Position numbers and translations under genes: made by a program. The notes below the pieces were generated by a model. It was not told the origin of the DNA, ran no database searches, and was given only the letters and a program-made list of their open reading frames with translations. From Candidatus Roseilinea sp. (GTDB lineage Bacteria > Chloroflexota > Anaerolineae > J036 > Brachytrichaceae), in the NCBI GenBank assembly GCA_025055235.1, contig JANWYN010000119.1:1-40838 (forward strand): 40,838 nt of DNA, read 5' to 3'. Below are positions 1 through 40,838 of the stretch, one piece after another. Numbering within the stretch: position 1 is the stretch's first letter; each line of letters opens with the position of its first letter.

Positions 1-276
1 TTGAGCATCCGCGCCGGCGTGAATGCCCTTCAACTACGCTTAGTGACCGACTCGATTAGCGTGGGCACGTTTAAACACCACCTCAACACGCTGACCCGCA
101 ACTCGGCCATCGGCTTGATTGTGATGGTGATCATCTTCATCCTGCTGGCGCAGATTCCGTTCGCAACCATGCTTTTGAGCAACGGGTTTTTCATCACTGC
201 CGGCGGGTTCGCGCTGGGGTGGTTCGCTTCGCTGCTGGCGAAGGGGCAGATCAAGCCAATATCTCATCCTGACTGA
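1..276 (+). CDS. Hypothetical membrane protein, partial at left edge
   Basis: The frame is open at the first base of the window, so the true start is probably upstream and this is likely the C-terminal part of a longer protein. About 91 residues are visible. Two hydrophobic helices are predicted around residues 36-58 and 63-80, separated by a short polar turn, and the tail is short and hydrophilic. I do not recognise the family. No partner gene is visible on this side and nothing directly indicates a function. Base composition resembles the GC-rich core more than the AT-richer gene that follows. Confidence 0.45.
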   Translation: MSIRAGVNALQLRLVTDSISVGTFKHHLNTLTRNSAIGLIVMVIIFILLAQIPFATMLLSNGFFITAGGFALGWFASLLAKGQIKPISHPD

Positions 277-771
277 AAGGGGTGATGACGGACAGCGATA
301 GAAGAGGTGTAGATGAATATCCAATGCTCAGTTGCAGGCTTCGCAGCTTTGTGATCGGGCAATGTAATCTAGGCAGACGAGCGTTGCAGGGCCGAAGACG
401 CGCGTCCGCGCCGCTGGTGGACAACGAGATAAGGCGCAGGGAAGTGGTTGACGTATAGGTGGCATTGGTGTGGCTCGCTATGCTGCTGGCATAGGGACAG
501 GTGAGGGGAGCAAGTTAACTGCTTGTCTCGCTGAAGCCTGATCTGGAAGTCTCAGTTGCCCATGTGCTTGGATTCTGAGTTGTAAAGGGCATTTAAAAAT
601 CACACTGTCACGCCGAGCAACAACAAAACTTGCGCTTCTCGACCCGTCTTCCGCCATATGTGAGAAGGAGAGTTCTCAAAGGCTCGGAATGGCAGCTAAA
701 AGCCGTCTTTGAAAGACGTTTCTGACTTTTTACGCTCTCTAAGAGTTTCTGTAAAAGCTGGGGGCGAGAAT
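277..771. other. Intergenic region with no recognised gene
   Basis: About 495 bases without a convincing coding frame; the short open frames here have no ribosome-binding site and no recognisable product. The right part (about 565-600) becomes AT-rich and may hold the promoter of the von Willebrand gene: TTGGAT at 568-573 and a TTTAAA box at 592-597, which is only a weak match. No tRNA or hairpin terminator was seen. Confidence 0.4.
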
Positions 772-3700
772 ATGCCACGAAAGCATACCAGGTGGATAGC
801 AACCTTGATGGTTGTCGCGTTGATGGTTAGTTTCATTCCGAGTCGCGCACTGTCACAGGGGCAAACGTCGACTGAACTGCTTGAGGTGAGCTACTCAGAT
901 CGTGGACTCGAAATAGTCGAGGTCAAAGCCACTAACAAAGTCGTTAACCCCGATGGAAGTATCTCTGCCAATGTCGAGTTGGTAGCTAAATCTTCTCTCA
1001 CTTACGGCTTTCTTCTCTCCGTTGAGAATGGCACTGTGTCTGGTGATGTAATTGATGTGCTGCTCCGGGCAAAGAGTGCATCGATTCCTTTAGTAGGCAA
1101 AAAGCCTCTCTCGCTCGGCCGAGTAACATTTAGTCAAGGCGCACGTCTGAAGGTGAAGCTTGACAAATTTGGCGTTCGTGATGGTGAGAGCTTTCTCTTC
1201 CTTTTCTTTGACGCCATAACAGCTCTTCTACTTGTTTTAGGCTACGACTATTTGCCGACCAGAAGCGCTGAATTCTGGCAAGGCACCTACGAGGCGTTGC
1301 TAGGCGCAATCAATGACGCAACGAAGAATATAGGATTCGATCTTGCAATCCTTACAGAGCAACTGAGAGTCGGGGATTATCTTGGAGCAATAGGAACAGT
1401 TGGTGACATAATTAAAGAATCGCCCGAAGCGTTCGTGATCTTCCTGCTAAGCAGATTCGGAATCAAGATAGATCTGGAACGGATGAAGGACCTGGGTGGG
1501 TTGTTAAAGGGAGGGGTGAAACTTGTATTCCTTGAGGTGCCTAAAGATCTCTTTCGACGTCCGCGATCTGCTGAAGTGCTTATGCAAGCAACTAGTCCCC
1601 GCAGCGTCGGTTTTGTAGATGTAGTGCTTGTGATTGACCGATCAGGTAGCATGTCGGGACAGAAGATCAACGATGCCAAAGTTGCAGCAAAGCTATTTGT
1701 TGATCTAATGCGAGATGGCGATAGGTTGGGGATAGTTAGTTTCGCTAGCTGGGCGACGATAGATTATCAGCTTAGTGCGTTAAATCAAGCGACTAAGCAA
1801 TCCGCTAAGAGTGCAATTGATGCGATCTTTGCTAGCGGAGGAACCTCGATCGGAGCTGGATTGCAGCTAGCCCAACAAGAGTTTGATATACGAGGTAATC
1901 CTAAAAATCCTCACGCCATCGTTCTATTAAGTGATGGAGATGAAAACGTGCCTCCCTTTGTCAGAGATGTTTTACCCAGCTTGATTGCAGCAAAGACAAC
2001 TGTTTTCACTATTGGGCTGGGAAGCGCAATCAATGAATTACTTCTCCAAGACATAGCCATCCAGACAGGAGGTCAGTACCTTGCAACTGCTACATCAGCT
2101 CAACTTGCCGCAATATACAACCGGCTGGCTGGTCGCATTGCAGGCCAGCAAGTTGTTACATCAGGCAAGAAAGCTGCTACTTTTGGAACAACTGATATTC
2201 TAACGATACTTGATGCCAGTTCAGAGGCCTCGTTCACAGTAGCCTGGAACAACGCTTCCGTCAACCTGGACTTGTTTTTAATTAGGCCGAACGGTCAATT
2301 GATCGACCCCTCGTCCGCTGCAAATGACCCTTATATTGAACACCTCAAAAGTTCAGGCTACGAGTCCTATCGAATAGTTGCACCAGAGCGAGGAGTCTGG
2401 ACGCTTCGTATTTACAACCCGCCTTCCCCATTCGCGCTAGTATCTTCTCAGACAAACACAGAATATAGTTATGCTATCTATGCGCGCTCTGGATTGAAAC
2501 TACAAGCTTCTGCAAGTGCTAATCTGGTCGCTCGGAACGAGCCCATTCTATTGAGCGCTGTTCTCAACAATGAGCAGGGCGGTGTTAATGGTGCGGAGAT
2601 TGTAGCCAAAGTGCAACCTCTAGGCGACATATTCTACCTTTACGACAATGGCCTGCATGGGGATAGCTATCCTAATGATGGGGTTTACACAGCAGTCTAC
2701 ACAAGAACTGTCACTGTTGGCACTTACAACTTTGAGATTGCAGCCTCTGGCAATGGTTACACTCGCCAAGCCGAAACCAGCATTGTTGTATCCGATCACT
2801 TGCAACGCAACAGTGACCTTTGGCTTGTTGTGGGAAGTCCACGCGAAGTGAAGGCCGGCGATATCATGCTTTATGAAGCAACTATAGGCAACCTCGGTCC
2901 AAATGGGATTGATAATTTTAGGCTTGAATTTCGACTTCCGGTGAACGCTGCTTTTATATCAAGCACCTTGGGGGTGCCGACGCTTATCTCTACAAATGTG
3001 CTTCAATGGACCGTCAGTGCCTTTGCAACTAGTCAGGCGAGCAACTTCTCGTTAGCCACTCTGGTTGACTCCAAAGCTGTAGCTGGAGACACAGTCGTGA
3101 GTTACATGTCCATTAAAGCTCTGGGCCAAGTGAATGATCCAACTTTAGCTAACAACGTTGTGACTTTAACTACCACGATTATTCCTTATCGAGCTCACTT
3201 GCCTTTAGCTTTGCGAGAGGCTATTCCCTCTGCCATGCCTCCAAGTGATGGCACGCCAACATCTACGGCGACCCCCACTCCACCTCCAGCCAGCACTCCG
3301 ACTCCAACACCGACGAGTACGCCAACGCCACTCGTGCAAGTTCGCAATGCTGCTGCCTTGCCCTCCGATGCAGAGATCGGTAACCTCAACTGTAGTTCCT
3401 GGCCCGACTGTCGCGCAGCAGTCGAAGGTAACTACTTGGTAATTGGTTACCCGCTGGCAACGGTTGGGTCGTACCTCCTGCCTGAGGGTTATGATATCAA
3501 GCGTGTATTTTTGTACTTCGATACCTCTTTCATTCCACCGAATGCGACGATTACTCAGGCAACGCTGAACTTCTATGCCGACCAATTTCTCGATGGCAAT
3601 ACTACTGTGCACGTCGTTCAATCAACGGCAAGCCATCCTGATCCGAGGCCATCAGACTACAGTCGTTTGACGCTTATCTCCGGCGGGTCAGTTAACGCTC

Positions 3701-3909
3701 AAGCGAATACGTGGATGGCGATTCCGCTTGCTCCATCCGCTTTGAGCTGGATCACAAAGGGTGGAATCACAAAACTCGCCTTGGTTCATGATGCTGACGT
3801 CCGCAACATCACTCCAACCACCACGGGTGGGTGGATATCGGTTAGCCTGTATGAGTACACGGAGCGTCGCCCGTACTTGACGGTCAGCTACACACTACCA
3901 TACCCGTGA
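772..3909 (+). CDS. Secreted von Willebrand factor A protein with DNRLRE-like C-terminal domain
   Basis: A 1045-residue exported protein, probably a surface adhesin or matrix protein. The ATG at 772 is preferred over an in-frame TTG at 709 because it follows a purine-rich GGGGGCGAG site and opens a clear signal peptide (Arg/Lys start, hydrophobic core, cleavage near residue 28). A von Willebrand A domain begins near residue 283 with the metal-site motif DRSGS at 289-293. Beta-rich regions follow, including a pre-peptidase-like stretch ending in GVWTLRIYNP and a DUF11/CARDB-like repeat around residues 695-800. A Pro/Thr linker (about 826-860) precedes a C-terminal domain resembling DNRLRE modules, with YFDTSFIPP and LNFYAD. 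HLPLALR just before the linker resembles a motif common in secreted Chloroflexota proteins. The gene is visibly AT-richer than the rest of the window, which may reflect transfer. Ligand and partner are unknown. Confidence 0.8.
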   Translation: MPRKHTRWIATLMVVALMVSFIPSRALSQGQTSTELLEVSYSDRGLEIVEVKATNKVVNPDGSISANVELVAKSSLTYGFLLSVENGTVSGDVIDVLLRAKSASIPLVGKKPLSLGRVTFSQGARLKVKLDKFGVRDGESFLFLFFDAITALLLVLGYDYLPTRSAEFWQGTYEALLGAINDATKNIGFDLAILTEQLRVGDYLGAIGTVGDIIKESPEAFVIFLLSRFGIKIDLERMKDLGGLLKGGVKLVFLEVPKDLFRRPRSAEVLMQATSPRSVGFVDVVLVIDRSGSMSGQKINDAKVAAKLFVDLMRDGDRLGIVSFASWATIDYQLSALNQATKQSAKSAIDAIFASGGTSIGAGLQLAQQEFDIRGNPKNPHAIVLLSDGDENVPPFVRDVLPSLIAAKTTVFTIGLGSAINELLLQDIAIQTGGQYLATATSAQLAAIYNRLAGRIAGQQVVTSGKKAATFGTTDILTILDASSEASFTVAWNNASVNLDLFLIRPNGQLIDPSSAANDPYIEHLKSSGYESYRIVAPERGVWTLRIYNPPSPFALVSSQTNTEYSYAIYARSGLKLQASASANLVARNEPILLSAVLNNEQGGVNGAEIVAKVQPLGDIFYLYDNGLHGDSYPNDGVYTAVYTRTVTVGTYNFEIAASGNGYTRQAETSIVVSDHLQRNSDLWLVVGSPREVKAGDIMLYEATIGNLGPNGIDNFRLEFRLPVNAAFISSTLGVPTLISTNVLQWTVSAFATSQASNFSLATLVDSKAVAGDTVVSYMSIKALGQVNDPTLANNVVTLTTTIIPYRAHLPLALREAIPSAMPPSDGTPTSTATPTPPPASTPTPTPTSTPTPLVQVRNAAALPSDAEIGNLNCSSWPDCRAAVEGNYLVIGYPLATVGSYLLPEGYDIKRVFLYFDTSFIPPNATITQATLNFYADQFLDGNTTVHVVQSTASHPDPRPSDYSRLTLISGGSVNAQANTWMAIPLAPSALSWITKGGITKLALVHDADVRNITPTTTGGWISVSLYEYTERRPYLTVSYTLPYP

Positions 3910-3924
3910 AAGGGTGAGGGGGCA

Positions 3925-4044
3925 ATGCCTATTGTGACGATTAGGATAGATGGCATTGATTACACGAACTGGTTGAACACTCAGCAATGTGCGGATTTGC
4001 GCGTTGACTTCAACTTCGATCAGTCCATTGACAACGCTGATTAG
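3925..4044 (+). CDS. Short hypothetical ORF, possible gene remnant
   Basis: A 39-codon frame starts at ATG 3925 behind a good GTGAGGGGG ribosome-binding site, 15 bases after the von Willebrand gene. Its N-terminus (MPIVTIRIDGIDYTNWL) resembles the start of a beta-rich structural protein, so it may be what is left of a longer gene. The stop codon lies at the left end of the IS5-family element, and its last base is the first base of the element. Joining the flanks without the element still gives TAG in this frame, so the insertion alone did not truncate it. Function unknown. Confidence 0.4.
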   Translation: MPIVTIRIDGIDYTNWLNTQQCADLRVDFNFDQSIDNAD

Positions 4045-4887
4045 AACTCATTTCAAAATAGCGTTGACACACCACAGGATGATGGCGACCAGACAAAACG
4101 CCTTGTAGAGATGAACCGAGCGCTCGTAGCGCACCACCAGCCGACGACAGTTGTCCATCCAGCCAAAGCAGCGTTCGACCTTGTAGCGTTGCCGATAACT
4201 GGGTCGCGTTCTGATTGGTCGGCCGCGCTTGGGCGTCTTGCGCTTGCGCCGCTCATAGGTCGGGATGTTGGGGCGGATGCCGCGCTTGCGCAGCCGAGCG
4301 CGAAAGTCCTGGCTGTCATAGCTCTTGTCTGCGATCAACTCCTTCGGACGGGTGCGCGGGCGGCCCCGCCGCTGCGGCACCCGGATACTCGCCAAGGTCG
4401 CCTCGGCCAGCGTAAGCTCGTGCGGCTGGGCGCTGTCCACATGCAAGCCGATCGGCAGGCCGTTGCCCTCGGTAATCACCATAACTTTGCTGCCCTGGCC
4501 GACTTTAGTCGGGCCTACTCCTCGCCCCCTTTTTTGGCTGGCACGAAGCTGCCATCCAGGAAGGCTTGTGCCCATTCCAGCTTGTCTTGGGCATCCAACT
4601 GGCTGAGCAGGGCGCGCCACACCCGCTCCCAGGTGCCATCTGCCGACCATTCTTGCAGCCGTCGCCAGCACGTGGTGTCCGAGCCATATTCGGCGGGCAG
4701 GTCTGCCCATGCACAGCCGGTCTTGAGCACATACAAGATGCCATTCAGTGTCTTGCGATCCTCGTTACGGGGACGACCGCGACGGCGGGTGCGTTTCGGG
4801 ATCAACGGAGCGATCACCGCCCACTGCTCATCTGTTAGGTCGTGTCGGCTCATGCCGACTATTTAATACCATTTTTGAAATAGGTTC
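4044..4887 (-). mobile_element. IS5-family insertion sequence (IS427-like), apparently intact
   Basis: An 844-base element bounded by imperfect inverted repeats: the left end starts GAACTCATTTCAAAA and the right end, read on the other strand, starts GAACCTATTTCAAAA. The dinucleotide TA flanks both ends (4042-4043 and 4888-4889), consistent with the TA target duplication of IS427-type members. It carries one transposase spread over two overlapping frames on the minus strand. Both ends and the DDE frame look complete, so it may be active. Confidence 0.85.
4048..4853 (-). CDS. IS5-family DDE transposase, two frames joined by -1 frameshift
   Basis: The first frame runs from ATG at 4853 to 4515 and begins MSRHDLTDEQWAVIAPLIP, the usual IS5-family helix-turn-helix start. 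It contains the first catalytic Asp in LDGSF. The second frame continues to 4048 and carries IADKSYDS with the second Asp and YKVERCFGWMDNCRRLV with the catalytic Glu. The frames meet at a run of six A residues on the coding strand (plus-strand T tract 4530-4535), where AAA-AAA followed by G-rich sequence allows a -1 slip. Such slippage is the known way this IS group makes full-length transposase. It acts on the inverted repeats of its own element. Confidence 0.85.
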
Positions 4888-4915
4888 TAGCTAATACCAA
4901 TTGTCTAGTTGTCTA

Positions 4916-5215
4916 GAGCTCATCTCAAAAAGGGTGTCGCAACAGAACCTTGATACACGCCAGATGGACAAAGGCTACGAAATTCTCCAGGCGGCGGCTC
5001 GTGGCGTACCACAATGCGACGGTAGCTCAACAACCAAGATTCGAGCGCTCAATCTTCCAACGCCGCTTGTAGCGCCGTAGCCGTCTTCTGTCCTGCGTCC
5101 CGGGCTTCGGAAGCGCCTGCTGAGGATCCGCCTGTCGGATAAACCGCTGGATGCGTTTGTAACTGGCCTCACTGCGGCCGGCATGTGGGCTGCAATGTCC
5201 GTCATCTGTGGGCGT
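4916..5215 (-). pseudogene. Decayed transposase remnants, scrambled and frameshifted
   Basis: On the minus strand this stretch carries pieces of transposases in broken frames. The upstream piece (about 5190-5110) reads HAGRSEASYKRIQRFIRQ, resembling the N-terminus of an IS4-type transposase. It runs directly into YKRRWKIERSNLG, a C-terminal catalytic-Glu segment, which ends at a stop near 5030. Two further frame changes give SYRRIVVRHE and then ENFVAFVHLACIKVLLRH, the usual C-terminal tail of IS5-type transposases. The end at 4916 (GAGCTCATCTCAAAAAG) resembles the inverted repeat of the neighbouring intact element. The middle of the enzyme is missing, so this is debris of at least one older insertion. 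Confidence 0.65.
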
Positions 5216-5233
5216 GTGCGTCTCGCCGGTTGC

Positions 5234-6202
5234 TTATACCCTGGCCGGGCGCAGTTGGCCGAACGACAGGCCGATCCGCACCATCCCGATCACGCCTAGC
5301 ACGATCAAAGCCAGTTGCTGCGAAAGCGACCACACGAAGACAAACGCGGTGGCTTGCGTCGGATCAATGTTGAATGGCGCGACCAGCGCGGTGCGGGCGA
5401 AGAACTGCACCGGCCCCAAGCCGCCGGGAGCGGATGGCGCTGCGCCGCCCAGGTTGGCAGCAACGAGCATTAAGCCGGCCTGATCCATGCGCGGCGGCAA
5501 GAAGGCGGCCATGATGAAATACGTGACGATGAGCTGTGCCACCCAGATGCCGATCGTGGTGAGGACCACAATGATGAAGCGCTTGGTGGAATTGATCAGC
5601 TTGAAGCCGGCACAGAAGTCGCGGTAGCGCTGCAGCCAGCTTTGCGCGTTGATGCGCGGAAAGCGCGCCAGCAGCCGGGTGAGCATCCTCTCGAAGCGGG
5701 CCGATTGCCAGATCACCACGCCGACGGCGATAAGCAGGACGACGACCAGGCCGGCGCTGATCGCCGCGGCGCGCGCAAGCGCCGGGTCCATCGGGATGAA
5801 CTGGGCGAAGACGAAGAACAGCAGCACCACGGCGGCCAGGTCGAGCAGGCGTTCGACCACGATGGACGAGAGCGCCGTCGCCGTGCTCACTTCGGTGCGC
5901 TGGCCGATGACGACGGCGCGACCGATTTCACCCACGCGGAACGGCAGCACCATGTTGAGCATGTAGCCGATGTTCATGGCGTGGAAGGTAATGCCGAAGT
6001 GTGACTCGCCCATCAGGGTCGCCCAGCGCAGCGCGCGGATGGCCAGGCCGGCCATGAAGACGATGGAAGCCGGCAGCAGCCAAGTCGTCTGCGCCGTCGC
6101 GATTGCTCGAACGAACGCCGCGAAGTCCACGTCCCGCAGCGTCAGGTAGAGCGCGACGACGCTGATGGCCATGCCGAGCCAGAATTTCCAGTTTTTGAGC
6201 AT
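5234..6202 (-). CDS. Lysylphosphatidylglycerol synthase TM-like / UPF0104 flippase-like membrane protein
   Basis: A 322-residue integral membrane protein of the LPG_synthase_TM (UPF0104, AglD-like) family. The ATG at 6202 is chosen because the hydrophobic core starts immediately after it and the upstream extension of the frame is low-complexity and unlike the family. About eight hydrophobic helices can be traced. The family signature region contains ALRWATLMG, NMVLPFRVGEIGRA and a SSIVVERLLDL stretch. The glycine/proline-rich segment GGAAPSAPGGLGPVQ near residue 260 matches the conserved C-terminal part. Members are proposed to move lipid-linked substrates across the membrane; no substrate can be inferred here. 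The neighbours are the PHP gene upstream on the same strand (85 bases) and transposase debris downstream. Confidence 0.85.
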   Translation of the reverse strand: MLKNWKFWLGMAISVVALYLTLRDVDFAAFVRAIATAQTTWLLPASIVFMAGLAIRALRWATLMGESHFGITFHAMNIGYMLNMVLPFRVGEIGRAVVIGQRTEVSTATALSSIVVERLLDLAAVVLLFFVFAQFIPMDPALARAAAISAGLVVVLLIAVGVVIWQSARFERMLTRLLARFPRINAQSWLQRYRDFCAGFKLINSTKRFIIVVLTTIGIWVAQLIVTYFIMAAFLPPRMDQAGLMLVAANLGGAAPSAPGGLGPVQFFARTALVAPFNIDPTQATAFVFVWSLSQQLALIVLGVIGMVRIGLSFGQLRPARV

Positions 6203-6287
6203 GATGTCGTGTCGTCCCTGTAGAGGAGAGTCGCACGCAGGCCGGATTTCCACCGGGTGACGCTCTCGCCCGCAGGCACTGAGCTTA

Positions 6288-7112
6288 TCACTCTTCCAGC
6301 CGCACCAACAGCGCCTCGACGTGTTCTGGCGGGACATGAACGCTGCCCAGTGCCAGCTCCGCGTCACCGCGCGGGCCATGGAAGTCGCTGCCGCCGGTGA
6401 GGAGCAGGCCATGCCGGCGCGCCAGCTCGGCAAAGTGCGCCGTCTGTTCCGGCGTGTGCAGCGGGTAGAAGACCTCGATCCCGTCCAGGCCAGCAGGGAT
6501 CATCTCGTCGAGCAATGCGGAAAGGTCGCCGGCATAGAAGCCGGGGTGGGCGAGTACGGCGAGGCCGCCGGCGTCGTGGATGAGCTGCACTGCCTGCGCG
6601 GGCGTCAGCCCTTCGTGGGGGACGAATGCCGGCTTGCCTTCTGCTAGATACAGGTCGAACGCCTCCTGTTCGGTGTGGACGGCGCCGACCATCACCAGCG
6701 CGCGCGCCACGTGTGGCCGGCCGATCATCGCATCGCCTGCCAGCGCTTTCACCTGCTCGAAGGGGATATGGATGCCGAAGCGTGTCAGCTTGTCGAGGAT
6801 GCCGCGCGCGCGTGATTCGCGCACGCCGCGCAACGCAGCGATCCGAGCGCGTGTCGCTGCGTCGTTGGGCTGAACGCCGTAACCGAGGACGTGCGTTTCT
6901 CCCTGGCGCGAGAGCGCGCTGACCTCGATGCCACGGATCACGCGCACGCCTTGTGCATCGCCTGCTGCCGCGGCTTCGTCGTTGCCGGCGATCGTGTCAT
7001 GATCGGTGATGGCGAGCAGCGCAACATCGCGCAGACGCGCCAAACGCACGACCTCCGCGGGTGCGCACAGTCCATCCGATGCTGTAGTGTGACAGTGAAG
7101 TTCGGTTCGCAC
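6288..7112 (-). CDS. PHP-domain metal-dependent phosphoesterase (RNase AM/YciV-like)
   Basis: A 274-residue protein of the polymerase-and-histidinol-phosphatase superfamily, probably acting on nucleotides or short RNA 5' ends in the cytoplasm, as YciV/TrpH relatives do. The metal ligands are in the expected places: H6 and H8 in HCHTTASDG, D37-H38-D39 in ITDHDT, then GRPHVARAL, a LAHPGF segment and the C-terminal SDFHG. The length matches the single-domain YciV group. The start is GTG at 7112, chosen because it sits two codons before the first metal-binding strand; the ribosome-binding site is weak. It may be cotranscribed with the flippase-like gene. The natural substrate cannot be read from sequence. 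Confidence 0.85.
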   Translation of the reverse strand: MRTELHCHTTASDGLCAPAEVVRLARLRDVALLAITDHDTIAGNDEAAAAGDAQGVRVIRGIEVSALSRQGETHVLGYGVQPNDAATRARIAALRGVRESRARGILDKLTRFGIHIPFEQVKALAGDAMIGRPHVARALVMVGAVHTEQEAFDLYLAEGKPAFVPHEGLTPAQAVQLIHDAGGLAVLAHPGFYAGDLSALLDEMIPAGLDGIEVFYPLHTPEQTAHFAELARRHGLLLTGGSDFHGPRGDAELALGSVHVPPEHVEALLVRLEE

Positions 7113-7134
7113 CCGCAGAGGATAACGGACTCGG

Positions 7135-7180
7135 CGCGAAAACGAAAGAGGGCGCTCACATCCCTGTGCGAGTGCCCTCT
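7135..7180 (-). terminator. Rho-independent terminator after spoVS
   Basis: A hairpin with arms AGAGGGC (7147-7153) and GCCCTCT (7174-7180), extended inward by CTC/GAG with one mismatch. On the minus strand it is followed by a T-rich run (TTTCGTTTTCG). It lies about 30 bases after the spoVS stop and before the PHP gene, so it would separate the two transcripts. Confidence 0.6.
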
Positions 7181-7210
7181 CGATCCGCTCAGGAGCGTTT
7201 GTCCTCTTAT

Positions 7211-7537
7211 TTATCTGGGTTCGATCGAGAGTCGCACCGCAGTGCGTTCGGCGCCTTCGATCACCACGTCCGAGAACGACGGGATGACCACGATGTTGAT
7301 TCCGTCGAGAAGCAGATACCCGCGCGCGATCGCCGCGGCTTTCATCGCTTGATTGACCGCGCCGGCGCCGATGGCCTGCACGTCCACCCGCCCGCGCTCG
7401 CGGATGATGCCAGCGATGGCGCCGGCGACCGCCGTCGAGCGCGACTGGGCCGAGACCTTGATGATTTCCGTCTTCTCTCGGGTTGGAACCGCCTCCGCAC
7501 GTGGCGCTGTGTGATTAGTCGTGTTCGACGTTTCCAT
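7211..7537 (-). CDS. spoVS: Stage V sporulation protein S
   Basis: A 108-residue protein. Its C-terminal 85 residues match SpoVS closely: EIIKVSAQSRSTAVAGAIAG, then QAIGAGAVNQAMKAAAIARG and a final ERTAVRLSIEPR. SpoVS is a small Alba-like, probably nucleic-acid-binding protein. It is known from Bacillus sporulation but is also widespread in non-sporulating bacteria, including Thermus and Chloroflexota. The ATG at 7537 is chosen; it leaves about 23 extra N-terminal residues, so a later start is possible. The gene is divergent from the hydrolase at 7571, and the shared region holds TATAAT (7537-7542) on the plus strand. It is a single-gene unit with a terminator behind it. No sporulation genes are nearby, so a general regulatory role is more likely. 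Confidence 0.9.
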   Translation of the reverse strand: METSNTTNHTAPRAEAVPTREKTEIIKVSAQSRSTAVAGAIAGIIRERGRVDVQAIGAGAVNQAMKAAAIARGYLLLDGINIVVIPSFSDVVIEGAERTAVRLSIEPR

Positions 7538-7570
7538 ATAATGCATTGTGCGTATGCAATTGAGACGGGT

Positions 7571-8467
7571 ATGAGACACACCTTAAGCGGGGATATACAC
7601 GCTGTGAATGATGGCTGCCGCGTCGTCCGCCTGAATCACGGTGAGCTGGCTTATCGTCAAGCCGGCTCGCCGCCCCTTCCGCCGCTGTTGTTGATCCATG
7701 GGTGGGGCGGTGCATCGCGCTATTGGCTGCCTGCGATGCGCGCGTTAGCAGAGGTGTTCTGCTGCTATGCGCCCGATCTGCCCGGCTTTGGATTTTCGGC
7801 GCCGCTGGACGCGCGAGCGGATGCCCCTAACGGCGCTGCGCCGGATGCTCACTCCCATCGCGGGCTGGCATCCGTCGTCTTGGAGTTCCTAGACGTAATG
7901 AACGTCACGCAGTGCGACGTCATCGGGCACAGCTATGGCTCCGGCGTGGCAATTGCACTGGCCGCGATGCAGCCGGCGCGCGTGCGCCGGCTGATCATCA
8001 GCAACTTCAGCACATTCCGCGACGAACGCGAGCGCCGCATGATCGCCTTCATGCATGGCGTGACCAGCCTGATGGTCAAAGCGCGCAAGCTCCCGTTCGC
8101 GGGAAGCGACGCTTTCGCGAAGCTGCTGGGCAGCCGCTACTTCCATCGCTTGCCCGGCGATGTGACGGTGCTGCGCGCCGGCCTGGATGACTTCATGCAG
8201 ATGGATGAGCGGACGGCTGACTTGACGGTGAAAGCGTCGCTCGGCTGGGAGACGCCGCGCGACCTGGCGCAGCTGCCGATGCCGGTCTTGCTGATCCACT
8301 GCCGCGACGATCAGATCATGCCGCCGCGCAACGCCGAATACACCGCCGGCCTCGCCCCGCGTGGCAGACTGGTCTGGATTGACGCATGCGGCCACTTGCC
8401 GATGGTCGAGAAGACCGAGGAGTTCGTGCGCATCGTCAAACAGTTTCTTCTCGATGACAACCATTGA
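7571..8467 (+). CDS. Alpha/beta hydrolase
   Basis: A 298-residue cytoplasmic hydrolase of the alpha/beta fold. The oxyanion-hole motif HGWGG is at 43-47, the nucleophile elbow GHSYGSG has S121, the acid is D246 or D247 in HCRDDQIMPP, and the catalytic histidine is H275 in GCGHLP. The ATG at 7571 is chosen; an in-frame ATG at 7541 is possible but overlaps a TATAAT box. A cap region between residues 140 and 235 is helical, as in haloperoxidase-like or esterase members. The stop overlaps the start of the UxaA-type gene by 14 bases, which points to coupled translation. The substrate is unknown; a lactone or ester in sugar-acid metabolism would fit the neighbours but is only inference. Confidence 0.85.
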   Translation: MRHTLSGDIHAVNDGCRVVRLNHGELAYRQAGSPPLPPLLLIHGWGGASRYWLPAMRALAEVFCCYAPDLPGFGFSAPLDARADAPNGAAPDAHSHRGLASVVLEFLDVMNVTQCDVIGHSYGSGVAIALAAMQPARVRRLIISNFSTFRDERERRMIAFMHGVTSLMVKARKLPFAGSDAFAKLLGSRYFHRLPGDVTVLRAGLDDFMQMDERTADLTVKASLGWETPRDLAQLPMPVLLIHCRDDQIMPPRNAEYTAGLAPRGRLVWIDACGHLPMVEKTEEFVRIVKQFLLDDNH

Positions 8468-10118
8468 CTTGCTCCCCTTGGCCGAACCGGCCGTCGTTTC
8501 TTTCGACGACGTCGCGATTCAGTTGCACCCCGATGACGATGTGGCCATCGCGAAGGTCAACTTGGCCGCAGGCACGATACTGCAAATCTCCAGGGGCTCC
8601 GAGCCTCTGCGAGTTTCGGCTCTGATCCCCTCAGGCCACAAGTTCGCTATCCGCGAGGTGAAGCAGGGCCGCCCGGTGCGACGCTACGGCCAGGTGATCG
8701 GCTTCGCGACGCGTGACATCGCGGTTGGTGACCACGTGCACGTGCACAACCTGGCAGTGGTTGTAGAGAAGCGCGACCGCACGTCCCTGCAAACGCGGTT
8801 CGACCAGGACTACGCCTTTGGTGCCGATGTCAGGCCGGTAGTGTTCGTGCCGGAGGATCAACGCCGACAGTTCATGGGCTACCGCCGCGCCGATGGCCGC
8901 GTCGGCACGCGCAACTACATCGCGGTAATCGCCACGGTGAACTGCTCGGCGCATACAGTGCGCCGCATCGCCCACCACTTCACGGCAGAGCTACTGGCCA
9001 ATTTCCCGAATGTAGACGGCGTTATCGCCATCGCTCACGGCTTCGGCTGCGCTACGCGCGTCGGCGGCGAGGACTACGTCTTGCTGCAGCGCACGCTGGC
9101 CGGCATCGCCGCGCATCCTAACGTCGGCGGCTACGTGCTCGTCGGCCTGGGCTGCGAGGTCAATCAGATCAGCGCCCTGGTGGAGAACTACCACCTCGCT
9201 GCCAAAGAAGCACCTCGACTCATCAATCATCAATCACCAATCTCCAACCTCCAATCTCCGTTACCCCCTCCTTCGCTCACCATCCAAGACACCGGCGGCG
9301 TGCGCAAAACCATCGAGGCCGGCATCGCTGTGGTGAAAGAGTTGCTGCCGGTCGTGAACCAATACAAGCGCGAGCCGACGCCGATTAGCGAGCTGACGGT
9401 GGCGCTGCAGTGCGGCGGCAGTGATGGCTGGAGCGGCGTGACGGCCAACCCGGTGCTGGGCATGGTCTCGGACGAGATCGTCCGGCAGGGCGGCAGGGTG
9501 GTGCTGGCCGAGACGCCGGAGATCTACGGCGCCGAACACTTGCTCACGCGCCGCGCCATCAGCCGCGAGGTGGGCGAGAAGCTCATCCGCAAGATTCACT
9601 GGTGGGAGCAGCACGCGGCCAAACACGGCGTCGAGATAGACAACAATCCGTCGCATGGCAACAAGGCCGGCGGCCTGACCACGATCTACGAGAAGTCGCT
9701 CGGCGCAGTGGCCAAAGCCGGCACGACGCCGCTGGTGGATGTGGTGGACTACGCCGAGCCGATTACGCAGAGAGGCTTCACGTTCATGGACACACCGGGG
9801 TACGATCCGGTCGGCGCAACGGGGCAGGTGGCCGGCGGCTGCAACCTGATCGTGTTCACCACCGGCCGCGGTTCGTGCTTCGGCTTCAAGCCGGCGCCAA
9901 GTATCAAGGTAGTAAGCAACAGCGCCACGTATCGGCGCATGGAAGAAGACATGGACATCAACGCCGGCAAGGTGCTAGAAGGCGTGCCGATGCAAACGGT
10001 GGCCGACGAGTTGTTGGACTACATGATCGAAGTGGCCTCCGGCAAGCCGTCTAAGAGCGAAGCGCAGGGCATCGGCGAAGAAGAGTTCCAGCCGTGGAAC
10101 TTGGGTGGAATCCTTTGA
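8454..10118 (+). CDS. UxaA-family altronate/galactarate dehydratase
   Basis: A 554-residue sugar-acid dehydratase. The N-terminal SAF-like domain covers about residues 15-105. The catalytic part follows, with GYRRADGRVGTRNY, HGFGC, GLGCEVNQ, the family signature CGGSDGWSGVTANP at 320-333, and GNKAGGLTTIYEKSLG. The family removes water from altronate or galactarate to give 2-keto-3-deoxy acids, using iron. The ATG at 8454 gives a normal N-terminus and overlaps the preceding hydrolase. Residues 256-277 are unusual: they are encoded by tandem heptamers and fall between the GLGCEVNQ region and the signature. The downstream aldehyde dehydrogenase supports a sugar-acid degradation role. Altronate versus galactarate cannot be decided by eye. 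Confidence 0.85.
   Translation: MTTIDLLPLAEPAVVSFDDVAIQLHPDDDVAIAKVNLAAGTILQISRGSEPLRVSALIPSGHKFAIREVKQGRPVRRYGQVIGFATRDIAVGDHVHVHNLAVVVEKRDRTSLQTRFDQDYAFGADVRPVVFVPEDQRRQFMGYRRADGRVGTRNYIAVIATVNCSAHTVRRIAHHFTAELLANFPNVDGVIAIAHGFGCATRVGGEDYVLLQRTLAGIAAHPNVGGYVLVGLGCEVNQISALVENYHLAAKEAPRLINHQSPISNLQSPLPPPSLTIQDTGGVRKTIEAGIAVVKELLPVVNQYKREPTPISELTVALQCGGSDGWSGVTANPVLGMVSDEIVRQGGRVVLAETPEIYGAEHLLTRRAISREVGEKLIRKIHWWEQHAAKHGVEIDNNPSHGNKAGGLTTIYEKSLGAVAKAGTTPLVDVVDYAEPITQRGFTFMDTPGYDPVGATGQVAGGCNLIVFTTGRGSCFGFKPAPSIKVVSNSATYRRMEEDMDINAGKVLEGVPMQTVADELLDYMIEVASGKPSKSEAQGIGEEEFQPWNLGGIL
9221..9260 (+). repeat. Heptamer repeat inside the uxaA-like gene
   Basis: Five consecutive 7-base units of the type CAATCAT, CAATCAC, CAATCTC, CAACCTC and CAATCTC lie within the coding frame and encode a low-complexity INHQSPISNLQSP-like insert. 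The unit is the same as in the intergenic palindromes near 24550 and 37650. Confidence 0.75.
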
Positions 10119-10130
10119 GATAGGCCATGG

Positions 10131-10226
10131 TCATCTTTCATCTTTCATCTTTCATCTTTCATGTCTCATTTCGCGGTGCGCTGGCTCAATCAAAAAATGA
10201 AAGATGAAAGATGTGAAATGAAAGAT
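10131..10226. repeat. Intergenic inverted repeat of 7-base units
   Basis: The left arm has about five copies of TCTTTCA (10131-10170). The right arm (10195-10225) has the complementary GAAAGAT units. The arms could pair over at least 16 bases and leave a loop of about 25. The element begins 12 bases after the stop of the uxaA-like gene and ends 9 bases before the next start, so it fills the whole gap. Confidence 0.8.
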
Positions 10227-10234
10227 CCTTAGCG

Positions 10235-10588
10235 GTGGAATTCGAAGCCGAGGCGCGCGAGGAGCGCGCATACTACGACAGCCTGAGTATTGCCGATTTG
10301 CACGCGCTGATTCACGAGCGCCGGTTCGGTCGCACCGGCATGTTCTGGCAGTCGCTGCGCGAGCGCGCCACGTTGCTCACGTCGGGCTGGACGCTGCTGG
10401 AGTTGCTGGAACGGCGCAGCGTGAGCCGTGAAGCGCGGGTGCAGGCAGCAAGCGTGTTGCTGCACCTGGCCGACTGCCACGATTGGCCGGCGGAGGCGCT
10501 GGCCGACGACGCCGATCCGGAGTTCGAGTCGCGCCTGCGCGAGCTGCGCCGCGTGATCAACGCGCGCTTGCGGGCGATGACAGCCTAA
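10235..10588 (+). CDS. Hypothetical protein
   Basis: A 117-residue protein starting at GTG 10235. It is rich in Arg, Glu and Leu, largely helical, and has no membrane segment, signal peptide or Cys pair pattern. I do not recognise the family. It sits between a heptamer palindrome and the aldehyde dehydrogenase gene, 27 bases from the latter. The leucine-rich middle (SGWTLLELLERRSVSREAR) and acidic C-terminal part suggest a small all-alpha protein. The frame is clean and its codon use matches the neighbours, so it is probably real, but its function cannot be assigned. Confidence 0.5.
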   Translation: MEFEAEAREERAYYDSLSIADLHALIHERRFGRTGMFWQSLRERATLLTSGWTLLELLERRSVSREARVQAASVLLHLADCHDWPAEALADDADPEFESRLRELRRVINARLRAMTA

Positions 10589-10606
10589 CAACGGTGACGC
10601 TAAAAT
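10577..10606 (+). promoter_or_regulatory. Probable promoter of the aldehyde dehydrogenase gene
   Basis: A -35-like ATGACA at 10577-10582 and a -10 TAAAAT at 10601-10606 are separated by 18 bases. The -10 box ends only 9 bases before the ATG at 10616, so the transcript would start almost at the start codon. Confidence 0.4.
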
Positions 10607-10615
10607 CAAAAGCAA

Positions 10616-12064
10616 ATGTCCACCCCTACGTTCAAAAACTACATCGCCGGCGAGTGGGTCGGCGCATCCGACGGCAAGACGATCGAGAATATCAACCCGG
10701 CCACCGGCGAGGTGATCGGGTATTTCGCCTCCGCAACTGCGGAGGACACAAAGCGCGCCATCGCAGCAGCGAAGGAGGCGCTGCCGAAGTGGGCGGCGTT
10801 GCCGGGCCCCAGCCGCGCAGCCATCCTTGACAAAGCCGGCCAGCTCATCGCTGCGCGCATGGACGATCTGGCCGAGACGCTCACCCGCGAAGAAGGCAAG
10901 ACGCTGGCCGAGTCCAAAGCTGAAGTGATGCGCGCGCGGGACATCTTCAAGTATTACGCCGGCGAGGGCTTTCGCGCCGGCGGCGACGTGATCCCGGCCA
11001 ACACGCCCGACACGCTGCTGTTCACCAAGCGTGAGCCGCTTGGCGTGGTTGCCGTCATCACGCCGTGGAACTTTCCGATCGCCATCCCCGCCTGGAAGAT
11101 CGCGCCGGCGCTGGCCTACGGCAACACCGTCGTGTTCAAGCCGGCGTCGCTGGTGCCACATACCGCGCTCAAGCTGGTCGAGATTTTGATCGAGGCGGGG
11201 CTGCCGCCGGGCGTGGTCAACCTCGTCGTCGGCAGCGGGAGCGCAGTGGGCAACACGCTGGCCGAGAGCAAAGAGATCGCCGGCCTGAGCTTCACCGGCT
11301 CGTATGCCGTCGGCATCAAGATCTACGAGAAGACGGCGCGCAACCTGGTGCGCACCCAGTTGGAGATGGGCGGTAAGAATCCCACCATCGTGCTCAACGA
11401 TGCCAACATCCCGCTGGCCGTGGACATCGCCGTGCGCGGCGGCTTCGGCCTTACCGGCCAGGCATGCACGGCCACCAGCCGCGTGATCGTGGAGGAGAAA
11501 GTGGCCGATGCGTTTACCCAGGCGCTGGTCGAAGCAGCGCGCAGCCTCAAGGTGGGCAACGGCCTGGAGAGCGGCGTGCAGATGGGGCCGGCGGTGAGCG
11601 CCGATCAGTTGCAAACCGATCTGGAATACGTCGGCATCGGCAAGAGCGAGGGCGCCAAGCTGCTGGTTGGTGGCGAGCCGATCCAGGCCGGCGCCGGATT
11701 CTTCATCCAGCCGACCGTGTTCGAAGATGTCGAGCCGGGGATGCGCATCGCGCAGGAGGAGATCTTCGGGCCGGTGATCGGCGTCATCCGGGCGAAGGAT
11801 TTCGACGATGCCATCGCGAAGGCCAACGGCATCGGCTTCGGCTTGTCGGCCAGCATCGTCACAAATGATCTGAACAAGGCGATGCGCTTTGCCGATCGCA
11901 TCGAAGCCGGCGTGGTGAAGATAAACGAGCCGACGACCGGCGTGGCCTTGCAGGCGCCGTTCGGCGGGTTCAAGGGCAGCAGCGCCAACACTTTCAAGGA
12001 GCAGGGCCGGGCGGCGATGGAGTTCTACACGCGGACGAAGACCGTATACGTGAAATACGGTTGA
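10616..12064 (+). CDS. NAD(P)-dependent aldehyde dehydrogenase (2-oxoglutarate semialdehyde-type)
   Basis: A 482-residue enzyme of the aldehyde dehydrogenase superfamily. Catalytic residues are all present: N152 in TPWNFP, K175 in VFKPAS, E250 in LEMGGKNP and the nucleophile C284 in GQACTATS. The length and the N-terminus (FKNYIAGEWV) match the group that includes 2,5-dioxovalerate (alpha-ketoglutaric semialdehyde) dehydrogenase. That activity is the last step of oxidative sugar-acid degradation and would follow a galactarate-type dehydratase, which is what lies upstream. The middle enzyme, a keto-deoxy-acid dehydratase, is not in the window. Succinate semialdehyde or lactaldehyde dehydrogenase are alternatives. 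A near-leaderless promoter lies just upstream. Confidence 0.85.
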   Translation: MSTPTFKNYIAGEWVGASDGKTIENINPATGEVIGYFASATAEDTKRAIAAAKEALPKWAALPGPSRAAILDKAGQLIAARMDDLAETLTREEGKTLAESKAEVMRARDIFKYYAGEGFRAGGDVIPANTPDTLLFTKREPLGVVAVITPWNFPIAIPAWKIAPALAYGNTVVFKPASLVPHTALKLVEILIEAGLPPGVVNLVVGSGSAVGNTLAESKEIAGLSFTGSYAVGIKIYEKTARNLVRTQLEMGGKNPTIVLNDANIPLAVDIAVRGGFGLTGQACTATSRVIVEEKVADAFTQALVEAARSLKVGNGLESGVQMGPAVSADQLQTDLEYVGIGKSEGAKLLVGGEPIQAGAGFFIQPTVFEDVEPGMRIAQEEIFGPVIGVIRAKDFDDAIAKANGIGFGLSASIVTNDLNKAMRFADRIEAGVVKINEPTTGVALQAPFGGFKGSSANTFKEQGRAAMEFYTRTKTVYVKYG

Positions 12065-12137
12065 CGCTCCGGCGCGCTCAGCCTGTCCTTATCCGCACCG
12101 GCTATAGTGCTCATCGGTTGAAGTTGCAGGGCTGGAT

Positions 12138-13838
12138 ATGGCGCGAGAGCGTTGGCTGACGTTGGTATCGCCGCTGGTGCTGCTGGCGCTGTGGGAGGCG
12201 CTGGCGCGCGCCAGCGTGCTCGATCCGCGTTTCTTCTCGATGCCGAGCGAGATCTTCGCCCGGCTGATCGTGTTGCTTCAAGATGGCACGCTGCTTGCCA
12301 ACACGGCGATCACCTTGCGCCGCGTAGCGGTGGGCTTCGTGCTGGCGACCGTGCCGGCCATTCTGCTCGGCGTGGCGATGGGCGTGAGCGGCGTAGCCCG
12401 CGCCCTCTTCACGCCGCTGGTCGCCGCGATCTACCCCGTCCCTAAGATCGCCCTTGTGCCGATGGTGGTGTTGCTGCTGGGGATCGGCGAGCCGGCCAAA
12501 TATGCCATCGTGGTGATCTCGGTGTTCTTCCTGGTGGCGCTCAATACGGTAGCCGGCGTGCGCAATGTGGATCCGCGTTACTTCGACATCGCCCGCAACA
12601 ACGGCGCGAGCAAGTGGGACTTGATCTGGACGGTGGCGCTGCCCGGCGCGCTGCCGAGCATCCTCACCGGCGTCAGCCTCGGCTTGGGCTTCGCGCTCAC
12701 CGTCATCGTCGGCACCGAGCTGCTGTTGCCACAAGGCGGCCTCGGCGCGATGATCTGGGCAGCCTACCAGGTGTATGACATCCCGACTATCTTCGCTGCA
12801 CTCATCGTGGTGGCGCTGCTCGGCTTTGCGGCGAACTGGCTGATGGGTGAGGTCGAGCGGCAGCTCGTGCCGTGGCAGGCCAACGTTCGATCGCTCGATC
12901 GTTCGAACGTTCGAACGAAAGCGGAGCCGCGCATTCGTCGCTTCGTGCGAGTGTGGTGGATGGCGACACGGCCGTTCAGCTTCACCGCCAGCGTCGTGCC
13001 GGTGACGCTCGGCGCGGTGCTGGCGGCCTACGACGGCTACTTCGACCTGTGGCTGTTCGCGCTCACGCTGATCGGCTCAGTGCTCATCCACGCCGGCACG
13101 AACCTGGCCAACGACTACTACGACTGGAAGAAAGGCGCGGACACGCCGGAGTCGCTCGGCCCGAACCGCGCGCTACAGGAAGGCATGCTCACGCCACAGC
13201 AGGTGTTCATCGGCGCGCTGGTTTGCTTCGGCGTCGGCTCGCTCATCGGCTTGTATCTGGTCGCGGCGCGCGGCGTGTTCATCCTGATGCTGGGCATCCT
13301 CAGCGTGCTCGCCGGCTGGTTCTACACCGCCGGCCCGAAAGCCTTCGCCTACATCGGCTTGGGCGAGATCGTGGTGTTCATCTTCATGGGGCCGGTCATG
13401 GTCATCGGCAGCTACTACGTTCAGGTGCAAGCCGCGCCGCTGCACGTGGTGCTGTTGTCGTTGCCGATCGGCTTCCTCGTCGCCGCGATCCTGCACGCTA
13501 ACAACATGCGCGACTTGGAGGGCGACCTGGCTAAGAACAAGCGCACCCTGGCGAACATCCTGGGCCGGCAGGCCAGCAAATGGGAATACCTTGTGCTGGT
13601 GGTCGGGAGCTTCGTCGTTTTGATCGCGCTGGTGCTGATCGGCTATGCGCCGCTGTTGGCGCTGTTGCCATTGCTTGTATTGCCGACGGGCATCTCCCTG
13701 GTGCAGCGCGCGTTCGCCACCGACGAGCCGCGCAAGCTCAATCGCGTGCTGCGCGCCACGGCCAGCTTGCACGGCTGGTTCGGCTGGTTGATGATCCTCG
13801 GCTTCGTCGGCGCGATCGTGGGCCGGCTTGTATACTAG
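12138..13838 (+). CDS. Fusion of ABC transporter permease and MenA-like UbiA prenyltransferase
   Basis: One uninterrupted 566-codon frame with two complete membrane modules. Residues 1-245 are a SsuC/TauC-type permease, with about six helices and the EAA loop NNGASKWDLIWTVALPGALP (154-173) that contacts an ATPase. Residues 270-566 are a UbiA-superfamily prenyltransferase: Asp-rich motif NDYYDWKKGAD at 325-335, GPNRALQEGML at 341-351, and second motif NNMRDLEGDLAKNKRT at 455-470. This pattern resembles 1,4-dihydroxy-2-naphthoate prenyltransferase (MenA), a menaquinone enzyme of the membrane. The joint (248-259) is encoded by an 8-base tandem repeat. No ATPase or binding-protein gene is adjacent. 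A genuine bifunctional protein, a recent read-through fusion, or processing into two parts are all possible. Confidence 0.85.
   Translation: MARERWLTLVSPLVLLALWEALARASVLDPRFFSMPSEIFARLIVLLQDGTLLANTAITLRRVAVGFVLATVPAILLGVAMGVSGVARALFTPLVAAIYPVPKIALVPMVVLLLGIGEPAKYAIVVISVFFLVALNTVAGVRNVDPRYFDIARNNGASKWDLIWTVALPGALPSILTGVSLGLGFALTVIVGTELLLPQGGLGAMIWAAYQVYDIPTIFAALIVVALLGFAANWLMGEVERQLVPWQANVRSLDRSNVRTKAEPRIRRFVRVWWMATRPFSFTASVVPVTLGAVLAAYDGYFDLWLFALTLIGSVLIHAGTNLANDYYDWKKGADTPESLGPNRALQEGMLTPQQVFIGALVCFGVGSLIGLYLVAARGVFILMLGILSVLAGWFYTAGPKAFAYIGLGEIVVFIFMGPVMVIGSYYVQVQAAPLHVVLLSLPIGFLVAAILHANNMRDLEGDLAKNKRTLANILGRQASKWEYLVLVVGSFVVLIALVLIGYAPLLALLPLLVLPTGISLVQRAFATDEPRKLNRVLRATASLHGWFGWLMILGFVGAIVGRLVY
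12882..12919. repeat. 8-base palindromic tandem repeat at the fusion joint
   Basis: Units CGTTCGAT, CGCTCGAT, CGTTCGAA and CGTTCGAA follow one another, and the sequence is strongly self-complementary (TTCGAACG/CGTTCGAA). It lies exactly between the permease and prenyltransferase modules and is translated as NVRSLDRSNVRT. Confidence 0.8.
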
Positions 13839-13866
13839 CGTTCAACCGACCGGCAGCGAGCAACCG

Positions 13867-14199
13867 ATGACTCAATCCGACTTCGCCAAATGGCTGGAGA
13901 ATGTGCTCGGGGACACCCCCATCGAGGAGCTGGTGGACCCCGAGATCATGGAACACGTAGATCGCCTCCAATTGCAGGGTGAGGAGCGCGCCTGGAACTT
14001 CGCCAAGGAAGATGCCCGCGAAGCGTTCGAGATCGCCATCCGCGCTTTGTGCAAGACGATGTTCGCCGTCGGCTACGACGCCGGGCGTGAGCAGGCGCGC
14101 ATAGACGCTTGGTTCGAGGGCAGCAGTTTCGACGACGAAGACCCCGACGCGCGTGGCTCGGCAGGCGAAGGGCCGCGCGGGCTGCTGCCATCTTCCTGA
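13867..14199 (+). CDS. Hypothetical acidic protein
   Basis: A 110-residue acidic protein starting at ATG 13867, 28 bases after the fusion gene. It has no signal peptide or membrane helix. The central part (about 35-80) is predicted helical, with WNFAKEDAREAFEIAIRALC, and the C-terminal tail is disordered and rich in Asp/Gly/Ser. I do not recognise the family. It is on the same strand as the permease-prenyltransferase gene and could be cotranscribed with it; a TATACT box at 13831-13836 could also give it its own promoter. It converges with the hydrolase gene at 14228. Confidence 0.55.
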   Translation: MTQSDFAKWLENVLGDTPIEELVDPEIMEHVDRLQLQGEERAWNFAKEDAREAFEIAIRALCKTMFAVGYDAGREQARIDAWFEGSSFDDEDPDARGSAGEGPRGLLPSS

Positions 14200-14227
14200 G
14201 CGGCGCCATCAACCCGTTAGCAGGCCA

Positions 14228-15142
14228 TCACGCGACCCTTGCGACGCGGGCGATGGCTTGCAGAAAGTCCTCTGGCTTCTCTTGGTGGGGCAGGTGACCG
14301 GCGCCCTCGATACAAACGAAACGCGCATCGCGCTGCAGCGCAGCTCGTGTGACGCCATTGCCGATTGGCAGAATGCGATCTTCCGCGCCCCATATCACCG
14401 TCGTCGGCACCGGGCCGGCCGGGATGCGTCGCACGAGGTGTCGCCCTTGAAACGTTAGGAAGATCGGTAAGTTCATCTGCACGGACAACGACGCCAGGCG
14501 TTGCGCTTCGTCCCACACCCGCTCGTTGACCCGCTGAAATAGGAAGTCGCGGTCTGCCTGCGGCAGGCCGTCCAGGTCGGCGTAATAGGGCCGCAGTGAA
14601 TCGTAGGCCGCCTGCGGCGATTGGCGCAGTGCCTCGAAGTAACGCCGGTCGTTCGCCGGCAGGCGTAAGAGTTGGATCAGGTTGCTGGGTGCGGCGGCCG
14701 GCCGTTCGACGATGTGCAGCGTGCCGCCGACCAGCACTAACCGCGAGACGCGCGCAGGGTGGGTGAGGGCGATCGCCTCGGCAATCATCGCGCCGAGCGA
14801 GTTGCCGATGAACGCCGCGTAGCCGACCTTCAGCGCATCCATCAATCGCAGCACGGCCTGGGCGTAGAACGGCACGCTGTAGCGGCGACGCGCTTTGTCG
14901 CTGCGCCCGAATCCCGGCAGGTCGAGCGCGATCACACGATGCTTCTGCGTCAGCGGCTCGAAGACATGTCGCCAAGTGTCGGCTTCGTCTTGCAAACCGT
15001 GAATGAGGATGATTGTGGGTGTGCTGTGCGCGCCGGCTTCGAAGTAGTGAATGGAGAGCTTGGGCGATTGAAGTTCGATCGCGTGTGCGTATGGCGCAAG
15101 TTGCGGCGATGGTTGCATTGGGCCGGGGTAGGGGCAACTCAT
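14228..15142 (-). CDS. Alpha/beta hydrolase
   Basis: A 304-residue alpha/beta-fold hydrolase with [10 protein letters not shown] (oxyanion region) near residue 49, the nucleophile elbow GNSLGAM, an acid in WGAEDRILP and the catalytic His in [16 protein letters not shown] instead of GHSMG occurs in C-C bond hydrolases and related epoxide-hydrolase-like members. The ATG at 15142 is used; an ATG eight codons later (15118) is equally plausible and would remove a Pro-rich start. It diverges from lepA with a gap of about 40 bases. The substrate is unknown. It is only loosely similar to the hydrolase at 7571, so the two are not recent duplicates. Confidence 0.85.
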
Positions 15143-15155
15143 AGCGCTGCTGACC

Positions 15156-15161
15156 TATAAT
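15156..15161 (+). promoter_or_regulatory. -10 box upstream of lepA
   Basis: A perfect TATAAT lies 21 bases before the lepA ATG in the 40-base divergent gap. No good -35 box is seen at the expected spacing. Confidence 0.35.
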
Positions 15162-15182
15162 CCAAATATTCGTTGGGTTGTG

Positions 15183-17021
15183 ATGACGAACATTGTAACG
15201 AACGCCGCGCCAGATTCGACCGCCAACGCGCTCAGCCGCATCCGCAACTTCTGCATCATCGCACATGTGGATCACGGCAAGAGCACGCTGGCCGACCGGC
15301 TGTTGGAGTTCACCGGCACGATTAGCAAGCGCGAGATGCAAGAGCAGGTGCTCGATTCGATGGATATCGAGCGCGAGAAGGGCGTGACGATCAAGGCGTC
15401 GGCTGTGCGCATGACGTATCAGGCGGACGACGGCCAAACTTACGAGATCAACTTGATTGACACGCCCGGCCACGTGGACTTCACCTACGAAGTCAGCCGC
15501 GCCCTCAACGCTTGCGAAGGTGCGTTGCTCGTCGTGGATGCCTCGCAAGGGATCGAAGCGCAGACGCTGGCCAACCTCTACCTGGCCCTGGAAGCCAACC
15601 TGCATGTCATTCCCGTCATCAACAAGATTGACCTGCCGCATGCCCGGCCGGATGAAGTAGCGCAAGAAGTGGGCAACTTGTTGGGCGACGATCCGGCGCA
15701 TATCCTGCGCATCTCTGCGAAAGAAGGCATCGGCATCAAAGAAGTGCTGGAGCGCGTGGTGAGCGAAGTGCCGCCGCCCAAAGGTGACCCGGACGCGCCG
15801 CTGCAGGCGTTGATCTTCGACTCGCACTACGACGCCTACAAAGGCGTGATTGCTTACGTGCGCATCGTCAACGGCCGGGTGAACATGAAGACCAAGCTGC
15901 GCATGGCGGCCACCGGTGCGGCCTGCGAAGCGCTAGAGATCGGCACGTTCTCCCCGCGCATGACTGTGGTTGGTGAGCTGAGCGCCGGCGAGGTAGGCTA
16001 CATCGCCACCGGCTTCAAGAGCGTGCGCGAGTGTCGCGTGGGCGATACTATGCTGGATGCGGCGCGGCCCGCAGAGCCGCTCAAGGGTTACAAGCCGGCC
16101 AAGCCGATGGTGTTCGCCGGCATCTTCCCGACGTATACCGACGACTATCCGCTCCTGCGCGATGCGCTGGAGAAGCTGCAACTGAACGACGCCTCGCTCA
16201 CCTTCGAGCCGGAGAACAGCGCTGCGCTGGGCTTCGGCTTCCGCGTCGGCTTCCTCGGCCTGTTCCACATGGAGATCATCCAGGAACGGCTGGAGCGCGA
16301 GTACAACTTGGATGTGGTGGTGACTGCGCCGAGCGTGGAATACGAGGCCGTGCTCACCAACGGCGAGGTGATCAAAGTAGATCGCCCGGCCGACATGCCC
16401 GATCCGTCCCGGCTGGCCGAGATGCGCGAGCCGTGGATGAAGATCGAAATCTTCACGCCGAAGGAATACATCGGCCCGATCATGGAGCTGGTGACCAAGC
16501 GCCGTGGCGTGAGCGAGACGATGGAATACCTCGATGCCAACCGCGTGCTGTTGAAATATAGGATGCCGCTGGCAGAGATGATCGTGGACTTCTACGACAA
16601 GCTCAAGAGTGTCACGCGCGGCTATGCCTCACTCGACTATCACTTCGACGGCTACCGCAGCGGCGACCTGGTCAAGATGGACATCTTGATCAACGGCGAG
16701 CCGCTCGACAGCATGGCAATGATCGTCCATCGCGATCAGGCGCAGCAGCGGGGCAGCGCGTTGGCGAAGAAGATCAAAGAGGTCATTCCTCGACAGATGT
16801 TCGAGGTGCCGATCCAGGCAGCGATTGGCTCGAAGATCATCGCGCGCGAGACCAAGCCGGCGCTGCGCAAAGACGTGCTGGCCAAGTGCTACGGCGGCGA
16901 CATCACCCGCAAGCGCAAGTTGCTCGAAAAGCAGAAAGAGGGCAAGAAGCGCATGAAGATGTTCGGCTCAGTCGAGATTCCACAGGAAGCGTTCATGGCG
17001 ATGCTCAAGCTGGAAGAGTAA
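15183..17021 (+). CDS. lepA: Elongation factor 4 (LepA), ribosomal back-translocase GTPase
   Basis: A 612-residue translational GTPase with the full LepA layout. The P-loop is AHVDHGKST near residue 28, switch II is DTPGHVDF, the NKID-type base motif is INKIDLP, and the SAKEG motif follows. Domains II and III come next, then the LepA-specific C-terminal domain with [20 protein letters not shown], which binds the A-site tRNA region. LepA acts on stalled or mis-translocated ribosomes and influences initiation-region assembly. The ATG at 15183 is used; a GTG one codon earlier is possible. It is the first gene of a tight three-gene run with the chorismate mutase and the metallo-beta-lactamase-fold genes (gaps of 9 and 4 bases). 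Confidence 0.97.
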
Positions 17022-17030
17022 ACTTCCCGC

Positions 17031-17726
17031 ATGGACCTCGCCGAACTGCGCGCCAAGCTCGACCGGCTGAACGAGCAGATCGTCGGCCGATTCAAGGATC
17101 GCTCGTGGTTCGTCTTGAACGAGGCGGTATACATCCCGGGCGCGATCCCCATCGAAGGCCGGCCCGGCATCTCGCTGATGGAGTGGTCGCTGGAGGGCCT
17201 GGAGCGCTATCATGCGTCGCTAGGCCGCTTCGACGTGCCCGACCAGCATCCGCTCATGCCCGAGGTGATCGCGCCGTCGCCGGTGCGGCGCAAGCTCGAT
17301 CTCCCGCGTTTGCCGGCCATTGCGTCGCCGCCGCGCGATCAGCTCATTCGCTTCTACATTTCGATCCTGCCCCGTTTGTGCCGGCCGGGCGACGACCCGC
17401 ATTACTATGGTGAGACGGCCTACGCCGATGCCGACCTGTTGGCGCGCATCAACGAGCGCATCTACCTCGGCGCGTTCGTCGCTCATTCCAAGCTGGAGCG
17501 CGATCCGGCCATATTGCAACTAGCCGACCGGCCCGATGCACTTCGCGCAGCCTTGCGCGACCCGCAGCGCGAGGCCGGCGTCATCGCGCAGGTGTGCGAT
17601 GCAGCGCAGCGCTATGCACTGAGCACGAACCTGATGACCGAGGTCTTCTGCTGGATGATTGAGCAGACGCTGGACTTAGAAGTGCGCTTCCTGCAGCAAG
17701 TGGCCGCGTTGCAACGCCAATCTTGA
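17031..17726 (+). CDS. Chorismate mutase of the yeast/plant (AroQ beta) type
   Basis: A 231-residue protein that matches eukaryote-type chorismate mutases along its whole length: an N-terminal LRAKLDRLNEQIV helix, RSWFVLNEAVYIPG, SLMEWSLEGLERYHASLGR, DVPDQHPLMP, ILPRLCRPGDDPHYYG and RIYLGAFVAHSKLERDP. Active-site residues of the yeast enzyme have counterparts at R7 (R16), R143 (R157), K154 (K168, same spacing of 11), T213 (T242) and E217 (E246); E181 may match E198. It should convert chorismate to prephenate for Phe/Tyr synthesis. The usual bacterial enzyme is a much shorter AroQ domain. The gene starts 9 bases after lepA and ends 4 bases before the next gene. Whether the allosteric Trp/Tyr site is kept cannot be judged. 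Confidence 0.85.
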   Translation: MDLAELRAKLDRLNEQIVGRFKDRSWFVLNEAVYIPGAIPIEGRPGISLMEWSLEGLERYHASLGRFDVPDQHPLMPEVIAPSPVRRKLDLPRLPAIASPPRDQLIRFYISILPRLCRPGDDPHYYGETAYADADLLARINERIYLGAFVAHSKLERDPAILQLADRPDALRAALRDPQREAGVIAQVCDAAQRYALSTNLMTEVFCWMIEQTLDLEVRFLQQVAALQRQS

Positions 17727-17730
17727 GCGT

Positions 17731-18423
17731 ATGATCGAAGTCATCCCCGGCGTCTACCAGCTCCACAACCGCTTCGTCAACCTGTATCTCATCGTCGAGC
17801 TGGAGGCGCTGACGCTGATTGACGCCGGCATCGCCGGCAGCGCTGCGAAGCTTGTGCTGCGCGCCATCGCGCAGGTGAATCGGCGACCGGAAGATCTCCG
17901 CCGTATCCTCATCACGCATGCCGATGCAGACCACTATGGCGGCGCGAACGAGTTGCGCCGCGCAACCGGCGCGCGCGTCTATGCCAGCGCGCAGGAAGCC
18001 GCGGCGATGGTGCGCGGCACGATGTCGCGCGAGTTTCGAGGCAATGCCCTGGTGCGTGGCCTGTTTAGCCTGTTCGGGCGTTTGATGCCGATGTCGCCGA
18101 CGCCGGTAGATGAGACCTTAACGCCCGGTCAGGTGTTGCCCATCTTGGGTGGGTTGAACGTCGTCGCCTCGCCAGGGCACACGCCGGATCACATTTCGTT
18201 CTACGCGCCGGCTCACAGACTGTTGTTCGCCGGTGATTCGCTCAACGCGATGGGCGGCAAGTTGCGTTTCGTGGACGGGCCGGTGACCTGGAGCTACCAG
18301 CGCGGCCTGCAGAGCGTGCGCGAACAGGCCGCGCTTGGCGCCGAGATCATCGCTGCCGGCCATGGACCGGTCATTCGCGGCGCCGCACCCTTCGACGCGC
18401 TACATGCTGCGCGAGCGTCCTAG
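17731..18423 (+). CDS. Metallo-beta-lactamase-fold hydrolase
   Basis: A 230-residue MBL-fold metallohydrolase. The metal motif reads THADADHYGG, so the classic HxHxDH is HADADH (H63, D65, D67, H68); Asp in place of the second His occurs in some family members. Other ligands are H150 in SPGHTPDH, D169 in FAGDSL and H211 in AAGHGPVI. The start (MIEVIPGVYQLHNRFVNLYL) is typical of the glyoxalase II-like/YcbL-like group. It follows the chorismate mutase gene by 4 bases and is surely cotranscribed with it. A thioester or similar small-molecule hydrolase role is likely; no link to chorismate metabolism can be shown. Confidence 0.88.
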   Translation: MIEVIPGVYQLHNRFVNLYLIVELEALTLIDAGIAGSAAKLVLRAIAQVNRRPEDLRRILITHADADHYGGANELRRATGARVYASAQEAAAMVRGTMSREFRGNALVRGLFSLFGRLMPMSPTPVDETLTPGQVLPILGGLNVVASPGHTPDHISFYAPAHRLLFAGDSLNAMGGKLRFVDGPVTWSYQRGLQSVREQAALGAEIIAAGHGPVIRGAAPFDALHAARAS

Positions 18424-18440
18424 GTTCGTCGCGTCGTAAG

Positions 18441-19508
18441 TCAGTTTTGGGTCGCTGCTTGGTAGGCCCTTTCCCAGCCCTCGTCGGTGCCGTCGCGCAT
18501 CAAGGCGACATGCAACGTTTCTGCCAGCGACCTTGCTTGGGAGTTGATGCGCGCGCCTGCGGCTACAGGTACGGCGCGCAGCCCGGCGCGCCGTAGCAAT
18601 GCAGCGCGCCGCTCTGCGCGACTCACGTCGTTCGCATCCACCACCGACGATACCTCGACCGCCAGCCACACCTCCTCGGCTCCGGGCGCCAAGCGTGGCC
18701 GGCCGCGCACCAGAATGTCGGTTAACGACAGCTCGACGATCTCGTCCTCGGTAAGTTTGCCCTCGAGTTGTTCTTCCGCCTCGATGAAAGGAATCACTCG
18801 GGCGCGGCGTAGCCAGCGGCCGAAGTAAGCATGCGCTTTGTCGCGGAATTTGATCTCGAGTGTGTCGCCGCGCACCTCGGCCATTTGGTTGACCAAGCGA
18901 CGCACGGTTTCTTCGGTGCGTCGCTGGGCTTCGGCCAGCTCTTCGAGGCGTTGCTCGGTGCGGCGTTGGGCTTCGGCGAGTGCCTCGAGGCGCTGCTCAG
19001 TGATGCGCTGGGCTTCAGCCAGTGCCTCGAGGCGTTGATCAGTGCGGCGTTGAGCCTCAGCCAGCTCTTCGAGGCGTTGCTCGGTGCGGCGTTGGGCTTC
19101 GGCCAGCTCTTCGAGACGTTGCTCGGTGCGGCGTTGGGCTTCGGCGAGTGCCTCGAGGCGCTGCTCCATGATGCGCTGGGCTTCAGCCAGTGCCTCGAGG
19201 CGTTGCTCGGTGCGGCGCTGGGCCTCAGCTAGCTCTTCGAGGCGTTGATCAGTACGGCGCTGAGCTTCAGCCAGTTCTTGTAACGCTCTGGCGAGTTCCT
19301 CAAGTCGTTGATCAGTGCGACGCTGGGCTTCGGCCAGCTCTTCGAGTCGCTGCTCAGTGCGACGCTGGGCCTCGGCGAGGCTGCGCACAATGTCCGGCAG
19401 CGCGAGCAGCTCCTCGGTCAGCACGAGGCGGCGTATCTCGCTGAGCCACTCTGGCCGCGTGGCCAGCAGGCGCGTCAAATCCTGTAGGTCGTTGATGGTA
19501 AAAGCCAT
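18441..19508 (-). CDS. Coiled-coil repeat protein with C-terminal PD-(D/E)XK nuclease-like domain
   Basis: A 355-residue protein in three parts. Residues 1-45 are a short helical head. Residues about 45-205 are roughly eleven 14-residue repeats of the type LEELAEAQRRTEQR with Ala/Glu, Thr/Ile and Glu/Asp variants, plus one half-unit insertion (LEELARALQ). This predicts a long coiled coil. The C-terminal 150 residues (GDTLEIKFRDKAHAYFG, then EVWLAVEVSSVVDANDVSRA and LLRRAGLRAVPVAAG) resemble a restriction-endonuclease-like fold found in many cyanobacterial and Chloroflexota proteins of unknown role. A plausible core is Glu in LEIKFR, and Asp plus Glu-x-Ser in the EVWLAVEVS strand. The TATAAT at 19525-19520 ends 11 bases before the ATG. 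Function unknown. Confidence 0.75.
   Translation of the reverse strand: MAFTINDLQDLTRLLATRPEWLSEIRRLVLTEELLALPDIVRSLAEAQRRTEQRLEELAEAQRRTDQRLEELARALQELAEAQRRTDQRLEELAEAQRRTEQRLEALAEAQRIMEQRLEALAEAQRRTEQRLEELAEAQRRTEQRLEELAEAQRRTDQRLEALAEAQRITEQRLEALAEAQRRTEQRLEELAEAQRRTEETVRRLVNQMAEVRGDTLEIKFRDKAHAYFGRWLRRARVIPFIEAEEQLEGKLTEDEIVELSLTDILVRGRPRLAPGAEEVWLAVEVSSVVDANDVSRAERRAALLRRAGLRAVPVAAGARINSQARSLAETLHVALMRDGTDEGWERAYQAATQN
18925..19390 (-). repeat. 42-base coding tandem repeats
   Basis: About eleven copies of a 42-base unit encode the 14-residue coiled-coil repeat. Units 4-6 and 8-10 of the protein share the same order of variants, which suggests block duplication. One extra 21-base half unit lies near 19290. 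Confidence 0.8.
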
Positions 19509-19519
19509 CGGCCTTTCAA

Positions 19520-19525
19520 ATTATA
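19520..19525 (-). promoter_or_regulatory. -10 box of the coiled-coil gene
   Basis: A perfect TATAAT on the minus strand, 11 bases before the ATG at 19508. It overlaps the stop codon of the upstream surface-protein gene. No convincing -35 box was seen. Confidence 0.4.
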
Positions 19526-22010
19526 GGTCTGCCGGTGGCTGATCCGTCGTCGAATCGAGCACCTGGTTCTGGCTCTCGGTGCGCTGCTCAGCGCGCTGGC
19601 GGTCGCGCCGGATCATCACGCTGTGGATGCCATACACGGCGGCGCCCCCGGCAGCGTAAGTCAATAGGAGCGCGAACCAGGTCGCCGGTTGTAGGCCCTG
19701 GCCGGCCGGTGGTGCTGTCGCTGCCGGTGCAGCCGGCGTTGCCTCAGCTACAGGTGCCGGAGTCGCTACCTCTGCAAGTGCAGTAGCTTCGCTCGTCGGC
19801 GGCGCAACCGGCGTCGCTGCCGGCTCAGGCGTGTTTGTGGCAGTGGCTTGTGGCGTTACAGCTATTTCGGTGGGCGCGCCGGTCACGACCACAGTAACCG
19901 GCGTACCCAGCGTAATCGCACCGGATGAATCTACGGTCGCCGTGACGACAGTCGTCTCTGTGATGACGTTGATGACCGGCGCTGCGCCTTCGGTGCGTGC
20001 GGGTTCGATCGTTGTTGTGACTACTTCTGTCTCAGTGATGATGGATGTGCTGGGTAGCGCGCCTGGTTCGGCAATTCCGGTCGTCGCTGTGCTTACGACT
20101 GAGGATGTGACAGTAGTCTCCACCGTGGTGGGTTCGCCTGTCTCGGCGGGGCGCGTGATCGTGACGGTCGGCGAAATAGTCGTCTGAGCGACGATCACCG
20201 TCACAGTTGCTGGCCGGGTAGGATCAAATGGGCTTGCCTCAGTCGTCGCCGTCGTCACGGTCGTGCTTGTGATGACTCCCGGCGATTCTGGCCTGACCGC
20301 ACCGGTCTCGTCCAGGGCCTTCGTAGCCGTCGTAACCACTGTTGCAGTGATAACGATGCCGGCAGCCTCGCTGGGCGTTGTAGTGATGATCGTGGTCGCG
20401 CTTGCCTCTGTCACCGTCGCCGGAACTGTGCCGGTGATGCCTGCCGTTTCGGTAACGGTGCGTGATTCTTGAACGGTGATGACCACGACCGGTTGCGATG
20501 TCACCGTGTCAGTCAACGTCGTCGTAGCGGTGCTGACGGTCGTCGCGGTGATTACTGTGCCGGTTTCTGTGGTGGATGTCACGATGCTGGAAGAAACGAC
20601 GGGCTCGGTTGCCGGTGCGGCTGCCTCGGCGGTTGGAGATGGCTCGGCCGCCGGTGTGCTCGGGACCGTTGCCTCGATCGTCGCTGCTGGTGTGGCTGTC
20701 GGGGCTACTGTTGCCGTGATCGTTGTTAGCGGTGTAGCCACGGGCGTTGATGTGGCTGTAGCCTCCGCCAATCCGGCAGTTGGTCCGGCCGTCGGTGTCG
20801 CTGCAAATTGAGCCGCGCCCGTTTGGCGGACGATCTGCTCGAGCTTTTCGAGTTGCTTCTTCGCAGTCTCGGCCTCTGCTCCGGCGGAAGCGGCGCGCTG
20901 CGTGAGCCAGTCGCGCATTTCCGATAGCACTTTCTGCGCTAAGGGATTGCTCGGATCGCGCTCGAAAGCAGCTTTAAGCGCCGCGAAAATCTTCTCGACA
21001 ATGATCGGATCAAGTTCGAGGATGGGTGGGTATAGGCTGAGCAAAGCCTGCGCCCATTCTGCGTGCAGTTGCGCCGAGGTCGGGTCGTTCTCCTGCGCAC
21101 GCCGGTAGGCTTCTTCGATCAGCGGGACGAAATTCGCCCCGATCTCCGGGCTGTATCTGCCGTAAACTGCGCTCAGATAGGCTTGGGCCAGTTCGCGCCA
21201 GGCTGCGGCGCTCTTTGGCGTCGCTTCCGTTCGCCGGCGAGCTTCCAGGATGCGTTCCCAGACGCTCGGCGCCAGCACCGTCACGTAGAAATTGTCCTGT
21301 TCGGTCGGCTCGAGGTCTTTGAACGTCCACCGTACTTCATCCCCGGAGAATTGGCCGCCGGGTGTGGACCGACCAAGCACGACGTTCTCCCCGTTCGCCG
21401 GGTAGGGGAGTTTCACGACGAACGTGGCCAGCCCGATCGGCCCGGCCCAGCCGGCGCCGGTCTCCAGGATGTACTTGAAGCGCCCGTAGGGCATGTAGCC
21501 CGTGGACTGCAAGATGTACCGGACATCAATGGCGACGTCCTCGCCGGGCGGGAAGGTGACATCGAACGCTGCCCACCGGATGGGTGGCTCCGATCCGCTT
21601 CTAGGATTCGGGGTGGTGACGACCCGTGTCGGCGTGCGCTTGCCGTTGACTGTGACGATCACCTGCTCGATCTCCGGATGGCCGCCGAAACCGTCTCCCT
21701 GGCCGCTGGGATCGCTTAGCGGAAAGCGCACGGTCATCGTCTCGGCAGCGTTGCCGGTGTTGCGCATGGTGAACGAGGCAACCACGTTGGCAACCGGCAG
21801 CCCCGTATCTCGTGCACCTTTGACGCGCAAGACCTCGATCACGACGCGTTCCGCTGCCATCTGCACCTGCGTTGCTCCTGCCGGCTGGATGTTGCTCCCC
21901 GGCGCTTGTTCCGGCGGCGCGATATCTGCTCGGGCGGGCGCCGGCAGCAGGAACAAGCTCGCCAATGCGGTGATGGCCGCGATGCGTCGAGGTGCGTTGG
22001 TGCGATGCAT
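19521..22010 (-). CDS. Membrane-anchored surface protein with long Thr/Val-rich stalk
   Basis: An 829-residue exported protein. The ATG at 22010 follows a GGAGG site by 7 bases and opens a signal peptide ending in ARA near residue 28, so the longer frame from 22085 is rejected. Residues about 30-260 form a beta-rich domain with an FTMRNTGN segment and Ig-like strands. Residues 260-400 are helical and TPR-like (WRELAQAYLSAVYGRY). From about 405 to 760 the chain is Thr/Val/Ala-rich and nearly free of charge, with recurring TTTV and TATT units, like a mucin-type stalk. A hydrophobic helix near residues 785-805 (WFALLLTYAAGGAAVYGIH) followed by RRDRQ anchors it in the membrane. The exposed domain probably faces outward. 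The gene is unrelated to its neighbours; ligand unknown. Confidence 0.75.
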   Translation of the reverse strand: MHRTNAPRRIAAITALASLFLLPAPARADIAPPEQAPGSNIQPAGATQVQMAAERVVIEVLRVKGARDTGLPVANVVASFTMRNTGNAAETMTVRFPLSDPSGQGDGFGGHPEIEQVIVTVNGKRTPTRVVTTPNPRSGSEPPIRWAAFDVTFPPGEDVAIDVRYILQSTGYMPYGRFKYILETGAGWAGPIGLATFVVKLPYPANGENVVLGRSTPGGQFSGDEVRWTFKDLEPTEQDNFYVTVLAPSVWERILEARRRTEATPKSAAAWRELAQAYLSAVYGRYSPEIGANFVPLIEEAYRRAQENDPTSAQLHAEWAQALLSLYPPILELDPIIVEKIFAALKAAFERDPSNPLAQKVLSEMRDWLTQRAASAGAEAETAKKQLEKLEQIVRQTGAAQFAATPTAGPTAGLAEATATSTPVATPLTTITATVAPTATPAATIEATVPSTPAAEPSPTAEAAAPATEPVVSSSIVTSTTETGTVITATTVSTATTTLTDTVTSQPVVVITVQESRTVTETAGITGTVPATVTEASATTIITTTPSEAAGIVITATVVTTATKALDETGAVRPESPGVITSTTVTTATTEASPFDPTRPATVTVIVAQTTISPTVTITRPAETGEPTTVETTVTSSVVSTATTGIAEPGALPSTSIITETEVVTTTIEPARTEGAAPVINVITETTVVTATVDSSGAITLGTPVTVVVTGAPTEIAVTPQATATNTPEPAATPVAPPTSEATALAEVATPAPVAEATPAAPAATAPPAGQGLQPATWFALLLTYAAGGAAVYGIHSVMIRRDRQRAEQRTESQNQVLDSTTDQPPADL

Positions 22011-22017
22011 GTCGAAT

Positions 22018-22022
22018 CCTCC
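22018..22022 (-). promoter_or_regulatory. Ribosome-binding site that fixes the surface-protein start
   Basis: GGAGG on the minus strand, 7 bases before the ATG at 22010. It supports this start over the upstream in-frame one at 22085. Confidence 0.7.
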
Positions 22023-22091
22023 AGAAGCAAGCTTATTCCACAAGCCCGAAAAAGGGAAATCGCCCGTCGGGGATGCGCAGAGCACCCCGCG

Positions 22092-23423
22092 TCACTGGCG
22101 TGTGCGCAGGATGACGCCGCTGGCGTGCCGGACTTCGCCGATCTCTCGCGTCGAGGCATCGGTGAGGTTCTGTGCCACGGCATGCCGGAATTGCTCGGGC
22201 ACGTTCAGGGAGCGCAGGCCAAATTCTTCCTGCGCGATGCGAATGAGCAAGTCGGCAGGTGACGCGCCGGGCGCGATGTTGTAGATGCGATTCTTGAACT
22301 CGGCCGAGATCGCCTTGGCCGTGGCCTCGTCAATTTCGAAACTACAGATCTCCTTGAGGAAGTAGTGGATGATGTTCCATCCGCTCAGCGGACCGAGCAA
22401 AATCTCCGACTCGGTCACGCCAAACTGGTCGAGCGGGTGCGCCTCGTAGGTGAGGCTACTGTTGAGCATGCCTTTTTGGTGCACACCGGCGGCGTGCGTG
22501 CGGTTGGTCAGGCTCACCGGCTCTTTGGAAGGCACAAGCTTGTGCAGCTTGTCGGCCATCATCACGTTGATTGGATATGAGCCGCGCAGGTGATAGCCCT
22601 CTAGCCGATCGTATTCGCGATCCACAAACAGGTTGAACAGCAACGCCGTCATGCTGGTGATACCGCTGCGTTCGCCGATCCCCAGCAGCGTGGTCTGGAT
22701 GTATTGCATGCCAGCGCGCACTGCTTCCAGTGCGTTGACGAGCGCGAATCCACGATCATCGTGGAAGTGGCCTTCCAACGCGACCTTTGGGTAGCGCGTA
22801 CGCAGCGCCTGCACGCGCTGGGCAACCGTTGCCGGCGTGGCGACGCCTACGGTATCCGGCGTGCCCAAGCGATCTACGCACTCGACCACCTGGTCGTAGA
22901 CGCGGAACAGATCGGCCTCGCGCGTGCGGAAGGCATCCTCGCCACTGAAGCGCAGCACCAAATGTGGGTAATGGCGCCGCACATCTTCGATCAGCGTGCG
23001 CGCGCGCCGGGCGAGCTCGTCCAGTCCGTGTCCGTGGTTGAAATTGCGCGAGGCCTCGGAGGTGCCGATGTAGATATTCAGCCCGTCGGCGCCGGCGTTG
23101 ATCGCGGCCTCCACATCGGCAGGGTGGCAGCGCACGTGCGCAAGCAGGAATGTGTAGCCTTTCTGCGTAATCAGCTCGTCGCGTACGGCTTTGATCGCTT
23201 GCCAATCTTCGGCCTCTTGCGCGCTCACGTTCGGCGCAAACAACTCGATGAACTTCACGCCGTAGAGGATCAGGCTGCGCGTGATCTCCTGCTTGTCGGT
23301 GGTGGTGAAGAAATACTTGTAGTGGTCGTGCAGCAGCGACGACTGTTGTCCTTCGCGCAGCGTCGTGTCTATGATCTCGAGCGCGCGTGGCCGGTAGTAG
23401 CGAAATGAAAATTCTGCGGACAT
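22092..23423 (-). CDS. Homocitrate synthase (DRE-TIM metallolyase)
   Basis: A 443-residue enzyme of the isopropylmalate/homocitrate synthase family. It condenses 2-oxoglutarate with acetyl-CoA, the entry step of lysine synthesis through alpha-aminoadipate. The DRE-type motif DTTLREGQQS is near residue 19, the metal-binding GHFHDDRG near 218, and GIGERSG near 248. THAAGVHQKGML is the conserved helix that carries another catalytic His. The length and the extended C-terminal region without a leucine-type regulatory domain fit homocitrate synthases more than LeuA. The gene starts 26 bases downstream of lysK, and the surrounding LysW genes support this function. Citramalate synthase or a divergent isopropylmalate synthase is the main alternative. 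Confidence 0.85.
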   Translation of the reverse strand: MSAEFSFRYYRPRALEIIDTTLREGQQSSLLHDHYKYFFTTTDKQEITRSLILYGVKFIELFAPNVSAQEAEDWQAIKAVRDELITQKGYTFLLAHVRCHPADVEAAINAGADGLNIYIGTSEASRNFNHGHGLDELARRARTLIEDVRRHYPHLVLRFSGEDAFRTREADLFRVYDQVVECVDRLGTPDTVGVATPATVAQRVQALRTRYPKVALEGHFHDDRGFALVNALEAVRAGMQYIQTTLLGIGERSGITSMTALLFNLFVDREYDRLEGYHLRGSYPINVMMADKLHKLVPSKEPVSLTNRTHAAGVHQKGMLNSSLTYEAHPLDQFGVTESEILLGPLSGWNIIHYFLKEICSFEIDEATAKAISAEFKNRIYNIAPGASPADLLIRIAQEEFGLRSLNVPEQFRHAVAQNLTDASTREIGEVRHASGVILRTRQ

Positions 23424-23449
23424 AGCTCGGTGTGAAGTGATACGCTTCG

Positions 23450-24517
23450 TTACCTGGCGGCGATTAGCGATCGCAGCGCGGTTGTCAGTACTCTAACTGC
23501 CTTCTCGAACTCGTCAATAGTGACGTGCTCGTGTGGCGTGTGATCGAGCGAGGAGTCGCCTGGTCCGTAGGCGACAATCGGGCACTTCCAAATTGGCCCA
23601 ACCACGTTGAAGTCGGCCGTGCCGGTTTTCAGCTTGAAGACCGGACGCATCTTTTCAGCGCGGATGGCGTCTACGAACGCGCGGGCCAGCGGTGTATCCC
23701 GCTCGGAACGCCAGGCCGGCTCGGCGCCGCTGAAGCTCAGGTTGAACCGCTCTGCGTCGGCGCGGCCCGCACACCATACCTCGACCGCGCGTTGCAGCGC
23801 CTCCGGCCCGAATTCGATCGGCAGCCGCACGCCGATCAACATGTCGCACCATTCGCGCAGCCCGTCGTCGCCGGATTGGATCTTGCGCAGCGACGGGAGA
23901 AGCTGGTCGAAAGCTTTGGGCCTGTCGGCGTTCCACGTGTCGGCCAGCGCTTTGACGTGATTCCACAGCGCGACGGCCAACTCGCTCACGCTCGGTTCGG
24001 GGATGGCAGTATGTTGCGATGGGCGTTCGACGTGGGCATGGATCAGCAGCCGGCCCTTGTAACCCAGCGTGATGCCGTCGGCGCCACTCGGTTCGCCGAT
24101 GATGCACATCTCGGGGTGATATTGCTTTGCGATGAAGCGCGCGCCCTTGGAGGTTGCAGCTTCCTCTTCCACGGCGCCGGCGACGATGATCTGCCAATCC
24201 GTCGCGATCTCCGCGGCCAGTGCTTCGGCGGCCAGGATGAAAGCGCAAAGGGGGCCTTTGGCATCCACGGCGCCGCGGCCGTAGAGCTTGCCATCCTCAT
24301 AGCGCACCGGCACGTGGCCGCCAACGGTGTCCATGTGGCCCAGCAGCATGATCTGGCGCCGCCCGTCGCCGATGACGCCAATAGCGTTGCCGGCCTCGTC
24401 AATACATGTGTAGTCGAAGCCGCGCCGGCGCATCTCATCGCGCAGGAACTCGGCCACTGCGTGCTCCTGCCCGCTGAGCGACGGAATGCGCATGCACTGT
24501 TCGAGCAGCTCGATCAT
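23450..24517 (-). CDS. lysK: [LysW]-lysine hydrolase, M20 family
   Basis: A 355-residue zinc hydrolase of the M20 family that releases lysine from the LysW carrier, the last step of the pathway. The metal motifs are LLGHMDTVGG (H61, D63), GAVDAKGP (D85), the catalytic EEEAA, then GEPSG. The sequence matches LysK/ArgE-like proteins of Thermus and archaea rather than the longer DapE or ArgE. ATG 24517 is used; the frame extends two codons to a TTG. A palindromic heptamer repeat lies immediately upstream, and homocitrate synthase follows. Because the same family also releases ornithine from LysW in some archaea, a dual role in arginine synthesis cannot be excluded. Confidence 0.88.
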   Translation of the reverse strand: MIELLEQCMRIPSLSGQEHAVAEFLRDEMRRRGFDYTCIDEAGNAIGVIGDGRRQIMLLGHMDTVGGHVPVRYEDGKLYGRGAVDAKGPLCAFILAAEALAAEIATDWQIIVAGAVEEEAATSKGARFIAKQYHPEMCIIGEPSGADGITLGYKGRLLIHAHVERPSQHTAIPEPSVSELAVALWNHVKALADTWNADRPKAFDQLLPSLRKIQSGDDGLREWCDMLIGVRLPIEFGPEALQRAVEVWCAGRADAERFNLSFSGAEPAWRSERDTPLARAFVDAIRAEKMRPVFKLKTGTADFNVVGPIWKCPIVAYGPGDSSLDHTPHEHVTIDEFEKAVRVLTTALRSLIAAR

Positions 24518-24520
24518 TCG

Positions 24521-24583
24521 CAATCATGAATCATTAATCATCAATCATCAATCATTATTCATGATTCATGATTGATGATTGAT
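24521..24583. repeat. Palindrome of CAATCAT/ATGATTG heptamers
   Basis: Tandem heptamers form an inverted repeat with perfect 16-base arms (24540-24555 and 24568-24583) around a 12-base loop. It fills the gap before lysK, and its right arm runs into the end of the lipase gene, encoding the last residues and the stop. Confidence 0.85.
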
Positions 24584-25426
24584 CCTGCTCAGACACGCCT
24601 CTAGGTCGCTGAACGATTTCTCGCGCTCGACCTCGTTGAAGATCTCGTGGTAGAAGCCGGCATATTCGTATAGCTCACCGACGCCTGGCGGCAGATTTGC
24701 AAAGAACTCATGTGCGCCGCGCTTGTCCACGTAGGTGTCGTCGCCGGCGACCAGCAGCAACACGGGGATGCGCAGCATGTGCGCCTTGGCGCGCGCCTCT
24801 TCTCCGGCATCCACGATGAATCGCGCTGTGCGAACGGTTAGCCGGCTGTGCTGGAGTTCATCGCGAGCCTTCCACGCCTCCCACGCTGCGTTGTGCGTGG
24901 CCGGCTGGGAGAGACCGCTGGGAATCGGCGCAGCCGGAATGATATTGCTGACGATTCGCCCGATGGCGATGACGAAGCCCGGCGCATGAATGCGCAGCGC
25001 CGGCGATGACAACACCAGCGCGCGCAGCGTCTCTTGGTAGCGAACGGCGTACAGCGCGGAGATCGCGCCGCCCATGCTGTGGCCAAGTAAGACTGGCTTG
25101 TGTCCGGTCTCCTGCGTGGCCAGCTCAACCACAAGCCTCAGGTCGTCAATGAAGTGGTTGAGATGCTGGATATATCCGCGCGGGCCGGCCGAGCGGCCGT
25201 GCCCGTAGTGGTCGAGCGCCCAGACGCGGTAGCCGCGCCGGGTGAAGCGTTCGGCCACGTGATGATAGCGCCCGCTGTGCTCAAAGATGCCGTGCGCAAG
25301 CACGGCCGAGCCGCGCACTTCGCCCTCCGGTTTCCAGTGCCGAATGAACATCTTCTCGCCGACCGACGAAGGACGTTGCATCTCTTCACAGGCAGGGGGC
25401 GTGTTCGTCAGTGGAAATGTGTTCAT
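24566..25426 (-). CDS. Monoacylglycerol lipase-like alpha/beta hydrolase
   Basis: A 286-residue hydrolase of the Hydrolase_4/monoacylglycerol lipase group. Markers are LAHGIFEHSGRY (oxyanion region) near residue 43, DHYGHGRSAG near 73, the nucleophile in LLGHSMGG near 115, the acid in VAGDDTYVD and the histidine in GFYHEIFNE. Family members hydrolyse monoacylglycerols or lysophospholipids at the membrane. It is inserted between lysJ (9-base gap) and lysK on the same strand, so it is probably cotranscribed with them, although it has no known role in lysine synthesis. Its last five residues (INHQS) and the stop are encoded by the heptamer repeat, so the original C-terminus may have been replaced. 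Confidence 0.87.
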   Translation of the reverse strand: MNTFPLTNTPPACEEMQRPSSVGEKMFIRHWKPEGEVRGSAVLAHGIFEHSGRYHHVAERFTRRGYRVWALDHYGHGRSAGPRGYIQHLNHFIDDLRLVVELATQETGHKPVLLGHSMGGAISALYAVRYQETLRALVLSSPALRIHAPGFVIAIGRIVSNIIPAAPIPSGLSQPATHNAAWEAWKARDELQHSRLTVRTARFIVDAGEEARAKAHMLRIPVLLLVAGDDTYVDKRGAHEFFANLPPGVGELYEYAGFYHEIFNEVEREKSFSDLEACLSRINHQS

Positions 25427-25435
25427 GGTGGGTCT

Positions 25436-26599
<1,164 letters not shown>

Positions 26600-26607
26600 A
26601 GCGGCGC

Positions 26608-26613
26608 ATTGTA
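26608..26613 (-). promoter_or_regulatory. -10 box of lysJ, leaderless spacing
   Basis: TACAAT on the minus strand, exactly 8 bases before the lysJ ATG. The expected start of transcription falls at or beside the ATG. The -35 region is weak. Confidence 0.4.
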
Positions 26614-26797
26614 CGATCCAACCGTCTTTAATACTACTTTGTCATTCTCAAGAATGCAGTCATGGTTGGCGCGCAAAGGTCACCACATCAGCGGGAATCC
26701 AGTCTTTCACGCCCTCTGGGTGACTGGTCATGCCCGCGCAGGCAGGTACGGGGTGTATTCGCGTAATATAGGCGTTGCCGATATTCGACTCGCTACC

Positions 26798-26804
26798 GAA
26801 GGAG
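26798..26804 (+). promoter_or_regulatory. Strong ribosome-binding site
   Basis: GAAGGAG lies 7 bases before the ATG at 26812. It is one of the few consensus Shine-Dalgarno sites in the window and contrasts with the leaderless-type starts of the lysine genes. Confidence 0.7.
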
Positions 26805-26811
26805 ATACGAC

Positions 26812-27222
26812 ATGCTGACTACATTGATCACTATTCATGGACTCATCCGATGGGTGTTGGCTGTGCTGGCCATCATCGTGCTGGTTCGCTACGGGATGGG
26901 ATGGCTAGGCAAGCGCCCCTTCACCACTGCTGATCGGCAGCTTGGCATAGCCTATGCCGGCGTCATAACGGTGCAATTCGTGCTTGGCCTGCTCAACCTC
27001 GTCTTGCTGGCTGCGAATGGCGCCTTCCGGCCGGCCGTTCACATCGAGCACGCGTTCTATGGCCTACTTGCAACTGGATTGGCGCACATGACATCCATGT
27101 TCAAGAATCGGCCGGATGCGGCGCGCTTCCGCAATGCCTTCTTCTTGGTGCTTGTGTCGCTTCTGCTCGTCTTCCTTAGCGTGGTGCGCTTGCGCGGCAG
27201 TTTCTTCTTTGGGTTGGGATGA
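26812..27222 (+). CDS. Four-helix membrane protein of unknown function
   Basis: A 136-residue protein with four hydrophobic helices (about 7-26, 46-66, 82-98 and 105-125). Conserved-looking polar positions lie within or beside them: HGLIRW at the start of helix 1, DRQLG before helix 2, HIEHAFYG before helix 3 and AHM at its end. This resembles a small family of bacterial membrane proteins with paired histidines, possibly b-type haem binders, but I cannot name it. The start is fixed by a strong Shine-Dalgarno site. It diverges from lysJ and stands alone on its strand. About 265 bases of sequence without features follow before the end of lysZ. Confidence 0.65.
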   Translation: MLTTLITIHGLIRWVLAVLAIIVLVRYGMGWLGKRPFTTADRQLGIAYAGVITVQFVLGLLNLVLLAANGAFRPAVHIEHAFYGLLATGLAHMTSMFKNRPDAARFRNAFFLVLVSLLLVFLSVVRLRGSFFFGLG

Positions 27223-27488
27223 ATGGCAAAGCCGACTCTGCGTCAGCTTTGTTGTGGATTGGCCGTGACCCTGACCGCTGGCTAGACGAACAAATGTGCG
27301 GCATGGCAACATGCGCTTGACGCTCTTGCACGTGGATGTAGATTTCTAGTGGAAACAACGCACCGCTGCGGCAGGTCGAAGGCGCTCCGTCGCCTTGAAC
27401 CAATTGGGAGATTAACACAAGGACACTCCCAGCGATTTCAGAGTAATGACCTGGCTCGATCTCAGCGGTGCGTTGCGCTTTCCGATGT

Positions 27489-28295
27489 TCATCGCTCGAT
27501 AACCGTGCCTGCGCCGTTCATGGCGTGGAAGATGGGTCGGGCAATGCGCGCGTCGCCGAAGATCACCTGCGACACGCCGCCGGCAATGGCTTCGCTCGCG
27601 CCGAGCACTTTCTTCTTCATCCGGCCCTCGGCAAAAGCGAGCGCTCGTTCGAGCTCGTCGTATGCGATGCGCGGGATCAGCGTGCTCTCGTCGGGAAAGG
27701 ACCGCAACAGGCCGGGCACGTTGGAGAGAATGATGAGCTGGCGCGCGCCGAGCGCCGATGCGATCATCGCCGCAGCGCGATCGCCATCTACGTTGATCGC
27801 CTCGCCCTCCGTGCTGCATGCCGGCGGCGACACGACCGGCGTGTAACCGTTGTCCAGCAATAGGCGGAGCAGTGCGGCGTTGACCCGCTCAACCTTGCCG
27901 GTGAAGTCGTCGCGCACCAATACTTGCCGACCGTCAACCACAGCCCGCACGCTGGCTTTGCGCGGACCTTCCAGCAATCGCCCGTCCAGCCCGCTCAGGC
28001 CGACGGCATTCACGCCGCGCTTTTGCAGCCGCTCGACGATGCGCGTGTTCATCTTGCCGGCGTATACCATCGCAAAGATGTCCAGCGTCTCGGCGTCGGT
28101 ATAGCGCGAGGTAAAGCCCTGCGGCGAGGTGAGCATGCGCGGCGGCTTGCCGAGCTTTTCGCTGAGCACGTTCGTCTCATGCGAGCCGCCGTGCACCAGC
28201 ACGAGCCGGTGACCTTCTTTCACCAGCGCTGCGACGTCGTCGCATACCAAGTCGTAGTTGATGCCGGCCGATCCGCCGACTTTGATCACGATCAT
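27489..28295 (-). CDS. lysZ: [LysW]-aminoadipate kinase
   Basis: A 268-residue amino-acid kinase that phosphorylates the gamma-type carboxyl of LysW-bound aminoadipate. Motifs are VIKVGGSAG at the start, VHGGSHETN, a substrate loop around SRYTDAETLDIF and the nucleotide-binding VSPPACSTEGEAINVDGDRAA. The MIVIKVGG start and the length match LysZ/ArgB. The ATG at 28295 is used because it places the first beta strand at the N-terminus; the upstream part of the frame overlaps lysY. The gap to lysY is 8 bases, so the two form an operon. Regions after lysZ show no clear terminator. Confidence 0.9.
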   Translation of the reverse strand: MIVIKVGGSAGINYDLVCDDVAALVKEGHRLVLVHGGSHETNVLSEKLGKPPRMLTSPQGFTSRYTDAETLDIFAMVYAGKMNTRIVERLQKRGVNAVGLSGLDGRLLEGPRKASVRAVVDGRQVLVRDDFTGKVERVNAALLRLLLDNGYTPVVSPPACSTEGEAINVDGDRAAAMIASALGARQLIILSNVPGLLRSFPDESTLIPRIAYDELERALAFAEGRMKKKVLGASEAIAGGVSQVIFGDARIARPIFHAMNGAGTVIER

Positions 28296-28303
28296 CAGTC
28301 GCT

Positions 28304-29398
28304 TCAAGGATGCAGTCCGGGGAATTCTAGACCGGCGCGCTCGTCCCAACCCATCATTAGGTTCAAGCACTGTACGGCGCTGCCGGCTGCACCCTTCACG
28401 AGATTGTCTATCGCGCACAGCAGGGTGACCTTACGCCCGTCGTCGCTCAGCGCGAAGCCGACGTCGGCCCAGTTGCTGCCGGCCAGGATCTTCGGCTCGG
28501 GCAGCCGGAAGATGCCGGTGTTCGATTTGACGATGCGCACGAACGGCTCGTCCTTGTAGCATGCGCGAAAGGCCTTCCAGAGATCCTTCTCCTGCGCCGG
28601 CTCTCGCAGGAAGGCATGCACAGTGGCCAGCACGCCACGCACCATCTCGATTGAGGTCACCGTCATGTGGATCGAGGGGGTGCTGTTCAGTTCGACGCCC
28701 AACTTCGCACTTTCCAATTCGAGCATCAGTTCGACCTCGGCGATGTGCCGGTGGCCGGCCGGCGCGTAGGAACGCACTGCACCGCTGCGCTCGGGGTGGT
28801 GTGTAGCGTCGCTGCTTTCGGCCCCGCCCTCGCTGCTGCCGACCTTGACGTCGGCGATGATCGGCCGGCTGAAGTCGAGCATGCCGGCGCGGACGAGGGG
28901 CAGCAGGGCGAGATTGGTCGCTGTGGCATTGCAGCCGACGCCGCTGGCGTAGCGCGCACAACGCAGCTTGTCGCGGGTCAGCTCTGGCAAGCCATACACG
29001 AACCGGTCCAGCCATTCCGGCGCCTTGTGTGCACCGCCGTACCACTTCGCATAGGCATTGCCCGGTAGCCGAAAGTCAGCGCTCAAATCCACCACCAAAC
29101 CAGCCAAAGCCGCCCAACGATCTATCTGAGCACTAGCCTCACCATGCGGCAGACACAGGAAGATCACATCGGTCTTCCGCACGTCCTCAGGCCGGATGAA
29201 CTGCAAGCCACCGTGGCGTGTGCCACGCAGATTGGGGTGGGGAACATGCGCATACTCACCCATGCGGCTGCGCGAGGTGATTTGCGTCACCTCAGCATGC
29301 GGGTGAAAATTTAAGATCCTTAAAAGCTCGCCGCCAGTGTAGCCGGTTGCACCGACGATAGCGCATTGTGTTTTCGATGTTAAGCGGTCATCTGGCAT
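28304..29398 (-). CDS. lysY: [LysW]-aminoadipyl phosphate reductase
   Basis: A 364-residue NADPH-dependent reductase of the ArgC/LysY family, producing the LysW-bound semialdehyde. The Rossmann start is CAIVGATGYTGGELLRIL, followed by the NTSRS-like ITSRSRMG, the CLPHGEAS segment and the nucleophile Cys in GVGCNATATN. The C-terminal part has VKGAAGSAVQCLNLMMGW, as in ArgC. A short insert around residues 190-205 (EGGAESSDATHHPER) is low-complexity and may be a surface loop. It is upstream of lysZ in a two-gene unit. The TATAAT box ends 8 bases before the ATG. It diverges from the ATP-grasp gene at 29499. Confidence 0.9.
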   Translation of the reverse strand: MPDDRLTSKTQCAIVGATGYTGGELLRILNFHPHAEVTQITSRSRMGEYAHVPHPNLRGTRHGGLQFIRPEDVRKTDVIFLCLPHGEASAQIDRWAALAGLVVDLSADFRLPGNAYAKWYGGAHKAPEWLDRFVYGLPELTRDKLRCARYASGVGCNATATNLALLPLVRAGMLDFSRPIIADVKVGSSEGGAESSDATHHPERSGAVRSYAPAGHRHIAEVELMLELESAKLGVELNSTPSIHMTVTSIEMVRGVLATVHAFLREPAQEKDLWKAFRACYKDEPFVRIVKSNTGIFRLPEPKILAGSNWADVGFALSDDGRKVTLLCAIDNLVKGAAGSAVQCLNLMMGWDERAGLEFPGLHP

Positions 29399-29406
29399 CG
29401 CGCGGG

Positions 29407-29412
29407 ATTATA
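29407..29412 (-). promoter_or_regulatory. -10 box of lysY, leaderless spacing
   Basis: A perfect TATAAT on the minus strand, 8 bases before the lysY ATG at 29398, the same spacing as for lysJ and lysW. No good -35 box was identified. Confidence 0.45.
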
Positions 29413-29498
29413 GCGATGCTACTCCCATCTCCTGATTTTTGCTTTATGATCATGGCCTATGCACGAGAGCGCTTGAAACAACACCTTCCAAATGAGGT

Positions 29499-30968
29499 AT
29501 GACATCCGCAGAAACGCTATCCGCCCAGCGTCCCCTTCTCGGTGAGCACTACGAGGTCGGCTCGTTCTTCGACGAAATGTTTGAGAATGACGGCCGGCCA
29601 CGACCGCACTACCGCGCACTGTGTGCGGATCTCGCCACGTTGACGCATGAAACGTTCGACGAACGCCGCCGCGCTGCGGATATCTCATTTCTCTATCAGG
29701 GCATCACCTTCACCGTGTATGGCAGTCAGGAAGGCATCGAACGCATCTTCCCATTCGATCTGATCCCGCGCATCATCCCACGCGATGAATGGTCGTTGTT
29801 GGAGCGCGGTCTAGCGCAGCGCGTGATGGCGCTCAACACCTTCTTGCAGGATGTGTATCACCAGCAACGCATCATCCGCGACAGACGCATACCTGCCGAG
29901 TTGGTGTTCGGTGCGAGGCACTTCCGGCGCGAGATGGTAGGTGTGCGTGTGCCGCGCGATGTATATGCGCATGTTGCCGGCATTGATATCATTCGCGACG
30001 AGCACGGGCACTACTATGTCCTAGAGGACAACCTGCGTTCCCCATCCGGCGTCAGTTACATGCTGGAGAACCGGCAAGCAATGAAGCGCACCTTCGCGCG
30101 CATCTTCGAGCATTACGGCGTACGGCCGGTAGAACATTATCCGCAAGAATTGTTGAACACGCTGCGCTCCGTCGCGCCGCACCCGGACGTCGAACCGACG
30201 GTCGTCTTACTCACGCCGGGCATCTACAACTCAGCTTACTTCGAGCATTCCTACCTGGCGCGTCAGATGGGCATCGAGATCGTCGAAGGGCGCGACCTAG
30301 TCGTGCACGAGGGCAAGGTCTACATGCGCACGACAACCGGCCTGAAGCAAGTGGATGTGATCTACCGCCGCGTGGACGATGACTTCCTCGATCCATTGAA
30401 TTTTCGTCCCGATAGTCTGCTCGGTGCACCCGGTCTCTTCTCCGCCTACGTGATGGGCAACGTGACGCTGGCTAACGCCGTTGGCACAGGCGTCGCCGAC
30501 GACAAAGCTGTGTACGCGTTCGTGCCGGAGATGATTCGCTACTACCTGTCTGAAGCACCTATTCTGGAGAACGTCCCCACCTATCTGGCCACCCGAGATG
30601 AGGATCGCGCCTACATCCTTGATCACCTCGATACGCTGGTGGTCAAATCGGTGAACGAAAGTGGCGGCTACGGTATGCTGGTTGGCCCGCATGCCAGCCG
30701 TGAGCAGATCGAACTCTTCCGCTCGCGCATTCAAGCGCAGCCGCGCAATTTCATCGCCCAGCCGGTTATCTCCCTCAGCCGGCATCCAACTTACGTGGAT
30801 GGTGAGCTGCGCGGCTGTCACATTGACCTGCGTCCCTATGTGCTATGCGGCGAGCGGATCACGATCGTGCCAGGCGGCTTGACGCGCGTTGCGCTGCGGC
30901 GCGGATCGCTGGTCGTTAATTCTTCGCAGGGGGGCGGCAGCAAGGACACCTGGGTGCTCTACGACTAG
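29499..30968 (+). CDS. Circularly permuted ATP-grasp protein (type 2)
   Basis: A 489-residue protein of the CP_ATPgrasp_2 family (DUF404/DUF407 relatives). Markers include [37 protein letters not shown], the core [36 protein letters not shown], and the metal/ATP segment [16 protein letters not shown]. Such proteins are thought to make peptide-like amide bonds with ATP. It is followed by alpha-E and transglutaminase genes on the same strand; this trio is a recurrent bacterial cluster predicted to build or trim an unknown peptide. The start at ATG 29499 is supported by the family N-terminus. Products and substrates are unknown. Confidence 0.88.
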
Positions 30969-31134
30969 CACTTGCGCGCAGGTGAGCAGTTGACGACAAA
31001 CAAGAGTCGGGGGACTCAGGTGACGGCCCTCTCCTCGCTTTCGAACCCACGTCACTTATACAGCGCTGATTCCTTCGCACTTGGAGCCGTGTTTTCACAA
31101 GATGGCGCGTGACGTCACTTAGTCAGAGGTCAAC

Positions 31135-32136
31135 ATGTTGAGTCGGGTTGCGGATGCACTGTATTGGATGGCACGCTATATCGAGCGCGCGGAGGATATT
31201 ACTCGCATTCTGGCCGTGAACTTTCATGCGTTGCTGGATACGCGCACGGAGAGTTCAGAGAAGGGCTGGCAGCCGCTGATCGCGATCACCGGCGACGAAG
31301 ATCTGTTTCGACAGCACTTCGAACGCTATGACGCACAGACTGTCGCCGAGTTCTTGCTATGGCATCCATCCAATCCGAACGCGGTAGTGGCATGCATTCA
31401 CCGCGCGCGAGAGAACGCCCGCAGCGTGCGCGAGCAGATCAGCAGTGAGATGTGGGAGTCGTTGAACCGGCTTTACTTTCTGGTTCACCGGGTGAATCGT
31501 GCTGCTGTGCTGCGTGGGCCGCACGAGTTCTTCAGCCAGATCCGTGATGGGTCGCATGCCTTTCAAGGCATCACTGAAGCAACGCTCACCCACGGTGAAG
31601 GCTATGAGTTCATCCAGTTGGGCAAATTTCTGGAACGCGCAGAAAAGACCGTTCGAATTCTGGATGTGAAGTATGCCGGCCTGCACGCGTTGCCCGATGA
31701 CACGCCCGAGGCCTCACTGCAGCTCATCGCTACCCTCAAGTCCTGCAGCGCTTTTGAAGCCTTTCGCAAACAGTCGGTCGAGCCGCTCCGCGCCTCGCGC
31801 GTAGCCGAGTTCTTGCTGCTCAACCAGGCGTTCCCGCGCGCTGTGCTGTTTTGCCTCAAGCGCAGTCAACAAGCCGTAGACTACTTTGGCACCTTGAGCG
31901 CTGCATCCGCGAACAGCGTGGCGCACTATGCTAAACCGCATCGCGCCCTGGGCCGGCTCTGTTCCGAACTCGAATACCTCGATATCCAGGACGTTCTCGA
32001 TGACCGGATGCATCCCTTCCTCTCACACCTTTTGCGGCGCATCAACGAGGCCGCCGATGATGTCGCTCAAGCTTTCTTCAACACCCAGGTCGTGCTGCCG
32101 AGCCCGCGACGCCAGCAAGTGCAACAGCAGCAATGA
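31135..32136 (+). CDS. Alpha-E domain protein
   Basis: A 333-residue all-helical protein of the alpha-E (DUF403) family. The N-terminus [20 protein letters not shown] is highly typical, as are [18 protein letters not shown] and the [19 protein letters not shown] segment. The AGAGGT site lies 4 bases before the ATG. The family is almost always next to a circularly permuted ATP-grasp gene and a transglutaminase gene, as here; its molecular function is not established. A separation of about 166 bases from the ATP-grasp gene leaves room for regulation, but no clear promoter is visible. The C-terminal tail is short and Gln-rich. Confidence 0.9.
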
Positions 32137-32183
32137 ATGGCGGATTTGCCTAGGCCGTCGTTTCAACGCATCGTTTTCAACTC

Positions 32184-32987
32184 ATGAGAATCTTCATTCA
32201 GCACACTACGACGCTCACCTATGACGCGCCGATCAGCGAAGCGCACACAGAGATACGCCAGAGACCGCTCGACGCCGGCGGACAACGCTGTCTTAGCTTT
32301 CGCCTTGAGGTGAGCCCCGAGCGCGCCAACGTCCTGTCGTTCGTGGATCACTTCAACAACGTCGTGCATTACTTCGACTGGCTTCAGCCACATGACCGGG
32401 TAGTGATCACCGCGAATAGCGAAGTGCTGACGCCGGCTGCGTTTACCGACGACTGCGCCGATTTATTGCCGCTGGAACGTTTTGACTATCTTGCGCCAAC
32501 AGCATACGCGCCGCGCGACGAGCTGATTTGTGCCTTTGCCACGCCGCACGTCGCCGGCACGCCTTACGAGACGGCGATCGCCTTGATGGAGGCAATCTAC
32601 CGCGGCATCCAGTATGAGCGGGGCGTGACGCACGTGAAGACGACCGCTGACGAAGTGATCCAACTTGGTCGCGGCGTGTGCCAGGATTTCGCCCACCTGT
32701 TCATTGCTGCGTGTCGTTGTCACGGCATTCCGGCGCGCTACGTCAGCGGCTATCTCTATGACCCGAAATTCTTCGGCGCTCATGTGGCCACGCACGCATG
32801 GGCCGATGTATTCATCGAAGGTCGCGGCTGGGTGTCGCTGGACCCTACCCACAATTGCCTGCAAGACGAGCGCTATGTGCGCGTGGCCGTCGGTCGCGAC
32901 TATGCCGACACGCCGCCGACGCGCGGCGTATTCAAAGGCAACGCGCGAGAGACGCTTGAGGTTCGCGTGACTATCCGCAGCGCCTGA
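32184..32987 (+). CDS. Transglutaminase-like cysteine protease
   Basis: A 267-residue protein with a bacterial transglutaminase-like N-terminal beta domain (MRIFIQHTTTLTYDAPISEA) and a transglutaminase core. The catalytic triad is visible: C166 in GRGVCQDFAHL, H204 in THAWADVF and D220 in WVSLDPTH. These enzymes cleave or form amide bonds; in this cluster the transglutaminase is thought to process the peptide made by the ATP-grasp enzyme. No signal peptide is seen, so it is likely cytoplasmic. It follows the alpha-E gene by 47 bases and ends 3 bases before the end of lysX on the other strand. Confidence 0.9.
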   Translation: MRIFIQHTTTLTYDAPISEAHTEIRQRPLDAGGQRCLSFRLEVSPERANVLSFVDHFNNVVHYFDWLQPHDRVVITANSEVLTPAAFTDDCADLLPLERFDYLAPTAYAPRDELICAFATPHVAGTPYETAIALMEAIYRGIQYERGVTHVKTTADEVIQLGRGVCQDFAHLFIAACRCHGIPARYVSGYLYDPKFFGAHVATHAWADVFIEGRGWVSLDPTHNCLQDERYVRVAVGRDYADTPPTRGVFKGNARETLEVRVTIRSA

Positions 32988-32990
32988 GCG

Positions 32991-33839
32991 TTAGCTCCTG
33001 CAAGCGTTGATGACGTAATCGGCCATCGCGCCGGGGATGTCCACGCCGGTGGCCGGCACGCTGTTGCGGAACTCCATCGTGTGGTTGACCTCATTCACGA
33101 GCAGCCCGCGCGTGGGATCCTCGAACAAATCCACCGCGACGATGCCGCCGCCGACTGCGCGGGCCGCCGCGACGCTGATGGCGTCAATCTCCGGCGTGAC
33201 CGGGCAGTTGCTGGCCTTGCCACCCAGGTGCGTGTTGGTGATCCAGTGATCCGAGGTGCGGTAGATGGCAGCGATGGTCTTGTCGCCGACGACGAAAGAG
33301 CGAATGTCGCGCCCCGGCTTCCTCACCAACTCCTGCACATAGTAGATGTGCTGGGCATAGCCGCCCAGCTCGTCGCGCAGGGTCACTACGGCCTCGGCAG
33401 CATCGCGGTCGTTCACGCGCACCACACCGCGGCCCCATGAACCGATCACCGGCTTGAGGACACACGGATAGCCGATGCGTTCAATCGCCTCCAAGGCACT
33501 GGCCGGCGTGAATGCCATCATCACCCGCGTGGTCGGCACGCCGTGCTGCAGCATGAGCTGCGTGGTGATGAACTTGTCGCCGCAGTTCTCGATGACCTCG
33601 TGCGTGTTGACCGTGCGCACGCCGGCCAGCTTCATGATGCGCTGTACGTAGGTGGCGCGGCTCTGCGATACGCAGCGCTCAACTACGACATCGTAGCGCT
33701 TCCAGTAGGCCAGGTCACACAGATCGAAGACGACGCTGCGGTCGTCCACGACATCCACCTCGACACCGCGCCGGTTGAAGGCTTCGAGCAGCATCTTCTC
33801 CTCCGGGCGGACGAGGCTGCAAACGATGCACACTTTCAT
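32991..33839 (-). CDS. lysX: Alpha-aminoadipate-LysW ligase
   Basis: A 282-residue ATP-grasp ligase of the RimK/LysX group. It attaches the amino group of alpha-aminoadipate to the C-terminal glutamate of LysW, which protects the substrate during lysine synthesis. Visible motifs are GDKFITTQLM near residue 87, PCVLKPVIGSWGRGVVRV (nucleotide-binding Lys and glycine-rich loop), VQELVRKPGRDIRSFVVG, NTHLGGKASNCPV (substrate loop) and VNEVNHTMEFRN with metal-binding Glu/Asn. NTHLGGKASNC agrees with LysX-type enzymes. It lies about 100 bases downstream of lysW, separated by a GTCCC-rich repeat. A dual LysX/ArgX role with glutamate cannot be excluded. Confidence 0.92.
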   Translation of the reverse strand: MKVCIVCSLVRPEEKMLLEAFNRRGVEVDVVDDRSVVFDLCDLAYWKRYDVVVERCVSQSRATYVQRIMKLAGVRTVNTHEVIENCGDKFITTQLMLQHGVPTTRVMMAFTPASALEAIERIGYPCVLKPVIGSWGRGVVRVNDRDAAEAVVTLRDELGGYAQHIYYVQELVRKPGRDIRSFVVGDKTIAAIYRTSDHWITNTHLGGKASNCPVTPEIDAISVAAARAVGGGIVAVDLFEDPTRGLLVNEVNHTMEFRNSVPATGVDIPGAMADYVINACRS

Positions 33840-33879
33840 CGCGTCATAAAGCGCGTAACGAGGAGACAGGCAGCATTAT

Positions 33880-33949
33880 CCCCATGTCCCCTTGTCCCTT
33901 GTCTCCCTGTCTCCCTGTCCCCATTGTCCCTCGTCCCCTCACTCCCCCC
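33880..33949. repeat. Degenerate GTCCCTT/CTCCCTG repeat between lysW and lysX
   Basis: A pyrimidine-rich run of 7-8-base units (CCCTTGT, CTCCCTG, TCCCTCG and similar) fills most of the lysW-lysX gap. It reaches the last codons of lysW, whose stop is at 33939-33941. Confidence 0.6.
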
Positions 33950-34127
33950 AGTCTTCCTCTTCGGTCGGCGCCAGGTCGAGCGCCAGGGGTTCGAGTGAGA
34001 TCACCTCCAGCTCGGCGCCACAGTCGGAGCAGCGGATGAGTTCGTGCAAGACCGGCGCGCTCTTGAACGCGATGGTCGCGCCGCATTCAGGACATTCAGC
34101 AGTGGTAGCAGACAATGTGTTGAGCAT
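33939..34127 (-). CDS. lysW: Amino-group carrier protein LysW
   Basis: A 62-residue acidic protein, the diagnostic component of the pathway. Two CxxC zinc knuckles are present (C12/C15 in CPECG and C33/C36 in CSDCG), and the chain ends in EEDWGE, whose final Glu accepts aminoadipate. The acidic surface (ISLEPLALDLAPTEEED) matches known LysW proteins that dock onto the basic faces of LysX, LysZ, LysY, LysJ and LysK. The ATG at 34127 is used; an upstream extension to 34181 would place the zinc domain unusually deep. A well-formed promoter ends 8 bases before the ATG. lysX follows. Confidence 0.95.
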   Translation of the reverse strand: MLNTLSATTAECPECGATIAFKSAPVLHELIRCSDCGAELEVISLEPLALDLAPTEEEDWGE

Positions 34128-34135
34128 AGCGCGCG

Positions 34136-34165
34136 ATTCTATCCGTGCGCGGTGCGATGTGTCAA
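34136..34165 (-). promoter_or_regulatory. Promoter of lysW
   Basis: A perfect -35 TTGACA (34165-34160) and a -10 TAGAAT (34141-34136) are separated by 18 bases on the minus strand. The -10 ends 8 bases before the lysW ATG, so the mRNA should be leaderless. The -35 box touches the stop codon of the preceding fusion gene. Confidence 0.65.
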
Positions 34166-37100
34166 TCACGCCCACGCGCACAGGCGTTCAACATACGCGG
34201 CCGATCCGTCGCGCAGCCAGCCGTCGAGTTGCGCCTGGTCTTTGAGCTGCTGCCCGCGCAGCCGCGGCACGACGACAAAGCCGGTCTTCACACCGGGCAG
34301 CGCCGTCATGTCGCCCCACAGCTTCTCCCACTGCGTCACCGGGAAGACGTCTTCTTGTCCGTGCCCCCAGCGCTTCTTCACGTCTTTGAGCGTGATGTAG
34401 GTGGGCATGCGTGCGCTGACGGTGCGGATTGCTGCACTCACTTTGTGTTCGTCGTTCAGGTCGAAGACGGTGAGGCCGAAGACGCCGAGCAACTGGTGGA
34501 TGTCTATCCAGCACGTCGCGCTGTTGTAGTATGAGAGCACGAACTCGGCCTCTTCGCGCGGCATGGCTAGACCCTCCACCAGCCGGACGTGACCATCCAC
34601 GCGGGCCAACCCGCCGCCGCGATCCTCCACGCGGCGCGTGATCACCTCGAAGGTCAGGCATGAACCGCGGGCGATGTGCAGGCCGAGTAGGGCAGGATCT
34701 ACGTCGGCGCCCAGCGTGTCTATGTTGTGCAGCATCAGGTAGCGCAGGTTGGGATAAGCCTCCAACATCGTATGCAGCACGCTGTTGCGCAGCAGGTTGG
34801 GCACCTCGAACCAGTGGCCGACCGGGTGCAGGCACTGCATCGGCGTGTTGTCGGTGTAGTCACTGCCCTCGCCGGCCTGCTGCGCCCAATTGATCAGCGC
34901 GGCGTGCAGGCTCTCGCGCACCTTCTGCGCTTGCTCGTCGAGCAACTGTTGCGGCATCTCCTCCCACTGGAAGCGCAGGTCGCGCGCCATCGGAATCATG
35001 CGCAGGCCGACGCTGCGTCCTTCGGAGAGATGGATCGGCACGTCCGGCGATGATGGATGATTGGCGATGAATGATTCGATCGGGTCGTGGGTGAGGTAGC
35101 TGGTGGTGATGATATGCGGTAGGCGCGCGTCGTATTGGCGCGCGACGCGCTGGCTTTTGGCCAAGTGCACCTCCAGGAACGTGCGATGTTTGCCGCCTAG
35201 CTTGGCAAACGGATGCAGCGCCTTGACCACGCCGGCACCCTGCGTCCAGCGGCTGCCGGCGCCGGCGGCCAGCGTCATCACGGCCACGCGCCCATCGCGC
35301 AACGCCTCGACGCCGATCCGCTCGAATTCGGCCAGCTCGGCGCGATCGGTCGCATCTACGAGGGAATGGCTAGCATCAGATGCCGGTGGGTGAGCGGGCA
35401 CATCCTCGATCTGCACGTTGGCCGGCAGGCGATTCTGCGCCAGGCCGATGCGGCCGCTCCGCAGGTCGGCGCGAATCTGCTCATGCAGCGCGCGGTCGAA
35501 GCCGAAAGCGCTCAGCAACTCTTCGAGCGAGCGGGTGGGCCCGGCCGACCCCGCTGTGTGATCTAACTGCGGGAGCAACCGGTCGAACAGCGCCTTGGTC
35601 ATACCGGCGAACTCCGGCCGGCTGCGCGTCGCGTTGGCGAACCGATCGAGGTCGGCGCGGCGCATTGGCGTGAGCGCGTGCTGATCGAGCTTCACCAGCC
35701 GCGGGGTGTGCAGCGCGTAATAGCCGGTCGGCATCAGCGCGTCGTCACCACAGAGCAAGTCGGCTCGCGTGCCGATGGGGTTGATGGCAAAGTCGTAAAC
35801 GACCGGATCCATCGCGAAGGGTAGGGCGTATTGCAGCTCGCGCTTGGTGGCCAGCATGATCTCGTGTAGCCGCGCTTTGGCCTGTTGCGCGATCTCCGGC
35901 GCGACGATGAAGCCCATGCCGCCGCCGCTCATGCCGCCCAACATCCAGAAGCCCCAGAAGGCATCGCCGAACGCTCGTTTGGCGCGCTCGATCAGCGTCT
36001 CGGTGTACAGGTTGCTGGCCCAGGGGATGATGGTCTGGATCGGGCCGAAGAAGTTGTGCGTGGTGAGCCGGCCGATCTCCTTCACGGCCCGTCTTGGGTC
36101 GGCGCCGCGCAGGGCGAGCAAGATGTCGTCCAGCACCCGCATGGCGTCTTTGCGCCCGGCCCACTCGGCTTCGCTGCGCAGCAGATACTTTTCGGTCACC
36201 ATCTCCAGGATCGGCCCGACGTTCTGCGCCATGCCGCCATGAACGAGGATGAGCGAATCCTGCAGCATCTGGCGCACGGCGTCGCTGGCATCGCTCTGGT
36301 CGAGGATCTTGTGATTGGGCAGCAGCCGCCCGCGGCTGACGCCGTATTCCGGGTCGCCCTCCTCGGCCAACACGCCGTAGATCAGCTTCATGCCCGGCCA
36401 TACGCCGCCGCTGTCCTGCCAGCCACCGCCGCTGCCGGCCAGCCATTCGCCGAGGATGGCGCGCGCAGCGACCAGCCGACGTTCGTTCTCGGCCAGCGGG
36501 CCGGTGAGCGATTTGGCCTGGCCCGTCGCCCGCATGCAGCACGCGATCAGGCAGGCGAGCAGACTGGTCGAGACGGCCAGGCGCGACCCCTTCGGGATGT
36601 CGTTCACGTTGCTGACCAGCTCGAGGCCGTAGCCCGGGCCGACCAGCCGGGCGAGCAATTCGCTCAGCGGCTGATCGGCGCCTTCCATCCCCGGCGGCAC
36701 GATGCCCGAGGCAATGATGGCCGCCTTGAGCAGGCCGAGGTAGTCGCGCGCGAAGTCAAACACGTCGCGTAGATGGGTGAGGTCGGCGGTCGCGCCAAGG
36801 TCTACGCTGGTCAGCCGCAGCACCGGCTCGTCAATCACGCGCAGGTAGGCCTCAACCGGCGGGCACGGCGCAGCGTCTCGCCCACGCACGGCCAGGTCAA
36901 TCGAGACGTTCAGCACGCGCGCGCCTTCGGGGAAGTCCATGCCCAGGAAGAATATGTCGCTCCACGCGCTGTGCGAGAGGTCCATCCGCACCGGCGTGCG
37001 CTCGCGCAGGATCACGCCGCCGGGGATGCGCGACGCGGCACTCAACCTCTCCGCTACCTCCGCATCTCCGCGGTGAAACAGCTCGCGCCGGATGCGCAAG

Positions 37101-37564
37101 GGTTGGTCGGCGGGATGGCCGATGCGGAACATCCACTGGTTGCCGCGCACGGTGCGCACGCTGCGGCGCACCTGGTCGGCCAGAGTTTGAAAGCCAAGCC
37201 GGTGATACGCCTCCGCCAGCGCGCTGGAGAGCGCGTCGCTCGGCCCATGCGCTTGCCACGCACGCTGAAACACGCCGATGGCCTCCTCGAACCGGCGATT
37301 GAGGAGATGTTCGTAGCCGGAGAATGGGATCAGGCCGCGCTTCGGCATCTCCGGCTTGGCCGGCAAATGGAAGCGATGGATGGCGTAGAGGAAGAACAGC
37401 GCGCGCACGCGCTCGTAGAGGTTGTCGCTGCGCTTGCGGAACGCATCGAGCGCCGCGCATTCTTCGAGCAGCTCGCTCATGCTGGCCTGCCGCGCCAATG
37501 CATCCAGCGAGCGATCGCGCACGCTTGGATCGGTGGTGGTGATGATCTCGATAAGCCTCGCCAT
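34166..37564 (-). CDS. Fucokinase-like GHMP kinase fused to UDPGP-type pyrophosphorylase
   Basis: A 1132-residue protein. Residues 1-175 are helical and TPR-like. Residues about 185-600 are a GHMP kinase of the L-fucokinase type: [17 protein letters not shown] (190-206), [14 protein letters not shown] (324-337), [17 protein letters not shown] (379-395) and [12 protein letters not shown] (541-552). Residues about 745-1132 are a nucleotidyltransferase of the UDP-glucose pyrophosphorylase superfamily, starting [13 protein letters not shown] (761-773) and including [13 protein letters not shown] and [14 protein letters not shown]. Known kinase/pyrophosphorylase fusions (bacterial FKP, plant FKGP) have the opposite order. 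It probably phosphorylates a sugar and then activates it to a nucleotide sugar in the cytosol. The GalU-like gene is upstream on the same strand. Sugar identity is unknown. Confidence 0.8.
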
Positions 37565-37679
37565 CTTTCATTTGTCATCTTTCATCTGTCATTTCGCTCG
37601 ACAGCAGCGAATGACGGATGAAGGGCAAATCATCAATCATCAATCATTAATCATGATTAATGATTGATGATTGATGATT
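37565..37679. repeat. Two nested heptamer inverted repeats, one a perfect 52-base palindrome
   Basis: The first part (about 37565-37627) is an imperfect hairpin of TCTTTCAT- and GTCATC-like units closing around CGACAG. The second (37628-37679) is a perfect 52-base palindrome of CAATCAT units centred on CATG at 37652-37655. It overlaps the stop codon of the GalU-like gene and fills the gap to the fusion gene. Confidence 0.9.
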
Positions 37680-38520
37680 AGTTTCGCATCACAAGCAACT
37701 CGACCAGTTGCGCCAGCACCTCGGCGCGGTCTTTGCCGGCGAGTGCGAGCGCAAGCTGCGCATTGAGCAGGCCGTAGCGCACGCCAATGTCGTAACGCCG
37801 GCCCAGCACTTCGTAAGCCAGATAGCGTTCGCGGTGTGCCAAGACGGCCAGCGCATCTGAGAGCGTGATCATGTTTGCGCCGGTCGCGGCCTGCTCCGTC
37901 AGCAGCTCCATCACCGTGGGCGTGAGGGCGTGGATGCCGAAGAAGCACAGGTAGTAGCCGGCGCGCAGGCCGGGCACGAGCAGCGTTTGTTCCGCTTCGG
38001 TCGGTGTCGGCTTTTCGAGCACGCGATCCACCTGATACAGCCGAGGCTGATTGGGCAGCCGCTTGCCGCCCACTGCGCCGTAGTTCGGCAGCAGCGATTC
38101 GCGTGTGGGCTGCACGGCCGATACGCTGCAGGCGTGAGCTTCGGCCACGCGCACCACTTGTTGGGCGCAGGTGCTCCCATCGCTATCCTCGCTCAGGTGC
38201 AGGTGGTCGCCGACCAGGTGGAGGAAGGGTTGATTGCCGGTGAACTCGCGCGCGCACAGCACGGCGTGGCCGTAGCCGCGCGGCTCATGCTGCTCGACGA
38301 ACGACAGCCGGCGCGCGTGCTCGCCGGCGGCAGCAGCATACGCTTCTGCATCGCCAGGGTGCACGACGACGCAAATGTCGTGGATGCCGGCGGTGAGCAC
38401 TTCCTCGACAATGATCTGCAAGGCGGACTTCTGAGCGCCGTCGCGGTCTATCAGCGTCTGTAGCGGGAGGCCGCGTTGGTTTCTGCCGGCGGCGGTGATG
38501 ACAGCTTTCGTGATCTTCAT
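37678..38520 (-). CDS. GalU-like nucleotidyltransferase
   Basis: A 280-residue sugar-phosphate nucleotidyltransferase, related to UTP-glucose-1-phosphate uridylyltransferase. The Rossmann-like start [16 protein letters not shown], the [14 protein letters not shown] segment (typical GHA motif), [10 protein letters not shown] and the [11 protein letters not shown] segment match the family. The signature is unusual: [25 protein letters not shown] has no GxGTR and no clear PK motif, so this is a divergent branch. The length is near that of GalU. It lies upstream of the kinase/pyrophosphorylase fusion with a palindromic repeat between, and both probably supply nucleotide sugars for glycans. Activity and substrate cannot be taken from sequence. 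Confidence 0.75.
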
Positions 38521-38594
38521 AGCTCTTCGGCGGAAATCGGGTTGCCCGCAGTGTACTTGACCCGCGCTGATTCGCTATACTGGCCGCCCATCGC

Positions 38595-39191
38595 ATGACG
38601 ACGCCTCGAAGGTTGATCATCGGCATGAGCGGCGCGAGCGGCGCGATCCTGGGCATCCGCCTGCTGGAAGTACTGCGCTCGACTGAGATTGAGACGCATC
38701 TCATCCTCAGCTCAGCGGCACGTCTCACGATTATCGGCGAGACGACGTGGAGTGTGCAGGAAGTCGAGCGGTTGGCGCACGTCGTGCACCCGATCGGCGA
38801 CATCGGCGCGACCATCGCCAGCGGCTCGTTCAAGACCGACGGCATGATCATCGCGCCGTGTTCGGTGAAGACGGTCTCTGCGATCGCCTACGGCATCACC
38901 GACGACCTGATCGCCCGGGCGGCGGACGTATGCCTGAAGGAGGGCCGGCCGGTGATCGCCGTCTTTCGCGAGGCGCCGCTGCACGTTGGGCATCTGCGCG
39001 CGCTCACGCAGTTCGCCGAGATCGGCGGCGTGGTCTTCCCGCCGGTGCCGGCGTTCTACGCCAACCTGCAGAGCGTGGACGACCTGGTGACGCAGATCGT
39101 GGGGCGGGTGCTGGACCGCATCGGCATCGAGAACGACTTGGTGAAACGCTGGGAGGGGCTGCGCGCGCGCCACGATGCACGCAATCTATGA
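38595..39191 (+). CDS. ubiX: Flavin prenyltransferase UbiX
   Basis: A 198-residue enzyme that adds a dimethylallyl group to FMN, giving prenylated FMN for UbiD-type decarboxylases. The FMN-binding start LIIGMSGASGAILGIRLLE is characteristic, followed by GDIGATIASGSFKTDGMIIAPCSVKTVSAIAYG and REAPLHVGHLRALTQFAEIGG. The size matches the dodecameric UbiX/Pad1 family. It diverges from the GalU-like gene; a TATACT box lies 13 bases before the ATG. Its last codon overlaps the next gene by ATGA, so the two are translationally coupled. No ubiD gene is in the window. A role in quinone synthesis is likely but not shown. Confidence 0.95.
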   Translation: MTTPRRLIIGMSGASGAILGIRLLEVLRSTEIETHLILSSAARLTIIGETTWSVQEVERLAHVVHPIGDIGATIASGSFKTDGMIIAPCSVKTVSAIAYGITDDLIARAADVCLKEGRPVIAVFREAPLHVGHLRALTQFAEIGGVVFPPVPAFYANLQSVDDLVTQIVGRVLDRIGIENDLVKRWEGLRARHDARNL

Positions 39192-39688
39192 CGCACGAAG
39201 CGCTTGTGAATGATGCCGCGTTGAAGGATGAGCTGCGCCGCTTTTTGGCGCAGCACAACGCGCTGACCCTGGCTTACACGGACGAAGCCGGCGTGGGCGC
39301 GTGCGGCCTGTGGTTCGCTGCGGATGACGATTTGGCGTGCTACTTCCTCTCCTCGCCGGAGACGCGGCATGGCCGTGCCCTGCGCGATGGCGGCGCGGTC
39401 GCGTTCGCCATTCACAAGGACGATCAGGACTGGCGCGCGATCCGCGGCGTGCAAGGACGGGGATGGTGCAGCCCGGTGCCTGCGGCGGATGCTGCCGGCC
39501 CGTGGCGCGTCTATTTGCAGCGCTTCCCGTTCGTCGCGCAGCAGTTCCCTGACCTCGAGGCTGCGCTGAGGACGGCTTGGTTGTGGCGCATCACGCCGGC
39601 CTGGCTGCGGCTGATTGACAACACGCGCGGCTTCGGCCACAAGCAGGAGATAATGCTGGCGTCGCGCGCCGGCCAAGCCTCAGGCTGA
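39188..39688 (+). CDS. Pyridoxamine 5'-phosphate oxidase-like split-barrel flavoprotein
   Basis: A 166-residue protein of the PPOX-like FMN-binding split-barrel superfamily (YhbP/UPF0306-like). Typical parts are LRRFLAQHNALTLAY at the start, ACGLWFAADDDLACYFLSS, TRHGRALRDGGAVAFAIH and the IRGVQGRG turn. It would bind FMN, F420 or haem; the substrate is unknown. The ATG sits inside the ubiX stop (ATGA at 39188-39191), so expression is coupled to prenyl-FMN synthesis, which is suggestive but not proof of a link. The last residues (GQASG) and stop fall in a CCTGCCGAAG-type repeat. Confidence 0.8.
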   Translation: MTHEALVNDAALKDELRRFLAQHNALTLAYTDEAGVGACGLWFAADDDLACYFLSSPETRHGRALRDGGAVAFAIHKDDQDWRAIRGVQGRGWCSPVPAADAAGPWRVYLQRFPFVAQQFPDLEAALRTAWLWRITPAWLRLIDNTRGFGHKQEIMLASRAGQASG

Positions 39689-39750
39689 GCCTCCAGGTTG
39701 AGCAGGCTGAGCCTGCCGAAGCCTGCCGAAGCCTGCCGAAGCCCGCGCGC
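39674..39750. repeat. Decamer repeat with GGCTGAGCCTGCC palindrome
   Basis: Three direct copies of AGCCTGCCGA are preceded by GGCTGAGCC palindromes (39683-39712). The unit begins inside the end of the split-barrel gene and ends 18 bases before the DsbB-cytochrome gene. Similar GCCTGCCGA-type repeats occur in many bacterial genomes. Confidence 0.75.
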
Positions 39751-39768
39751 AAGTTCGGAGAAAGTCGA

Positions 39769-40701
39769 ATGGCAACTGCGAAAGTTGATGGTTTAGCTTC
39801 GTATGAGGCTGAAGATGCAATTGCATCGCGCTCATCGCGCGGCACGCTCGCGCGCACGGCGATGTACGTCGCGCTGGCAGCGGCGTGGATCGCCACATGC
39901 GGCAGCTTGTACATGAGCGAGGTACTGGGCTGGATTCCCTGCCTATGGTGCTGGTATCAACGCATCGCCATGTATCCGCTGGCGGTGATCCTGGCAGCAG
40001 GCCTGGTCTTGCGCGACCGCAACCTGCCGAAGTATGCGCTATGCCTGGCCATCCCCGGCGCGCTGGCGTCGGTGTATCACATTCTGCTGCAGAAAGTGCC
40101 GGCCTTCGCGCGCTTCGAGTCCTGTGTGGTCGGCGTGCCGTGCTCGGCGGATTACCTCAACCTGTTCGGCTTCATCACCATTCCGATGCTCGCGCTTGCA
40201 GCGTTCGCCATCGTCATCGTCGCGTGCGTCATCGCGCTCAGCGTGCGCGAGCCGGCCGGCGAGAACTACCTGGCGTACGGGCCGCTCACTGTGCTGTCGC
40301 CGGCAGCGTCGGTCGGCCTGATCGTCGCGGCCATCGTCGCATTGTTCGTGCTCAGCGGCGCGATGACGCGCAGCCGTCAGCCGGCGCCCTCGATCGCCAC
40401 CAGCGCGCCTGCGGCGGCGTTGCCCGCCGGGGCATCGCGCGAGGCGGCAGCAGCGCTCTACGAGCAGGCGTGTGCGGGTTGCCACGGGCCGGCCAACGCC
40501 GGCATGCAGCTCATCCGCGCGGAGTATCTGCGCGAGCACAGCGACCTGGAAGTGATGGCGCTCATCCGCGCCGGCCGCAGCGCCACCGATCCCGACAATT
40601 TCAGCGGCAAGGCCATGCCGGCCAACGGCGGGCAGATCGGCATCTCCGACGAACAACTCGCCGCGCTGGTGCACTACCTGCGCGAGGTGCGGGGCAACTA
40701 G
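39769..40701 (+). CDS. DsbB/BdbC-like thiol oxidase fused to a cytochrome c domain
   Basis: A 310-residue membrane protein. Residues 1-155 have four helices and the DsbB pattern: a CxxC pair C58/C61 in PCLWCWYQR and a second pair C119/C125 in SCVVGVPC. This is the layout of BdbC/DsbB, which oxidises a periplasmic DsbA-like partner and passes electrons to quinone. A fifth helix (about 178-197) and a Pro/Ala linker lead to a cytochrome c domain with a CAGCH haem site (C235, C238, H239) and a likely Met ligand in GKAMPANGG. The fused domain suggests electrons from disulfide formation may pass to a c-type cytochrome. A GGAGAAAG site precedes the ATG. Confidence 0.85.
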   Translation: MATAKVDGLASYEAEDAIASRSSRGTLARTAMYVALAAAWIATCGSLYMSEVLGWIPCLWCWYQRIAMYPLAVILAAGLVLRDRNLPKYALCLAIPGALASVYHILLQKVPAFARFESCVVGVPCSADYLNLFGFITIPMLALAAFAIVIVACVIALSVREPAGENYLAYGPLTVLSPAASVGLIVAAIVALFVLSGAMTRSRQPAPSIATSAPAAALPAGASREAAAALYEQACAGCHGPANAGMQLIRAEYLREHSDLEVMALIRAGRSATDPDNFSGKAMPANGGQIGISDEQLAALVHYLREVRGN

Positions 40702-40755
40702 TGCCTTGTTAGGTAAGATTTTACAATCCTAGTCTGAGCCGCTACACTGTGCGGC

Positions 40756-40838
40756 ATGGGTAAGCATAGACACATCGAACTGACAGAAGAACAACGCACT
40801 GAACTTGAGAAGTTGATCCGCACCGGTAACGCTCCGGC
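40756..40838 (+). CDS. IS630-family transposase, N-terminal part at right edge
   Basis: The frame starts at ATG 40756 and is open at the window end. The 27 visible residues (MGKHRHIELTEEQRTELEKL and onward) resemble the helix-turn-helix start of IS630-family transposases, as in RHVVELSEEQRTELE-type sequences. The preceding 54 bases after the DsbB-cytochrome gene may be the left end of the element. The other end is outside the window, so intactness is unknown. Confidence 0.6.
   Translation, partial: MGKHRHIELTEEQRTELEKLIRTGNAP

Follow-up and report, generated by a model that had tools for sequence, protein, structure and literature searches.

The window, by which we mean the whole stretch of 40,838 nucleotides analysed, comprises positions 1 to 40,838 of contig JANWYN010000119.1 (assembly GCA_025055235.1), from a Candidatus Roseilinea sp. 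whose genome is represented by 4.0 Mb in 151 contigs. An open reading frame of 566 codons occupies positions 12138-13838 of its forward (+) strand, beginning with ATG, ending with TAG and containing zero internal stops, and the following features were assigned to it:

12138..13838, + strand: fusion gene, ABC permease plus MenA-type prenyltransferase, 566 aa (Pfam, NCBIfam and full-length homologues)
12138..12875, + strand: permease half, NitT/TauT-type, residues 1-246 (Pfam PF00528; Foldseek match to CmpB/NrtB)
12582..12656, + strand: EAA loop region, residues 149-173 (invariant residues in aligned fusions)
12876..12932, + strand: linker, residues 247-265 (highly variable among aligned relatives; low pLDDT; nonsynonymous excess)
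12882..12917, no strand assigned: palindromic array inside the linker (TRF: period 8, 4.5 copies)
12933..13838, + strand: MenA-type UbiA prenyltransferase half, residues 266-566 (PF01040, TIGR00751; Foldseek match to UBIAD1, 8djk)
13101..13142, + strand: first Asp-rich motif, N322 to D335 (residue conservation in 49 fusions)
13494..13526, + strand: second Asp-rich motif, H453 to D463 (residue conservation in 49 fusions)

Both halves are recognized by Pfam above the gathering scores, BPD_transp_1 (PF00528) at residues 74-241 with a whole-protein E-value of 9.3e-24 (84.6 vs 26.4 bits) and UbiA (PF01040) at residues 287-538 with an E-value of 1.9e-43. The enzyme half also exceeds the cut-off of the NCBIfam menA model TIGR00751 (173.4 vs 102.15 bits), as does the fused half in all 52 fusion genomes; it reaches none of the PRK06080 subgroup equivalogs, the nearest being NF004751 (247.3 vs 264). 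The permease half remains below the NCBIfam equivalog cut-offs of TauC (133.3 vs 342 bits), SsuC (99 vs 347), NtrB (91.2 vs 209.05) and SaoP (137.7 vs 295). Residues F149, G156, A157, V166, A167, P169 and P173 are identical throughout 42 aligned fusions, and G156, A157 and P169, which we take to belong to the EAA loop, are kept in all 49 aligned full-length fusions. Of the residues presumably forming the Asp-rich motifs, N322, N325, D329 and D335 in the first and N455, N456, D459 and D463 in the second are present in 49 of 49 fusions, D326 in 46 and H453 in 48. A sequence-only reading of this DNA had described a permease and a UbiA-type prenyltransferase in one 566-codon frame, with the EAA loop and both Asp-rich motifs in place; the domain matches, the uninterrupted frame and the residue conservation bear this description out. 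We regard it as nearly certain that the fused gene is real and conserved.

An AlphaFold2 model of the fusion has a mean pLDDT of 88.9 and a pTM of 0.56, so that the two halves are sound whereas their mutual placement is not; pLDDT falls below 50 only at residues 254-259, inside the linker. Foldseek matched the permease half to CmpB/NrtB (TM by target 0.73-0.84) and the enzyme half to UBIAD1 (8djk) as the nearest solved fold, and no PDB chain spanning both halves was found among 6 sequence matches or the 50 fold matches listed of 432. The C-terminus of NitT-type permeases and the N-terminus of UbiA proteins face the cytosol; the joint would therefore be cytosolic, with the exit of the permease facing the enzyme.

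The stretch between the halves differs in sequence and length across aligned relatives. In comparisons with three close relatives (G006, G002 and G005) it is the only one of the three parts of the fusion in which nonsynonymous codon changes exceed synonymous ones (10-12 vs 2-6), the corresponding figures being 11-22 and 56-64 for the permease and 5-16 and 66-84 for the UbiA half. The sequence-only reading held that an 8-bp palindromic array encodes the joint and is of a kind seen between genes elsewhere. The first part stands, as the array was located by TRF inside the linker, and the second does not: allowing up to one mismatch, an 18-mer of the array has one further site in the whole genome (G000:C147:7528-7553), which lies within an ORF of 1151 aa, and the intergenic arrays have other units. 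Within the window a 16-mer of the array, with up to two mismatches, matches only at the joint, in four overlapping matches on both strands (mean of 0.04 in shuffles). Palindromic octamers show no notable excess across 136,785 bases of the organism's own DNA, GTTCGAAC being seen 5 times against 5.0 expected and TTCGAACG 7 times against 4.0. Among fusion genes the array is confined to that of the window (1 of 49); it therefore did not create the fusion, and is carried as a passenger by a linker that tolerates change.

Other tandem repeats were observed in the window. A 7-bp CAATCTC array at 9231-9259 lies within the coding sequence of a 585-aa ORF (8361-10118), in a stretch that varies in three relatives, and thus, like the joint array, sits in a tolerant protein segment. 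Arrays of 7-8 bp at or near gene boundaries (10131-10169, 24521-24580, 33874-33939 and 37562-37680) have units different from that of the joint array, and a 42-bp tandem repeat of about 8.7 copies (18913-19279) lies within a minus-strand ORF at 18441-19508.

The fusion is widely distributed among relatives. In a set of 60 genomes it was found full-length in the source genome and in all eight other sampled members of the genus, at 83-95% identity, these nine not being independent, as well as in two genomes of the same family (G009 and G012) and one of a different family (G037). A sample of 400 genomes of the phylum, searched at an E-value of 1e-100, yielded nine carriers, and families f50 and f86 were added. 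From a GTDB scan with one genome per species, in which the best 80 of 227 relatives were kept, 48 loci encode the full-length fusion in a single ORF, and L105 is one more that is cut by a contig end. Nearly all of these 48 loci are from Chloroflexota, their record titles naming Roseilinea, Caldilineaceae, Chloroflexaceae, Roseiflexaceae, Herpetosiphonaceae, Thermomicrobiales, Anaerolineae or unclassified bacteria, with L107 an odd case. Titled Singulisphaera (Planctomycetota), L107 has a fusion that groups closely with those of the Roseiflexaceae loci L098 and L106 and is perhaps a mislabelled or mixed MAG; the fusion of L100, titled Thermoflexus hugenholtzii, groups with L098 and L106 as well. 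Most of the genomes are incomplete MAGs.

In a UbiA tree of 85 rows, a branch separates the 42 fused domains from the 43 standalone ones (SH-aLRT 90), and the same split was recovered when all 48 loci were added (98 rows, 55 fused; SH-aLRT 92). Fused rows likewise split off in a permease tree containing only 6 standalone rows (SH-aLRT 86). These supports are moderate and no proof; they suggest that the fusion may have had a single origin, and judged by these comparisons it is old, not a recent accident. The sequence-only reading had instead proposed a local merger of two genes by repeat insertion or stop loss, had advised looking for the same joint in related genomes, and had allowed for the genes being separate in relatives and fused in this assembly only. 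The relatives carry the fusion, full-length in many genomes, with the joint in frame down to 44% identity. A recent joining within the species through the arrival of the 8-bp repeat, or a mistake in assembly, would fit the position of the repeat exactly at the joint; it is scarcely credible, since the joint is conserved in all eight congeners and many further genomes, which already refutes it, and the array is present in a single fusion gene. A repeat-driven merger was ruled out on the same grounds together with the grouping of the fused UbiA domains.

The partners of a NitT/TauT-type importer, an ATPase and an NMT1/SsuA-type binding protein (SBP), are present. At least 3.4 kb of upstream sequence is available at 36 of the 48 fusion loci; 25 of these 36 have a same-strand ATPase within 3.5 kb upstream, mostly abutting the fusion, and 23 of the 25 an SBP too. 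In G037 the fusion comes after an ATPase gene and the genes of two binding proteins of NMT1 type. Neither partner lies upstream at 11 of the 36 loci, 6 of them from the genus of the window. Other recurrent neighbours were few across the 48 loci, the next commonest cluster being found at 6, all from one Roseiflexaceae-like group. In the window's genome the SBP (L053:8791-9849) and ATPase (9846-10592) form an overlapping pair on a separate contig, C130, with no same-strand permease adjoining. The pair is flanked on the opposite strand by an ABC permease that matches a B6 model weakly (160 vs 465 bits) and might be an alternative partner. We infer that the C130 pair serves the fusion in this genome. 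Within the family, the orthologous SBP was found in 11 of 11 fusion genomes, in one of which (G004) it is split into two pieces on two contigs, and in 0 of the 11 non-fusion genomes tested out of 17. Over 45 rows in all, an SBP match at 1e-30 was obtained in 26 of the 31 with a fusion and in 1 of the 14 without; two of the 31, one of them a miss, repeat genomes already counted. A cysteine at a lipobox-like place of the SBP is shared by at least 90% of 27 rows, and of the NCBIfam models only that of the SsuA family matches the SBP at 1e-20. The structural model of the SBP (pLDDT 91.8) has a fold like those of TauA, SsuA, THI5 and the PQQ-binding PqqT, which allows an aromatic acid ligand and does not show one.

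The genes of menaquinone synthesis are unevenly represented in the carriers. MenD and MqnC were counted in 17 of the 52 fusion genomes, the other 35 being those reached through loci, and the gap in head-group synthesis described here is judged by MenD, MqnC and MenB. MenD exceeds its cut-off in one genome (G399) and MqnC in one (G405); in the remaining 15 of 17, the window's own included, both are missing over cut-off. MenG exceeds its cut-off in all 17, and the menAG-type pattern, in which MenA and MenG are present and MenD and MqnC absent, was found in 15. MenB scores above cut-off in 2 of 52 fusion genomes, compared with 7 of the 14 genomes tested in the window's family that have no fusion. 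The exceptions to the gap are G399 with MenD and MenB, G463 with MenB, G405 with MqnC, and G464, whose MenB match lies just under cut-off; a head-group route of another kind in the carriers would look like a gap too. In genus g2 the fusion and MenD/MenB are mutually exclusive: G009 carries the fusion with neither MenD nor MenB over cut-off, in G016 and G021 both enzymes are present and the fusion is absent, and G025 (78% complete) has neither the fusion nor MenD/MenB. MenD is present in at least 21 genomes of f50 and at least 6 of f86, where the carriers G266, G405, G198 and G430 are without it and G399 has both. A phylum-wide depletion of MenD in carriers was also considered and set aside as a weak statistic, MenD exceeding its cut-off in 147 of 400 phylum genomes and in 1 of 9 carriers (binomial about 0.1, alone not significant). 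MqnC-like matches under the family cut-off were seen in G026 (C90:13273-14304), G040 (C240) and G059 (C3), in pairs in some cases.

The fusion is the only menA-family match above cut-off in 20 of 52 fusion genomes, such as G266 and G198 (97-98% complete), and is therefore the best MenA candidate there; two of the 20 are doubtful, namely G465, where a MenA-like fragment of 61 aa lies at the end of a contig, and G006. A further menA-family match above cut-off is present in the other 32 genomes, the window's included, so that the fused half is not the sole MenA in these. In G455 and G478 this extra match is itself in a frame of more than 500 codons; each of the two genomes has two such menA-family frames (C521 and C347; C94 and C86), possibly representing second fusion copies. 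Standalone MenA abuts MenG in seven members of the genus and lies about 6 kb from it in the window's genome. In G006, assembled as one contig, standalone MenA was not found, nor was any MenA match in the 10 kb at each contig end. G006 was nevertheless dropped as proof that the genus can live on the fused MenA alone because the standalone MenA of its relatives lies near MenG, and in G006 the start of the contig truncates the region of MenG.

Independent evidence from gene neighbourhoods comes from a related permease without the fused enzyme. Nine relatives with neither the fusion nor MenD over cut-off encode an unfused permease that shares 55-60% identity with the one in G053. It adjoins MenG in G014, G023 and G026 (with SBP and ATPase), in G019 (at a contig end) and in G015, G020 and G024; in G053 the permease, MenG and MenA form one cluster, and G054 has the order ATPase-permease-MenA with no MenG over cut-off. 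The MenA search left out the g7 genomes with the permease-MenG operon, and G026 has an MqnC match under cut-off. The loci of the unfused permease are L181:3235-7162, L182:5480-9477, L184:4235-8091, L185, L179, L180, L183, L030 and L033. These varied gene orders, which tie one importer class to MenA and MenG, would be hard to explain with a taurine or nitrate cargo, and the unfused permease is a second candidate importer of a menaquinone precursor.

From these observations we infer a ligand, a direction of transport, catalysis, a hand-over between the halves and a membrane topology. The fusion probably forms the membrane part of an ABC importer whose cargo is a soluble menaquinone head group, most likely 1,4-dihydroxy-2-naphthoate (DHNA), carrying the next enzyme of the pathway, MenA, at the permease C-terminus. 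A lipoprotein binding protein would catch the precursor and the ATPase would power its passage through the permease half; the prenyltransferase half would take it on the inner side and add the isoprenoid tail, which would trap the compound in the membrane, and MenG would then methylate the prenylated product. A role of the fusion in menaquinone formation is likely; DHNA as the cargo, the weakest step of the reading, has in our estimation somewhat better than even chances, the nearest named permeases and SBPs being those that handle taurine, sulfonates, nitrate or bicarbonate.

The same machine might handle another ring, such as o-succinylbenzoate, a menadione-like naphthoquinone, 4-hydroxybenzoate or homogentisate, or another quinone might be made. 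The SBP class is broad enough for this, and the window genome's own MenG obtains 205.9 bits on the model of the methyl-plastoquinone methyltransferase MpqE, under the cut-off of 335. We regard such a cargo as unlikely, as the enzyme half exceeds the menA cut-off, the universal presence of MenG in the 17 genomes favours a product still needing methylation, and the rarity of MenB speaks against o-succinylbenzoate in particular. Improbable, too, is an ordinary NitT/TauT importer of taurine, sulfonate or a nitrate-like compound to which MenA became tethered by a neutral, uncoupled fusion. SaoP, TauC, SsuC and NtrB are the closest named permease models, and SsuA is the family that the SBP matches, but all four permease models are far below cut-off, the fused forms cluster with motifs unchanged across the phylum, the related unfused permease adjoins MenG or MenA, and within the family the SBP tracks the fusion genome by genome. 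Export, balancing or sensing of DHNA, with MenA as acceptor, is a very unlikely role: a dedicated SBP with a conserved lipobox-like cysteine marks an importer, and most tested carriers are without known means of DHNA synthesis.

The fusion system can be compared with known ones. With the NitT/TauT-type importers (TauABC, SsuABC, NrtABCD and CmpABCD) the fusion system shares the permease fold, the ATPase and an NMT1/SsuA-type SBP; it differs from them in the C-terminal prenyltransferase, in the genomic ties to MenA and MenG and in that its permease reaches the cut-off of none of the named models that it matches. The enzyme half resembles MenA of the UbiA superfamily in its TIGR00751 score and both unchanged Asp-rich motifs, but is fused to an ABC permease and stands apart from the 43 standalone rows in the tree. 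The SBP has a fold similar to that of PqqT (9b1u), which binds the quinone acid PQQ, although the two are distant (fold E-value 6.4e-14, 17% identity) and the PqqT cofactor differs. We know of no prenyltransferase associated with PqqT.

Carriers resemble the menAG-only organisms treated in PMC4746308 and PMC5738691, which have MenA and MenG without the upstream genes, and unlike those organisms they show a dedicated candidate importer, fused to MenA. PMC4746308 proposes that menAG-only bacteria could use external DHNA, states that import genes remain unannotated, and calls precursor exchange tempting but speculative; PMC5738691 presents DHNA as a growth factor for bacteria without quinone synthesis and describes transporters of menaquinone or DHNA as undescribed. 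The terms quinone, menaquinone and MenA are absent from PMC8446752, on Roseilinea, and PMC5459899 counts Ca. Roseilinea gracile among the phototrophs that have a type-2 reaction centre. Neither a permease-prenyltransferase fusion nor a DHNA importer was found in the open-access papers searched, in agreement with the sequence-only reading, which knew of no family with this order; prior naming elsewhere is possible. The parts are known, their arrangement is conserved and new, and the comparative case for a missing importer is good.

The fusion, the SBP and the ATPase together constitute a concrete three-gene candidate for the missing DHNA importer, and the question becomes testable. A more tentative proposal, to which we give somewhat less than even chances, is vectorial prenylation, in which the importer would feed DHNA straight into the fused MenA site, transport and anchoring would be coupled, and Chloroflexota would live on the DHNA of their neighbours by means of the fusion and the related unfused importer. 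If the import reading is true, photoheterotrophs such as Ca. Roseilinea could obtain their quinone without MenD or MqnC, and would be dependent on their neighbours.
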